64,000 bases of DNA. Origin: Trifolium pratense. Its lineage: Eukaryota > Streptophyta > Magnoliopsida > Fabales > Fabaceae. Position numbers and translations under genes: made by a program. The DNA lies in assembly GCF_020283565.1 (NCBI RefSeq), contig NC_060064.1, forward strand, positions 24,386,337 through 24,450,336, read 5' to 3'. Of this stretch, positions 1-64,000 are shown in pieces; positions within the stretch are counted from its first letter, which is position 1; each line of letters begins with the position of its first letter. The notes under the pieces are model-generated. The model worked only from the letters and a program-made list of their open reading frames with translations. It was not told the origin of the DNA and did not search any database.

Positions 1-729
1 TGGATCTAACCATATGATAATGGGACATATTCTAAGTGAGATCTTGAGGTACTTGTCAGAAAATTATGCATATTGTAAGAAAATTATTACATTCATATCA
101 TAACCAGACAAAGTTGTATTTTCTTTCTTGTCTTTTTCTAGATATAGATATATATTGTGGACAGTGAATAACAATTTGTTTAGTTAAATACTCGTACTAT
201 TAGTTAGATGTTATAAGAATCATGATCTGATCAACACATGTAGTGTTAGTTTTACACTTTATATTGCAATACAAGAGTGAAGTTATTAAAACTGCACTGA
301 TTAATAATATATGAAAAAAATGGCAAAAATTCCATTAGAAAACCTAATTGTGAGGGAAACAAATGCTTGTTTATTCATTAGAATAATTTTGAATTAGTAT
401 TTAGATAAACAACTATAAGTATTTTAAGATTGCATATTAGTGTATTGTAATTAAATTAGAACTAAATTATGTTCAAGAAATCCAACATGTCATTTTTTTC
501 TTTTTGTTTTTTTTGTCTTTACTTATATATATCTACTCTGCCATTAAATTATTTTAAATATTTATAACAATGACGTTCTTCTGCGGTTATAAGAGTACTA
601 GAAAGATTGCTTAGGTTAACTAGGGTAAGGTGTGTATGTCAAATAGTGGTGGAGGATTGGGGTAAGAGAACTAAAAATTATAGAATTGAAATTTCCTAAT
701 AGTATTACTGTTTAGGGTCATTTTTTCTT
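1..729. other. Intergenic, no gene seen
   Basis: AT-rich sequence with many stop codons in all frames. No open frame, RNA gene or clear element was recognised before the MITE that begins at 730. Confidence 0.6.
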
Positions 730-1147
730 GGCTTAAATATGCAAAAGGTCCCTACACTTACGCGTCATTTGAGTTTTAGTCCCTGCATTTTAGAATCCTT
801 TCGTTTTGCCACTGCACTTTCATTTTACTTTAAAAATGGTCCCTGAACCCATTTTTTGTTGAAGTGACACATTTTTTTATGATGTGTTAATTTTATTTTA
901 CTTTTAAAAAATTACTTATTTAAGGATATTTTGATCGATTCACTGCAAAATTAAATTAGTCATCGACTCTAAAGTCCAGTCAACAGTGAGAGATCAGCAA
1001 AAATATGTCATTTCAACAACAAAAAAAGGTCCGGGGACTATTTTTAAAGTAAAATGAAAGTACAATGGCAAAATGAAATGTTTTTAAAATGCAGGGACTA
1101 AAACTCAAATGACTCGTAAGTGCAGGGACCTTATACATATTTAACCC
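730..1147. mobile_element. Mutator-type MITE with 9-bp target duplication
   Basis: Long terminal inverted repeats begin GGCTTAAATATGC on the left and end GCATATTTAACCC-like on the right; similarity between the arms extends for over 100 bases (for example the paired 'ggtccctacac' and 'agggacctta' segments). The 9-bp sequence ttttttctt occurs directly on both sides (721-729 and 1148-1156), the size made by Mutator-like transposases. No coding capacity; non-autonomous. Confidence 0.8.
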
Positions 1148-1337
1148 TTTTTTCTTTTAATCAAATAACTGAATTATTTAAGTGTATATATATATTATAT
1201 TTATGAAATGGAAGCATAAAAATTGAAATGCCCAAGACCCGAGTGGTATAATGTTTTAGTATAAAACGTGGAGGTGGTGTTTTTGAGTCATTGCCAAGCA
1301 TTTTTTGAATTTACAGATAATAGCTGTTAAATGTGAT

Positions 1338-1760
1338 TAGTCGCGGAGCCAGGACCCTAGGATAGGGGGTGCAAAAAAAATTCTGGTAGAAGTGTAAAAA
1401 TAATTTTAAGTAATACTATTTTTTTTTTTTGAAAACTTGGTATCCGGCCCTATGACCAACTAATCCAAGAGGATCAATCCCACCGTCCACTTGCAGGAGC
1501 CCATTTAAATAATACTAGTAATAAATATTTTTAATATTTATTATTTTATGTGGAGAAAAAGTAAAATAGAAATGGGTCAAACAACGAAGTAAGCAAATTC
1601 ATGACATTGAGCCATGTTAATGAGATAAAATATCTTTGAGTTGGGTGCAACACAACAAACTCAGGGGGTTCAAATAGTAATAAAAGAGGATAATTGGTGT
1701 AAATGTTAAAGGTTCAGGGGGTGCACTTGCATACCCTCAAAGGTATGTGGCTCCGCACTG
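1338..1760. mobile_element. Non-autonomous hAT element with 8-bp TSD
   Basis: The ends are near-inverted: TAGTCGCGGAGCCAGG at the left and ATGTGGCTCCGCACTG at the right. The 8-bp duplication aatgtgat flanks it at 1330-1337 and 1761-1768, as expected for hAT transposition. It has no ORF and contains a nested SINE at 1419-1509. The terminal motif is shared with the element at 24269-24962. Confidence 0.75.
1419..1509 (-). mobile_element. SINE, antisense, nested in hAT element
   Basis: A T run of about 12 at the left (the poly(A) tail read on the + strand) is followed by a short body with 'tatccggccctatgacc' and 'gatcaatcccaccgtcc'. The sequence taatacta flanks it (1411-1418 and 1510-1517), a plausible target duplication. 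The body resembles the insertion at 46942-47052. Confidence 0.55.
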
Positions 1761-1768
1761 AATGTGAT

Positions 1769-2660
1769 GATCCGCTTTGAAGAATGTAATAAAACATTAA
1801 TACTTAATGAAATTAAGGCGTAAATGCGTAATTATACAAAAGTTTAGTAAAAAATAATAAGAATGTATTTTTTTGACTAAAACATTAATACATAATGAAA
1901 TTAAGGCGTAAATGCGTAATTATACAAAGGAGAAAAACTAACATAACAATATAATATACTAACAACTTGCTTATAAAAAAAAAACGTACTACTCAAAAAA
2001 CACATAGCTTGTAACACCATACTCTAACATTCAATACTTAAGAGGAAATACGAATTGTATCAATCTCCTTTCTTATTTTTCCATTATCAAAGAGCATTAA
2101 TTGTCCGATACTTTTCCGATACGCGTATCAGACAAGTATCAATTATATTTTTTTAAAAAAATAATATTAATTTCCAATACTTCTCCGATACGTGTATCGA
2201 AAAGTATCGAACAAATATCGGTATCGAGTACGTATCGGACACGACACTTCGCTATTTTTGAAGTATCTGGACTTCATAGCTAGTTGGCTAAATGTTACGC
2301 TACCGTACAACTTACTGTAGTTGACAACCTCACACCTATTTAGCAAGTAACTACGTAATCACGGATGCCATCTGCCCGAAAGGTATAAGGACAGAGTGTA
2401 CCAATAACCAAGTACTATATATGAGAGCTTAATAAATACAACATAATTCCATTTCATCTACTTCTTCTGAATAATATTCATCTACTTCTTCCGAGTAATA
2501 AATGTACCTATCACAAAATCACCCTATAATTTTTTATAAAAAATGGCACTATATTTTTACTCTTTTAACAATTATTAATAGTTCCGTGAATATAACTCGG
2601 TTAGTTAAAATATTATACTTTATATATAAAAGTTGTAATTCAAACACATCATTTCTATAT
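1769..2660. repeat. Intergenic with a decayed 'gtgtcgg/tatcgg' repeat
   Basis: No gene. Positions about 2095-2285 hold imperfect internal repeats of ccgatac/gtatcgg and end near 'acttcatagc'. This resembles the Mutator-type element at 49666-50234 and the intronic stretch at about 5515-5670. A direct repeat around 'ttaaggcgtaaatgcgtaattatac' occurs at about 1815 and 1900. The rest is featureless AT-rich DNA. Confidence 0.4.
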
Positions 2661-2769
2661 TAAAATCACATGAAATACATTGATAAGAATGTGAAAGTTA
2701 ATTTTGTTCGGAATATCCTTTTTTATGTTTTTAAGCGCACACGAGTATCTTTGAAGAAAGAGACGCCTA

Positions 2770-3170
2770 TGAACTTCTTGACCGATCGATCTACATTGAG
2801 GCCGACCAATATTATGGTGTACGCCTGGGTAGGAGGAAAACATGCATGTGTGAACTTGACTGAAGTTTCTCCACTTGTGAGATTAATGACTAGGGATTTT
2901 AATGTAGGACATGCGGCCCTCAAAGCTGCTTCAAATAAAGTGGTCAGACATGAGATAGCGGGATTTGACAATCAACATGTGTTTATACCTTTTGCATTTG
3001 ACAATTTTACTTTCCTAGCACTAGAGACTGTGAATATTTTGAAAAGAGTTCAAAGAGTCGTACATAACAATGTGGTATGTCCTGGATCTCAAGATGTAGT
3101 GTTCAAAAGGATTAGTTTTGTCATCTAAAATGGGTTAGCGGCGCAGCTTATTACTTATTTGTCTTTCATT
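2770..3170 (+). pseudogene. Fragment of a repeat-associated plant ORF
   Basis: The frame through 2670-3128 encodes a peptide with 'VYAWVGGKHACVNLT', 'HAALKAASNKV' and 'NQHVFIPFAFDNF'. I recall this block from many dispersed plant sequences that are annotated inconsistently (reverse-transcriptase-linked or 'auxilin-like'). In those, the end reads on through a Gln. Here that position is a stop codon (TAA at 3126), and the next codons in the same frame still read NGLAAQLI, which matches the usual continuation. So I read it as a relic of a dispersed repeat ending in a nonsense mutation, not a working gene. No start codon context or promoter was seen. Function not assigned. Confidence 0.5.
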
Positions 3171-3186
3171 CAAGTGTAATTATCTT

Positions 3187-3190
<4 letters not shown>

Positions 3191-3273
<83 letters not shown>
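3191..3273. repeat. (AT)n microsatellite, about 41 units
   Basis: Uninterrupted alternating AT across the interval. It lies roughly 800 bp upstream of the ammonium transporter start, in otherwise AT-rich DNA with no gene. The exact length may be affected by assembly. Confidence 0.95.
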
Positions 3274-3279
<6 letters not shown>

Positions 3280-4051
3280 TAATTATAGTTCTAGTTTTTT
3301 TTTTAAAAAAAAAATTGTGAACTAAATTATTTTTCCAAAATAAAAATAAAGTTAAATTTTGAAACTTTTATTAGTATGCTATTCTATTTTTCAGAAAAAA
3401 CTGTTCATTTTTATTTATCATTGTTAAAGTTTAAAGTAATATTAATCAATGTTTTATGAAAAATAGTCATAACTATTGATTGAAAAAAAATATATATACG
3501 GAAGTATTCACTAATAAATAATTAATAAAAATAGAAAATTAATTTCATTAAAATAACCAAAATTGTTCGTGTAAATAAATTTAAAATGACAAATAAAAGC
3601 AAATGTCCTTCTCTGATAAGTTGATATATAATTGTCCCATTTATTTCCACTTGTATTCTTAAACCAGACCCATCATTCTCAACGAAAAGTCAAAAGTTTT
3701 ATTCTTATTTTTATATAAAAAAAAAAAAACTATATCCTTTCTAGATTAAGTTAAAATACTCCAACTTGTTGTGAGAACCCAATGACAGTTTACACGTAGC
3801 TTCCAAATATTCAAACCAAGTATCAAAATTTTCAACTTCATGTTAATTAATTTCATAATATATAACCATATATCCCACAAAATCATAAACTAATTCAATC
3901 CAAACAATTTTGTACATACCTTTAGCTCATATGAGTGAAAAGGTATTTCAAATTCCATAACTTACCAAAAATTAAAACAAAAACTTGTTACGAGTATTTG
4001 CAGCATTCCCCCAACACAAGATCTCGCAGAATCATCGATAGAATTAGAATC

Positions 4052-7000
4052 ATGGCAGCATCACCAGCATACCAAGAATATCTTCCAACATCACCAGGAT
4101 GGTTAAACAAAGGAGACAACGCATGGCAAATGACAGCAGCAACACTAGTTGGACTTCAAAGCATGCCAGGATTAGTAATTCTGTATGCAAGCATAGTGAA
4201 AAAAAAATGGGCAGTGAATTCAGCTTTCATGGCACTTTATGCTTTTGCAGCAGTTTTAATCTGTTGGGTTCTTGTTGCTTATAGAATGGCATTTGGTGAT
4301 CAACTTTTACCCTTTTGGGGTAAAGGAGCACCAGCTTTAGGACAAAAGTATCTTATTGGAAGAGCAAAAGTACCTGAAAGTACTCACTATTACAAGAATA
4401 GTCATGTTGTTGAATCACAAATGGAACAACCTTTTTTTCCTATGGCTTCACTTGTTTATTTTCAGTTTACTTTTGCTGCTATTACTATGATTTTGTTGGC
4501 TGGTTCTGTTCTTGGAAGGATGAATATTAAAGCTTGGATGGCTTTTGTTCCTCTTTGGCTTATTTTTTCTTATACTGTTGGTGCTTTTAGTCTTTGGGGT
4601 GGTGGATTTCTTTACCATTGGGGTGTTATTGATTATTCTGGTGGCTATGTTATTCATCTCTCTTCTGGAATTGCTGGTTTCACTGCTGCTTATTGGGTAC
4701 TTAAATTTCTGTTTTTTTCAGTATCCTTCATCTAATTTTGCTTCCAAAACTTCATTTTTATTATGTTTTAAGACTCCGGTTCTTAGGAGAAAGCGACTCT
4801 GGTAATTCAGAGTTCGGCCGAGAGGTAAATACGGGGTTTTCTTTGTTCAGGATTCAAATTTAAGTTCTCCTGAATGATTTGTCTTTACTTAAGCTGATTT
4901 ACAACTTGAGCCAAACCAATTGGTTTTAAAAAACTTCCTTTCATCATATGGGATGCATAAATTTTGTATTTTTTTAACAACCCTTCTTCTAATTTTGCTT
5001 AAAGACTTAAAGGGTACCTTCCCTTTCCTCATGGAGTACATAAATTTCAATTTTTTTCACAAACCATCATCTAATTTTGTTTAAAAGCTTAATGGGTACT
5101 TTTCTTTCTTCATGTGGTTGAGTTGATTTGTTTTTATTTAATTTTCTATGGTAGTTATGTTATTTATGAATTAATTGGTTGTTGGTTTTGGCATTAAATA
5201 CTCAATCAAGATTTTAAAATTTCTGTGGCTATAGTTGCAATGACAGTGATTATTAAAGTTATGAATAGCAGAAATATCTAAAACTTCAAATAACTATGGT
5301 TGTGACTTGTGATTGCAATTGGACTCTGCAGTTAAAAATTAAACATAAGTACAGACGTACAGTTCATAAAAACCATTAACCAATTATTGTTTCACAGTTT
5401 ATATTGGCTACTTGAGTAATTCCCAAGTCAATTCTCAACTGTTGAATTAAGTCAACAGTTTAGAGTGTTGATCTCTTATTGGTTAGATTAATTTAATGAC
5501 TGAGCTTTTACACATATAGTGCTGACACTTCTGATCGAAGGTGTGTCTGATGTCTGACACGACACTGAGACATGCGATTACACTCAATTAATCCATTTCT
5601 CAAACTATTGTTAGCGTCGACGTGTCACTGTCGTGTCAGGTGTCCTTGTCTGAGTTGGTGCTTCATAGCATTTTTCAGCAGAAGATCCAATTATGTAATT
5701 CTACATACTCATTCATTTTTGGTGTGTGCAGGTTGGACCAAGAATAAAGAGTGATAGGGAAAGGTTTCCACCAAACAATGTGTTACTGATGCTTGCAGGT
5801 TCTGGATTGCTATGGATGGGTTGGTCAGGTTTCAATGGTGGAGCACCATATGCAGCAAATGTTGCATCTTCAATTGCTGTGTTGAACACTAACATTTGTG
5901 CAGCAACTAGTCTCTTAGTGTGGACTACTCTTGATGTCATTTTCTTTGGGAAACCTTCTGTGATTGGTGCTGTTCAGGGTATGATGACTGGACTTGTTTG
6001 CATCACACCAGGAGCAGGTATATATTTATATCAGTTTGTTATTCTAGCTGAATATTTATTCTGTTTTTGATATTGGAAACTTGTTTTTGTGGATGAATCA
6101 AGTGTTGTTATGAAAATGTTTTATGGTATACTAGAGTTTGAATTTGATGTCAATACATGAAAAGTATGATTAAATTATGTGCTATGAATCTCACATTGAG
6201 TACATAAGAAAAGCTCAGTGTGATAGTTAAGTTACGAGACTATGTTAATCAGTTTGTCGTAACAATTGGTGTTTTCGTTGACAAGTGAACTATAGAAAGA
6301 GTTACATACATATGTAGGATAAATTAGTGAAACTGCCATAAAGAGAAAAGCCTACCACTATGTCAATGTCAATAAAGTGAAATCCACAATTTACGGTGAC
6401 TCTTAATGGAGTCGCGATGTTATAAATCTGACATTGAGTAAATAAGAAAAGATCAATGTGACATTTAACTACTTATCTCACAAGACTCTTCCACCTAAGA
6501 TCTTTGTCTTTTGAATTTGACTCTCCTCGTAAACTTAAATCGGACAAATTTCAAAATTGAAAATATGAATTTTATGTTAATGAAAATGAAGTTTATATTT
6601 TCTTAAAGGGTCTTGTTAACATCTGCCCTTAGGGCACATGATAAGATATACCAAAATAGTAATTCAACATTTAATGATACAAGAAATTTAATGCTTTAAA
6701 AGTCAAAATACACAAATTAGCATTTAATAATTTCTATTTTTGCTTCCTTAACATGTGCCTTAAGGGCACAAGTTAACATTTTCCTTTCTTAAAATCATCA
6801 AAAACATTAACTGAAATTGGAGAAAGTAGGTATGAACATTTATTGCAAGAATAATGTCTGTTGGGCACTGATATTTTGATATAGTACTCACAAAAAGTAG
6901 GTATTAATAGGTTTTAAATAGTGGTTGCGGTCGCAGTCGGGTCAAGAATTTCGCGATTTCAGCTGTTACGTCTGTTGCGTTATGAAATACGGTCGTCGCG

Positions 7001-9269
7001 ATGTGAATTAATCACAATATCGCACAAATCTTATTAAAATTATTTGTACTATTATATATGTATAACAACTTAAATATGAGATAAATGTAAAGTTTTGAAC
7101 TAAGAAAAAGTTAAAAAGATATAACACTTTATAATTTATGTTCATATTTGTATTAAAAATGTGATTTTTATGCATTTCTTTTGGAAAAAATAGAAGTCTC
7201 TATCTATTAGCATTTTGTCGCGGCCGTATTGTGTTTCTTTGTGGTTGTATCGGTGTTTCGTCGCGGTCGTAACGGCGTTTCGGTGTGATTTTTTTCACCA
7301 TATAAAAACAGTAAAAAACGATAACGATAGGCGTCAATACCTTTTTGTCGCGGCCTTTTTCGCAGTAATGGAACTTTATTTAAAACCTTCATAATGATGA
7401 TTGAATTAGTGACCATAATTGCAGTTTTTGTTGACAATGAATATGAATGGTAATGGTGGGTCTGTGGATCATGTAGGGCTTGTGCAATCGTGGGCGGCTA
7501 TTGTGATGGGAATTCTATCTGGAAGCATTCCATGGGTGACCATGATGATCTTACATAAGAAGTCAACTCTTCTACAAAAGGTACATAGTTTCTCTTTCTC
7601 TTCACAAAGAATTTTTGTGCATTTTTAGTCCACACTCACACTCACTAGTCACTATATATGTATATAGTAATATGTTTCTAATTGTGTTTTTGTGTATCCA
7701 TATCAAATTGTTTCACATGATAAGGGATTTAGATATGTTGAGTAAAAATGATCAAATATTTAAGAAAATACAAATAAGAAAATTTACCTTGTGGTCAATA
7801 GTTTCTTACAAAGATTAATCAAGTTAAACAGTGGTGGCCACTTGTATTATAATAATATGTTTTGGAAAAACAAATATTGATTCATAGTAGATCGTACCAC
7901 CAGTCCACCATTGATATTTATACAAATACTAAATTCATTCTACTATATTAAACTCATTAACTAATGTCAGGCATTAATTAATAATACTTTCCTTATTTTA
8001 TATACATGAATATTTTCCTAGTTGTCTTTTTGTAAGATATTTATATCATGAAGTTTAGGTGAAGGTTCCCTTTTGTTAGCTCACGTGTTTGTAAAACTTC
8101 ACCCAATGTTGGAAAAATTGACCACTGCTCCCATGTTATGTTATCCATAATTTATTCCAATTTCCAACCACTTTCCTTTTTTTTTATCGTCCAATTTCTT
8201 TCTTTTTTAAATAGGGTATATGATATTTTTCTAATGAGACATATGGTACATAAAATATGATATCGAAGATGACTTCATCCTCCTTCTTTTAATCAACATA
8301 ATATTTTTAAAATTATATGAAAAGTATAGAAGTATTAATAAACACATTATAGTGAACATGACACTCTCCATTCTACTTTTCTTGCTTGGATTTTCTGTAT
8401 ATAGAAGTAAAATCTTCTTTTTAATAAAAAAAAAAAGAAAGAAAGAAAGAAGTAAGCTTCTCAAACATGTGAATTAAAGTATAACATTAAAAATAATGTG
8501 TAGTTGGAATTGAGTTATACTTTAATTCACATGTTTGAGAAGCTTACTTCTTTCTTTCTTTCTTTTTTTTTTTTTTATTGAAAAGAAGATTTTACTTCTA
8601 TAAATTCCAACTACACATTAAAAATAGCATTGAATAATCTCTAATTTTTCATTGTGAGTAATCATTTTAGTATGTGCAGTCACGCTATTTCGATAAAAAA
8701 TAAAAAATTATGACAGACAAATAAAAAATTGAATTGGTTTATTTCGATAAGCCTGGGTGTGTGCACACAATTGCTGTAGAGAATCTCAATCCGTTTTTTG
8801 GCGAGCAATTATCCTTACAATTGATTTTTTTTATACATAGGTTGATGACACTCTCGGTGTATTTCACACTCATGCTGTGGCTGGCCTATTAGGTGGCCTA
8901 CTCACTGGACTTTTCGCCGAGCCAGCCCTATGTAGACTACTATTGCCAGTGACCAATTCAAGGGGTGCATTCTATGGTGGAAGTGGTGGTGTGCAATTCC
9001 TAAAACAATTAGTAGCAGCATTGTTTGTTATTGGATGGAACATAGTCTCCACCACAATCATTCTCCTTGTTATACAAATTTTCATACCCTTGAGAATGCC
9101 CAACGAGCAGCTTGAAATCGGAGACGATGCGGCTCATGGTGAGGAAGCTTACGCTCTTTGGGGTGATGGAGAAAAATATGATCCAACTAGACATGGTTCA
9201 TTAAATACTGGTACCACTGGAGTATCACCTTATGTTAATGGTGCAAGAGGTGTTACTATTAATTTATGA
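4052..9269 (+). CDS. AMT2-like: Ammonium transporter, AMT2 type (four exons)
   Basis: Moves ammonium/ammonia across a membrane, normally the plasma membrane. Exons: 4052-4696, 5732-6017, 7477-7580, 8841-9269, all with GT-AG introns (1035, 1459 and 1260 bp) and phases that join cleanly to give 487 residues, about the usual AMT2 length. The start is the ATG at 4052, giving [15 protein letters not shown] before the conserved [10 protein letters not shown] block; an in-frame upstream ATG at 3935 would add a non-conserved leader. Conserved pore residues are visible: Asp194 and His202 in [14 protein letters not shown], and His356 in [10 protein letters not shown] (the twin-His pair of Amt/Mep/Rh proteins). 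The C-terminal tail has [19 protein letters not shown], typical of AMT2 and unlike AMT1. Residues 100-127 form a loop ([13 protein letters not shown]) longer than in Arabidopsis AMT2;1. Plant AMT2 members are often expressed in roots or mycorrhizal tissue, but nothing here shows which member this is. Confidence 0.95.
4770..4935. repeat. SINE-like remnant in AMT2 intron 1
   Basis: The stretch 'ggagaaagcgactctgg…agagttcggccgagagg' followed by 'cttgagccaaaccaattgg' has tRNA-like box fragments. Similar words occur at about 24480-24530 and 59600-59740. No target duplication was found, so this is tentative. Confidence 0.3.
6608..6784. mobile_element. Mutator-type MITE in AMT2 intron 2 (copy 1)
   Basis: Inverted ends carry GTTAACATCTGCCCTTAGGG on the left and its near complement on the right. 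The 9-bp duplication tttcttaaa flanks it (6599-6607 and 6785-6793). Along its whole length it matches the reverse complement of the copy at 60239-60415, so it is a real transposed family and not ordinary intron sequence. Confidence 0.8.
6909..7389. mobile_element. GC-rich terminal-repeat element in AMT2 intron 2
   Basis: Both ends read aggttttaaata (left) and tatttaaaacct (right). Just inside are GC-rich blocks rich in 'gtcgcggtcg/cggccg', much richer than the surrounding intron. No coding capacity. Target duplication not clear, so the superfamily is unassigned (Mutator-like is my guess). Confidence 0.5.
8402..8600. repeat. Long hairpin (about 85-bp arms) in AMT2 intron 3
   Basis: Left arm 8402-8484 and right arm about 8514-8600 are almost perfect reverse complements, including the HindIII-like aagctt, the atgaatt/aattcac part and a (GAAA)n/(TTTC)n tract. 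The loop is about 29 bases (attaaaaataatgtgtagtt…). The loop word 'aatgtgtagttggaatt' recurs inverted at about 8603-8620, so the structure looks like a foldback element or an inverted local duplication. A transcript would form a long stem inside the intron. Confidence 0.85.
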
Positions 9270-9980
9270 GTCCTAAGTTTAGGTATTGTGTGTATGGAAG
9301 GTGTAGGGAGAATTTTAATTTTAGTTTACGAAACTAAAGTTCTGAAGTTTTTTAGATCAATTTGGTTGTGTTTTTTTAGTTCTTCTAGTCACCATTGATT
9401 TTGACATTTTGTACTTGAAAATTTATTGTAAAGAATACATTAATGTATCTATGAAGTAAGTTATTTGTCAATTTTTTATTGACCAGAAAATTTCGTGTGG
9501 AAACTAAAATGTCTAAGTGTTACTTTTATGTGCGCATACAAATATATTGTAAATATTAGCATCTTTGTTTGTAATTTTTAAAAACTGTTGTTTTTTTTTT
9601 TTTAACTATAATTACAACATGAAGTTTTGGTCCTAATTTTTATGTTGGAGGAGGTCAAATAGAAATTCTGCAAAAATAAAATAATATAAGATTGTGGTGA
9701 TGGTGGTGGTTGTTTACACCTACTAGTAAGGACAAATATACTTCCGTCCAAAGCTGTTGACTCTAGAATGGAGTGACATCAGTTATAAATGTGAAAAGTT
9801 GGTTTGACTATAAGGAAATTATTTAATTTTTGTTACTATATTAGTAGGTGTTCGCGGTTTGGTTTCATAAATTTAGAATCATAAACTTGTTGCTGAATTA
9901 AATTACTTTGAATTAAAGGGGTTGGTTCGAGTTAGACCCACACTTAAACAAATTCGGATAAAAAACAGGTTGAGTTGAGT
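9270..9980. other. AMT2 3' flank, no gene seen
   Basis: Presumed 3' UTR and intergenic DNA after the transporter stop codon. No ORF or element recognised. A poly(T) run lies at about 9590-9603. Confidence 0.6.
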
Positions 9981-9994
9981 AAGATCATTGGATT

Positions 9995-10133
9995 TTTTTT
10001 TTTGTCAGGTAGCCTAGTGGCTTGAAATTCCACCTTTAAAGATGGATAAGTGGTGTGTCCAGGGTTCGAACCCTGGCTCCTGCATATAAAATGCTGATGT
10101 CCCAACCAATTGAGCTAAACTCATGGGGACAAT
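9995..10133 (-). mobile_element. tRNA-derived SINE with 14-bp TSD
   Basis: On the minus strand it begins GTCCCCATGAGTTTAGCTC, has a box-A-like TTAGCTCAATTGG and a perfect box B GGTTCGAACCC, and ends in a poly(A) tail (the T run at 9995-10003). The 14-bp duplication aagatcattggatt flanks it at 9981-9994 and 10134-10147. This is a familiar legume SINE type with full-length structure. Confidence 0.9.
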
Positions 10134-10328
10134 AAGATCATTGGATTGAACAGGTTACTTGTAGACAAATTTCATAGGTGATTCATGGTTAATTATCACT
10201 TAAAACTTCAACGGCAATTTAAATATTTGTTGAAAGTAGAACTTTAGGCTTCTCTTCATCTTAAAATATCTTGATACTCATTTTTTTTTGTTTGAATTAA
10301 CATCGATATATTTTGAATAACTTTGAAG

Positions 10329-10480
10329 TACTTCCTCCGGTCATATATATATAAGAATTATTTCACTTTTTAGATTCATTTTAAAATTGATATATCTAAA
10401 CAATAATATAGTATAAATATATAAATTTTACAATGAATTTAAAAAGTAAAATGTTTTTTATATACAGGACCCGATGAGTA
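10329..10480. mobile_element. Degenerate Stowaway-like MITE
   Basis: The left end tacttcctccggtcat and right end acccgatgagta are imperfect inverted repeats of the CTCCxTCCG type, with TA at both borders. Interior is AT-rich without an ORF. Confidence 0.5.
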
Positions 10481-11176
10481 CTATTCATCACAGGAATCTA
10501 CCTTAAAACCAGTCAATAAATTGAGATCCTTTACAGAAAACATACACGTATAGTGAATGTTTTATGGTAAACTTAAATTAATCCATGTCGGAAGGTGTTA
10601 GTATCATAGTGGATCAGAATCATTGAGAATTAAATAATTGAAGAAAAAAGTATCACGCCAAATGGTTTGTTTTATCAGGAAGATATTGAATGAGAATTTG
10701 TGAGTTCAGCTGTCAGCTCGTGGGACTACAAATGTCCTTTCACTCATTGGTGTAATTAGGAATCTTTAGATTTTTAAGATAAAAAATAAAATAAAAATAA
10801 GTGGGAGTAGCATTTAACTACTTCATTCTCTTTTGAAAAGTCTTCCATTACTTACAGCAGTCTCTTTGGACTTGTAGGTCACAGTTTTTCACTTTGTATC
10901 CATTATCATGCTAGAAACAAACAACTACAATGATACATAATTCTTAATTCTAGTAAGTACGAGATTACTTGTTTCTTAATTACATTAGATATCTTATTTC
11001 TTAAATATATGTTGGATCATATCACAAAAAGATTATTGTCTCTGTTTTGAATATCTTGGATTAATTTAAGAACTCAATTAAAATCTTATATTTGATATCC
11101 AGCCCCAAATTTAAGTGTAGATAAAGTAGATTATAGATTACATTTTTCTTAATTTATAACTAAACAGCAGTTTGCT

Positions 11177-11303
11177 TTTTTAACAAGTAGCCTAATAGTA
11201 AGTATTTCACCCTTAAGATAAATAAGTGAAAAATCCTAAATTTGAATCTCGACTCCTGTATATTACACTGTCTCTAACAACTTAACTATGCTCATGGAAA
11301 TAG
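11177..11303 (-). mobile_element. Decayed SINE copy, same family as 9995-10133
   Basis: The order 'tagcctaatagtaagtattt', 'atttgaatctcgactcctg', 'cttaactatgctcatgg' matches the intact SINE at 9995-10133 with many substitutions. The T-rich left end is the tail. No clean target duplication remains, consistent with an older insertion. Confidence 0.6.
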
Positions 11304-11876
11304 ACAACAGTTTTTCAAAGTGAACAAATACAAACTGATTTGCCATTAAGTTGATGCATTACTCTAAAGTTTTATCTAATAAAGAAAACGAGGATTATTG
11401 TACAATATATCATTAAAATTTGTTTGTACCTACCTACGATTAGAGATATAAGAGTTAGTTTCAACTTCGTGACCCTAGTTAGAAGTTAGTTAACATACTT
11501 TTACATCTCTAATACCTACTTTGTGTTTAGTTGGTTAATATGATTTTCAACACAAACAAAATTTATTTGTACATGTTTTGCTTGATGCTACACTATGGTA
11601 AATTAGAAACAGTGAATTTTTTAAAAAATCTAACATGCCATCAGGCCAGATCAATACTAACAATTGATGAACTCTCATAATTTCATGAACAGGTTTGTGG
11701 CAGGAGTATCTAGAATATGCTCCTTCATTTACCTTTTTGTATTCATCAACGACAATCAAAAGGTTGAAAGATATTGCCTTAAGTACAAAAAATATGACCT
11801 TAAACGAAGAATCAAGGTCCAAAAATATGGTATTGTACGTACTGTATAATTTCATGTTGATGCAACATTTTCTGAA
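11304..11876. other. Intergenic or BAG 3' UTR
   Basis: Sequence between the old SINE and the BAG stop codon. The open frames here are short and show no family similarity. Part is probably the 3' UTR of the minus-strand BAG gene. Confidence 0.5.
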
Positions 11877-14800
11877 CTAATCATACCGCTCCCAATCTTG
11901 AGTAACATTTGCAGAAGATGGTGATGACGAGGTTGGAGCATTTAAGCTTCCCATTCCAGAGCCAAACGTCTCCCATTGGGTTGTTACTGAGGCTGCGTTA
12001 CCAATGGTACTAAAAGGTTTGGAGTTTCTTGCCTTTAAGGAATCTAACGCATCCACAGCATTCTGCACACGACGCACCTGTTCAAAAAGAAAATGTTAAT
12101 GATGCAATTATAGATGATGATTACCAAAATGGGAAGTCCACCATGCACATGAACTTATCCTTTTACACAAAAATTATAGAAAACGGGAAATATTGTTGAC
12201 TGAAAGTTTTTGATAAAGAAACTGATCCAGCTAGTGACGAACGCATTTCAATTTTCGACTCTCAACATAAATCAATTTCATAACTGCCAACCAGACACAA
12301 TTCATGGTGATATTGATGTGTAATGGGATCTAGTTTACAAAAAAAAAAAAAAATGATGGGAAGTGTAGAAAGCAGCATATTATGATATGGTAAGAATTCA
12401 CAAATTTAGCTTGAAAGCAGGAATGCAACAAGAATTTTATTTTATTCCTATGAAGCTCGGATACTCCAAAAATGGGGATGAATATGTATCAGATACCGAT
12501 ACTCCATGGATACTCCTTAAGGAAACAAAGATTTGATCCACAGGATTGCACCACAACAATATTGAGCCATATTGCATCAAAGAAAACTACTCTAAACCGG
12601 AATGTTAAAGAACAGCAATCAGCATATTGTGGTGCATACTATCACTAAACAAAAATCATAGCAAATAATCCAAGTGCTGCTTCAAAATTCATGCGACAAA
12701 AGTGAGGGACAGAGAAATCATTTTCCATGACCTACCATAAACATTAGTTAATTGACAAATAATTAAAATTTTAAGTCAGTAACTCTTAACACCATAAACA
12801 TTACCTCGGCTTTTCTCTGCAACTTTGCTTCACCTTCAGCCTTAATACCATCCAGCTTCAGCAATTGCCTCATAAGCAATTCTGTGGAAACAACAAACTC
12901 TTTGTCAGAAACCTGGGTCCCTCCATTCACAGCCACCTCCAAGGCCGACACCTGCAAAATCAAAATCAGTAATATCTGTCATTCTCTAATTTCGGTTATT
13001 ATGTTTCTATTATGACAATAATATGCGGAACATGGGCTCACCCTCTCACAAAGTTTGTCCACCTCTGATCTGACTAAAGCAACAGCTTCAAAAGCTTTTA
13101 ACATTTCATTGTGTTTTCTACCTTCCTCGAGATTACTCTCTTTGCTAGCAGCATCCTCCAAAAGCAAAAGCTTTGACTTGTCCTTCACACCTTCCACGTG
13201 CAAGTTCTCTTTATTGTCCATTTCTTTTTCTCTAAAGAAAAGTCTTTGCTTCTCAGGCTTTAACCCAGTTTTGTGTGCAAGCAGTTTCTTAACATCCCCT
13301 GTTAGTAAAGACTAAATTAAGACAAAGACGCACACCAATGGAAACAAAAAATCTTCTTAGGTATATGCTACTAGTAATCTTAACATAAAAAACAAGCTTC
13401 ATTTTCCCAAACATATTCCATATCAACATGCAAATGATGCATACAAAACTATAAGCTGTTACACTCATAGTAGGAAAATAAATCATATAATTTGCTTAAG
13501 GTCACAAGCTTTCAAGTTAATCAACATAGCTCTTTTATTTTCTCACATAACTAGTTTAGTCACTAAACTAATAATAGATAAAGATAAAAGTGAATTCTCA
13601 ATGCAAATTAAATGGAAGGGCAACTCTTTGTAACACAGTACCTACAGTATACCTTAGTTAGAAATTCAAATTTCTGCAGAGATATTATTATATTATCTCT
13701 TTAACACTAAATATTTGTTCGGTAAGAAAGAAAGATTGATGAATGGCATCACATTACACGCCGTCACTAATATGTATAGCTTGCATTAAATTAAAGGACT
13801 TAGCTTGTCCAGGCAAAAAGTTTAAAACTTCAACCCCTAGTATTGTCATTACAAGTTCCACTTCCACTTTAGAAAATGAATTTACACCTGAAAGAAAGGA
13901 AATCAATATAGCTAACCATTTAGGACTCAGCCATATCAACGTACAGCGAGGTCCACCATTTTGAACAAAATATAGTATTATTGTGTTTAAATGCAAACTC
14001 GCTTATCAAACAATAACACCACCCCTCAAAACCAACTCAACAACCAAGATACAAAACCTCTTATCCATTGAACCTCGCTACCAACATCAACTCACATAAG
14101 ATGAACCAACTCAACTAACACCGTGTATTCACCAAAAAAAGAATCAACCCAAATTTCAAAAAACATCAGACTAAATAACAGTCAAATTAATTCTAGAAAT
14201 ATCGAAGTCCTGTTTGGATACACAGTTTAATTAAGCCTTTATCATATAAGTGCTTATGTATAAGTTATTTCTATAACAAAAGTTAATATAAAGTCAAACT
14301 GTTCTCATATACTAAGCTATAAACCGTTCTGACTAATATACGAAAATCAATAAGCTCATATTAACATGTCATAAGTTGTTTACATAAAGTCTCAAAACAG
14401 TCTCACAAGTGCTCACGTCAGTCGATAAACTCAAATAAACCATATTGAAGCCCCCTCATCATTAACCTAATCCAAGTGGCTAGCTAGATTGTTTCACTTC
14501 ACAAAGTAATTTTGTTTCCATCAAACAATTCTTCATTTCACGAATTTTAATGAACTAATTTATCGAAAATTACAATTACACACAAATATGAATATGATTG
14601 AGCTTCTCCAGTAGCTCAATTTCAAAATTACTTTCAAATTAACAATCACCGATTACACACAAATATGAATATGATTGAGCTTTTTTTCCATTAGCTCAAT
14701 TTTAAAATTACATTAACAATCACCAAATTCAATATGAACAATAAGAAAACTAAAACAAACACTGAATGTTTCAAAAATTCAACCACAAAATCAACATAGA

Positions 14801-15028
14801 GAATAGTAGTCAAAAGAGATAAAAACTCTCACAGAAAGTAGATTGAGTTGGGAGATAAACTTCGTGGTCAGAAGAACCGTAAGCGACACTGATGCTGATC
14901 ATTGGTCCGTCGTTATGATCATCGTCGCCAGCTTCGCGTCTCTGTACGAACATGCCGCCGGGACGCATCTCCCACTCGATATCCTCCTTCGGCGGCGAGT
15001 CACCGGAAGAACGCGCCGCGCTATTCAT
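11877..15028 (-). CDS. BAG1-4-like: BAG-family molecular chaperone regulator (four exons)
   Basis: BAG proteins bind Hsp70 ATPase domains and promote nucleotide release; the plant BAG1-4 group pairs a ubiquitin-like domain with a BAG domain. Exons on the minus strand: 15028-14833, 13298-13042, 12951-12805, 12077-11877; GT-AG introns of 1534, 90 and 727 bp; 266 residues. Residues about 15-30 contain EWEMRPGGMFVQRRE, the usual opening of this group. The ubiquitin-like domain spans about 40-115 and includes HKTGLKPEKQRLFFREKE and GVKDKSKLLLLED. The BAG domain covers about 125-215 (VALVRSEVDKLCERV, ELLMRQLLKLDGIKAEGE, RRVQNAVDALDSLK). The tail is Ser/Thr-rich and ends QDWERYD. The exon 1-2 junction codon reads Trp (T|GG) where relatives usually have Gly. 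The ATG at 15028 was chosen because it opens directly onto the conserved N terminus. Hsp70 binding is inferred from family. Confidence 0.92.
14205..14460. repeat. Degenerate 'tgtttggat' MITE-like stretch in BAG intron 1
   Basis: Begins gtcctgtttggatacac and contains repeated 'ataagtg/ataagct' words like those in the Harbinger-type element at 53469-53869. No intact right end was found. A nearby direct repeat (attacacacaaatatgaata at about 14575 and 14653) shows local duplication. Confidence 0.35.
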
Positions 15029-15443
15029 GGGAAATTGTGGTGAGTGCAAAAACGCAACAAGTCGGTGCGTTTTGATAAACAGGGAAAGAGAAGAGAAGAG
15101 GAAAATCACACAAGGGTCGCTCCTCTCGTCATCTCTCAAGTTCTTTCACACTTAGCTTTTTCATCCCTCTCATTTTCCCCACTTTATTTATTATATTTTA
15201 AATTTTCATTAATGCTTATTTTTATTTTTATTTTAAATTAAATTAAAAAAGAATTAAAAAAATATTCTATAGATTATTTAAAAGGTTTTATATTTAAAAA
15301 TTATTGAAAAAATAGCAATTATACTGTGTTTTATTGTAAAAATATAAAATCTATTACCTATAAATCTAGAGATTAATTTTTATGATTACATTTTTTATAG
15401 TATCAGCACATTATATCCAATCATGTACAAGTATTAAGATAAT
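15029..15443. other. BAG promoter region
   Basis: Upstream of the minus-strand BAG gene. A CT-rich 5' leader lies at about 15100-15180 (+ strand view), then AT-rich DNA. No further gene seen. Confidence 0.4.
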
Positions 15444-15808
15444 CAAGGACGGATTTGGGTGTGTCAAGCAGTGGCCAAGACCCCCCTCATCCTTTCTTAC
15501 ATACATATATATGTTATATGTATTCAATTGAATCTCAATTCTAATACTACAAATACTTGGTATTAGTATATTATAAATTAAAAAATTTGGCTAAGAGGAA
15601 AAAAAATTAACTTTGTATACTTCAAATATTTTCTGACATAGATTAATCGCCGTTAAATGGCGGTGGAAAATTTGTACTTATACTATGGTAACAAAAAAAA
15701 ATCACATTGATGGTGTAAATAAAAATAATCTATATAAATAAATTCGTTAATTTTATTATTTTCCTATTTTTCGGCTCCCGATATGATAAGCTTCTGGATC
15801 CGTCTCAG
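15444..15808. mobile_element. Probable non-autonomous hAT relative
   Basis: The left end caaggacggatttgg and right end ctggatccgtctcag are inverted and match the CAGxGACGGA ends at 24269 and 60646. Flanks 'agataat' and 'gataag' may be a decayed duplication. No ORF. Confidence 0.5.
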
Positions 15809-15902
15809 ATAAGAGTTAAATATGTCAAAAAAGAAAGAAATGACGGTTAAAGTTAAACTTTTTTAATAATCTAGTATTTGTATAAAATAAATAATGAGAT
15901 CT

Positions 15903-16090
15903 GAATTTAATTTATATGCACCGTCAGTGTAAAGTTATTTTACACATGCATCCAATAATATACTGACACATCATGTATGGTATTTAAAAACACATGATGT
16001 GTCACATTCATTAAATGATGTGACAACGAATCATTGGATGTATGTGTAAAAAATCTTTACATCGACATTGCACAACAATTAAACTCATAA
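15903..16090. mobile_element. Palindromic MITE-like element
   Basis: Left part 'caccgtcagtgtaaag…ttttacac' pairs with right 'gtgtaaaaaat…catcgacattgcac', and the middle holds 'cacatcatgt…acatgatgtg'. It is a foldback structure without an ORF; superfamily unassigned. Confidence 0.5.
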
Positions 16091-17496
16091 TGATATAATA
16101 GTTTTTTTTATAATAATGATCCAACGGTTATAATTAATTGACGGTGTAAAAAATATATTGTATGCGCATACATTATTTTTTACGGATTTTATGTGCATAC
16201 ATATTAAATGCATAAAGCAATTTATGTACATGAACATGATTATAAGTATTTTATATTATGCATAAGAATTTTATGTTACAATTCATGTAGAGCTTTAAGC
16301 TATATATATCACTATCATCTACTCCTATTGCTATAACTTTATAAGTAATTTATAAAAACAGGATCGATCATATAGTATAAGTCATCGTTCAAAATTATTA
16401 CTTTTCAAACATAACTCTAACTCCTCATAAAATACAAATTTAGAAACATCTACGTAAAATGAATTTATATAATCATATTAATACAATAACATGTTACCAA
16501 GTAGGGAAATGGAAGGGATTCGAAAGCACTTAACCTACTTTTATCATCTTGGACTATTTCTTATATCTTTAGTCTTATATTATCTAACTCTGTCTCAAAA
16601 CCATTTTCAAACATACAAAGCGAAAGCAAAACTATCCTAATTCCTAAACGAAACTAGTCGTTTTGGCGCAATCCTTGTGAAGACGATCTTACTTACTTAC
16701 TTTATTACTTTAATGATTTTGTACACTTACAAAATAGTCATCAAGTTTTTGGCGACGTTGTCGGAGATTGTGTTCACAAGGCAATTAGAGTAAGTTAGGA
16801 ATTTTATTTTTCATAAAAACATCACTATCTCATCATTTTCACATCTTCATGTGTACGGACTGCTGGTCCAAAATTCTTTCACTTTGCAAAGTGAATTTAA
16901 TTACATAACAATTGTATCTTTTCATTTAGCCAATCATTTTGTCGTCTACAATCCTCATTAGACTTTGATTCATGATCTTCATTATCACTTATCAGATATA
17001 GCGTTATATTATATATACAAATATTGTCAACGTTGACTTCTTTCTGGTTCCATCGATTCCATTCATAACATAATTTGTCGAGATCTATTTATTTCATAAA
17101 TTTCAGGTACCTGATAAGTTCTCCTGGAACTTAAATTATCATTTATGTCAAATGCTATTTTGAAATTTTCATATCCTCACTTGGGTTATTTTTTCACTCC
17201 TTTTCTTATTTGAGGATTTTTATCATTGGAACCGACTGGCCTACCATGCTTCATGGTGGTTAAGACTCATTTGCAATAGTTGATTGGACCATTAGCATGA
17301 GGATCAAGATGAGATAGTAATAATAAACTATTATTTCAAGTGATTCATTTGAACTTATGATTCACATTTTCAGCTGCTTCTTCTATTTCCCCTTAATATT
17401 GGGAAAATTAATTCATCACTTGATAATCAGCTTATCGAGCCGTAGATAAGTCTCCAAATTATTTTTTTGGCTCAAAATACTTTATAATAAACGGAG
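16091..17496. other. Intergenic, no gene seen
   Basis: AT-rich DNA with no open frame above background. Words at 16640-16790 ('ttttggcgcaatcc', 'tttttggcgacgttgtcgg') resemble the internal start of gypsy-type retrotransposons, but no LTRs were found. Confidence 0.4.
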
Positions 17497-17504
17497 ATTA
17501 ATAT

Positions 17505-18483
17505 TAGAGCTGAGTATACGGACTAAGGTCCGCGGGCCGACCCGTTTAACCCGCAGCCCGCACGGACTTAAGACTAAATTTTTTTTGCCCGTGTGGGTTG
17601 GACCGTTAAAACAGCGGGTTATGCGGGTTAAATCCGCGGGTTCGCGGGTTAGCCCGTGGCCCGCCTTCTTTTTTTTATATAATTAATTACAAAATTTATC
17701 AGATATAAATAACTTGGTCCATGTCCAAATTCAACTTTTTTAACCACAAAAAAAAAAAAACTTAGTCTAAACCCTAATTATAAAAAGCAACAACACACTC
17801 CAATTTTAATCAAGTAAACAACAACACAAAACATCAGGATTTAAGCATGTTCTTCTACTTATAATCTTTTGTTCTTTTTCACTATTTTTTACTTTGTGTT
17901 AGCTGTATATACATTTGCTAGTATTTAAAAGATACATGTCCAAATGAGTAGTTATTTTTCTTGGGGGTATTTTTCGATATTATGTTTTGAATAATTGGTT
18001 ACCTTGATGTGATTTAGTTAAGTTGAATCTATTAATCTTTTTATGCTTTTTTGGGTACATTAGAAAGTTTTTCTCACTAATGGACGGTGCAAAAATGACG
18101 ATAAAAATCAGTTGAATTTGATTTTAGTTGCATTACTTACAAAGAGAAGATAGATAAACTCAATAATATCACAAACTTTATTTATTTTTATTTGTTAGTT
18201 ACAATTTATATGTTATAACATAAAATTATTAATAATATATTTTTTTAAGCTTTAATTATATCAATATTTTACTAATTTAGTTTATTTTTTGAAAAAAGTT
18301 AATTTTTTTTTTTGGGTAATAGTCTGCGGGTTAACCATTTAACCCGCAGGCTTATGCGGACCAGACTCGAGCTTAATATTATAACTAGTTTATATTTGCC
18401 GACGGGCTTGTTCGCCCCGTTTAATATGCGGGTTTATGTGGGGCGGGTTAAACGGGGCGGGCTAGCCCGCATACCCAGCTCTA
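17505..18483. mobile_element. Non-autonomous hAT element, GC-rich ends
   Basis: The inverted ends are TAGAGCTGAGTATACGG and the complement of GGGTATGCGGGC…, flanked by the 8-bp duplication attaatat (17497-17504 and 18484-18491). Each end is about 150 bp, GC-rich and full of 'aacccgc/gcgggtt' words; the centre is AT-rich. No transposase frame. Confidence 0.8.
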
Positions 18484-18491
18484 ATTAATAT

Positions 18492-19557
18492 CATATATAT
18501 TTTCCCAATATTTTTTTTATATTTAAGATTTCATCTTGATGCATTATATTGGAGCAATCGGAACATTTCAACACATCCAAAAATGCTTATATGAAAAATA
18601 TTACGGTTTTTACGGTTTGCGGTTCACTAAGAAAGTCATCCGAATACATCCAAACCAAATACGGTTTTTGGTTTGGCTTCGTTTGGTTTGTGGTTTTACT
18701 TTTAGATTGGTTCGGATACGATCACCCCTAATAAATTTTATAAAATTCGTATTCGTTGTTATTCACAAGTGGTGCATCACGACAAAGTCTTTCACCATAG
18801 ACTTGACCCTTTTAAGAGAGTATTATATATAAAACAAATTAAAAATTTAACTCATGTGAAATTAATTTCTCTAGCTCATTAAAAATGCCCCCAAAATCAT
18901 GTTCATTAACTGGGGGAAAAAAATCTAAAGCTTGTGTGCTTGTTTTCTCTAACACAAGAGACAGATCTTGTCTATTAAGAGTGCATAATGCTCAATGTAG
19001 CATGTACCTTTGGGTAACGTTTCTGTTACTCAAGATACTGCCACAACAACTGTTCATGAACCTCTTCACTCACCATAAATAGTTGTAATTGATCCATTTC
19101 TGCCCAACAAGAATTTTCCCCCTCCTCAGAACTTGTTAGAACCATGTTTCACCAACGTAAGAGTAAGTGACAACAAAACCTTTTTTTTTTCTTATTTCTT
19201 TTCATCCTTCTAATGTGGGTCCCAAATCCAAAGGTTAAATTGAAAATATTCACCTACTATGTACTTCACTTCAATAGTTCAATTACCTTCTGATTTTATC
19301 ATATGTCTAATCACTAGCTAATGTATTTCATTGAGTGTAATCATTCTTTCACGGATTAACACTCAAACATTAATTTTGCCAAAGTGATTGAACTGAATGA
19401 AGGTGAGGTGAGTGAACTAGCTGCGGTGGTGTGAAAATGATATTCCAGAAACTTTGTACAAAGCATATTTGTAGTAGTTTTTGGAATAGGATTGTGTACA
19501 TGTAGTTTAGGATATTTAGGCCGTCCAATGCATGTAGGACATTTAGATTGTCCTAAT
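18492..19557. other. Intergenic with a truncated hAT-like piece
   Basis: Positions about 18600-18731 hold 'acggtttttggtttgg…ggttcggatacgatcaccccta', which matches the end of the element at 19558-20168 and seems to be a truncated relative. The remainder shows no gene. Confidence 0.4.
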
Positions 19558-20168
19558 TAGGGTGCTCAAATCCAAACCAATTCAAATAAAAACCGAAAAT
19601 CGATTCAAAAAAATTGAAAATCGCAAAAAACCGAAGTTTTTTGGATGTTCTTTTATGAAAACCGCTAGATCGAATTTCGAATTGATTTTTTAAAACCGAA
19701 CCAAACCGCATACATATATTTTAATATTTATTTATTTTTTATTAGTATATATATATATTGCATTAACCTTTTATTTTTCATTTTAAATTTTGTTAATACT
19801 ATATCTTAGGTTAATTTAATCTATTTTTTTTTACTTTTTATATGTTTCGAATATAATTGGTAATTGTCATTCCAAAATATTAATTTTCAATATATTATAT
19901 GTTATATTTTACATCAAACTTAATATTTATTTTGTCAAAAATATAAAACTATTATTTTGTAGTGTTTTTTATAATATTTATATTTATTAAAAAAAATTAC
20001 AATTTATAATTTGGATATGCAAAAACCGATCCAAATTAAACCGCATAATATTATATCGGATTTTTTTTATTTGTCATCCAAAACCGAACCAAACCGCAAA
20101 TGAATTTATTTTTGGATCGGATGAGTTTTGGCTCAAAACTGATCCAAACCGAACCGCGAGCACCCCTA
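19558..20168. mobile_element. Non-autonomous hAT-like element ('aaaccgaaccaaacc' family)
   Basis: Ends are TAGGGTGCTC and GAGCACCCCTA. Flanks gtcctaat and gtcctgac agree at 6 of 8 bases, consistent with a decayed 8-bp duplication. Both arms are rich in 'aaaccgaaccaaaccgc' and complement words around an AT-rich core. Confidence 0.65.
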
Positions 20169-23100
20169 GTCCTGACCAATATCGGATGGTCCAGATTTTA
20201 AGATACGATACGATTCTAATTATTTTTAAATATAAAATATTTGGACGTTTGATCTTAATCAAACAATTCAGTTATGATCGATTGTAGTGCAGTTATCTCT
20301 CTCTAATTGCACTTAATTTGGATATGTATTTTTTAGTTGTGTACTTTGATTTTAAACCTTGAATATTGAACATGTGAATTTGAATTTGGTGTAGTCGTCA
20401 TCTAGTGATTCTACATGGTCAATAAATTTAAGATCATCTGATTAAGATTGAATGACTAAAATTTTAACGTCTAAACTTTATATTATACAAATACTTTAAA
20501 TTGATATATAAGATTTAGATCGTCTGATCAAGATCGAGTTGTACAAAGACACCGACTACAGCCGACTGTGTTCAACAATGATTGCCCTGAATCCATATTC
20601 TAAATTTTTTTTGTTCTTGCTAACATACGCCTGTTAAATAATTCAAAAATGAATTGTGTTGTAGTAGTATTCAATTATTAATTCATTCCACCGAATTTAT
20701 GTCAATATAATCATCTCCACCAATTACATCATATAAGAAAAAGAAAAGACTGAGATTGATGTTTATTTGATGAGCTATACAATAGTATAAGCTAGAAAAT
20801 TTGAGTGGACAAGTAAGAGCTGAAGAATATGATATGAACAAGTAAGAATAATTAGAATAATTCTTTCAATCCAACAACTCTCTCACATCAAGAAAAGCCA
20901 GAGAGCCACATGTGATTGTGTTTTTCCTTTGTCTCTCTTTCTCTGATTCTCACAAAATTTTCTCATTTCCTCAAAGTTACTTTTTTCTACGTACCACTTG
21001 TTTCAGAGCTTTTATTACTTGCTTCTTTTTTTCCATGAAATTTATAAATCATCATTTTTCTTAATGTAGCAGAAGAAATAATGATCTTGCAGTATTGTAA
21101 TGTCACATACTAAGGATGGAACTATTGTTAAATTTGGTCGTGTGATCTTAACAATACATAGGGGTATAATCAATTTGAAAAAGAACAATTTTAGCACTTT
21201 GTACAAATCTAATATACATGGGGTCTCTTAAATTAAACGATTATAAAAAAAGAGCTTTTTGGACAACATATCTTCAATAGCTCCGACAAAAGATACTGAA
21301 AAGAAAAAAAAGAAAGAAAAAAAAACTACTTTGTGTTTTTGGGGATGTGAGGATTTATAAAAGAAATTAATTTGTTTAATTTAATTTAGATTTTGGTAAA
21401 ATTGATTTTGAATTAATTTGTCGGTATAAATTGGATATCATTTGCATGCAACAACATAAATTAATTTTTTGGTCAAAAAAATTATAATTGGAAATGTCGA
21501 TGCACATATTTTAACGATCAACATGTTAAAATTTTGATCATCATTTAGCCATATGACCATTTGATCTTTCTTCAACAATGAAACAACTCAATACTAATTT
21601 ACATGTACGACTAAATAAGACTAAATAAGTAAGCGATAATCTTGTAAATAATTAATGATTCTCAAATTTTGATTTTTATACATTTCTTTTTGTCTCTTTA
21701 TATTTTGTTTCTTCTCGTTATTCTTTCTCCAATTCTATCACAACTTTATCTAAAGTCACGGTATCTTTGGCACAAAAATAAATAGAGAATCTAAATCGCA
21801 TTTTTTATAATTAAATTTATGATTAGGTTAACTAAATTTTTTAATTTTCACAAGTAAAATAGTATGTGTATAACATCTTTCTATGAATACAAAATTTTAA
21901 TGGTCTAGTGGTGATCAATCTTTGGTTTAAGATTTTTCTTAAAAAGAAGAGCTTAATGTTTGATTAGACCTTAAGTTGATCTTTTGTTTTCTCATTTTGA
22001 AAGCAAAAACCAAATGAATTGAGAAAGAAAAATAGTTATTCTCTTTTATTCTCTTTTAACAAACAAACAGTTAGTAATCTTAGGATGAAAAGCAAAAACC
22101 GTACCATATAAAGGCAAACAAATATTAGTCTATTTGTTTGTTGGGATAAGTCACTCACACCTCACACATGCAATTGTAAAATATTTGCTTCGATTTCAGG
22201 GGAAGGTCCCCCCAGACAATTATTTACTTTCTCTCTTTGATCTCTTCTGACCATTTGTAAGCAAAAGACAAATGGAGGGCCTAATCTCTTTCACTATGTT
22301 ACTTGCCAACTAGGGTGTGTTTGGATCGATTTACATTAACGTGAACCTAAGTTTGGTCTATAAATATGTTTATCTACAAGAATAAACAGGACCCATCAGT
22401 CATGCATTAAGGGAAGATTTGGCCGTTCGATTAAGATAAAACAGTCTAAATATAAAGAAAATTTAATCAAATTGTATATCTATTTTATATTTGAACCGTT
22501 TGATTAAGATCAAACAGTCAGATCTTCCCTAATTGCATGACTGCATGCAGTTTTGACTGCATGCAATTCAAACTAAACTAAGACATTGAACTTAAATGGT
22601 TAAAGATATCTCCCTAAAACAAATTATAACCCGAATTTAATTTTTTGTGGGAACAGTTTTTGACCAAACTTTATTTACCTCGCGAGTTCGACCGCGAAAT
22701 AAATAAAATCTAACAAAAAATTATTCCCACAAAAAATTGAACTTAAATTCTTCCGAATAATTTTTTCTTAAGAAACGCTCATTGACAATTTAAACTCACT
22801 TATTTAATTTAAATTACTAGTATTAAATAAACTTAGAATTAATTGCTCACATAAAATCCAAATCATGTTTTTGCCCCCCTCTTGTGGTGGGGCATAGTGT
22901 CACAACAATAAATGTAATCTGCTCAACTTATGAATAATTTAAATCTATATTGTTATTTTATATTTTTGCAAGTATATATTGTTATTTTTGGCACTAGAAA
23001 GGTTATAATAATTTAAATAAACAACGAAATTCAGGAGAATCCCTGTGTAAACATTTTATTAAATAGTAAATTCAATTAATTTGAGTTGAGTTTAATAAGT

Positions 23101-24268
23101 GAACTTCAAAACAAAGCTTAATAGTTTAATGCTTGTAAAATAAAGTGAAAAGTGAATAATCTAATTAAAAGTTAATAATTCACCTATAAATAGAGTTAAT
23201 AAATCTAAGTGAAAGTTGATAAATCAATTGAGATATAAGTAAAGTATGAAGAAAAAAAATATTGCAGTTAAGATTTGAACTTTGATTCTCTTAAATGATT
23301 CTTCATTAATTAAAATTCATTTACCACTTCAATTAGATAAACAAGTTACTAATTGCATCGATACACCAAAAAAACTCTCACATTGTTTGAGTTGAGATTA
23401 AGAATAGTTTATAAACAACATTCACACTCTTCAATTCAATAAGGTGTTTTTTACATCCATAAATTCTAATTTAACACGATCATCACAACGACTTTTGAAC
23501 AACTACACGAGTGAATTGGATATCAGATCTTAACCCAAAACCTTAAGAACTTTAAGTTTATAAATCATCTCACTTATCAAATGTTCGACATAAATTTTCG
23601 AATGTGCAACTCAACTCACGGTTAAAATATTAACACTGTCTACTAATTGGAACACAAATTAAACAGGATAAAATAGAATCAACACATTCAAAAGAGCACA
23701 AAGAGAAAAGAAAAAGAAAGAAAATGAACCTCTAATCCAACACGGGTCCCTGCCTAAAACATCCATATCCTACGCCAAAGATTGACTGATTTCACATTAC
23801 GACAATATTTCTTCTCTCTTTTCATTCAAAATAATTACTTACACCAATGTCATTCACATTAATCATTAATCTCTCTATCCAATAAGAAAATTGTAATATG
23901 AATCACTTTTAGAAGTAGTCCTTCGTAGATTAATTCTTAAAATTATTTAAAATTTTAACGATGACCGTCTTTATTTTTACGACTAAAATAATGATTTAAT
24001 TGATACTAATTTTACTAAAATAACGAAAAATAAAAATGTAGCTCATATTGAACTAACTTCAATTATATATGTCATTGTTTTAGCGGTAAAAACTATGAGA
24101 GTTGTGTTTTTTTATCTTAAAAAATATTGTCGGCAGTAGTTAGAATTTCTGATAATTTTAAGTACTAGTCCACGGTAAACCACTTATGAAAATGGTGCAC
24201 GGTAACACTAGCCAACACTATAAATACACACACAAACATGTTACCCCTCAAAAACAACTACATTCCCC
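20169..24268. other. 4-kb intergenic stretch, one foldback MITE
   Basis: No gene found. Positions 22397-22543 form an inverted repeat (left 'cagtcatgcattaaggg', right 'ccctaattgcatgactg') with 'gattaagat' arms; related 'ctgatcaagatcg' words appear at about 20250-20560. Elsewhere low-complexity AT-rich DNA. Confidence 0.5.
24217..24229 (+). promoter_or_regulatory. Candidate TATA box of the bHLH gene
   Basis: CACTATAAATACAC is a strong plant TATA match. It lies about 40 bp before the hAT insertion and 800 bp before the start codon. Without the element and its extra TSD copy the distance would be about 110 bp, the normal spacing. Confidence 0.55.
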
Positions 24269-24962
24269 CAGTGACGGAGCCAGAAACTTTGAGAAGTGGG
24301 GGCAATACTTAACAAAATAAAAATACAATATTAAAAATATAACCTATTATTTTTAATATGTATACACTAATATGTATCGTAAATATCTTTTTTAGTTTTA
24401 TTATTCCAAACATTACCAAAATTAAATAAGTGTTTCAAAAATATATTAACAATAATTTTTTTTAATTAATCCTTTGATTCTCGGGAGAAGGAGTCATTCG
24501 GTTGCGATGTAACTAAAGTCTGACTAATAATTGTTCCACCAATTTTTATTTTATTGTTATTATTTGAAGGCAAATGCTAATAAGTGCCATAGAGATATTT
24601 ATTAAGAAACTAAATATAAAAAAAATCCTTTAAAAAAGTGTGTATTCTAACACCTTAAAAGTAAAAAAAAAATCTTTTCAAGAGAAAATCCTCTTCTATT
24701 TTCTTTTTTAGATTCTTAATAATGGATACTTGTTAGCAATACCCTTATTTAAAATGTAAAAAAGAAAATTGTGCAAAAATATCAACTTTTAGATATTAAA
24801 TTTTACACAAGTACGTTGTTGTGGTAATAATTAATTTTTTTTGACAAATCTAAGCATTGCAAGTCCCAGGCACATGCACATATTACATAGTAGTAGTAGT
24901 AGCAAATTCAAACTGAAGTGGGGGCTCCAGCCCACACAGCCATATACATGGCTCCGTCCCTG
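24269..24962. mobile_element. Non-autonomous hAT element in the bHLH 5' leader
   Basis: Begins CAGTGACGGAGCCAGAAA and ends ACATGGCTCCGTCCCTG, imperfect inverted ends. A perfect 8-bp duplication, cattcccc, flanks it (24261-24268 and 24963-24970). 694 bp, no ORF. It ends 68 bp before the bHLH start codon. Confidence 0.85.
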
Positions 24963-25030
24963 CATTCCCCTACTAAAAATATTCAAACTATATTATAAAA
25001 ACTTTGCATAATTATTTTCTTAGCTACCAC

Positions 25031-25531
25031 ATGGAGTGCTACAACAACACTTTCTCATATTCTTCAGGGTCATCTTCAAAAACAAAGGAGAAAAAGGAAA
25101 AGGGTGTGAAAAAAATCAAAACCAAAAGATCATCGGTGAAACTTTCAACTGATCCACAAAGTATTGCTGCTAGAGAAAGAAGGCATAGAATCAGTGACAG
25201 GTTTAAGATTCTTCAGAGTATGGTTCCTGGTGGGAATAAATTGGATACTGTTTCTATGTTGGAAGAAGCTATTCATTATGTTAAGTTTCTTAAGACACAG
25301 ATTTTGCTTCACCAAACAATGATTAACTTTGTTGATGATTTTGATGAGTCATCATCACATATGTTGCTTCCTCAAGATAATTATTATTCACCAAATGATA
25401 ACATTGTTCAGCATAACACTTTTGGTTCAGTTGAGTCTATGCAGAATTTGCCACAGTTACCACCAGATCAGTTCTGTTTTCAAGGTGATCAAGATACCAA
25501 AACCATGTTTAATATCACTATGAAATATTAA
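25031..25531 (+). CDS. ROX-like: bHLH transcription factor, LAX PANICLE1/ROX-like
   Basis: A nuclear DNA-binding regulator of 166 residues, intronless. After a Lys-rich N terminus (residues 17-37) the bHLH domain covers about 38-92, with [18 protein letters not shown], the loop VPGGNKLDT and helix 2 [17 protein letters not shown]. This closely resembles rice LAX1 and Arabidopsis ROX (bHLH140), subgroup VIIIb, which also holds HECATE and INDEHISCENT. LAX1 and ROX control axillary meristem formation; the same role is inferred here. The basic region has Ala where the E-box-contacting Glu usually stands, as in the subgroup. The C terminus is Asn/Gln/Asp-rich without a known domain. The ATG at 25031 was chosen as the first in frame; only a TTG lies upstream. 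A 694-bp hAT element sits in the presumed 5' leader, and a Stowaway MITE lies 100 bp past the stop. Confidence 0.88.
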
Positions 25532-25631
25532 TTAATTAGCCACCTTAATTAATTAGTGTTTCTATTTTAAGTTTTTTTTTTCTTCTACTAGTTATATTAA
25601 TTAGATGTGAACTTTTGTAAGGGTTAAAATG

Positions 25632-25785
25632 ATATTCCATTTGGTCATTATTATAAGTAAAAGTTCACTTTTTAAGGTTATTGATAACTGATGTATCTGG
25701 TTTATAATATAAGTCAGATACATAAATTTTTCAATGAATCTAAAAGGTTAGTTTTTTGTTTATAATAATGACCGGAAGAAGTATA
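25632..25785. mobile_element. Stowaway-like MITE 3' of the bHLH gene
   Basis: The left end atattccatttggtcattattataag and right end ataatgaccggaagaagtat are inverted. Interior AT-rich, no ORF. Likely lies in or near the 3' UTR. Confidence 0.6.
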
Positions 25786-25942
25786 TATTCTATGAGTTAG
25801 TGAGTAATGATATTAATGTAGTGAAAGTTGAATGTAGATTTTGCATGTAATTGTTGTTGCAAACTAGTGAAGAGTCTTTGTCTATCAAAAAACAATTTTA
25901 TGTAGTATGTGCCAATATGCTCATGTATGGTTTTGGTGATTA

Positions 25943-26533
25943 TTTGCATTCATGTCTTTAAGTAGCTGAAAGTTTTTGAAAGAGACAACAAAATTTTGTC
26001 ATGATTCCTGTTTTTGTAGCATATATAGAAGGGTCAATGTGGCTAGGACCACTATTTCTATTTGCGTTAATCCTTCACTAATTTTGGACTATTATTATGT
26101 CTTATCTATATTATGTGTAAATATATGTTTGAAAGAAGTTGAAGAATCTTTGGTGCTTATATATAATCTCATCAAATTCTATGTTGCCGATGTTTTGATT
26201 TAAAAAATTCGATTTTCAAAATATGCTAATGAAGTAAATAACGGATTAAATTGCGGATTAGATTGTTCTCTTTAAGATGTTTCGTAGTACTGTTCAAAGT
26301 TGTGCAAGACAAACTAGCAATCACGTTGTATATTGGTAAGTATACCAATCGTATATGGGATAAAGCGGTCACTCGAAAAATAAAATGGAAGAAAAGAAAT
26401 TTGAGATGAAGGAGACTGGTGGAGAGAGAATAGAAAAAATAAATATCAGAAAATCGTGAGTTTTGATGCATCAAGGGAGCCTCCTTGATTGATCAAATCC
26501 GTAACAAACGATGCAATTTTAGAGGAAGCGGAA
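25943..26533. repeat. Duplicated block A, copy 1
   Basis: About 590 bp beginning tttgcattcatgtc and ending agaggaagcggaa; it recurs in the same orientation at 31564-32226 with high identity. No coding similarity was recognised. It lies 410 bp past the bHLH stop. Confidence 0.85.
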
Positions 26534-26910
26534 TCTCTCCATTTTCGGATTCTAGATTCCAAATGGCTTATATGTTTTCGGATACAAAATATCCTAATCC
26601 AAATTGAGGGTATTTTGGGGTTTTTGTGGGGCCTTGAGCAACCCATGGGGCCTAATTAAAGAGCAATTTTCATCAGTTTTTCTATCTCAAACTAGTAGGA
26701 CTCTCGTGTGCTGCCGTATGGGGCGCACCTTCGAAGCGCGTCGTGGGTGTTATGCTTCTTTAATTTGATTCAATAATAAAACACTAACACTTTGATCAAA
26801 TGGGAAAAAAAGACTTGTGTTGTCCCATGAATCTACTATAACGACCCATCTCTCAACCATTGGTTGGAAGGGAAACAGATCCTCTAGCATTTTGGTGGTA
26901 ACTCCAGCCT

Positions 26911-27060
26911 ACTCCCTCCAATCACTATTATAAGCAAACTAACATTTTTTAGGTAAATTAAAAAACTAATATATATAGTTTATAATAGTAACCAAATACA
27001 TCATCTTTTCAATGAATAAAAAAAATCATTTTTTTGTTTATAATATGACCGAAGGGAAAG
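26911..27060. mobile_element. Stowaway MITE upstream of the PPR gene
   Basis: TACTCCCTCCAATCACTATTATAAG at the left and the inverted ataatatgaccgaaggga at the right. TA-bordered, no ORF, about 380 bp before the PPR start codon. Confidence 0.6.
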
Positions 27061-27437
27061 ATTAATCCAAAACACGAGAAGTAATTGAAAAAAAATATTT
27101 GAAAAAGTAATTGAAAATTGAAAAAAAAAACAAGTAACTGAAAAAAATTCAGTTTTGCCCGTTGATCGTCGCCGTCGTAGTCCGACCGTGTGTCTCGTCG
27201 GTCATTTCGTCATCGCCGTCGAGCTTTCTCATCGTTGCGTCATTGAAAGTGCAAATTCAAGCTTGTGGTTCACCTTCCAGCCTTCCCAATCTGCAAATTC
27301 AAGTCAGAGGATCCGTTTCTTGGTTGGGAGTCACCATCAACCCTTCGCCGGCGAATCATTACTCCACTCCCGTTCACCATTATCCTCTCACCCATTGTCA
27401 ATAACTGAAAGATAGCACACAAAGTAGCATAATAGCT

Positions 27438-29528
27438 ATGGCAGTCGCTTCTTATTCAAGGTATGCATCACTTGAAGACCTTTTACACCTCTTAAAATTC
27501 TCTGCCGATGCTAAATATCTAAACTTTGGTAAAACCATCCACACCCAGTTGCTCATTCGCAACCAATCTTCAAACCGCCACTCTCACATTGTTCAGCTGA
27601 ACTCCCTAATCAATCTCTATGTTAAATGTTCTAAACTCCGTCTCGCACGTTACCTGTTTGACGAAATGCCTCTTAGAAACGTTGTTTCTTATAATGCTTT
27701 AATGGCTGGTTATTTACATAGTGGTGAACATTTGGAAGTTATTTCGCTCTTCAAGAAAATGGTTTCGTCGTTTCAAAATGATGTTTTACCAAATGAGCAT
27801 GTGTTTACCACTATTCTTTCTGCTTGTGGACATAGTGGGAGAGTTTTTGAAGGGATGCAGTGTCATGGGTATTTGTTTAAATTTGGGTTGGTTTTTCATC
27901 ATTACGTGAAAAGTGCTCTTGTTCATATGTACTCGAAGTGTTTTCATGTTGATTTAGCATTGCAGGTTTTGGATAGTGAACATGGTAGTAATAATGATGC
28001 ATTTTGTTATAACTCTGTGTTGAAAGCCCTTGTGGAGTCTCGGCGTTTGGCAGAGGCCATGGATGTTTTGGGGAGGATGGTGGATGAATGCGTGGTTTGG
28101 GACAATGTTACGTATGTTAGTGTCATGGGACTTTGTGGTCAGATTAGAGATTTGCGATTGGGTTTACAAGTTCATGCGCAGTTGTTGAAAGGAGGTTTGA
28201 CGTTTGATGTATTTGTCGGTAGCATGTTGGTAGACATGTATGGAAAATGTGGCAATATCTTGAATGCGAGGAAAGTTTTTGACGCTTTACAAAATCGAAA
28301 TGTGGTGGTGTGGACTTCCCTCATGACCGCTTACTTGCAGAATGGTGATTTTGAGGAGACGTTGAATCTTCTTACATGTATGGATCAAGAAGGTACTATG
28401 CCCAATGAGTTCACTTTTGCAGTTTTGCTTAATGCTTGTGCAGGTATAGCAGCACTCAAACATGGCGATATATTCCATGGTAGGGTTGAGAAGTTAGGTT
28501 TTAAGAATCGTGTCATTGTCGGAAACGCTTTGATAAATATGTATTCCAAGAGTGGTAGCATTGATTCTTCATATAATGTGTTCTTTGATATGATGCATCG
28601 AGATATTATCACTTGGAATGCTATGATATGTGGGTATTCCCAACATGGACTTGGTAAACAAACTTTGCTAGTGTTTGAAGACATGATGTCTAATGGAGAA
28701 TGTCCAAACCATGTAACCTTTGTTGGTGTTCTATCCGCTTGTGCTCATTTGGCTCTTGTAAATGAAGGATTTTACTATTTGAATCAACTAATGAAACATT
28801 TTAAGATCGAGCCAGGATTGGAGCACTACACCTGTATGGTCGCGGTGATGTGCCGCGCCGGTCTACTTGAAGAGGCTGAGAATTTCATGAAGACAACACA
28901 AGTGAAGTGGGATGTTGTTGCCTGGCGAGTATTGCTTAATGCATGTAATGTTCATCGAAATTATAGCTTGGGGAAACAAATTGCAGAAACTATCTTACAG
29001 ATGGACCCTCGTGATGTGGGGACATATACATTGCTATCAAATATGTATGCAAAGGCACGTAGCTGGGACGGTGTCACAACAATTAGGAAAATGATGAGGG
29101 AAAGAAATGTTAAGAAGGAACCTGGAGTAAGTTGGTTGGAGATAAGAAATGTTGTCCATGTCTTTTCTTCAGATGGAAGCAATCATCCAGAGTGTATTCA
29201 AATTTACAGCAAGGTTCAAATATTACTGGAAAAGATTAAGCAATTGGGATATATACCGAATATTGAAGCTGTACTGCATGATGTGGAAGATGAACAGAAG
29301 GAAAGTTATCTTAATTATCACAGTGAGAAGCTCGCCATAGCATATGGCCTCATGAAAATACCTTCTCCAGCACCCATCCGCGTAATTAAAAACCTTCGGA
29401 TATGTAATGATTGTCACACTGCTGTAAAACTAATATCAAAGGTCACAAACAGGTTGATAATTGTTAGAGATGCTAGCCGATTCCATCATTTTCGTGATGG
29501 GACCTGTACTTGTTCCGATCACTGGTAG
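27438..29528 (+). CDS. At5g39680/EMB2744-like: PPR protein, PLS class with E and DYW domains
   Basis: An intronless gene for 696 residues. Such proteins bind organelle RNA and edit C to U in plastids or mitochondria. Tandem PPR units fill about residues 50-550 (LINLYVKCSKLRLARYLFDEM, LVDMYGKCGNILNARKVFD, NVVVWTSLMTAYLQNG, LINMYSKSGSIDSSYNVF and others), followed by the E region (VAWRVLLNACNVHRN, EPGVSWLEI) and a C-terminal DYW deaminase-like domain. Its zinc-site motifs are visible: HSE at 628-630, CNDC at 656-659, HH at 683-684 and CTC at 690-692. The last three residues are Asp-His-Trp, not Asp-Tyr-Trp. From memory the order and wording follow Arabidopsis At5g39680 (EMB2744) closely; I infer orthology. 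The N terminus (MAVASYSRYASLEDLLHLL) is short and not a clear transit peptide. The RNA target is unknown. Confidence 0.93.
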   Translation: MAVASYSRYASLEDLLHLLKFSADAKYLNFGKTIHTQLLIRNQSSNRHSHIVQLNSLINLYVKCSKLRLARYLFDEMPLRNVVSYNALMAGYLHSGEHLEVISLFKKMVSSFQNDVLPNEHVFTTILSACGHSGRVFEGMQCHGYLFKFGLVFHHYVKSALVHMYSKCFHVDLALQVLDSEHGSNNDAFCYNSVLKALVESRRLAEAMDVLGRMVDECVVWDNVTYVSVMGLCGQIRDLRLGLQVHAQLLKGGLTFDVFVGSMLVDMYGKCGNILNARKVFDALQNRNVVVWTSLMTAYLQNGDFEETLNLLTCMDQEGTMPNEFTFAVLLNACAGIAALKHGDIFHGRVEKLGFKNRVIVGNALINMYSKSGSIDSSYNVFFDMMHRDIITWNAMICGYSQHGLGKQTLLVFEDMMSNGECPNHVTFVGVLSACAHLALVNEGFYYLNQLMKHFKIEPGLEHYTCMVAVMCRAGLLEEAENFMKTTQVKWDVVAWRVLLNACNVHRNYSLGKQIAETILQMDPRDVGTYTLLSNMYAKARSWDGVTTIRKMMRERNVKKEPGVSWLEIRNVVHVFSSDGSNHPECIQIYSKVQILLEKIKQLGYIPNIEAVLHDVEDEQKESYLNYHSEKLAIAYGLMKIPSPAPIRVIKNLRICNDCHTAVKLISKVTNRLIIVRDASRFHHFRDGTCTCSDHW

Positions 29529-29755
29529 CATTTTCACAAGTTTAATATGGTCATAAATCATGATTGTTTGAAGTGAATATCTTAGGTTATGCACCAATTA
29601 ACTTGCACTGCAGCTTATGAATATCAAGCATAGTCTGAGAATGTATATTCAACATGGATTACACTTGTTTAAATTTCAAGGGTCTTGCTGTGGTCTGAGA
29701 TTATTGAAATCAATTCCATTTCCATGTGACCTAAAACTAAATTACATATAGATTA

Positions 29756-29990
29756 TGTTAGAATATAGAATAAAGGAGGATTAAATTAGGTAAGAGTGGT
29801 TAGAGAATATGTTAGTCAGTTAGTTAGAGGAATATTAGTATAAATAGGATAAAGATTATTATTGAGGATTGTTAATTTTGTGAATAGAGGCTTGTTCAAA
29901 AAAAAAAAATTGTGAATAGAGGCTTGTTCAAAAAAAAAATTGTGAATAGAGTAGTGACTCTATTGTAGAATGGGAAATACTTAAATCATT
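29756..29990. repeat. Possible LTR fragment plus 33-bp tandem repeat
   Basis: TGTTAGAATATAGAATAAAGG, then TATAAATAGG about 90 bp on, resembles the start of a copia-type LTR; no partner LTR is present. At 29876-29952 the unit ttgtgaatagaggcttgttc plus an A run occurs twice and then partially again. Confidence 0.4.
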
Positions 29991-30075
29991 GTTTATTCTT
30001 AGTTCTTAATCTAATTTTGTTTTTAACTTTTAGTATTCTTCAATTCATTTTTTTTATTACTAAAATTATGTATAG

Positions 30076-30930
30076 GTATTGGATCTGCTAAACTATTCAT
30101 TTCTTTCCAAGACACCTCTTACCGATTTGTTTTTAGGAATGAAACCTTCCATCGCGAGTTCACGTATTTTACCTTGTGATATTAAAAACGTTATTGGCGG
30201 TGGTATCTATATCACCGTGAAGCTAATTGTAAGAAAGTCGAATAACACTATATTGTTTGCTCAAGGGGGGCAAGATTTTGCGGACTTAATTATACGTTTT
30301 CTAACATTTCCGTTGGGTGGAGTGTTACGCAAGTTAGAAGGGAATAGTTCTTTGGGAAGTATTGATGGATTGTATAAGAGCATATCTAATTTAAATGAAG
30401 ACAGTTATTTTAGGTGCAAAGAAGCAAGGAATAGGCTTCTCACTTTAAGTGTTCTGCAATATTATTGTTATTATCAGCAAAATTTGATGCAATGCTTTTC
30501 AAAAGAGATGAAGATCGGAGTAATGAGAGAAATTTTAGAAAAATGCAACTGGTTAATACCATATCTTCTATGGGAAGTCCTTATGGTCAAGTCAATAGAC
30601 CAGAAATGTATGTCGTTACAGATGTTTTAGTTGTAGAACCATTGTTGTCTCCAATTTCATCTCTATATTTACTTAACCGTTTTGAAACTCCTCTTAATGA
30701 TTTGAAGGAACAAGTTGTCGTCATTGGCATGAAAGAGGTACAATTTTCTGCTTTTGCGTTTGAGTTTTTATCAGACTAATTTACTTGCAGACTGGTTATG
30801 TAGCGATTGCTCATCTCACATTGTTGTGTTGGTGCAGAGTCTCAGCATATTGAAGGCAGCTTTAACCTCAACATCTGCTCTCACCAATGGTTTGCGTCAC
30901 TTGTTAACCAAAGTTAAGGCGGAGGAATGA
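30076..30930 (+). pseudogene. Broken DUF674 copy: exon 1 missing, frameshifted
   Basis: Matches exons 2 and 3 of the intact DUF674 gene at 34135-35763. The exon 2 copy begins at 30076 after TAG, with the same intron-end sequence before it, and encodes KPSIASSRILPCDIKNVIGG. Near 30470 bases are lost compared with the intact copy (which has RFDARNKRIFDAM there), and the rest of exon 2 continues in another frame (MLFKRDEDRSNERNFRKMQ, to 30736). The exon 3 copy at 30838-30930 is intact (SLSILKAALTSTSALTNGLR). No exon 1 lies upstream. The duplicated tract starts within intron 1, so the copy was born without its first exon. Not expected to give a normal protein. Confidence 0.88.
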
Positions 30931-31039
30931 GAATCGTTAATGTTGTTATTTCTATTTAAGTTATGTTGTGAAAAAGTTTGTAATGGCCAACATTGTTAGT
31001 TTTACTTTTGTTGCTGTGTTTATTTCATTTTTAGCACTA

Positions 31040-31432
31040 TCCTTTTAAGACCTTTTTAATTTTTAGTTTAGAATGGCATATCTGAATGATCAGTTTCGTT
31101 TCTTTCCCTCTCCCCGTCCACTCTATTTTCTTGATATCTAGCTGCAGCATAAAAATCACTTTTATTATACAGTACAAATTTCATTGACATGTGAGGGTAT
31201 TCTTATCTAGTTGTGCTAAAGATTAGATGTGTATATAGCCTGATCATTTGCAGTGTTGAGTTTCTGAAAAGTCTCATGATTGTGGCAAACAATTTTGGCT
31301 ATAAGTGTAGAAATGTTACTTTTTGAAAATTCACAGTTCACAGTGGCTGTATTAGATCTTATACTAGTGTTACTAATATTACCAATATTTGTGATTCTTA
31401 AGATTTAAAGGTGGTGCTTCTGTATTAAAGTA
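31040..31432. repeat. 3' flank of the DUF674 duplication (copy 1)
   Basis: Continues the similarity to the region downstream of the intact gene (35880-36767). It is colinear except that the second copy contains the TRIM element at 36071-36575. Similarity ends near 'acattaaagta'. Confidence 0.8.
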
Positions 31433-31563
31433 GATTTTTTCTTATATATAGGACTGGAGGGAGTATTATCAACTTTAGCAGAAAAAGACAGGTTATTCAA
31501 ACTTGTCTTCTCGGATGGAATTAGAAACAATGAAGAAGGGTTATACAGGTTATACAAACTTTC

Positions 31564-32226
31564 TTTGCATTCATGTCTTTAAGTAGCTGAAAGTTTTTGA
31601 AAGAGACAACAAAATTTTGTCATGATTCCTGTTTTTGTAGCATATATAGAAGGGTCAATGTGGCTAGGACCACTATTTCTATTTGCCTTAATGCTTCACT
31701 AATTTTGGACTATTATTTTGTCTTATCTATATTATGTCTAAATATATGTTTGAAAAAAGTTGAAGAATCTTTGGTGCTTATATATAATCTCATCAAATTC
31801 TATGTTTTGCCGATGTTTTGGATTTTTAAAAATCGATTATCAAAATTGCTAATGAAGTAAATATCGTATTAAATTGCAGATCGGGTCGCTCTCTTTAAGT
31901 TGTTTTGTAACACTATTCAAAATTGTACAAGTCACACTAACAACCACGTTATCTCCAGGATAAAACAACTCTATTAGAATTGATACCGAATAACTTGCAC
32001 TATAGAAATTGATCTAAAATTACACTATAGTCAAGAATAAGTAGTCAAATATTGGTACGTATACCAATCATATATGGGACAGTACGTATACCAATCATAT
32101 ATGGGACAAAGTGGCCACTTGAAAAATAAAATGGAAGAAAAGAAATTTGAGATGAAGCAGACGAGAGTAGAGCCTCACTGATTGATCAAATTCGTAACAA
32201 ACGATGCAATTTTAGAGGAAGCGGAA
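31564..32226. repeat. Duplicated block A, copy 2
   Basis: Second copy of 25943-26533, same orientation. It has an extra stretch at about 31950-32090 absent from copy 1, including a short internal duplication of 'acgtataccaatcatatatgg'. Confidence 0.85.
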
Positions 32227-32410
32227 CTGATGCACGAGGTGACATATTGGATTGGAACATATGTGTGGCGGGGCGCGTGTGATGGTCAAGAGTGTGTGCT
32301 AACTAACTTGTGTCTAGTTTTGACCAAATAAACTTGTAGAATGTAAAATATTAATTTGTTGGATCATACTAAACAGTGTCTCTGAGACATTTGTTAAGCA
32401 TACTAAAAAA

Positions 32411-32667
32411 AGAAACTAAGAGAAGCATGTGAAAAATGGGGTTGTTTCAGGATCATAAACCACTCTATTCCTTTGAACCTTATGGCTGAGATGAAGATTG
32501 TTGTTGAAGCTCTTCTTGACCTTTCTATGGAGATCAAGAAAAACAACAAAGATGTTATTGCTGGGATTGGTTACATGGTACCAAGTGTTGTTAATCCTTT
32601 CTATGAAGCTTTAGGTCTCTATTATTTAGGTTCTTCACAAGCTATTACAATGGAAGCAGATTGCTGA
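32411..32667 (+). pseudogene. N-terminal fragment of a 2-oxoglutarate/Fe(II) dioxygenase
   Basis: One open frame reads LREACEKWGCFRIINHSIP, then EMKIVVEALLDLSMEIK and NPFYEALGLYYLGSSQA. This is the N-terminal DIOX_N region of plant 2OG oxygenases, most like the DAO (auxin oxidase) type. It ends at a stop at 32665 soon after the SSQA motif. The catalytic jelly-roll with its HxD…H iron ligands is absent downstream. No start codon or upstream exon was found. So this is a truncated relic of about 85 codons. Confidence 0.75.
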
Positions 32668-33073
32668 CGATACTCCCAGCACCATCTTTTCTTCTCCACC
32701 ATCACGTAACATAAATTGATTCCTTTTTATTTTATTTTTATTGTTAATTATTACGTGGCAAAAAAAAAAAAAACTAACGTGACAGCTGAGTCACTTAAGT
32801 GACTTGTCACGCGTTGACTTGGTCAAAATTAACCTTTTGCAAAAGGGATAAAAATAGAGATTAAAAGTGCTATTTTGAAAATTATGGATCAAAATTGCAA
32901 ATTTCTGAAACACTTCTATGATTGTTTTACCTTAATGAAACACTTGTTATATTCCAAGGGTCACTAAGGTACAATTTATGATTGTTTTACACTTTTACTT
33001 TACTGACTATCATGTGCCCTAAGGGTCATGCTAGAAGAAATATGATAAACTTCGGCCGATAGTCAGTAGTAAG
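32668..33073. other. Intergenic, no gene seen
   Basis: AT-rich. 'ttactgactatcatgtgccctaagggtcatg…gatagtcagta' at about 33000-33068 is a small inverted repeat with a word shared with the 6608/60239 MITE family. Confidence 0.4.
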
Positions 33074-33203
33074 GTACTACTCTGTCCCAAAATATAAGGG
33101 AAAATTGGTCAAAGAAAGTTGATGTATTTGGTTAAAAATTTGGACTAGATACATCAACTTTAGTTGACCAATTTTCTCTTATATTTTGGGACGGAGGGAG
33201 TAC
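33074..33203. mobile_element. Stowaway MITE
   Basis: TACTACTCTGTCCCAAAATATAAG at the left is inverted at the right as cttatattttgggacggagggagta. Nearly the whole 130 bp forms a hairpin (gaaaattggtcaa…ttgaccaattttc). Flanked by TA-type borders. Confidence 0.85.
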
Positions 33204-33678
33204 CATTTTACTTATTTAATTATACGGTACTATTTTTCTTCAAGTATTTATTCTATTTTACTTTCCAAAAGGTGTATGTGATTTCCAAGAAAAAGAGGAC
33301 TTATTTACAAAGACAATATAATAAAGTTATTCATGTTTTATACTATTAAATCAAGAAAATTAATTATCTTTAACTAAATTATTTCTTAAACACCGCGCAA
33401 GTAGTTTTTTTTTGGGCTTATAATTGTGATTGAATGAAGTATCATATTTCTTGTACCATATAGTCAAGAAAATAGTCAAGAAAAAAATTGCATGATGTTA
33501 ATATGGTCTCCCATATTTCTTGTATTTGCCAAAAATTAACTTGCATTAAAAATGAAGTTATTAAAGAGGGACTGGAGTGATTGTAATCGGTCACGTAAAC
33601 GTTACTTTGAAAATGCAAAGGGTATTACACCACCAATACATGCATTCATTAATTATGAATAAGCTACTCCGATTCCAA

Positions 33679-33924
33679 TACTCCGTCCGTCTCACAATGA
33701 ATGAGCCAGTTGACTGCGCATAACTTTGACGATTAATATTTTTAATTATATAATAGAAAAAATTATAAAAATATGATATTTTGAAAATACTCATCGAGAT
33801 GAATCCAACATCTTATATGCTAATATTTGTTTTTATTTATTAGTAGAAAAATATGATCAAAATAAGATAATCTGAATAATATATATAGTCAAAATAATTC
33901 ACTCATTTTGGGACGGAGCTAGTA
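33679..33924. mobile_element. Stowaway MITE upstream of the DUF674 gene
   Basis: TACTCCGTCCGTCTCACAATGAATG at the left and the inverted cactcattttgggacggagctagta at the right, with TA borders. About 210 bp before the DUF674 start. Confidence 0.8.
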
Positions 33925-34011
33925 TCTTTTTTACTAAGAATTCGATTATAGCACTTGTAATTTCCAAAATTCACATTCAATAGCCAATAAATTACTACTC
34001 CCATATTGCAC

Positions 34012-34020
34012 CTATATATG
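34012..34020 (+). promoter_or_regulatory. Candidate TATA box of the DUF674 gene
   Basis: CTATATATG, 115 bp before the preferred ATG at 34135 and 64 bp before the alternative ATG at 34084. Confidence 0.4.
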
Positions 34021-34134
34021 AATGCTGAAATATCCATTCAAAGTAACATTTCATCTGAAATTATCTAATTTTTCAATCCAATCATGCTTCTGTCTTTTGT
34101 TTCTCGTTTGATTTCTCATTTGATTGCTGCTACC

Positions 34135-35763
34135 ATGGCTTTTTTTAAAGCTAAGGAGGAGCAAGTATCTTTGAAACTTCTAGTAAACACAGAAACTAAC
34201 AAAGTTTTATTTGCTGAAGCAGAGAAAGATTTTGTAGACATTCTCTGTAGTTTCTTAACATTACCTTTAGGAACCATTGCAGCACTTCTTCAAAAGGAAT
34301 CAAACATGGGTCCGGTTACAATCGGTTGTCTGAACAAACTCTATCGAAGTGTGGAAAATCTTCGATTGTTGCCGAGTAATAACTCATCCGAAGATTATTG
34401 CAGAACTCTCAAAATTAATATTGATGACACTCAGCCTACAAAGTACTTCATGTGTTCTAAGTTTAACGGCTACAATTATCGTGATCACTATTTGACCATA
34501 GGCACAAATAAGCTTTATTGTAGGTGTGGGAATCGTTTGAACCGGTCAGTTTCCTTAGCACAATTGTGCAATGGATTTGTTAAAGATGCTGCTACTTTTA
34601 TTGTTACCGATAATCTAACTGTCTTGCCGCACTCCATGGATCACACTTTGTTTGGTTTAATCAACAATTTGGGAATGCAAAGCACAAGCTCGGTAAAAGA
34701 AATGACGGTTAATGTCACTAAGAAGAAGGTTTTATATTTGCAATTCATTTTTGTTCCCTAAATCATTGTTCTTAGTTCTTAGTATTCTTCAATTCATTTT
34801 TGAGTTTTTGATTGATTACTAAAATTATGTACAGGTATTGGATCTGCTAAAATGTTCACTTCTTTCCAAGACACCTCTTACCGATTTGTTTTTAGGAATG
34901 AAACCTTCCATCGGGAGTTCAAGTATTTTACCTTGTGATATTAAAAATGTTATTGGCGGTTGTATCTATATCACCGTGAAGCTAATTGTAAGAAAGTCGA
35001 ATAACACTATATTATTTGCTCAAGGGGGGCAAGATTTTGCAGACTTAATTATACGTTTTCTAACATTTCCGTTGGGTGGAGTGTTACGCAAGTTAGAAGG
35101 GAATAGTTCTTTGGGAAGTATTGATGTATTGTATAAGAGCATAGCTAATTTAAATGAAGACAATTATTTTAAGTGCAAAGAAGCAAGGAACAGGCTTCTC
35201 ACTCTAAGTGTTTTGCATTATTATTGTAATTATCGATTTGATGCTCGTAATAAAAGAATATTTGATGCCATGCTTTTCAAAAGGGATGATGAAGATCGGA
35301 GTAACGAGGGAAATTTTAGAAAAATGCAACTGGTTAATACCATATCTTCTATGGGAAGTCCTTATGGTCAAGTCAATAGACCAGAAATGTATGTCGTCAC
35401 AGATGATTTAGTGGTAGAACCATTGTTGTCTCCAATTTCATCTTTATATTTACTTAACCGTTTCGAAATTCCTCTTAGTGATTTGAAGGAACAAGTTGTC
35501 GTCATTGGCATGAAAGAGGTAAATGTGTAGATATTATATAGATTTATCACCGTCACAATTTTCACTGTCACAATTTTCTGCTTTTGCGTTTGAAGTTTTT
35601 ATGATAGACTAATTTACTTGGAGATTGGTTATGTAGCAATTGCTCATCTCACATTGTTGTGTTGATGCAGAGTCTAAGCATATTGAAGGCAGCTTTAACC
35701 TCAACATCTGCTCTCACCAATGGTTTGCGTCACTTGTTAACCAAAGTTAAGGCGGAGGAATGA
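34135..35763 (+). CDS. DUF674 family protein (three exons)
   Basis: A plant-specific family of unknown function, often tandemly repeated. Exons: 34135-34728, 34835-35518, 35671-35763, with GT-AG introns of 106 and 152 bp; 456 residues. The opening EEQVSLKLLVNTETNKVLFAEAEKDFVDILCSFLTLPLGT is the family signature, and the same half-domain recurs in exon 2 (VKLIVRKSNNTILFAQGGQDFADLI…FLTFPLGG), so the protein has two related halves. Cys-rich CRCGN near residue 140 is visible. The ATG at 34135 (taccATGGCT, good context) fits the family start; an in-frame ATG at 34084 would add 17 residues. Exons 2-3 are duplicated in the broken copy at 30076-30930. No enzyme motif or membrane segment was seen. Confidence 0.88.
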
Positions 35764-36070
35764 GAATTGTTAACGTTGTTATGTCTGTTTAAGATATGTT
35801 GTGGAAAAGTTTTTAACGGCCAACGTTATTAGTTTTACTTTTGTTGCTGTTGTTATTTCTTATTTAGCACTGTCCTTTTAATATCTATTTAATTTTTAGT
35901 TTAGAATGGCATATCTGCGAGATCAGTTTCGTTTCTTTCATTCTCCCTGTTAACTCTATTTTCTTGATATCTAGCTGAAGCATACAAATCACTTTTATGT
36001 ACAAATTTTATCAAACTGATTGTATTCTTAGCTACTTGTGCTAAAGATTAGATGTGTATATACCCCTACC

Positions 36071-36575
36071 TGTTGGTATTTCAAGTGTGAGTTGAGTCCC
36101 ACATCGGATGAAACAATGAATGTTGAATGGTTTATAAGTGAAAGGACCTATAAACCTAACACCTTAAGGTTTTGAGTTAAAGTGTGGTGTCCAACTCACT
36201 TATATAATTGTTCAAGGCCCGATGTGATGATCCCCGGACCCCCTCAAGACCCAACAGTGGTATCAGAGCCGATGGTTGTTGATCCGGCTCCTTGTGTCGA
36301 AAGTCTTCCTGACAAGGTGTTCAGGCGGCGTGTCCCGTTGATGGCTCACAACGGCGGTACAAGTGGATGAAAAAGCTTCTGTTCGAGGGGGAGCATACCC
36401 ATAAAGTAATGGATGGACTCACACTTGAGGGGGAGATGTTGGTATTTCAAGTGTGAGTTGAGTCCCACATCGGATGAAACAATGAATGTTGAATGGTTTA
36501 TAAGTGAAAGGACCCATAAACCTAACACCTTAAGGTTTTGGGTAAGAGTGTGGTGTCAACTGTGATGACCCAACA
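36071..36575 (+). mobile_element. TRIM (miniature LTR retroelement)
   Basis: 5' LTR 36071-36256 and 3' LTR 36437-36575, both starting TGTTGGTATTTCAAGTGTGA and ending CCCAACA. One base after the 5' LTR is TGGTATCAGAGC, the usual site complementary to initiator-Met tRNA (36258-36269). Before the 3' LTR is a purine tract GAGGGGGAGA. The 5-bp duplication ctacc flanks it (36066-36070 and 36576-36580). There is no coding capacity, only about 180 internal bases. The 3' LTR lacks 47 bases present in the 5' LTR. Confidence 0.92.
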
Positions 36576-36767
36576 CTACCCTGAATTTGCAGTGTTGAGT
36601 TTCTGAAAAGTCACATGAATGTGGTAAACAATTGTGGCTATAAGTGTAGAAATGTAAGTTCTTGAAATCACAGTTGACAGTTGATGTATTAGATCTTAAA
36701 CTAATGTTACTAATATTAACAATCTTTGTGATTCTTAAGGTTTAAAGGTGGTGCTTCTACATTAAAG

Positions 36768-37319
36768 TAATGTGCCTTAATCAAATTTATCAAAGATAAA
36801 TCTAGCTGGTTTTTTATTATACATTATCTACTTTAGCTAAAACTTTAACTTGAAAGCCCCCTTTTTAAAGCATGACGTTAACTGTAATTTCAAACTATGG
36901 AAAGTATTTTTGAAATGAAAATTCGAAGTTGCTCGTTTTTATACTTTTGTATTTTTTTTTTTGTTTTGTTTTCAAAAAGTATCCGGCTCATTGAATTATC
37001 TAATCTGGTTCGGAGGTCAGTTCTGGCATTAAGTGGTTCCAGCAGCATGATTACAGTTGCGGGGATCGAACCGTGGTTATCCCTACCAAGTTTAGCGCCA
37101 ATCATCATTGGACCAACTGACGATTGGTGCACTTTTGTATATTTACTCAAGTCAAAGTGTAATAATCATTCTAATAGCCAAATATTGATCTAGCTAAAAT
37201 AGATTCGTGTGCACTTATCACCTTATCACACATAGATTTAGCTAAAATAGATACTTTTGCACTTTTTGTTTTTTTTTTAAGCAAGTAAAAGCCATAGTTA
37301 ACTAGCACACAAAGACCGG
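36768..37319. other. Intergenic, no gene seen
   Basis: End of the duplicated DUF674 flank, then AT-rich DNA. The word 'gcggggatcgaaccg' at 37059 is tRNA-T-arm-like and probably part of a dispersed repeat; no complete tRNA fold was found. Confidence 0.4.
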
Positions 37320-38767
37320 TTATACACAAAGTCTTCGGATGGTAAAAGCTAGTCCAGTGAAGTTATTGCCCTGTAAATTCAGTCTCTCTAAACCCCTTAA
37401 TTTTCCAATACCATCAGGTTCTTTAGAAATATAGCAAAAACTTAAGTCAAGAAAAATCAAAGGTTGTTGATTTTGAGAATTAAATGTAGATCCTAGTGGA
37501 AGATTCGTAAATTTAGAGCAGCCACATAGATCCAATGTCATAAGAAATGTCATATTGTTAAAGCTGTCAGGTATCCTGACAAGATTTGTGCAGCCTCTCA
37601 AGCTTAAGAATCTAAGCTTTGTAAGATCCCCAACTCCAACTCTTTAACCCTTAGCTCAATTAACTTAACCAGTTGAGCTACCCATCCCACCCTACTGCCA
37701 TGCAACGATTGATTTAGCTTGCAACATTGGTTTGACTAGAAGTAATAAAAAGTACTTTTGCATTAGGTTAAAAACTTTACATCAAGTTTACTTCTAAAAA
37801 CATTGAATGATAAATTGTGTTATCAAACTCAATTTAACCAAATCAATTTTAAAGAATCAAGTCTGTTAAAAACCATGTTGGACAAACACTCACACACATA
37901 ATGCATAGAAGAACTACATCCAATCCTAAGATAACGATCAACTGAAGAAACACATGACCTTACATTGAATAAGTTGTTAGTTTGACCTTACACAAGTTTT
38001 TCCAGACTTATTCTTTCCTTTACCCTAAAATCATGTATCAAAACAATATGAAGTACATTATTTTTGTTAGAAATATAAAATAATTATTTTTAATTTGAAG
38101 ATATATTTTAATGAAAATAAAAAAATATGTTTGGAGAGATATGTTACGTTTTTGGTCATCATCGTATGATGGAAATCCCGGTAAAGCCACAACCTACACC
38201 AAAATCCAGGCTCATCTGGATGTTGTCCTCGAACAATTTTCTTCCCCAACTCTTGCAACATTTCATGCATATGAATTTCCTCATTTTTAATGGTTATGAG
38301 TGATTTTTCAGCAAGAAGTGGAATTCCAATATCAGGCTGCAATCCACAAGCAATGTGCAGAAATATTTCTTTATCTTCCTCATCTAGTCCATCATAACTT
38401 ACCTGAAGCACTGCTTGGCATTTCGAGAATGCAAGAAAGAACCTATTACTCTAATTGCCAATGGAAGACATTGAGTATATTTTAAAACCTCAGGAATCAG
38501 CTCTGCAAATGTACTGCTTGAATAATCACTTATGAAGGCTTTTCTACACAAAAGTTTATGAGCTTCATTACAATTCATCAATTCGACCTCGTAAACTATA
38601 TCTGCTCCATATGCTTTAAGAATATGCTCATCTCTAGTGATTATGATTATTCTACTTTCTGGCTGAAGCAATACATGTTTGATTTCCAATTCATGGAGCT
38701 GCTCAATTTGATCCACATTGTCAAGAACAGGCTGAGAGAAGAAAAGTGAACGGCGTGAGTTCCACAT
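37320..38767 (-). pseudogene. TIR-NBS-LRR-type disease resistance gene remnant
   Basis: On the minus strand, an NB-ARC piece (38767-38399) has kinase-2-like VLDNVDQIEQL, RNBS-B RIIIITRDEHIL and the GLPLA-site variant CLPLAIRVIGSFL. A second piece (about 38404-38067) has SYDGLDEEDKEIFLHIAC, PLLAEKSLITI and an MHD-site variant HMHEMLQELGKKIV. A third (37601-37320) holds leucine-rich repeats such as LDLCGCSKFTNLPLG and GLERLNLQGNNF. The TIR domain and P-loop are missing. Pieces are in different frames and sequence is lost at two places: after FLHSRNA, and between HIAC and GLQPDIG. It is a truncated relic of a TNL gene. Confidence 0.85.
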
Positions 38768-38971
38768 ACACAGCTAATAAGAAACTTCCTTCCTTCCAAA
38801 AGTCTTCCAAAACAAACAGACAAAATTATTGTGGACTTTGTGAATTTAATCTTTTTTAAGTTTTTTCTATTGTCAAATATTTCAGGTTCAGTTAAAGTAT
38901 CTTATTGTCTTGTCATATCTATAATTTTATTTTTAAAATTTCAAGTAACCATTTATGTGTGTATGTACTAC

Positions 38972-39152
38972 TAGTAGGAAATGAATCTTCTCATGTGTAT
39001 TTTTTACATGAGAAGATAATGTGTAATCTCTCACCTTTTCAAATGAGAGAAAAACATATAAAAAATTTAGAAGAGATAAAAATTTAATGGTGAGAGATTA
39101 CACATTATCCTCTCATGTGAAAATCATTCATGGAGATCTATTCTCACTACTA
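38972..39152. mobile_element. Foldback MITE-like element
   Basis: 'gagaagataatgtgtaatctctcacc' at about 39010 is inverted as 'ggtgagagattacacattatcctc' at about 39090, with outer arms ctactagtagg and ctactag. No ORF. Confidence 0.55.
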
Positions 39153-39335
39153 GCGATGTGGACCCGTGGGGATACGGTCTCCATCAATACGCAAATCAGT
39201 TAAGCGACTCTTTTGAAGCAAAATTTAAATTAAGAAGACTAAAATCTCATAATGTGACAAATCAAGGTTCGAACTCCGAATGAGTAAATAAATAAATCCA
39301 ACTTTTGGCATATTTCTATGTAAACATATTCACAA
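39143..39335. repeat. Dispersed repeat B, copy 1
   Basis: 'gtggacccgtgggg…ggtctccat…aaatcagtta' and 'aatgtgac(a/g)aatcaaggttcgaactccgaatga' recur in the same order at 53966-54250. The 'ggttcgaactcc' word is box-B-like, so a SINE origin is possible. Confidence 0.6.
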
Positions 39336-39890
39336 TGGACTATATATCATTGCTTTGGTGTTTCGGTTTATATACCAGAGCAGTTGACAGAAAAATATGC
39401 CATAAAATTGCAGGAAATGATCAAACAACAATTCATTAAACAAAATGTTTGTCTACCACACTTTGATTGAGATTACAAGATTGCTTTCACCATTCTCCTA
39501 AAGGACTATGAAACACAGTGCTTTAAACAGGCACAATGGAACATAAGCTTCTATTCAATATGTTTGCTTTTGAAGCTTTCCCGCAAACGAAACCAAACCT
39601 GAACACACAGAAGCCCACCAAACTATTATACATAGTACAACTTACAACTTCAACTATTGTACTTGGGCCATGCAATGCACTATCCAAAAAAAAGACACCA
39701 GAATACAAATGACCCCAATTTCATTGCTAAAGCAAAAAAGTTCTTCCTAAATCACTGCAAAGCATATCAAACATGTTCTAGAAAACTCAGTCCGAAGCAC
39801 CGATTCTCCAATATATAGCTAAAGTATCAGTGACATTTCCGATCAAATTGAAATTTCAGCAATGTAGCAACAATAGACTGATTCTGAAGT

Positions 39891-42800
39891 TTACGGAGGA
39901 TTTGGGGGACGGCTATTGGCAGCAGAGACCCTGGAACCCCACTCAAGCACCTCTTTGCTAGTGTCATCCTTGTGAACAATAACTTCAATGAAACACAAGC
40001 TGTCTTTCTTTGGTCCTGTTGCTGTAGCAATTGCTTCAACTAGCTCCTCTTCACATAATACCTGAAATAACCATGCATGAATCAGCACTTAATCAGCAAT
40101 TATATATATATCCATGTTAAGTAGAAGTTTGACGGTTTGAGGGGTATACATCACAATGTCAAGAAACTCACCTTGGCAGTCCAACATTTTCCTTCGCCAT
40201 TGTGAATTGCATCAATCAATCCAGTGTAGTTCCAGTTCTTGATAACATTGTATGGACCATCATGAATTTCAACCTCAATGGTGTATCCGCCGTTGTTTAT
40301 AAGGAAGATGATTGTATTCTGACCACATCGCAGCATTGTTGATACGTCCTGCGCAGTTACCTGCAAAGAATTTAAGAGAAAGATAAAATAAATACCATGT
40401 ATGTTGATTTGAAATCACGTTTTAAGTATTTATGTAAGACAAACCTGAAAGCTTCCATCACCAATGCAAGCAATGACTCGCTTCTCGTGAACCGCTTGTG
40501 CATATCCAAGAGTTGCACCAACAGACCATCCAATTGAGCCATATTGCATTTGAAACTCATACCTGGAGGCAAGATATTATCAGCACCGTAAACAACAGGA
40601 AGAAAAAATTGAAAACTACAACAAATCGCATTCTCTCAACACTTACCTACATCCCTCAGGCAATTTCAACTTTTGGCAGTTAAACCATGAGTCCCCTGTC
40701 TCAGCAATCACAACTGTTTCACTGGACAACATCTGTTGTATATGTTGGAACATAACATTAACCCTCAAAGGTTCTTTTGGTGCAAACTTCAAAGGTGTCC
40801 CATTTGGGACAAATATCCTACGATAATTTTCATATGCAACATTGTTGTGTTTGAGACGCTTTGCAAGTGAATTGAGGAAATCCTTCATCAGCACACATCC
40901 AAATGACGGTCCATTAGCAATCACAACCCGTTCGGGCTGCACAATGATTGCCTTCTCTTTATTTAGAAGAAGTGAATACCCAACAGAGCTGTAGTCATTG
41001 AAAATTGGGCCAGCAAACAAGTATGCATCAGCTGATTCCACAATCTCCACACAGAATGCCGTACTCACAGCACCCCAATAAGTTCCAATGAAATGGGGAT
41101 GGTGCTCGGGGACCATCCCTTTAGCTGATGGCATTGCCGCAAATACGTAACCACTCGCATCGGCCAGTTCGACAAAGGCATCGGATGCTTTAGCCACCCT
41201 CAGTTTAGGACCACCTACTAGTACAGGTTTCACTGCTTTGTTAAGAAACTCTGCTGCTGCCTCAACTGCTGCTTCCAACCCCATCTGGTTAGTCAATCTA
41301 CAATAATTGGTTCCGCCACAAAACAGTTAACAATTAAGTGTATGTTTTGGTCAAAGTTTGCCAAACATGATTTTCTTTTAACATGCATGTTTGGATTAAC
41401 AGTAAGTTTGGCAAAATAACAGTGACACCATGTTTCTGTTAAAGCTGCAAAGTGTAGTTTTTGCTAAAATCACAATGTATCACTGTGATTCTGCCAAACT
41501 CACCATCAAGTTTGGTGTAAGCTTTTCAACCTAAAAAAAAAAATTCAGTTACTTTATATGATTTCTATGTGAAAGACTTACTTGGGAGCGCGCGAAAAAG
41601 GGACAGGCTCACGGCTGAAAGTTGGGTGAGGAATTGCAGGCAAGTTACAGCTAATGCTTATGTAAACAGGCTTGCTCTCTTTCAGTGCAGTGGAGATTGC
41701 TGTATCAATCAACTCATGAGCATCTTCCAAGTGATTCACCACAGCCTATTATCAAAACTAACCACAATCAAAACAATCACCAAAACCCTTTTTTTACAAA
41801 CAATTAACTCATCAACTTCACAGAGTGCAACAAAACCAGTGGTAGTTGTATAAGTTTTGTTCAAATTCCGCTACACTATAGCAAAAACAATCACCCCCAT
41901 TTGACAACACTTTATACTAAATACACATAGTATTGCAAAACAATAATGATAAGGTAAAATTCCTCTTAGCGCTATAGCGCCACTATTAACAACTAAATGA
42001 AAATACTACAAAGATAAAATTGGCATCATACAAATCAAGCCAGTTTTTGAATATGTAATAACAAATTTTAAAGAATTTAGATTTCTAGTCAATTCAAATG
42101 ATTCAATTGAATTTCTTCATTTCTAAATGTTTTTATTTAAACCAATTAATAAAAAGTTTCATTGTTAATATTTTTGGGCTATGTTTACAAATTTTAAAGT
42201 TTTATATCAAATTTGAAAAATAGGACCAATTTGCAATTTTTGAAAATTTATAAGCAGGTGTTATCCCATATTTTAGTCGAGCTAAAATATGTTTTTATCT
42301 TTGATTCCAAAGACTTTGACTCTATCAAAGTTCATTAATTTCAGCTTTCATAAAGTGAGACATAAATGTCTTCAAGAACAAGAGAAATTATATTTAATCA
42401 TCTCATTTATGAAAGTTAAGGGTAATATCTTTAAGAATAAGAGAGTTCTAATGGAAAGTATTTTGAAAAGGATGGATTCATTGTCCTATTTCTAAGTTAA
42501 AAAGGCAAAAGATAGAAGGATAACTTAGTTTCCTTTGTTATAAGGAAATATTGCCTTTCGATCGTCTGGTGTTCGATTGCAGTTAGGAAATCGAAATACT
42601 AATGATTGTGGACTTAGAAAATCTTTTCATTTTTTGAAATACGATTCGATTTCGACGGTTGCAGCGTTTCAAAGCATTGTTTCATTTCAAATGAAGAAGG
42701 ACGCGTGGCAGAAAACTATTATTATAACATAGCAGTTACTTATGTTGTCTATAAATACTAGTTTGTAAGTCGAAATAAGGGTCACAATTCACATACACAA

Positions 42801-44240
42801 ACTCTCAAAAACTCAAAGTATCCATGCTAAAGCGAGAAATGAGTACAACGAGAAACATGTATGAATCAGTGAACCATTATTTCTTATTTGTAAATATTTA
42901 CATTTCAATGCAAAGTTAGATTTTTACAAAGTCTTTACTTCTGAAGTTTTCTCTTATTGCATTTAAATGGTTCTCTCATTCGAGTGAACTTTCTTGTCAT
43001 TTATGTTCAATTTATGATTTACATGTTTCTTTTCATAACCTTTACCTTTAAAACCTTTTACTTTAAATACCCTTTTATTACAAATTAATGTTGCATTTAA
43101 TGATGAACATTCAAAACTCTTTTAATCCAACGCACAAACACTTGTCCCGAGATTTACTAGTTGATCTCTCAAGTAATTAATTTAAACTAGCGGTTATTTG
43201 CCAAAAATCAGTGTAAACAGCAGATCAATTTGAAATTTTTGAAGAAAATATGGGAATCAACTTGCAAAATTATAAGAAATTCCAAATTTCTACCTTTAGG
43301 TGTGATTTTTTATTTTTTGACAATAAAAAAAATATAAGATATTCCAAATTTCTACCTTTAGGTGTGATTTGAAATTTCTTATATTTAATAAAAAAAATTA
43401 AATATGTTTTAGTCCTCTAGATATACAAAGTTTTATTTTTAGTCCTCAAAACATTATTAATATCATTAAAAACATATCACTTCATAACAAAAACATATCA
43501 TTATTAATATCATAAAAATTCATAGACTAAAAACATATTTAACTATTAACAAATTACTTCATAATTGTGATCGAGAAGAGGCTGAAATCACTCGATGTCA
43601 AAACTAACTCCGAACCAGATTAGGTGGTCCCCAGAAAAATGATCTTAACTTGGTCCAGTCCACTACTGAAAAAAGTCAAACAAAAAAAGTAAAAGATTGT
43701 AAATTTGGTACCAACCTGAAAGCAAGTAACGGTTTGAAAACACCTCAATTCTTGGCTGAAATCAGATATCCCAATGGTATGATGAAGAATTCTGTTAGTT
43801 CCATAATCATTGGAATTAGGTCCACCAACAATACAAATAAGCGGCAAATCCTCACTATAAGCACCAGCTATAGCATTAAGAACACTCAAACCACCAACAG
43901 TGAACGTAACAACACAAGCTCCGACGCCACGTGATCGAGAGTAACCGTCGGCGGCATACCCAGCGTTAAGCTCATTACAGCAACCGATTACGTTAAGCTT
44001 TGGTTCAGCAATGAGGTGGTCGAGAAGTGTAAGGTTGAAGTCACCGGGAACTGAGAAAATGTCGGTGATTCCGATTTGAACTAGCCTCCGTGCTAGGTGG
44101 CGGCCTAGAGTAGCATTGGCGGAGGAAATCGCCGTGGACGACGATTGGATCGTTGTTGTGCTGCTGGTTGGTGTTAAGCATGAAACAACGTGGTTGCTTG
44201 TTGGCTTGTGTAAGTCTAAAGAGCTTAACATTGTGTCCAT
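39891..44240 (-). CDS. PDC: Pyruvate decarboxylase, copy A (six exons)
   Basis: Cytosolic ThDP- and Mg-dependent enzyme converting pyruvate to acetaldehyde and CO2, the first step of ethanol fermentation in low oxygen. Minus-strand exons: 44240-43716, 41745-41582, 41297-40647, 40562-40445, 40360-40172, 40061-39891; all introns GT-AG; 605 residues, normal for plant PDC. Visible sites: the cofactor-activating Glu90 in [14 protein letters not shown], His153-His154 in ILHHTIG, and the ThDP motif from GDG (481-483) to NN (508-509) in [16 protein letters not shown] form. The divergent N terminus (residues 1-40) is Ser/Thr-rich as usual. The ATG at 44240 gives [10 protein letters not shown], which matches copy B. 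Intron 1 is long (1970 bp) because of inserted repeats. Head-to-tail with copy B 1.1 kb upstream. Enzyme activity is inferred from complete motifs. Confidence 0.95.
42258..43219. mobile_element. Possible solo LTR in PDC-A intron 1
   Basis: Begins TGTTATCCC and ends GTGTAAACA; flanks gcagg and gcaga agree at 4 of 5 bases. A TATA-like ctataaatacta at 42750 is followed by an A/C-rich leader-like tract, as in LTRs. The stretch is absent from intron 1 of copy B. Tentative. Confidence 0.3.
43272..43375. repeat. Tandem duplication in PDC-A intron 1
   Basis: 'attccaaatttctacctttaggtgtgattt' occurs twice about 60 bp apart, separated by a T/A-rich spacer. Copy B has only a related single version. Confidence 0.7.
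43398..43536. mobile_element. Small MITE-like element in PDC-A intron 1
   Basis: 'attaaatatgttttagtcctc' at the left and 'agactaaaaacatatttaac' at the right are inverted, the type seen at the ends of the Mutator MITE at 730-1147. No clear duplication. Confidence 0.4.
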
Positions 44241-44340
44241 TTTGGTAATGGTTTGGTTTAAAAGGGTAATAAAGAGAACAAATATGAAGTGCTTGTGTTT
44301 CTTGTTGTTCAATGGTTTCAAGTTAGAAATGGAAGGAGAC

Positions 44341-44363
44341 TTATATATATATATATATATATC
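44341..44363 (-). promoter_or_regulatory. TATA box of PDC-A, expanded to (TA)n
   Basis: A run of about ten TA units about 100 bp upstream of the copy A start codon. Copy B has a plain TATATATAAAG at the equivalent place, so the run seems to be a microsatellite expansion of the TATA box. Confidence 0.5.
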
Positions 44364-45343
44364 AAAAACGCATGCACTCTTCTAAATAACAACTAACTCT
44401 ATCTATCGTATCTTCCATTCCTCAACTGTTATTCCTTTTCTTTCAGCCTAAGCCTAGTAACAATACGTACGCAATGCAAACCCCTTTTCTTTTTCAGCCG
44501 GTGCACTCTTTAAATCGCTACCGTCCATTCTAATGCATCTCACCCGTTGTTTAAAAGGATTTAACCCCCTTTTTTTTTTACCCAAAAGAAATAAATCCTA
44601 ATTTACTCGTAAAAATATTTCAAATTTCAATTTCATTTTTACTTCTTTTTAAAAAAAATTAGTAATCACATATTTTCTGTTATAAATTTTGGTCGTGTTC
44701 TTCAGTAAACTTATGTATATCTTTCAAAATTTTGAATTTTTTGCGCAGTAATGTTTAGTACACTATAGAAATTTTTCTTGCAAAAGTTTAAATATTTTTA
44801 ACGATGGATCATATTTAAAAGAGTATCGATCACCGGAGACTAAGAAGAGACAACATAAAACTTATTTATAGAGATTCGAAAAATTAGAGAAATAGAAATA
44901 AAACAAATATGAAGAGAATATTGGAGATATGGTTTGCTTTATGTGAGGGATGTATCAAGCAAGCAAAGTAGGCAATATGTTTTTAATAAAATCATCCGAG
45001 GATCATAGATTTCATCACAAGCAAAAGGTTCCTAACCCAATCCAATCATACTTTTATTATGTGAAAATATATTTAAAACAAGTTATAGACAATGGGATAA
45101 CCATTTGCAATCGTCCCCTTTCGGGCTGGCAATTAACGGGATACCCCGCGAAAACAATATGGAGATCCTCTCATATCCTTAAACGCACGGTAAGTGCAAT
45201 ACAGTGGTCATAACTTAGAGGATCAAGACATACATAAACAAGAAATCTATCAATAAAAGTAAATCCCAACTAAAAGAGCTCTTATTTTTTTAGAATCAGA
45301 TTACAATTTCAGCATTCTAGCAACAATAGATTGGTTCTGAAGT
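44364..45343. other. PDC-A/PDC-B spacer
   Basis: Promoter of copy A and 3' flank of copy B. No other gene or clear element. Confidence 0.5.
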
Positions 45344-48300
45344 TTACTGAGGATTTGGAGGACGACTATTGGCAGCAGAGACCCTGGAACCCCACTCAAG
45401 CAACTCTTTGCTAGTGTCATCCTTGTGAACAATCACTTCAATGAAGCATAAGCTCTCTTTCTCTGGTCCTGTTGCTGTGGCAATTGCTTCTACAAGCTCC
45501 TCTTCACAGAACACCTGAAAAATAAAGCACGCGTGAATCAACATTTATATCCATGTTACAGAAGTTTGAGGAATATATATTACAAAGTTAAAAGACTCGC
45601 CTTCGTAGTCCAACATTTTCCTTCGCCATTGTGAATTGCATCAATCAATCCAGTGTAATTCCAGTTCTTTATAACATTGTATGGTCCATCATGAATTTCG
45701 ACCTCAATGGTGTATCCACCGTTGTTTATCAGGAAGATGATGGTTTTCTGACCACATCTCAGCATTGTAGATACATCCTGAGCAGTTACCTATAAATCAT
45801 TAAAGACAAAGGTAAAAAACCATGTTCAAGAATAAATTACATTTTGAATGTAATCATGATTTAAGTAGTTTATGCAACCTGAAAGCTTCCATCACCAATG
45901 CACGCAATGACTCGCTTCTCTGGGACCGCTTGTGCGTAGCCAAGAGTTGCACCAACAGACCATCCAATTGAGCCATATTGCATTTGAAACTCATACCTGC
46001 CAACAAGACTTTATCAGCACCATCCACAACATGAACAAAAAATGGAAAAATATAACAAATCACATTCCCAAAACACTTACCTACATCCCTCCGGCAATTT
46101 CAACTTTTGGCAGTTAAACCATGAGTCCCCTGTCTCAGCAATCACGGCAGTTTCACTAGATAACATCTGTTGTATATGTTGGAACATAACATTAACTCTC
46201 AAAGGTTCTTTTGGTGCAGACTTCAAAGGTTTCCCATCTGGGATAAATATCCTATGGTAATTTTCATATGCAGCATTGTTATGTTTGAGACGCTTAGTGA
46301 GTGCCTTGAGGAAATCCTTCATCGATACACATCCAAATGCAGGTCCATTAGCAATGACAACCCGATCGGGCTGAACAATAATCGCCTTCTCTTGCTTGAG
46401 AAGAAGTGAATACCCAACAGAACTATAGTCATTGAAAATGGGACCCGCAAACAAGTATGCATCAGCTGATTCCACAATCTCCGCACAGAATGCAGTACTC
46501 ACTGCACCCCAATAAGTTCCAATAAATTGGGGATGGTGCTCTGGGACCATCCCTTTAGCTGATGGCATTGTGGCAAATACGTAACCACTCGAATCTGCTA
46601 GTTCGACAAAGGCATCAGATGCTTTTGCCACCCTAAGTTTAGGACCACCAACTAGTACAGGTTTCACTGCTTTGTTGAGAAACTCTGCTGCTACCTCAAC
46701 TGCTGCTTCCAACCCCATCTGGTTAGTTAATCTACAAAACACCCCAAAGCAAAAAAAATAAACAAAAATTAGAGAAAATACTAATAATCCACATTTCCAA
46801 TAATTGGTTCCTCCACAAAATTATTAATAATTAGGCGCCTAATAATTATGTTTAGGTCAAAGTTTGCCAGACATGATTTTCATTAAAATTGTATATTTTG
46901 ATTAACAATGTGTTTGGCTAAATAACAGTGACACCATGATTATTCTTTTTTTTTTTGGGCATAAATTGGGTAGATCTGTGCGCAACTGCAGAGACTAATC
47001 CCTCGAGCCTTGTGGGACCCAAATGGATTGCAAACTCTTCCTGAGTTTTAAAAGTGACATCATGATTCTGTTAAAGCTACAAAGTGTAGTTTTCACTAAA
47101 ATCACAACGGATCACTGTGATCTGCCAAACTCACCGTCAAATTTGCCGTAAACTTTTCGACCTAACTCAAAATGTTAGTTACTTTGTATGATTTCTATGT
47201 GAAACCAAATACAAGCTAGTTACTAAAAAAGAACAAAGGGAGAAAAAAAAACTTGCTTGGGAGTGTGTGAAAAAGGGACAGGTTCACGACTGAAAGTGGG
47301 GTGAGGAATTGAAGGCAAGTTACAGCTAATGCTTATGTAAACAGGCTTGCTCTCTTTCAATGAAGTTGAGATTGCTTTATCAATCATTTCATGAGCATCT
47401 TCCAAATGATTCACCACAACCTATTATCAAATCAAACCACAATCAAAATAATCTCCAAAAACCATTTTTTACAAACATCCAACTAATAAATAGTGTAAAG
47501 AAGAAATTTCAAATTATTAATTTTAAGGTGTCATTTTTTTTTTACTACAGATGTCATTTGAAATTTCTTATGCACAAAATAATTTTGGTAGAAAAAAAAA
47601 ACTGATTAAATACAAGTTACGACCATAATTATAAACAAATATTCTTTTTGAGTTTTTATTTTTAATGGTCACCAAATATGAATCTGGATTAGACGCAGGA
47701 ACTACGTCACACAGTTACTATTTCTAAACATTTAATTTGAAATCGACATTTGGGGTTATTTATAGTTGATTTTATTAATATGTAATTGAGTTGTCCGGTT
47801 ATAAATATTCAAAAGATTGTAAAATTGCTTTTATTTTTACACCAGGTTATAGTTTTTTTTTTTTCGTCAAATGGGTAGGAACCTCTCCCTAAAAGTTTTA
47901 ACACTGGTGCATGCCCAAACCAGGAATCGAACCTAAAACATTTGATTAATTATAAATGAACGATTAGGATTCAAAATAGCGTGCAACTGCATGCTTTTTT
48001 TATGGCAGGTAATCATGATCCTATCAATTACATTAATTATTCGATTAATATGAAAAAGTGAATATTTGCTTATAATTAATATCGGAAGTTAATTCACAAA
48101 TTCTCCACATTTTAAACATTTTTCCATGTTCAATCATTCTGGAATTTAAAAATTTGAAGACAAGTGAAACCAAAAAGTAAAAGATTGTAAATTTGGAACC
48201 AACCTGGAAGCAAGTAACGGTTTGAAAACACCTCAATTCTTGGCTGAAATCAGGCACACCAATGGTATGATGAAGAATTCTGTTAGTTCCATAATCATTG

Positions 48301-48731
48301 GAATTAGGTCCACCAACAATACAAATAAGCGGCAAATCCTCACTATAAGCACCAGCTATAGCATTAAGAACACTAAGTCCACCAACAGTGAACGTAACAA
48401 CACAAGCTCCGACACCGCGTGAACGAGCATAACCGTCAGCAGCGTATCCAGCATTGAGCTCGTTACAACAACCGATTACGTTAAGCATTGGTTCGTCAAT
48501 TAGGTAGTCGAGAAGTGTAAGGTTGAAGTCACCGGGAACTGAGAAAATGTCGGTGATTCCGATTTGAACTAGCCTCCGTGCTAGGTGGCGGCCTAGAGTA
48601 GCATTGGCGGAAGAAATTGCCGTTGAAGTTGACGACGGTTGGGTCGTTGCTGTGCCGTTTGGTTTTAAGCATGAAACGACGTCATTGCCGGTTGGATTGC
48701 TTAAGTCTAAAGAGCTTAACATTGTGTCCAT
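45344..48731 (-). CDS. PDC: Pyruvate decarboxylase, copy B (six exons, two GC-AG introns)
   Basis: Same enzyme and exon plan as copy A. Exons: 48731-48204, 47420-47257, 46731-46081, 45996-45879, 45789-45601, 45514-45344; exons 2-6 have the same lengths as in copy A (164, 651, 118, 189, 171), giving 606 residues. The [17 protein letters not shown] and GDG…NN motifs are all present. Odd: intron 2 begins GCAAGT and intron 5 begins GCGAGT where copy A has GTAAGT and GTGAGT. Only these GC sites keep the reading frame, so two of five introns must be GC-AG. Intron 2 also holds a SINE absent from copies A and C. The frame is open throughout, so the gene is probably functional; low splicing efficiency is possible. 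Confidence 0.9.
46942..47052 (-). mobile_element. SINE in PDC-B intron 2
   Basis: A T run (tail read in reverse) begins the insert, whose body contains 'gggtagatctgtgcgcaactg' and 'aatccctcgagccttgtggg'. It is flanked by 15-bp repeats agtgacaccatgatt (46927-46941) and agtgacatcatgatt (47053-47067). Copies A (about 41418) and C (about 63923) have one copy of that site and no insert, which proves insertion. Confidence 0.88.
47860..47945 (-). mobile_element. Possible SINE in PDC-B intron 1
   Basis: A T run followed by 'ggtaggaacctctccct' and 'aaccaggaatcgaacct' (inverted box-B-like). No target duplication found. Confidence 0.4.
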
Positions 48732-48842
48732 TTTTGTAATACTTTGGTTTTTATGATCACAAGTTTGGTTTGAAAGGGAAACAAAGAGAACAAATATTAA
48801 GTGTTTGTTATTGTTGTTCTTTTTGTTAGAATGGAAAGAGGC

Positions 48843-48857
48843 TTTATATATACAAAA
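48843..48857 (-). promoter_or_regulatory. Candidate TATA box of PDC-B
   Basis: On the minus strand GTATATATAAAGCC, about 115 bp before the start codon at 48731. Confidence 0.55.
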
Positions 48858-48889
48858 TTTGTATGGACATCCGTGTCAAACACGGATTA

Positions 48890-49200
48890 AAATTCAATTT
48901 TTTTTAAAAAAAACAATAACAAATTTTTGTAATATATTCACCGAAGCTAAATATTAGACCATTTCGGTAACTGCGAACCGAACATTAGCGTTTTCGGTAC
49001 ACAGAAAATGAATGTCAGCTTGTTCGGTACCTGCGAACCGAAATGTGATAGATTTCGGTACGTTGGTCGCTGGAATTAGGCCATTTTCGGTAGCAGTTTA
49101 CCGAAATAATTGTTTCGGTACCTGCGAACCGAAATGTCCCAGATTTCGGTAAGTGGTTACCGAAATTTATCAGCATGTCATATTATTTCGGTTCGTATAA
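48890..49200. repeat. Repeated 'ttcggtacctgcgaaccgaaa' tract
   Basis: At least five imperfect copies of a 'tttcggta-n-tgcgaaccgaaa' motif in alternating orientation between about 48960 and 49205. No ORF matches a known family. Probably part of a transposon end, upstream of PDC-B. Confidence 0.6.
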
Positions 49201-49424
49201 ACCGCAGTATCCCCCAAAGACAAAAATGGAAATTCAGGGGGTATAAAAGAATTGAGAGGGGTTGGGAGAGAAAACATCGGAAAAAAAAAGGAATGGGATT
49301 CATTAATCCCTAATTTGAACACACCATATATATGTGTGTGTCACGTAACAACGTAACAACGTGAGAACTGAAGATTATCAAAAAAAAAAAAAAACGTGAG
49401 AACTGAAGGCATTAAGAGAGGAGT

Positions 49425-49595
49425 GTTAGCAACACACTCTTTAACAAACATACTCTAACACACTCTCTTTTATTGGTTAAAATTTATATGGGTCCCACAA
49501 AATTTATATGGGTCCACATTTTTTATGGGACCCATGTGAATTTCAACCAATAAAAGAGAGTGTGTTGGTTAAAGAGTGTGTTGCTAGCATTATTC
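49425..49595. mobile_element. MITE with 'tagcaacacactcttt' ends
   Basis: 'gtgttagcaacacactcttta' at the left is inverted at the right as 'taaagagtgtgttgctagc', and the inner arms (aacacactctcttttattgg / ccaataaaagagagtgtgtt) also pair. No ORF. Confidence 0.75.
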
Positions 49596-49665
49596 TTTGT
49601 GAAATAGTTGCGGCGCAGACAGTTAGAGAACAAAGAGAAGATTTTGGGTTTTAAGTGATAATGAG

Positions 49666-50234
49666 TTATGAAGCACGGACTCCGACACGAACATCGCGAC
49701 ACGACACGGACACCACGACACCGCTAATGTAAAAAATATAGGACACCGACACCGCTACATATTTATAAAACATAAATTGAGAATCAAAATATATACATGT
49801 AAATCTAATTTGAGCAAGTTATTTTTAAAAAAAAAATTAAAACAAGATATGATAGTATTTTACCTTTATTTATCCATCTACGATCGAAAAAACTTAAAAT
49901 ATCGTGATCAAAATGTAATGTCTTCAATCCCTCATTGATCTATTTGTTTCTACACATCTTTAACTCTTGTAGATATGTCTGATATGTGCCTAAGGAGAGT
50001 ATAAGCAAAGAAAAATAATTATTTTTGGGACACTTGTCCGACACGTGTCATACGAGTGTCTTACAGGTGTCGGACACCGATCAAAGGAGTGTCAAACTAA
50101 AGGAAAAATTGAATTTTTTCCGACACCGATATGAGCTATCCGACACGTGTCGGACGAGTTTCATAAGAGTGTCGGACACCGACACGTGTCGGACATAGCG
50201 ACACACCTAATCATAGAGGTGTCGGTGCTTCCTA
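49666..50234. mobile_element. Mutator-type non-autonomous element, 'gtgtcggacac' repeats
   Basis: Ends TTATGAAGCACGGACTCC and GGTGTCGGTGCTTCCTA are inverted. The 9-bp duplication gataatgag flanks it (49657-49665 and 50235-50243). Each end carries many 'cgacacg/gtgtcgg' words. No ORF. Related decayed pieces lie at about 2095-2285, 5515-5670 and 12440-12525. Confidence 0.8.
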
Positions 50235-50443
50235 GATAATGAGTGTGTAGCAAAGTTTTTTTTTTTTTGAAGTAGCAAAGTTATTTATTTTGAGCTACAA
50301 CTAGAGTTTGTGTTTTCTATCACCTAGCTAGATTTTTGTGGTTTAAATCTCTCTATAGACCGTATTAGTTTACCCACTTGTGTGAAAGTTGAATTGTTGA
50401 TTGGTTCCACCTTTGTGTACCTATTATTAATTATTAATTTATA

Positions 50444-51050
50444 GTGAAAAATTTATCTATTTATCTGGATTGGTCTCGTGGTTTTTCATTCTCTAATGTT
50501 GAGAGAATTTTCTGGCTCCGAATATTTATTTTGCTGCTATTATCTTTCTTATCGGACAGAGGGACCTTAAAGACTTCTACGGGCTTTCTTTTGCCCTTCT
50601 TTCTTTACCGTTTGGATTGGACACTAGTCCTTCAAGTCTTCAAAGATCGAGGCTGGATCGTAAGCGACCTAGTCGGTCTCACCGTGAAAGAGTGCAAATG
50701 TCATGCATTGTTTTTCAAGAATGACTACTTTGAATGGTCAGGAGCTTCTTCTGTTTACAAGTCTTGTTGAACTAGCGGGAATCTGGGAATCTCTATCAAT
50801 ATAAAAAATGTAGGAAGTTAGTACTTTCATCGGTCGAAGAAGGATGAATATGATCAATAGCTTGATTTAACTCTAGCGAGCCATAGAGCAGAGGTTCCTA
50901 AGCGATAAAGACTATACATGAGTTTAATGCTCACGAAAATTCCTTTGCGGTTTTTTGTTGTTGAGTTGAGGGATGACTTGTTCTCCTAACAGAGCATAGA
51001 TCGGATCGGGCGTTCATAATCCGGACTAAAAGGATTCGAACCTTTGCATG
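50444..51050. other. Possible organelle-derived insertion
   Basis: A less AT-rich segment between two transposon-rich areas. It carries a 108-codon open frame (50444-50770, + strand, starting at GTG) encoding a hydrophobic N part and SDLVGLTVKECKCHALFFKN; no family recognised. Downstream text such as 'aaaaggattcgaacctttgc' looks like a tRNA T-arm but no full tRNA folds. Base composition and style remind me of plant mitochondrial DNA, but this is only an impression. Confidence 0.3.
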
Positions 51051-51210
51051 CAGGCACGGATCTACACATATTAAATTGGGGTCAGTGGACCCCACTCCTT
51101 TTAAATTTTATCAACCAATAGTAACATAAATTGATATAATGACCGCACTTCACATGCATTAATGTCCCCACTCATACAAATCCTTCCGGACAAACACATA
51201 TTCATTCATA

Positions 51211-51478
51211 CTACTACATCCGTTCCTAATTATAAGACCTTGTTTGACTACTGCACGTACGCTAATGCACAATTTTGATCACTAATATCTTTAATTGTCT
51301 ATTAGTAAAAATTATAAAAAATTTCATATTTTGAAAATACTCATCAAAACAAATTGAACAAGATCTTATTTGCTAATATTTATATTTATATATTATTAAA
51401 AAAAATACGGTCAAAACAAGGTAAATGAATAGTACATTTTTGTCAAACAGTGTCTTATAATTAGGGACGGATGTAGTA
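51211..51478. mobile_element. Stowaway MITE
   Basis: 'ctactacatccgttcctaattataag' at the left, inverted at the right as 'cttataattagggacggatgtagta'. Interior AT-rich, no ORF, TA-type borders. Confidence 0.8.
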
Positions 51479-51492
51479 TTATTTTAGAGGAA

Positions 51493-51672
51493 TGTTATTT
51501 AAACAACTAATTTTGACAATTTTTGGGACAACTTAGTTTTTCTCCTTTTCTTATTGTCCAAAGAAAATGGAGAGAGAAAAATGGAGAGAGAATAAGAATA
51601 TAATGTAAGTAAAAGAGAGAGAGTTGTTTAAAAAATTGTCAAAAAAAAGTTGTTCAAATAACATTTTTCATC
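51493..51672. mobile_element. MITE-like inverted repeat
   Basis: 'aatgttatttaaacaacta' at the left and 'gttgttcaaataacatt' at the right are inverted; a GA-rich interior (ggagagagaaaaatgg). No ORF. Confidence 0.6.
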
Positions 51673-53468
51673 ATTTTATGCATATGTTACTACATAAACT
51701 AGTACTCCGTATTATATTTATATTTTTTTGAACAAGCCAAAATAAGATATATAATAATAAAAACAGTCTCCTCAGCACGAGATGTATCAAAGTAGACTAC
51801 AAAGAGTTACAAAGAGTCGGGGGAAAAAACCATAAACAAATCATATAAGGCTAAAACAAAGCAAATGATTAGACCTGGTAGTTTGAAACTAAAGTCACAT
51901 TCATCGTATTCAACCACCTATATAAAAATCGTTTGATCTTACCGTATGATATTTATATTGAAAAAAGTTAATGTAGTTTGAACTAAAGATGACATTATTC
52001 CTGATTTCTTTTTTGTACAAGATACTAATATTGTTCCTGGTTTTATTTTGTTACAAGATAACGTTGTTCTATTCATTTGTTCATTTGAAATGAGAGTAAA
52101 ATAGGGAAATGAAACCGAGAGGAAGGCATGGGTATAAAATTTTGAGATTTACATGTTAGGATCCTCTCATTTGACGAGTTAGGATCCTCCCTATTTTCAA
52201 TTCTTTCCATTTCCTCATTATTATATAGTTTTGAGAATATAAATGCAAAAAAGTGACATCAAGTGGGTTCAAATGTTATTTATACACCTCAAAATATTTA
52301 AAAATTTTGGTAATGGAAGAAATGGAAAATATAAGAAATGGAGAGGATTTCAACTCTCACGAAACGACTTATGATGGGGTCTACTGCAACACGCGCCACT
52401 AAGCCAATGAAATTGAACCCAACAACTAAAATATGGCAATTGTAGATAAGACCGGCATGAAAGCCATGTTAGAGCATTTATGTAACTTGTTTTAAATTTC
52501 ATACACTTCTATCACATGGTTCCCATAAAAGAATTCTAATATAAGTACAAACACAAATAAATACTAAATTATAAGTCGTTTTGACAATATTATATAAATT
52601 AAAAAATATTATTAATGTTGTACATAAAGGAGAAATTACAAGATAATTTACAGAATTGTCATTCATTAATAATATACGAAAGATAAATTGAAAAGTTGAA
52701 AGAAAAAATTAATAGTTAAAGGTATAATAAGAAAAATAATATTAAACGCTTTATTGATATTGTAAAACTACTTATAATTTAATACAAATTCTTTTCTTAA
52801 AATGAACTTTTTTTCTTAAAGCGACTTATAATTTAGTATGCATGGAGAGAGTAGTGTTCAGGCGCACACAGATAATCATTCACATTATTTATTTATTCGA
52901 AAAATATTCATCACTAATTTCTTTTTTTTTTTTTCTTCATCTATGTTTGTGCCCAAATACTAGTATTTATTTTTCTTTTTGTCCACATAAGACTTCGTCG
53001 ATTCCCATAATACCACACCGTATTTAAACAATTCATATAAATTTTTCTCAATGATAAAAACATGGGTTAAATATTTTTTTTTTTATTTCTACAAAATGGT
53101 GACCTTTTAATTTATTCTTTACTTAATTTATATTATATTTTTAGACGCTGAAAATTATCATGCATTCAGTTTTTGATCCATTCTGAATAATTTTTTGTAG
53201 GTAAGTTTAGAGCATTATAAAAAGTTCCTCCAAAAAAAACAATCTCAAAATTTGATTTATATGTCACAATTTTAGTTACTTTTATTTTGAACTTTAGTTA
53301 TTTAAAAAATTAATATTTAATTCACTTTTTTAGGTATATTTAATTCATCTCATGTTAAAAATAAATAAATTTTAGTAACTGATTTTTGTATAATATTTTA
53401 AATAAGTGTGTAAAAAATCATTCAAAAAATTAAGAATTTAATGATATATATAAATAAATTTAGTTTTA
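51673..53468. other. Intergenic, no gene seen
   Basis: AT-rich. The word 'gttaggatcctc' appears twice near 52160. No coding or RNA gene signal. Confidence 0.5.
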
Positions 53469-53869
53469 GGCTCTGTTTGGTAACACAAATAAGCTAGCTT
53501 ATAGCTTATTATATGAGCTTATAAGCTTGTTTCAAAAAATTAGAGGTGTTTGGTAACAAGCTTTTTGTACTAGCTTATAGCTTTTTTTCAGATGCTATTT
53601 CAAGTAGCATTTGAGCTTATAGCTTATAGCTTTTTACACTTTATTCTATTTTTACCCTTTAATTTAATAACTACCCACTCTAAAAAATAAACTACCCACT
53701 ATCAATTATGTAATTTTATATTTAATAACCACTTTAAAAGTTAATTTTACCAAACACTTTAATTTCAATAAGCTAGCTTTTCAGCTATCAGCTATAAGCT
53801 AGCTTTTCAGCTATCAGCTAGCTTATCAGCTATCAGCTAGCTTATAGCTTATTTTTACCAAACGGACCC
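53469..53869. mobile_element. PIF/Harbinger-type MITE with TTA duplication
   Basis: Ends GGCTCTGTTTGGTAA and TTACCAAACGGACCC are inverted, flanked by TTA on both sides (53466-53468 and 53870-53872). Interior rich in 'agcttatagct/agctatcagct' tandem words that can fold extensively. Confidence 0.8.
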
Positions 53870-53965
53870 TTAGTAAAAATTTAAACTACGAACAAGAAAC
53901 TTTTTTCGTTAGAAATTACAACTGTTTTTTTTTTTTTTACGAAAGAAATTACAACCGTTGTCACT

Positions 53966-54250
53966 ACACGTGAGATGCATGTGGACCGGTGAAAATATTA
54001 AATATGGTCTCCATGAATGCAACAAATCAGTTACGTGACTCTTTTTTTGAGCACTTTAAATTATATGAAGATAATATACCAATTTATTGAGGAAGCAGCA
54101 AGCATCGCAGATTGGGTCTAGCATAAAGGACTAGAATGTTTTTTATTACTACGGGGGACTAGAATGTTATAATGTGACGAATCAAGATTCAAACTACGAA
54201 TGAAATAAATAAATCCAACTTTTGGCATACTTCTTTGTAAACATTTTAGT
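53966..54250. repeat. Dispersed repeat B, copy 2
   Basis: Colinear with 39143-39335 but with an extra stretch in the middle (about 54060-54165), including a duplicated 'ggactagaatgtt'. Ends 'ccaacttttggcatacttc' as copy 1 does. Confidence 0.6.
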
Positions 54251-54928
54251 TACGTGACTCTTTTTTGGATTGAGATTACAAGATTACTTATAGGTAGAAA
54301 CGATCTTTGAGTTCCTTCCCAATTTCTGTAATAGTGTTCATCCATAAGATGCTTTGTGATATATCTGGATCCATAGAATTATTGATCCATGATATAATCA
54401 TGGTATAGATTTACAAGGTAAAATCGTCGAGAAATAAGTGAGAGAGAGTATGAGATGAGAGAAATATGTGAGAAATAGAATAGATTTGAGGTGTTGTTTG
54501 TTATAAGAAAAAGAAGAGAGAAATTGAAGAAAGAGAAGTGTTGATTATTTATAAAAGTACTAAAATGTATAGAAACTTATATGCTACTTCACCTCCGGCT
54601 TATGTTTCATGGACAACTTTAATTGTTCAAGAGGATTATCTAAAGATGTGACGGTATGTTCTTTATTATGGCACCCAATACATGCTTGGTGAACTTCAGG
54701 GAAGATACTTTTTGGCAACATGGACAGGATGAAGGACTAGCTAGTTAACAGACCATCACTTTTGGATCCAACTATGATTAATATTAAGCTCATATTCGAA
54801 TATTTTATAACGATATATTAACTTATTTGAATACTGCTTGGACGGCCTTTTTTTATTCTTCGAGTACTACTTGTAAAATCGTTGTTAAAAAGAATATAAA
54901 TTAATAATATTTCTTGGTGTCATTTGAT

Positions 54929-54929
54929 C

Positions 54930-55005
<76 letters not shown>
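54929..55005. repeat. (AAT)n microsatellite, about 25 units
   Basis: Uninterrupted AAT/ATA/TAA trinucleotide run in intergenic DNA. Confidence 0.95.
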
Positions 55006-55339
55006 GTTCCTTTAGAATTCCACCACATGGTGTGGCGCAAATAGATAGGGCAAAATAAAGTCAGTCAAACTATGACCAAAGTGTGGCATTTAGGGAATTA
55101 ATTTTTAAATAGATTTTTTTTTAAGGAATAATTTTTAAATAGTTGTATATTGGAAATATTGGTTTCAAATGTTATATCAAAAAGTTAAGAATTGACGCGG
55201 AAGACGAAGGTGGATATCAGAATTATTCCTCATACCATGTGAAAACTAATGGTGAATCACCATTGTTACAGAAGAAACACAAAGATAGAAGCCAGAAATT
55301 TGAGCCTAGAAGCCAGAAATTTTTATTACTCACAAAATT

Positions 55340-55668
55340 GTTTATTACAGGTGATTGATCCACTATATATAAATGATGTGAGTCAATACTAACTATAGAA
55401 GAATGATATGCAGGAGGACAATTCTAACATGCACAACTGTATCATGTTTTTTATGGTGTATAAGTTCATGATATCATTATAACGAATATAAATTTTACAA
55501 AATTCACCATTGGATTGATAGTTTATATCATATAGATCATCCATGTCAAATTTTAAAGAAATTGAAAATCATATGATATGTTAGAATTGGCCTCCCGCAT
55601 ATCATTCTTCTGTCGTTAGTATTGACTCGCATCATGTATATATAGTGGATCAATCACTTGTAATAAAC
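55340..55668. mobile_element. MITE with about 85-bp inverted ends
   Basis: 'gtttattacaggtgattgatccac' at the left is inverted at the right as 'gatcaatcacttgtaataaac'. Pairing continues inward through 'gaatgatatgc/gcatatcattc' and 'aattctaacat/atgttagaatt'. No ORF; lies about 750 bp upstream of the subtilase gene. Confidence 0.8.
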
Positions 55669-56349
55669 ATCTTCATTCTTCATTCACAGGTCTCGTGTTT
55701 GTTCGAATTAATTTTCAGCAAGTGATTTCTCATTTCATGTTTTTTCTATCAGTTTGTTTCTTTCTCCTCTTTTTATGGCAAGAGTGTTATTCATATTTTT
55801 AAAGTTAAAAAACAACAACATATAGCAGATAATAACAATTGCATAAAACCACACACAACAATTGCAGCAATAGAAACAATCTATTTTTACCTAAAAAAAG
55901 AAAGAAACAATCTATTTTATTTTATAATAAAATAGAACATGTTGAATTTTACTTCGTTTTTTAAAAATAGGGGTAAAGTTGGAACAAAATAATTTTCATT
56001 CATTCTATTCTATTCACTTCTCCAACAATGGAATGACAAATTTGTTGCGGCTTAAAAAAAAAAATAACAACCCATCTGTTGAGGCAGTTCGAAGGGAGAG
56101 ATTTGACACCATAAGGATACATATATCTCATTGGTTTAAGACACAGTGGTGTTACATTGGTTAAAAAAAAAAAAAGACACAGTGGTGTTACATGTGATTT
56201 TGCACTTTGTATAAAAATAATATATTATCTGAACATAAATTACTTCTTAGTTGTTATGCAAGAAAATTTATATCCAATCATTTGGAAACAAATATCTAAA
56301 TAATAATTCATAAATGTCATCATCATTGATACTTTCCACAGAATGAGAT

Positions 56350-56360
56350 TCCCTATATAG
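56350..56360 (+). promoter_or_regulatory. Candidate TATA box of the subtilase gene
   Basis: CCTATATAGTC about 70 bp before the start codon at 56424. Confidence 0.45.
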
Positions 56361-56423
56361 TCACATGATAAGATGAATCAATAGCCAAAACAACATTTCT
56401 TTGTTCATTTGAAAAAATAATCA

Positions 56424-58865
56424 ATGGACCTTAAATTTTTGTTTTCAACTCTCCTCATTACTCCTTTTTTTCTGATAACCTTTCATAGCAATGCTGAGAC
56501 TTCCACATATATAATTCATATGAACAAATCCTTATTTCCTCAAATTTTCATGACTCATAATGATTGGTTCAAATCCACCATTCATTCCTTAAAATCAAAA
56601 ACACTACTTGATGATCCTGATCAACATGCACAGAAGAAACTATTGTACACCTATGATAATGCCATGTATGGATTTAGTGCATTGTTAACTTCAAATGAGT
56701 TAGAAACTCTTAAGAACATTGATGGCTTTGTTGCAGCATATCAAGATAGAACAGCTACAATTGACACAACTCACACCTTTGAATTTCTCTCCCTAGATTC
56801 TCCAAATGGACTATGGCATGCTTCAAATTTCGGAGATGATATCGTTGTTGGTGTTATTGATTCCGGTGTGTGGCCTGAGAGTCAAAGCTTTAAAGATGAT
56901 GGAATGACAAAGAAAATTCCAAACAAATGGAAAGGAACCTGTCAAATTGGTCAAGAATTCAATGCTTCAATGTGTAACTTCAAATTGATTGGAGCTAGAT
57001 ATTTCAACAAAGGTGTTATTGCTTCAAATCCAAATGTTACTATTAGCATGAATTCAGCTAGAGACAATATAGGACATGGAACTCACACATCATCAACTGT
57101 TGCAGGTAACTATTTTTTTTTTTTTTAATATACAAATGTTAGTAAATCATGTTAGTTTCGGACTTTCGAGAGTTTGAACTTTGGATTTCCGTATTAGTAC
57201 TCCTTCGATGTCTCTCAGCTCACCAACCGAGTTGTCTGCTTTGGACTTACAGGTAACTATGTTGACGGCGCTTCTTATTTTGGTTATGCAAAAGGAATAG
57301 CAAGAGGCATTGCACCAAAAGCTAAAATTGCTATGTACAAAGTAATTTGGCAAGAGGGCCGTTTGGCCTCGGATGTTTTGGCTGGAATGGACCAAGCAAT
57401 TATTGATGGTGTTGATGTGATTTCAATTTCAATGGGATTTGATGATACTCCACTTTTTGAAGATCCTATAGCAATAGCTTCATTTGCAGCTATGGAAAAA
57501 GGGATTGTTGTTTCATCTTCAGCAGGTAATGCAGGACCTCAACTTGGAACCTTGCACAATGGTATCCCCTGGCTCATTACAGCAGCTGCAGGCACAATTG
57601 ATAGAACCTTTGGTACTCTTGTTTTGGGAAATGGTCAAAACATTATTGGTTGGACTTTGTTTCCAGCAAATGCTATAGTTGAAAATCTTCCACTTGTTTA
57701 CAATAACACTGTCTCTTCATGCAATTCAGTGGAGCTCTTATCTCAACTTAACAAACAAGTCATCATTCTTTGTGATGAATCAATGTCAAACTCAAACACA
57801 AACTCGGTGTTTGAACAAATCAGAGTTGTGGCAGCAACAAGTATGTTCGGGGCAGTTTTTATCTCTGATAATCCTGGTTTAATTGACACAAGATTACTTT
57901 ACTCACCAAGTATTGTAATCAAGCCGAAAGATGCAGAATATGTGATCAACTATGCGAAAAGCATTAAGAATCCTACAGCCAGCATTAAATTTCAACAAAC
58001 ATTTGTTGGAACAAAGCCAGCACCAGCTGCAGCACATTACTCATCAAGAGGTCCTTCACATTACTTTCCATGGATTTTGAAACCCGACATAATGGCGCCT
58101 GGCTCTAGAGTTCTTGCAGCTTATATTCCTACTAGACCATCAGCTAGAATCGGCACAAATGTGTACTTATCAAGTGACTACACTTTCATGTCAGGAACAT
58201 CTATGTCTTGTCCTCATGTTTCCGGTGTTGTTGCTCTTCTGAAATCAGCACATCCACAATGGAGTGTTGCGGCTATAAGATCGTCATTAATAACCACAGC
58301 TAGTCCTTTAGATAATACACAATATCCTATAAGGGATAATGGTTATCCTTCTCAATATGCTTCGCCTCTTGCTATTGGCGCCGGTGAAATTGATCCAAAT
58401 AGAGCCATGAATCCAGGTTTGATATATGATGCTACACCACAAGACTATGTTAATTTTCTTTGTGGTTTGAAGTTCACAAAGAACCAAATTTTAACAATTA
58501 CAAGATCAAATTCTTATGATTGTGAAAACCCTTCTTTGGATCTTAATTACCCTTCATTTATAGCATTATATAGCAACAAAACAAGATCAATGGTTCACAA
58601 GTTTAAGAGGACTGTTACTAATGTTGGTGATGGTGCTGCTACATATAGAGCTAAATTGACATATCCAAAGGGTTCTGTGGTGAAAGTGTCACCTGATATA
58701 TTAAATTTCAGTTATATAAATGAGAAACGAAGTTACTACATTAATATAAAGTATGTTATGTACAAGAATGAAAATGTTTCATTTGGAGATCTTGTTTGGA
58801 TTGAAGATGCTGGAACACACACGGTTAGAAGTCCTATTGTAATAGCACCTAGTGGAATTATATAA
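56424..58865 (+). CDS. SBT1-like: Subtilisin-like serine protease (SBT1 type), two exons
   Basis: A secreted peptidase acting in the cell wall. Exons 56424-57105 and 57253-58865; one 147-bp GT-AG intron; 764 residues, normal for plant subtilases. Signal peptide 1-24 (LFSTLLITPFFLITF…SNA), I9 propeptide about 28-110 (TYIIHMNKS…GFSALLTSNELE), peptidase S8 from about 115. Catalytic residues: Asp146 (GVIDSGVWPES), His218 (NIGHGTHTS), oxyanion Asn320 (SSAGNAGP), Ser544 (SGTSMSCPH). A PA-like insert lies at about 360-470, and a fibronectin-III-like end at about 660-760 (RTVTNVGDGAATYRA). The intron falls after Val-Ala-Gly, ten residues past the catalytic His. It consists of a SINE-like insertion and one copy of its target duplication. 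Without splicing the protein stops at residue 234. Most relatives in this family lack introns, as I recall. Substrate unknown. Confidence 0.92.
57114..57249 (-). mobile_element. SINE-like insertion forming the subtilase intron
   Basis: It lies between two copies of the 11-mer caggtaactat (57103-57113 and 57250-57260). On the + strand it begins with about 13 T's, the tail of an antisense insert. On the minus strand the body has a box-A-like AACTCGGTTGGTGAGC and a box-B-like AGTTCAAACTC, then ends in poly(A). Removing the insert and one 11-mer restores the unbroken reading frame VAGNYVDG. Confidence 0.75.
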
Positions 58866-60238
58866 GTTCTTAAGTTTTTTATTTTATTTTCCATTTTTCT
58901 GCACCTTTGTGGTACCCTAATAAAATTATTGTATGAACCATCATTTTCACTTTCCTAGATAAGTTACATAGGTTTGGACATGTATGTGAAAGTGTATTCA
59001 CAGGGGGTTTCTACCAAGTGTTTCAATTATATGAAGGTGATGAACATTATGGTATTTTATTTCGATATATACTGATACACTATTGAGCGGATAATTCTGA
59101 TAGATTTAAAAATTAATAAATATTATTTGTGAATTTATCAGAATTATTCACTTAAGCAGTATACCGATACATATTTAAATAAGATGTGTACCGCCTGAAT
59201 TCACCTATAAATGATAGTATCTAAAGAGAGCTGTTAGTTAATAATTTCTATGAACTAAAAAACAAGTTTCTTATTATGTGATCTATGACTCATTGCATTG
59301 GATCTTCACTTGAATTCAGAGATAGATCACGGGCAAGGGACCATGTAGAAATGACAAAGCATGCAGGGTAAACTCAGTTGACTCAACTTTTTTTGCAAGT
59401 TGGTTGCTGAGAGAAATTGGGAAAAGTTTATGTATCATTTAAGGCAAATACATTTTGCATTTATTGAAACTAGATGTTTATAACAATTAATCCTTTAATT
59501 TTTATTTTTTAAACAAGTTAGCCTTTTTAGTAGGTAATTAAAAGTGTTTGCGTCAAAAAAAAAATAGGGAAAAGTGTTGGTCATTACATTGAGTTGAAGC
59601 GGTTAAGAATGGATCGTTCGGAATCTGAGTTCGATTTATTTATGGAATAACTTCTTGATCAAATTTTACTTACTTCGCAGCCGAACTCTAAAATTACTAG
59701 AGTCTCCTTTCCCTGAGAACCGGAAGATTAATTAGCCTAAAAAATAGTGTTAGTCATTTACCTTTTAAACAAATTATGCTACAAAAAAGTTGATGTCTCT
59801 AGGCACATTTCATAAGTATTGTGACAATGAGATCATATCTTCTAAAATCATAGAGTGTGTATGGACATTTAAAAGATCCCGTGAAGGCCAATTTCAGAAT
59901 GTATCTTCCAAACTGTCCTAAGAGATATTTTTCAAAATAATTTGAAATTAGTTTTCCACTTTATTTTAAAAAAATTATGGGTCAAACTGTTAAAGACATT
60001 GTTTTCTTTAAATTATTGTTTAATATAAAATTGATTTGGTTTCTTGTGAGGAGAAAGAAAAAAGAATTGGAATTTTAGACATTAGCTAGTTTGCCCGTGA
60101 ACGGCCCCGTGAACCTGAACATTGTAATCAATCAATCAAACTAACCATTATTATTTGATCCTACGGCTGTGATGTCGCGTTGCAGTGAGTCAATCTGATT
60201 AAGCGGATTTCTGTCTCATTTGACACTGAAGATTCACC
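58866..60238. other. Subtilase 3' flank and intergenic
   Basis: A foldback stretch at about 59060-59175 ('gcggataattctgata…tatcagaattattcact') is a likely MITE. At 59600-59740 'ggatcgttcggaatctgagttcg…agaaccgga' is SINE-like. No gene. Confidence 0.45.
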
Positions 60239-60415
60239 GGAGAATGTTAACATGTGCCCTTAAGGCACATGTTAAGGAAATAAAAATAGAAATCATTAAA
60301 TGCTAATTTGTGCTTTTTAACATTTGAAGCATTAAATTTCTAGCATCATTAAATGTTGAGTTTCTATATTTGGATATCTTAACATGTGCCCTTAGGGCAC
60401 ATGTTAACAAGACCC
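60239..60415. mobile_element. Mutator-type MITE (copy 2 of the 6608 family)
   Basis: Reverse complement of 6608-6784 along its full length, with intact TGTTAACATGTGCCCTTA-type ends. Target duplication not recognisable here. Confidence 0.75.
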
Positions 60416-60645
60416 TTATTTTTTTTGATACCTTCATAGCGGGCATAAGTCTTTTTCTTATGCGTGGTGCATAAATACTTCACAATCATTAAATTTGATA
60501 AACATGTGTAATAATCCTAGCCCCTCAGCTCACACTCTATCATTAAAAAAATATATATATGTATGAAAAATACGCATAAAAGTCGTGGTAAAGATGTCCA
60601 CATTTTTTTTTAATGGTTTCTTACATTTAATTCAATGTCTATGTG

Positions 60646-60961
60646 CAGAGACGGATTTAGTGTGGGGCTGACCTCACTTACCTATTATATTTTTAGTTAA
60701 TACTAATATTATTTATGCAATGTCACCTCATATATCTGGTATTATCGTTTTTATATAGTCAATTTATTACATTATAATAAATATAAAATTAATAAGACTA
60801 ATTTATAATACTAATGAATATCTTAAGAGTATTGACTAATAAACCAAAATAAGTAATTTTGTATAAGAAAATGTTAAAATTATATAAATAACAATTTATA
60901 TTTTTTTACGTTATAATTTTGACCCCACTTACTAAAATTTCTGGATCCGTCCATATCTCTG
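60646..60961. mobile_element. hAT-like non-autonomous element
   Basis: Ends CAGAGACGGATTTAG and CTGGATCCGTCCATATCTCTG are inverted and share the CAGxGACGGA motif with 24269-24962. The flanking 8-mers do not match, so the duplication is lost or the ends are misplaced. Confidence 0.5.
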
Positions 60962-62356
60962 TGTGACTTAATTTGTTGTTTTCCAAAAACCAACTATTCA
61001 TAAAAAACAAAATTAGATGTATCAAAATTTTAGAATAACTTTAACATGAATTAGAAGAATAAAAAATGCGGATCACACAAACGGACACATAAAAAATGTG
61101 GATCACACGAACGTGCCCGTTTGACCACTGGTATATATAAGTGTAATAGAGAGAACGGAAAAAAAAGGAATAGGCAAAAGTATCATGGAACTCAATATAA
61201 CAAAACAAAGTCTTTTTTTTTTAACTCAAATATAACAAAATAAAGTAAAAAAAGAAAAAGAGAATTAACGTTGAAAGTAAAGCAAAAGGAATTATATGAG
61301 AAAATTGTTTGTCGACGAAACAAAAAATTGTATAGAAATCATTATAAAAGAATTTTATGGAATAGAAATATATAGAACTTAACAACAGGACTTGAGAAAA
61401 TTAGCAAGTTAGCATTATAAAAAAAAAAGGTTAGCAACATAAAAAAAATACTAAGTAAAGGATAATTTTGGTATTTTAAAATAAATATAAGGATAATTAT
61501 GTCAATATAATTTAAATTATAATAACATATATGTCTCCCCTCCCTTCCAAAGTTCCAAATCCTCCCAGTTTTGGGGGAAGCAAAAAGTTGTCATACGAAG
61601 AATTTTGCTTCCCTCCCCTCCCCTTCTCTCCCCTTATAAATATTAAACCAAACACATAAAATTTAAAATATTACCTCATCTTCCCTCCAAAACCCCCAAA
61701 CCAAACATACCCTAACTGGTTTACAAATATGGTTGGTCCCATTCCAATTACCAATATTTGATAAAATTTGACGGAATAATTAGTAAATTTCTTTTAGAAA
61801 AATATATTAAACCATCATCACGCTGTGGATTCATATGCCATTTTCATCAAGCTAGTGATCCATCTCCACATCCCAAGTACAGATGTTTTAACATTATGCA
61901 CCAAAAGACAACAAAATAAAAATAAAAATCAGTATACAACCCAAATGCATCTTCCCATATTCACTGTAGTCTTTTAACGTGTCTTTAATTAATTTTCATT
62001 TGATCCATGAATTTTTTGACAATAGACACAATTGAGGATGTTATTGTAATTTCAATAACAACCTCAAACATATTTAGGCACCACCATGATTATTTACTCA
62101 CAAAAACTATGCTATGCATAAGAATCTTGAAGCAGCAAAGTATTACAAAATAAAGAGTGATGCATGTCATTTATCTCAAGTAATTGAATTTATACAAACA
62201 AGATCTCAAGTAATTGAATTTATACAAACAAGTAGACTCAGTTACATAAACAAGAAATCCATCAATAAAAGTAAATTCCGACTAAAAGTGCTCTTAATTT
62301 TTTTAGAATCAGATTGCAATTTCAGCAATCTAGCAACAATAGACTGATTCTGAAGT
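60962..62356. other. Intergenic, 3' flank of PDC-C
   Basis: No gene. At 62175-62234 a 30-bp unit (ctcaagtaattgaatttata…) is tandemly duplicated. Around 61530-61710 C-rich words 'cttccctcccctccc' suggest a decayed MITE. Confidence 0.45.
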
Positions 62357-63742
62357 TTACTGAGGATTTGGGGGACGACTATTGGCAGCAGAGACCCTGG
62401 AACCCCACTCAAGCAACTCTTTGCTAGTGTCATCCTTGTGAACAATCACTTCAATGAAACATAAGCTGTCTTTCTTTGGTCCTGTTGCTGTGGCAATTGC
62501 TTCCACTAGCTCCTCCTCACAGAATACCTGAAAATAAAGCATGCATGAATCAGCATTTAATCCATGTTACAGAAGTTTGAGCAGTATATATTACAATGTC
62601 AAGAGACTCACCTTGGTAGTCCAACATTTTCCTTCACCGTTGTGAATTGCATCAATCAATCCAGTGTAATTCCAGTTCTTGATAACATTGTATGGTCCAT
62701 CATGAATTTCAACCTCAATGCTGTATCCACCATTGTTTATCAGGAAGATGATGGTTTTCTGACCACATCGCAGCATTGTTGACACATCCTGTGCAGTTAC
62801 CTGCAAAACATTTAAGATAAGAAACCATATTCAAGAATAAATCAAATGTTGAACGAAAAACTCATACTTTAAGTAGTTATGCAGGACAAACCTGAAAGCT
62901 TCCATCACCAATGCAAGCAATCACTCGCTTCTCGGGAACCGCTTGTGCATAGCCAAGAGTTGCACCAACAGACCATCCAATTGAGCCATATTGCATTTGA
63001 AACTCATACCTGTCAACAAGATTTTATCAGCACAATAAACATGATTTTTTTAAAGAAAAACGCCACAAATCACATTCTCTCAAACACTTACCCACATCCC
63101 TCAGGCAATTTCAACTTTTGGCAGTTAAACCATGAGTCCCCTGTCTCCGCAATCACAGCTGTTTCACTGGACAGCATCTGTTGTATATGCTGGAACATAA
63201 CATTAACTCTCAAAGGTTCTTTTGGTGCAGACTTCAAAGGTTTTCCATCTGGAACAAATATCCTATGGTAATTTTCATAAGCAGCATTGTTGTGTTTGAG
63301 ACGCTTTGCAAGTGCCTTAAGGAAATCCTTCATCAAAATACATCCAAATGCAGGTCCATTAGCAACCACAACCCGGTCGGGCTGCACGATAATCGCCTTC
63401 TCTTTCTTGAGAAGAAGTGAATACCCAACAGAACTGTAGTCATTAAAAATGGGACCAGCAAACAAGTATGCATCAGCAGATTCCACAATCTCCGCACAGA
63501 ATGCAGTACTCACAGCACCCCAATAAGTTCCAATGAAATGGGGATGATGCTCCGGAACCATCCCTTTAGCTGATGGCATCACAGCAAGTGCGTAACCACT
63601 CACATCAGCCAGTTCAACAAAGGCATCAGATGCTTTTGCTACCCTCAATTTAGGACCACCAACTAGTACAGGTTTCACTGCTTTGTTAAGAAAATCTGCT
63701 GCTGCCTCAACTGCTGCTTCCAACCCCATTTGGTTAGACAAT
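62357..63742 (-). CDS. PDC: Pyruvate decarboxylase, copy C (3' part, runs off the right edge)
   Basis: Exons 3-6 of a third PDC gene: 63742-63092, 63009-62892, 62800-62612, 62527-62357, with the same lengths as in copies A and B (651, 118, 189, 171) and GT-AG introns. Encodes the central domain and the ThDP-binding domain (GDGSFQ, then [15 protein letters not shown]). Exons 1-2 must lie beyond the window; 64000 falls in intron 2. At the exon 3-4 junction this copy encodes Gly ([10 protein letters not shown]), the usual plant residue, where A and B encode Arg. It lies 13.6 kb from copy B with a subtilase gene between them on the other strand. No break is seen in the part present. Confidence 0.93.
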
Positions 63743-64000
63743 CTACAAAACACCAAAAGCGACAAACAAACAAAAATTAGATAAAATACCAATCATCCAC
63801 ATTTCAAATTATTGGTTCCTCCACAAAACAATCAACAATTAACTGTATTTTTAGGTGAATGCTTGGCAAACATGATTTTCAACAAAAGTGCGTGTTTGGA
63901 TCAGCAGTGAGTTTGGCGAAATCACAGTGACACCATGATTCTGTCAAACACACCGCTAAGTTTGGTGTAAACTTTTCAACTTAACACATAAAGTCAGTTA

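Follow-up and report, generated by a model that had tools for sequence, protein, structure and literature searches.

The origin of introns is a long-standing question, and mobile elements that turn into introns have been described in plants as well as in other organisms. The maize transposon Ds reportedly made an intron (Giroux et al. in 1994); a plant transposon that is spliced out is what this system has in common with the locus described here, Ds being a DNA transposon. The excerpt of PMC3443670 sets out a model in which a transposon inserts into AGGT and the resulting duplication provides both splice sites, and its table holds only 35 unambiguous transposon-made introns. The best known parallel is the catalase A gene of rice (work of Iwamoto et al. 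1998, as given in the excerpt of PMC2394776 and cited in PMC3443670), where likewise a plant SINE located in coding sequence turned into an intron. Among animals and land plants, according to the excerpted part of PMC9860276, Introners occur in two groups, both of them animal, and some of their families draw the 5' and the 3' splice site alike from the place of insertion.

We compared with these systems the only intron of a subtilase gene of red clover (Trifolium pratense), which appears to be a SINE. The duplicated AGGT giving both splice sites and the unchanged protein would be shared with the model in the excerpt of PMC3443670, whereas the clover element would be a retroposon and its repeats are still readable. 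Gene, lineage and SINE are other than in rice catalase A as excerpted in PMC2394776, and to that case the clover gene adds a paralogue with the empty site as well as a record of how the intron changed afterwards. With the Introners of the PMC9860276 excerpt it would share the use of a mobile element as an intron, while the clover SINE gave no sign of a many-intron family in a sample of 33 loci. We found no paper recognisable by its title or the start of its abstract as describing a SINE intron in a clover subtilase. The route of intron gain is thus already known and rarely documented, and the evidence supports well that the clover case is new and unusually detailed on the changes that followed the birth of the intron.

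The subtilase intron and its empty site

The analysed stretch of DNA, here called the window, is 64,000 bases long (24386337-24450336 of contig C6, which has 46,137,615 bases) and belongs to a 413.6-Mb assembly of 90 contigs, which was the genome searched. Its subtilase gene consists of two exons parted by one intron of 147 bases (Table 1). Direct reading shows two exact copies of the 11-mer CAGGTAACTAT on either side of a 136-base insert that opens with 13 T; the 5' GT comes from the first copy and the 3' AG from the second. When the insert and one repeat are excised, a 2295-nt frame of 764 codons and one terminal stop is obtained, joined as VAG-NYVDG, and when the intron is retained, the ORF ends after 234 aa at a stop just past the T run. 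The sequence-only reading of this DNA had already given these coordinates, the repeats, the insert, the frame, the junction and the stop at residue 234, all of which agree with our analysis. The spliced product matches the annotated Trifolium pratense subtilisin-like protease SBT3 (P0001) at 100% identity over 764 aa, and the junction in P0001 corresponds exactly to the intron. Among solved structures, the nearest to the host protein is a tomato subtilase of the SlSBT3 type (PDB 3i6s, E 2.4e-236), a likeness at the protein level only. Elsewhere in the window, repeated ORFs on the minus strand (40643-48731 and 63088-63792) appear by eye to be tandem pieces of pyruvate-decarboxylase-like genes.

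Table 1. Features of the subtilase gene and its intron (window positions; a slash marks the splice junction).
Feature	Position	Strand	Basis or remark
Subtilase exon 1 (SBT3-like, S8 peptidase: prodomain, catalytic Asp and His regions)	56424..57105	+	ORF; spliced product 100% identical to annotated P0001
Intron, phase-1 GT-AG, 147 bases (49 codons)	57106..57252	+	SINE plus one 11-mer copy
Target-site duplication, first copy, CAG/GTAACTAT	57103..57113	+	Putative source of 5' splice site
Target-site duplication, second copy, CAG/GTAACTAT	57250..57260	+	Putative source of 3' splice site
SINE copy, 136 bases, antisense to subtilase	57114..57249	-	Genome matches to copy and consensus
SINE A tail (A13)	57114..57126	-	In pre-mRNA a U run, eight bases after 5' splice site
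Candidate branch point CTCAC, its A 30 bases upstream of intron end	57219..57223	+	Sequence and consensus
Subtilase exon 2	57253..58865	+	ORF; P0001 identity; dN/dS 0.37 vs 39.9-Mb paralogue

The CAGGTAACTAT 11-mer occurs twice in the window against an expectation of 0.05, and none of 100 shuffles contained two copies. However, 142 exact 11-mer pairs lie 80-300 bases apart in this AT-rich window (sequences with fewer than three letter kinds were omitted), and because such pairs are abundant the repeat by itself counts for little; the case for a SINE-made intron is carried by the empty target in a paralogue and by the copies of the element elsewhere in the genome.

The empty-site comparison that the sequence-only reading had proposed was carried out on paralogues. 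In a protein search of the genome, 59 of 355 candidates were scored and 62 subtilase matches were listed, 51 of which span residue 228 unbroken with an excess over the query of at most 15 codons and, given this small excess, do not contain the 49-codon intron. The other 11 comprise six exon pieces of three intron-bearing genes and five matches that stop short of the site; the intron-bearing red clover subtilases among the matches listed lie on C6 at 24.44, 20.64 and 39.89 Mb. At 15 of the unbroken places the DNA itself was read. The closest intronless paralogue among the matches listed (C1:15404785-15407037, 68% identity) has a single unbroken copy of the target, GCCGGTAACTAT, and at the site it reads GTTGCCGGTAACTATGTC where the window gene reads GTTGCAGGTAACTAT. 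The dS between the two genes is 0.93, and the empty site is thus paralogous rather than orthologous. The marks of intron gain found here are an empty-site homologue with one target copy, which is this C1 paralogue and not an orthologue, and AGGT within both copies of the target duplication.

A dispersed SINE family in red clover

Copies of the insert with other flanks, a search for which had also been suggested, were found in two genome searches: the insert as query gave 18 matches, two being the insert-bearing subtilase copies, and the family consensus gave 40 scored matches out of 107 candidates, again with two in the subtilase copies. The other genome copies are only 72-93% identical to the window insert. 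The family shows the features of a SINE, with dispersed copies whose flanks differ except at duplicate places, an A-rich 3' tail in most copies complete at this end (A13 in the window copy), a short length without a protein-coding frame and target-site duplications of variable length (11 bp in the window copy). Flank repeats scoring at least 9 were present at 5 of 20 other places, as against 2.9% among 382 mismatched pairs of flanks; L074 and L076, both among these five places, share flanks and count as one event. A T run of at least 9 is present in all three red clover subtilase introns, including those of the 20.6- and 39.9-Mb copies.

The T run and poly(A) tail noted in the sequence-only reading are thus borne out, whereas the tRNA-type box motifs that it had seen in the window copy stand at chance level there (3 mismatches per box; P 0.85 for box A and 0.46 for box B in shuffles) and are recovered for the family instead. 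Boxes A and B in the right order and spacing, with at most 2 mismatches each, were found in 10 of 30 family copies and in 0.2% of shuffles (in this test L053/L063 are one place counted twice, and L064/L066 share flanks). Rfam gave no tRNA match in the window copy, and neither Rfam nor ARAGORN gave a tRNA-like structure in 20 other family copies. We regard the family as a SINE, probably with a tRNA-type promoter, which the box counts support for the family and not for the window copy.

Together with the empty site, the dispersed family makes it very probable that a SINE made the subtilase intron and that its target-site duplication gave both splice sites, as the sequence-only reading had proposed. 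Direct repeats with AGGT would also be left by an exon piece with AGGT that was duplicated in tandem or by filler DNA at a repaired break, both of which are named as mechanisms in the excerpt of PMC3443670; however, what lies between the clover repeats is a dispersed, A-tailed element with many copies and not exon sequence, and retroposition accounts jointly for tail, repeats and copies, which renders such an origin extremely unlikely.

Other introns of this kind were looked for among 33 sampled loci (32 distinct places) of the family. AGGT (as ACCT) occurs within 35 bases on both sides at three of them, two being the subtilase copies and one lying outside any coding frame, and the Introner-type pattern, in which one family provides introns in many genes, was not seen in this 33-locus sample. 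The locus C3:47055970-47056200 (L067/L077) has a clean 8-bp duplication, AATTAGGT, and was rejected as a second intron, its joined flanks giving no convincing reading frame. In a GH3 glucosidase-like gene, a SINE of the family lies antisense (L054, C6:11803808-11803924), five bases downstream of the donor CCAG/GTAACTTTTT. It was also considered as a second SINE-made intron; the intron ends at an ordinary, unrelated acceptor far from the SINE, and it looks like a SINE inserted into a pre-existing intron. Here a SINE stands right after the donor of an apparently ordinary intron, and the subtilase SINE might in the same way have entered an older intron whose splice sites were already present. We consider this very unlikely, as the subtilase intron consists of the SINE and one repeat and nothing else, 51 of the 62 subtilase matches listed are unbroken across the site and only insertion into an exon accounts for the CAGGTAACTAT repeat.

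Splicing, constraint and age

The donor CAG/GTAACT is fair by consensus save for a C at +5, where the consensus has G, the acceptor TTACAG/GT is fair, and plant splicing may be favoured by a U run immediately downstream of the donor. Between the window gene and the 39.9-Mb paralogue, exon 2 has a dN/dS of 0.37 (bootstrap 0.28-0.50), which indicates purifying selection, and in neutral simulations of one branch it remained stop-free in 1 of 2000. Annotated proteins of white clover read through the intron junction. From these junctions, the exon-2 constraint and the identity to P0001 we infer that the intron is actively spliced, in which the U run may take part. That splicing neutralised the insertion from the outset, as the sequence-only reading had it, would be a conjecture, the constraint measured being that of the present-day gene. 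A poorly spliced insert, in a gene that is dying or yields the 234-aa product, would fit the halt of translation upon retention, the missing consensus G at +5 and the comparison of the window and 20.6-Mb copies, which are only 9 exon bases apart and give a dN/dS of 0.89 (bootstrap 0.20-3.03), with too few differences to show constraint. It is nevertheless improbable in view of an exon 2 that is intact and constrained between two intron-bearing lineages and of the junctions read through in annotated clover proteins. The 2295-base subtilase frame contains five AGGT. An 11-bp duplication could be placed in it in some 2285 ways, about 40 of which would include an AGGT; most insertions here would thus be lethal to the gene, and the present one could be kept.

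Two further red clover genes carry the intron. The 20.64-Mb gene (L009) is a near duplicate of the window gene; eight intron columns differ between them, two of these as neighbouring-base swaps (57169-57170, 57191-57192), and gene conversion of the exons between the two copies is possible. The 39.89-Mb gene (L010) encodes a protein 84% identical to that of the window gene, at a dS of 0.247. Its intron of 241 bases comprises the SINE of the subtilase intron and an inserted element, it ends at the acceptor TAG/GT, and its second repeat keeps 10 of 11 bases; the distance between this intron and that of the window is 0.28, in an alignment of doubtful quality near the nested insert. A 104-base query taken from the nested element gave 61 genome matches (40 of 285 candidates scored), and the element (about 4155-4258, minus strand) appears to be MITE-like, several matches having both arms in opposite orientation. 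Silent rates are 6.5e-9 to 1.1e-8 per site and year, at which a dS of 0.25 corresponds to roughly 11-19 million years, the gain of the intron being older.

Protein searches extended the comparison to other legumes. A search with exon 1 and the intron start found 31 proteins at E 1e-60, two of which enter a T run (P0121 and P0122, ORFs of JGI metagenome contigs). P0122, with an exon 1 that is 95% identical to a white clover protein, ends in AGNFFFFLIYKC, to which LIYKC in the 20.64-Mb copy corresponds. P0121 ends in AGNYVNFFFFQTNCTKLC, and since its T run starts after NYVN, the upstream repeat there would be CAGGTAACTATGTTAA or longer and the first duplication probably 16-17 bp; the 11 bp given in the sequence-only reading thus apply to red clover today and probably not to the original size. 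In a search with the intron end and exon 2, for which the best 120 of 777 proteins were listed, P0152 and P0153, likewise ORFs of JGI metagenome contigs, have leaders ahead of GNYVNG, and in our reading of these protein ORFs the leaders back-translate to SINE ends with the SINE middle missing. In the exon-2 tree both group with P0010 and P0014, apart from the two clover pairs; the 16-row clade (100/98) also includes pea-tribe and chickpea proteins, the branching order at its base being unclear. P0121, P0152 and P0153 probably represent a further legume gene lineage with the intron, the evidence from other species consisting of back-translated protein ORFs. P0121 and P0153 sit on JGI contigs of 24,103 bases each. 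Pieces of legume genes thus turn up as ORFs on JGI metagenome contigs, and where a species has no named genome, its introns can be recognised from ORFs at exon edges in collections of this sort.

The gain had been called recent in the sequence-only reading, which does not agree with an intron common to three red clover genes, two of them at a dS of 0.25, and with the ORFs of other legumes. A recent gain confined to Trifolium might be argued from the unclear base of the legume clade, by which sharing may be partly overestimated, and from the other-lineage intron being known from back-translated ORFs only; it is hardly probable, as two clover genes with the same insert differ at dS 0.25 and P0121, P0152 and P0153, outside the clover pairs, enter the same T run or SINE end. 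The SINE intron thus appears to be old, its insertion having probably preceded the split of several clover and legume gene lineages.

Proposed origin and later history of the intron

In the course of events that we propose, the SINE would have been reverse-transcribed, in antisense orientation, into an intronless subtilase at the site CAGGTAAC, before the divergence of several gene lineages of clovers and related legumes. The duplication, probably 16-17 bp at first (CAGGTAACTATGTTAA, perhaps with one base more), would have set CAG/GTAAC at each end of the insert, the upstream copy serving as donor and the downstream copy as acceptor, so that the SINE and one repeat would be spliced out and the protein restored exactly. 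The antisense A tail would have placed a U run right after the donor. Later drift would have shortened the upstream repeat in clover, where 11 bp are left, while the splice sites were kept; one clover copy would have gained a MITE, and another lineage would have lost the SINE middle.

More tentatively, antisense SINEs might be ready-made plant introns, in which a duplication that spans AGGT gives the splice sites and the U run works from the first generation, and the locus might be a readable life history of an intron. If so, it would record a 16-17-bp duplication, the loss of repeat bases, the loss of the SINE middle and the growth by a MITE, with the splice sites alone being kept. Since the donor family, the target repeats, a paralogue with the empty site and several descendants of a single insertion are here readable side by side, what the duplication and the U run contribute would be directly testable in a plant.
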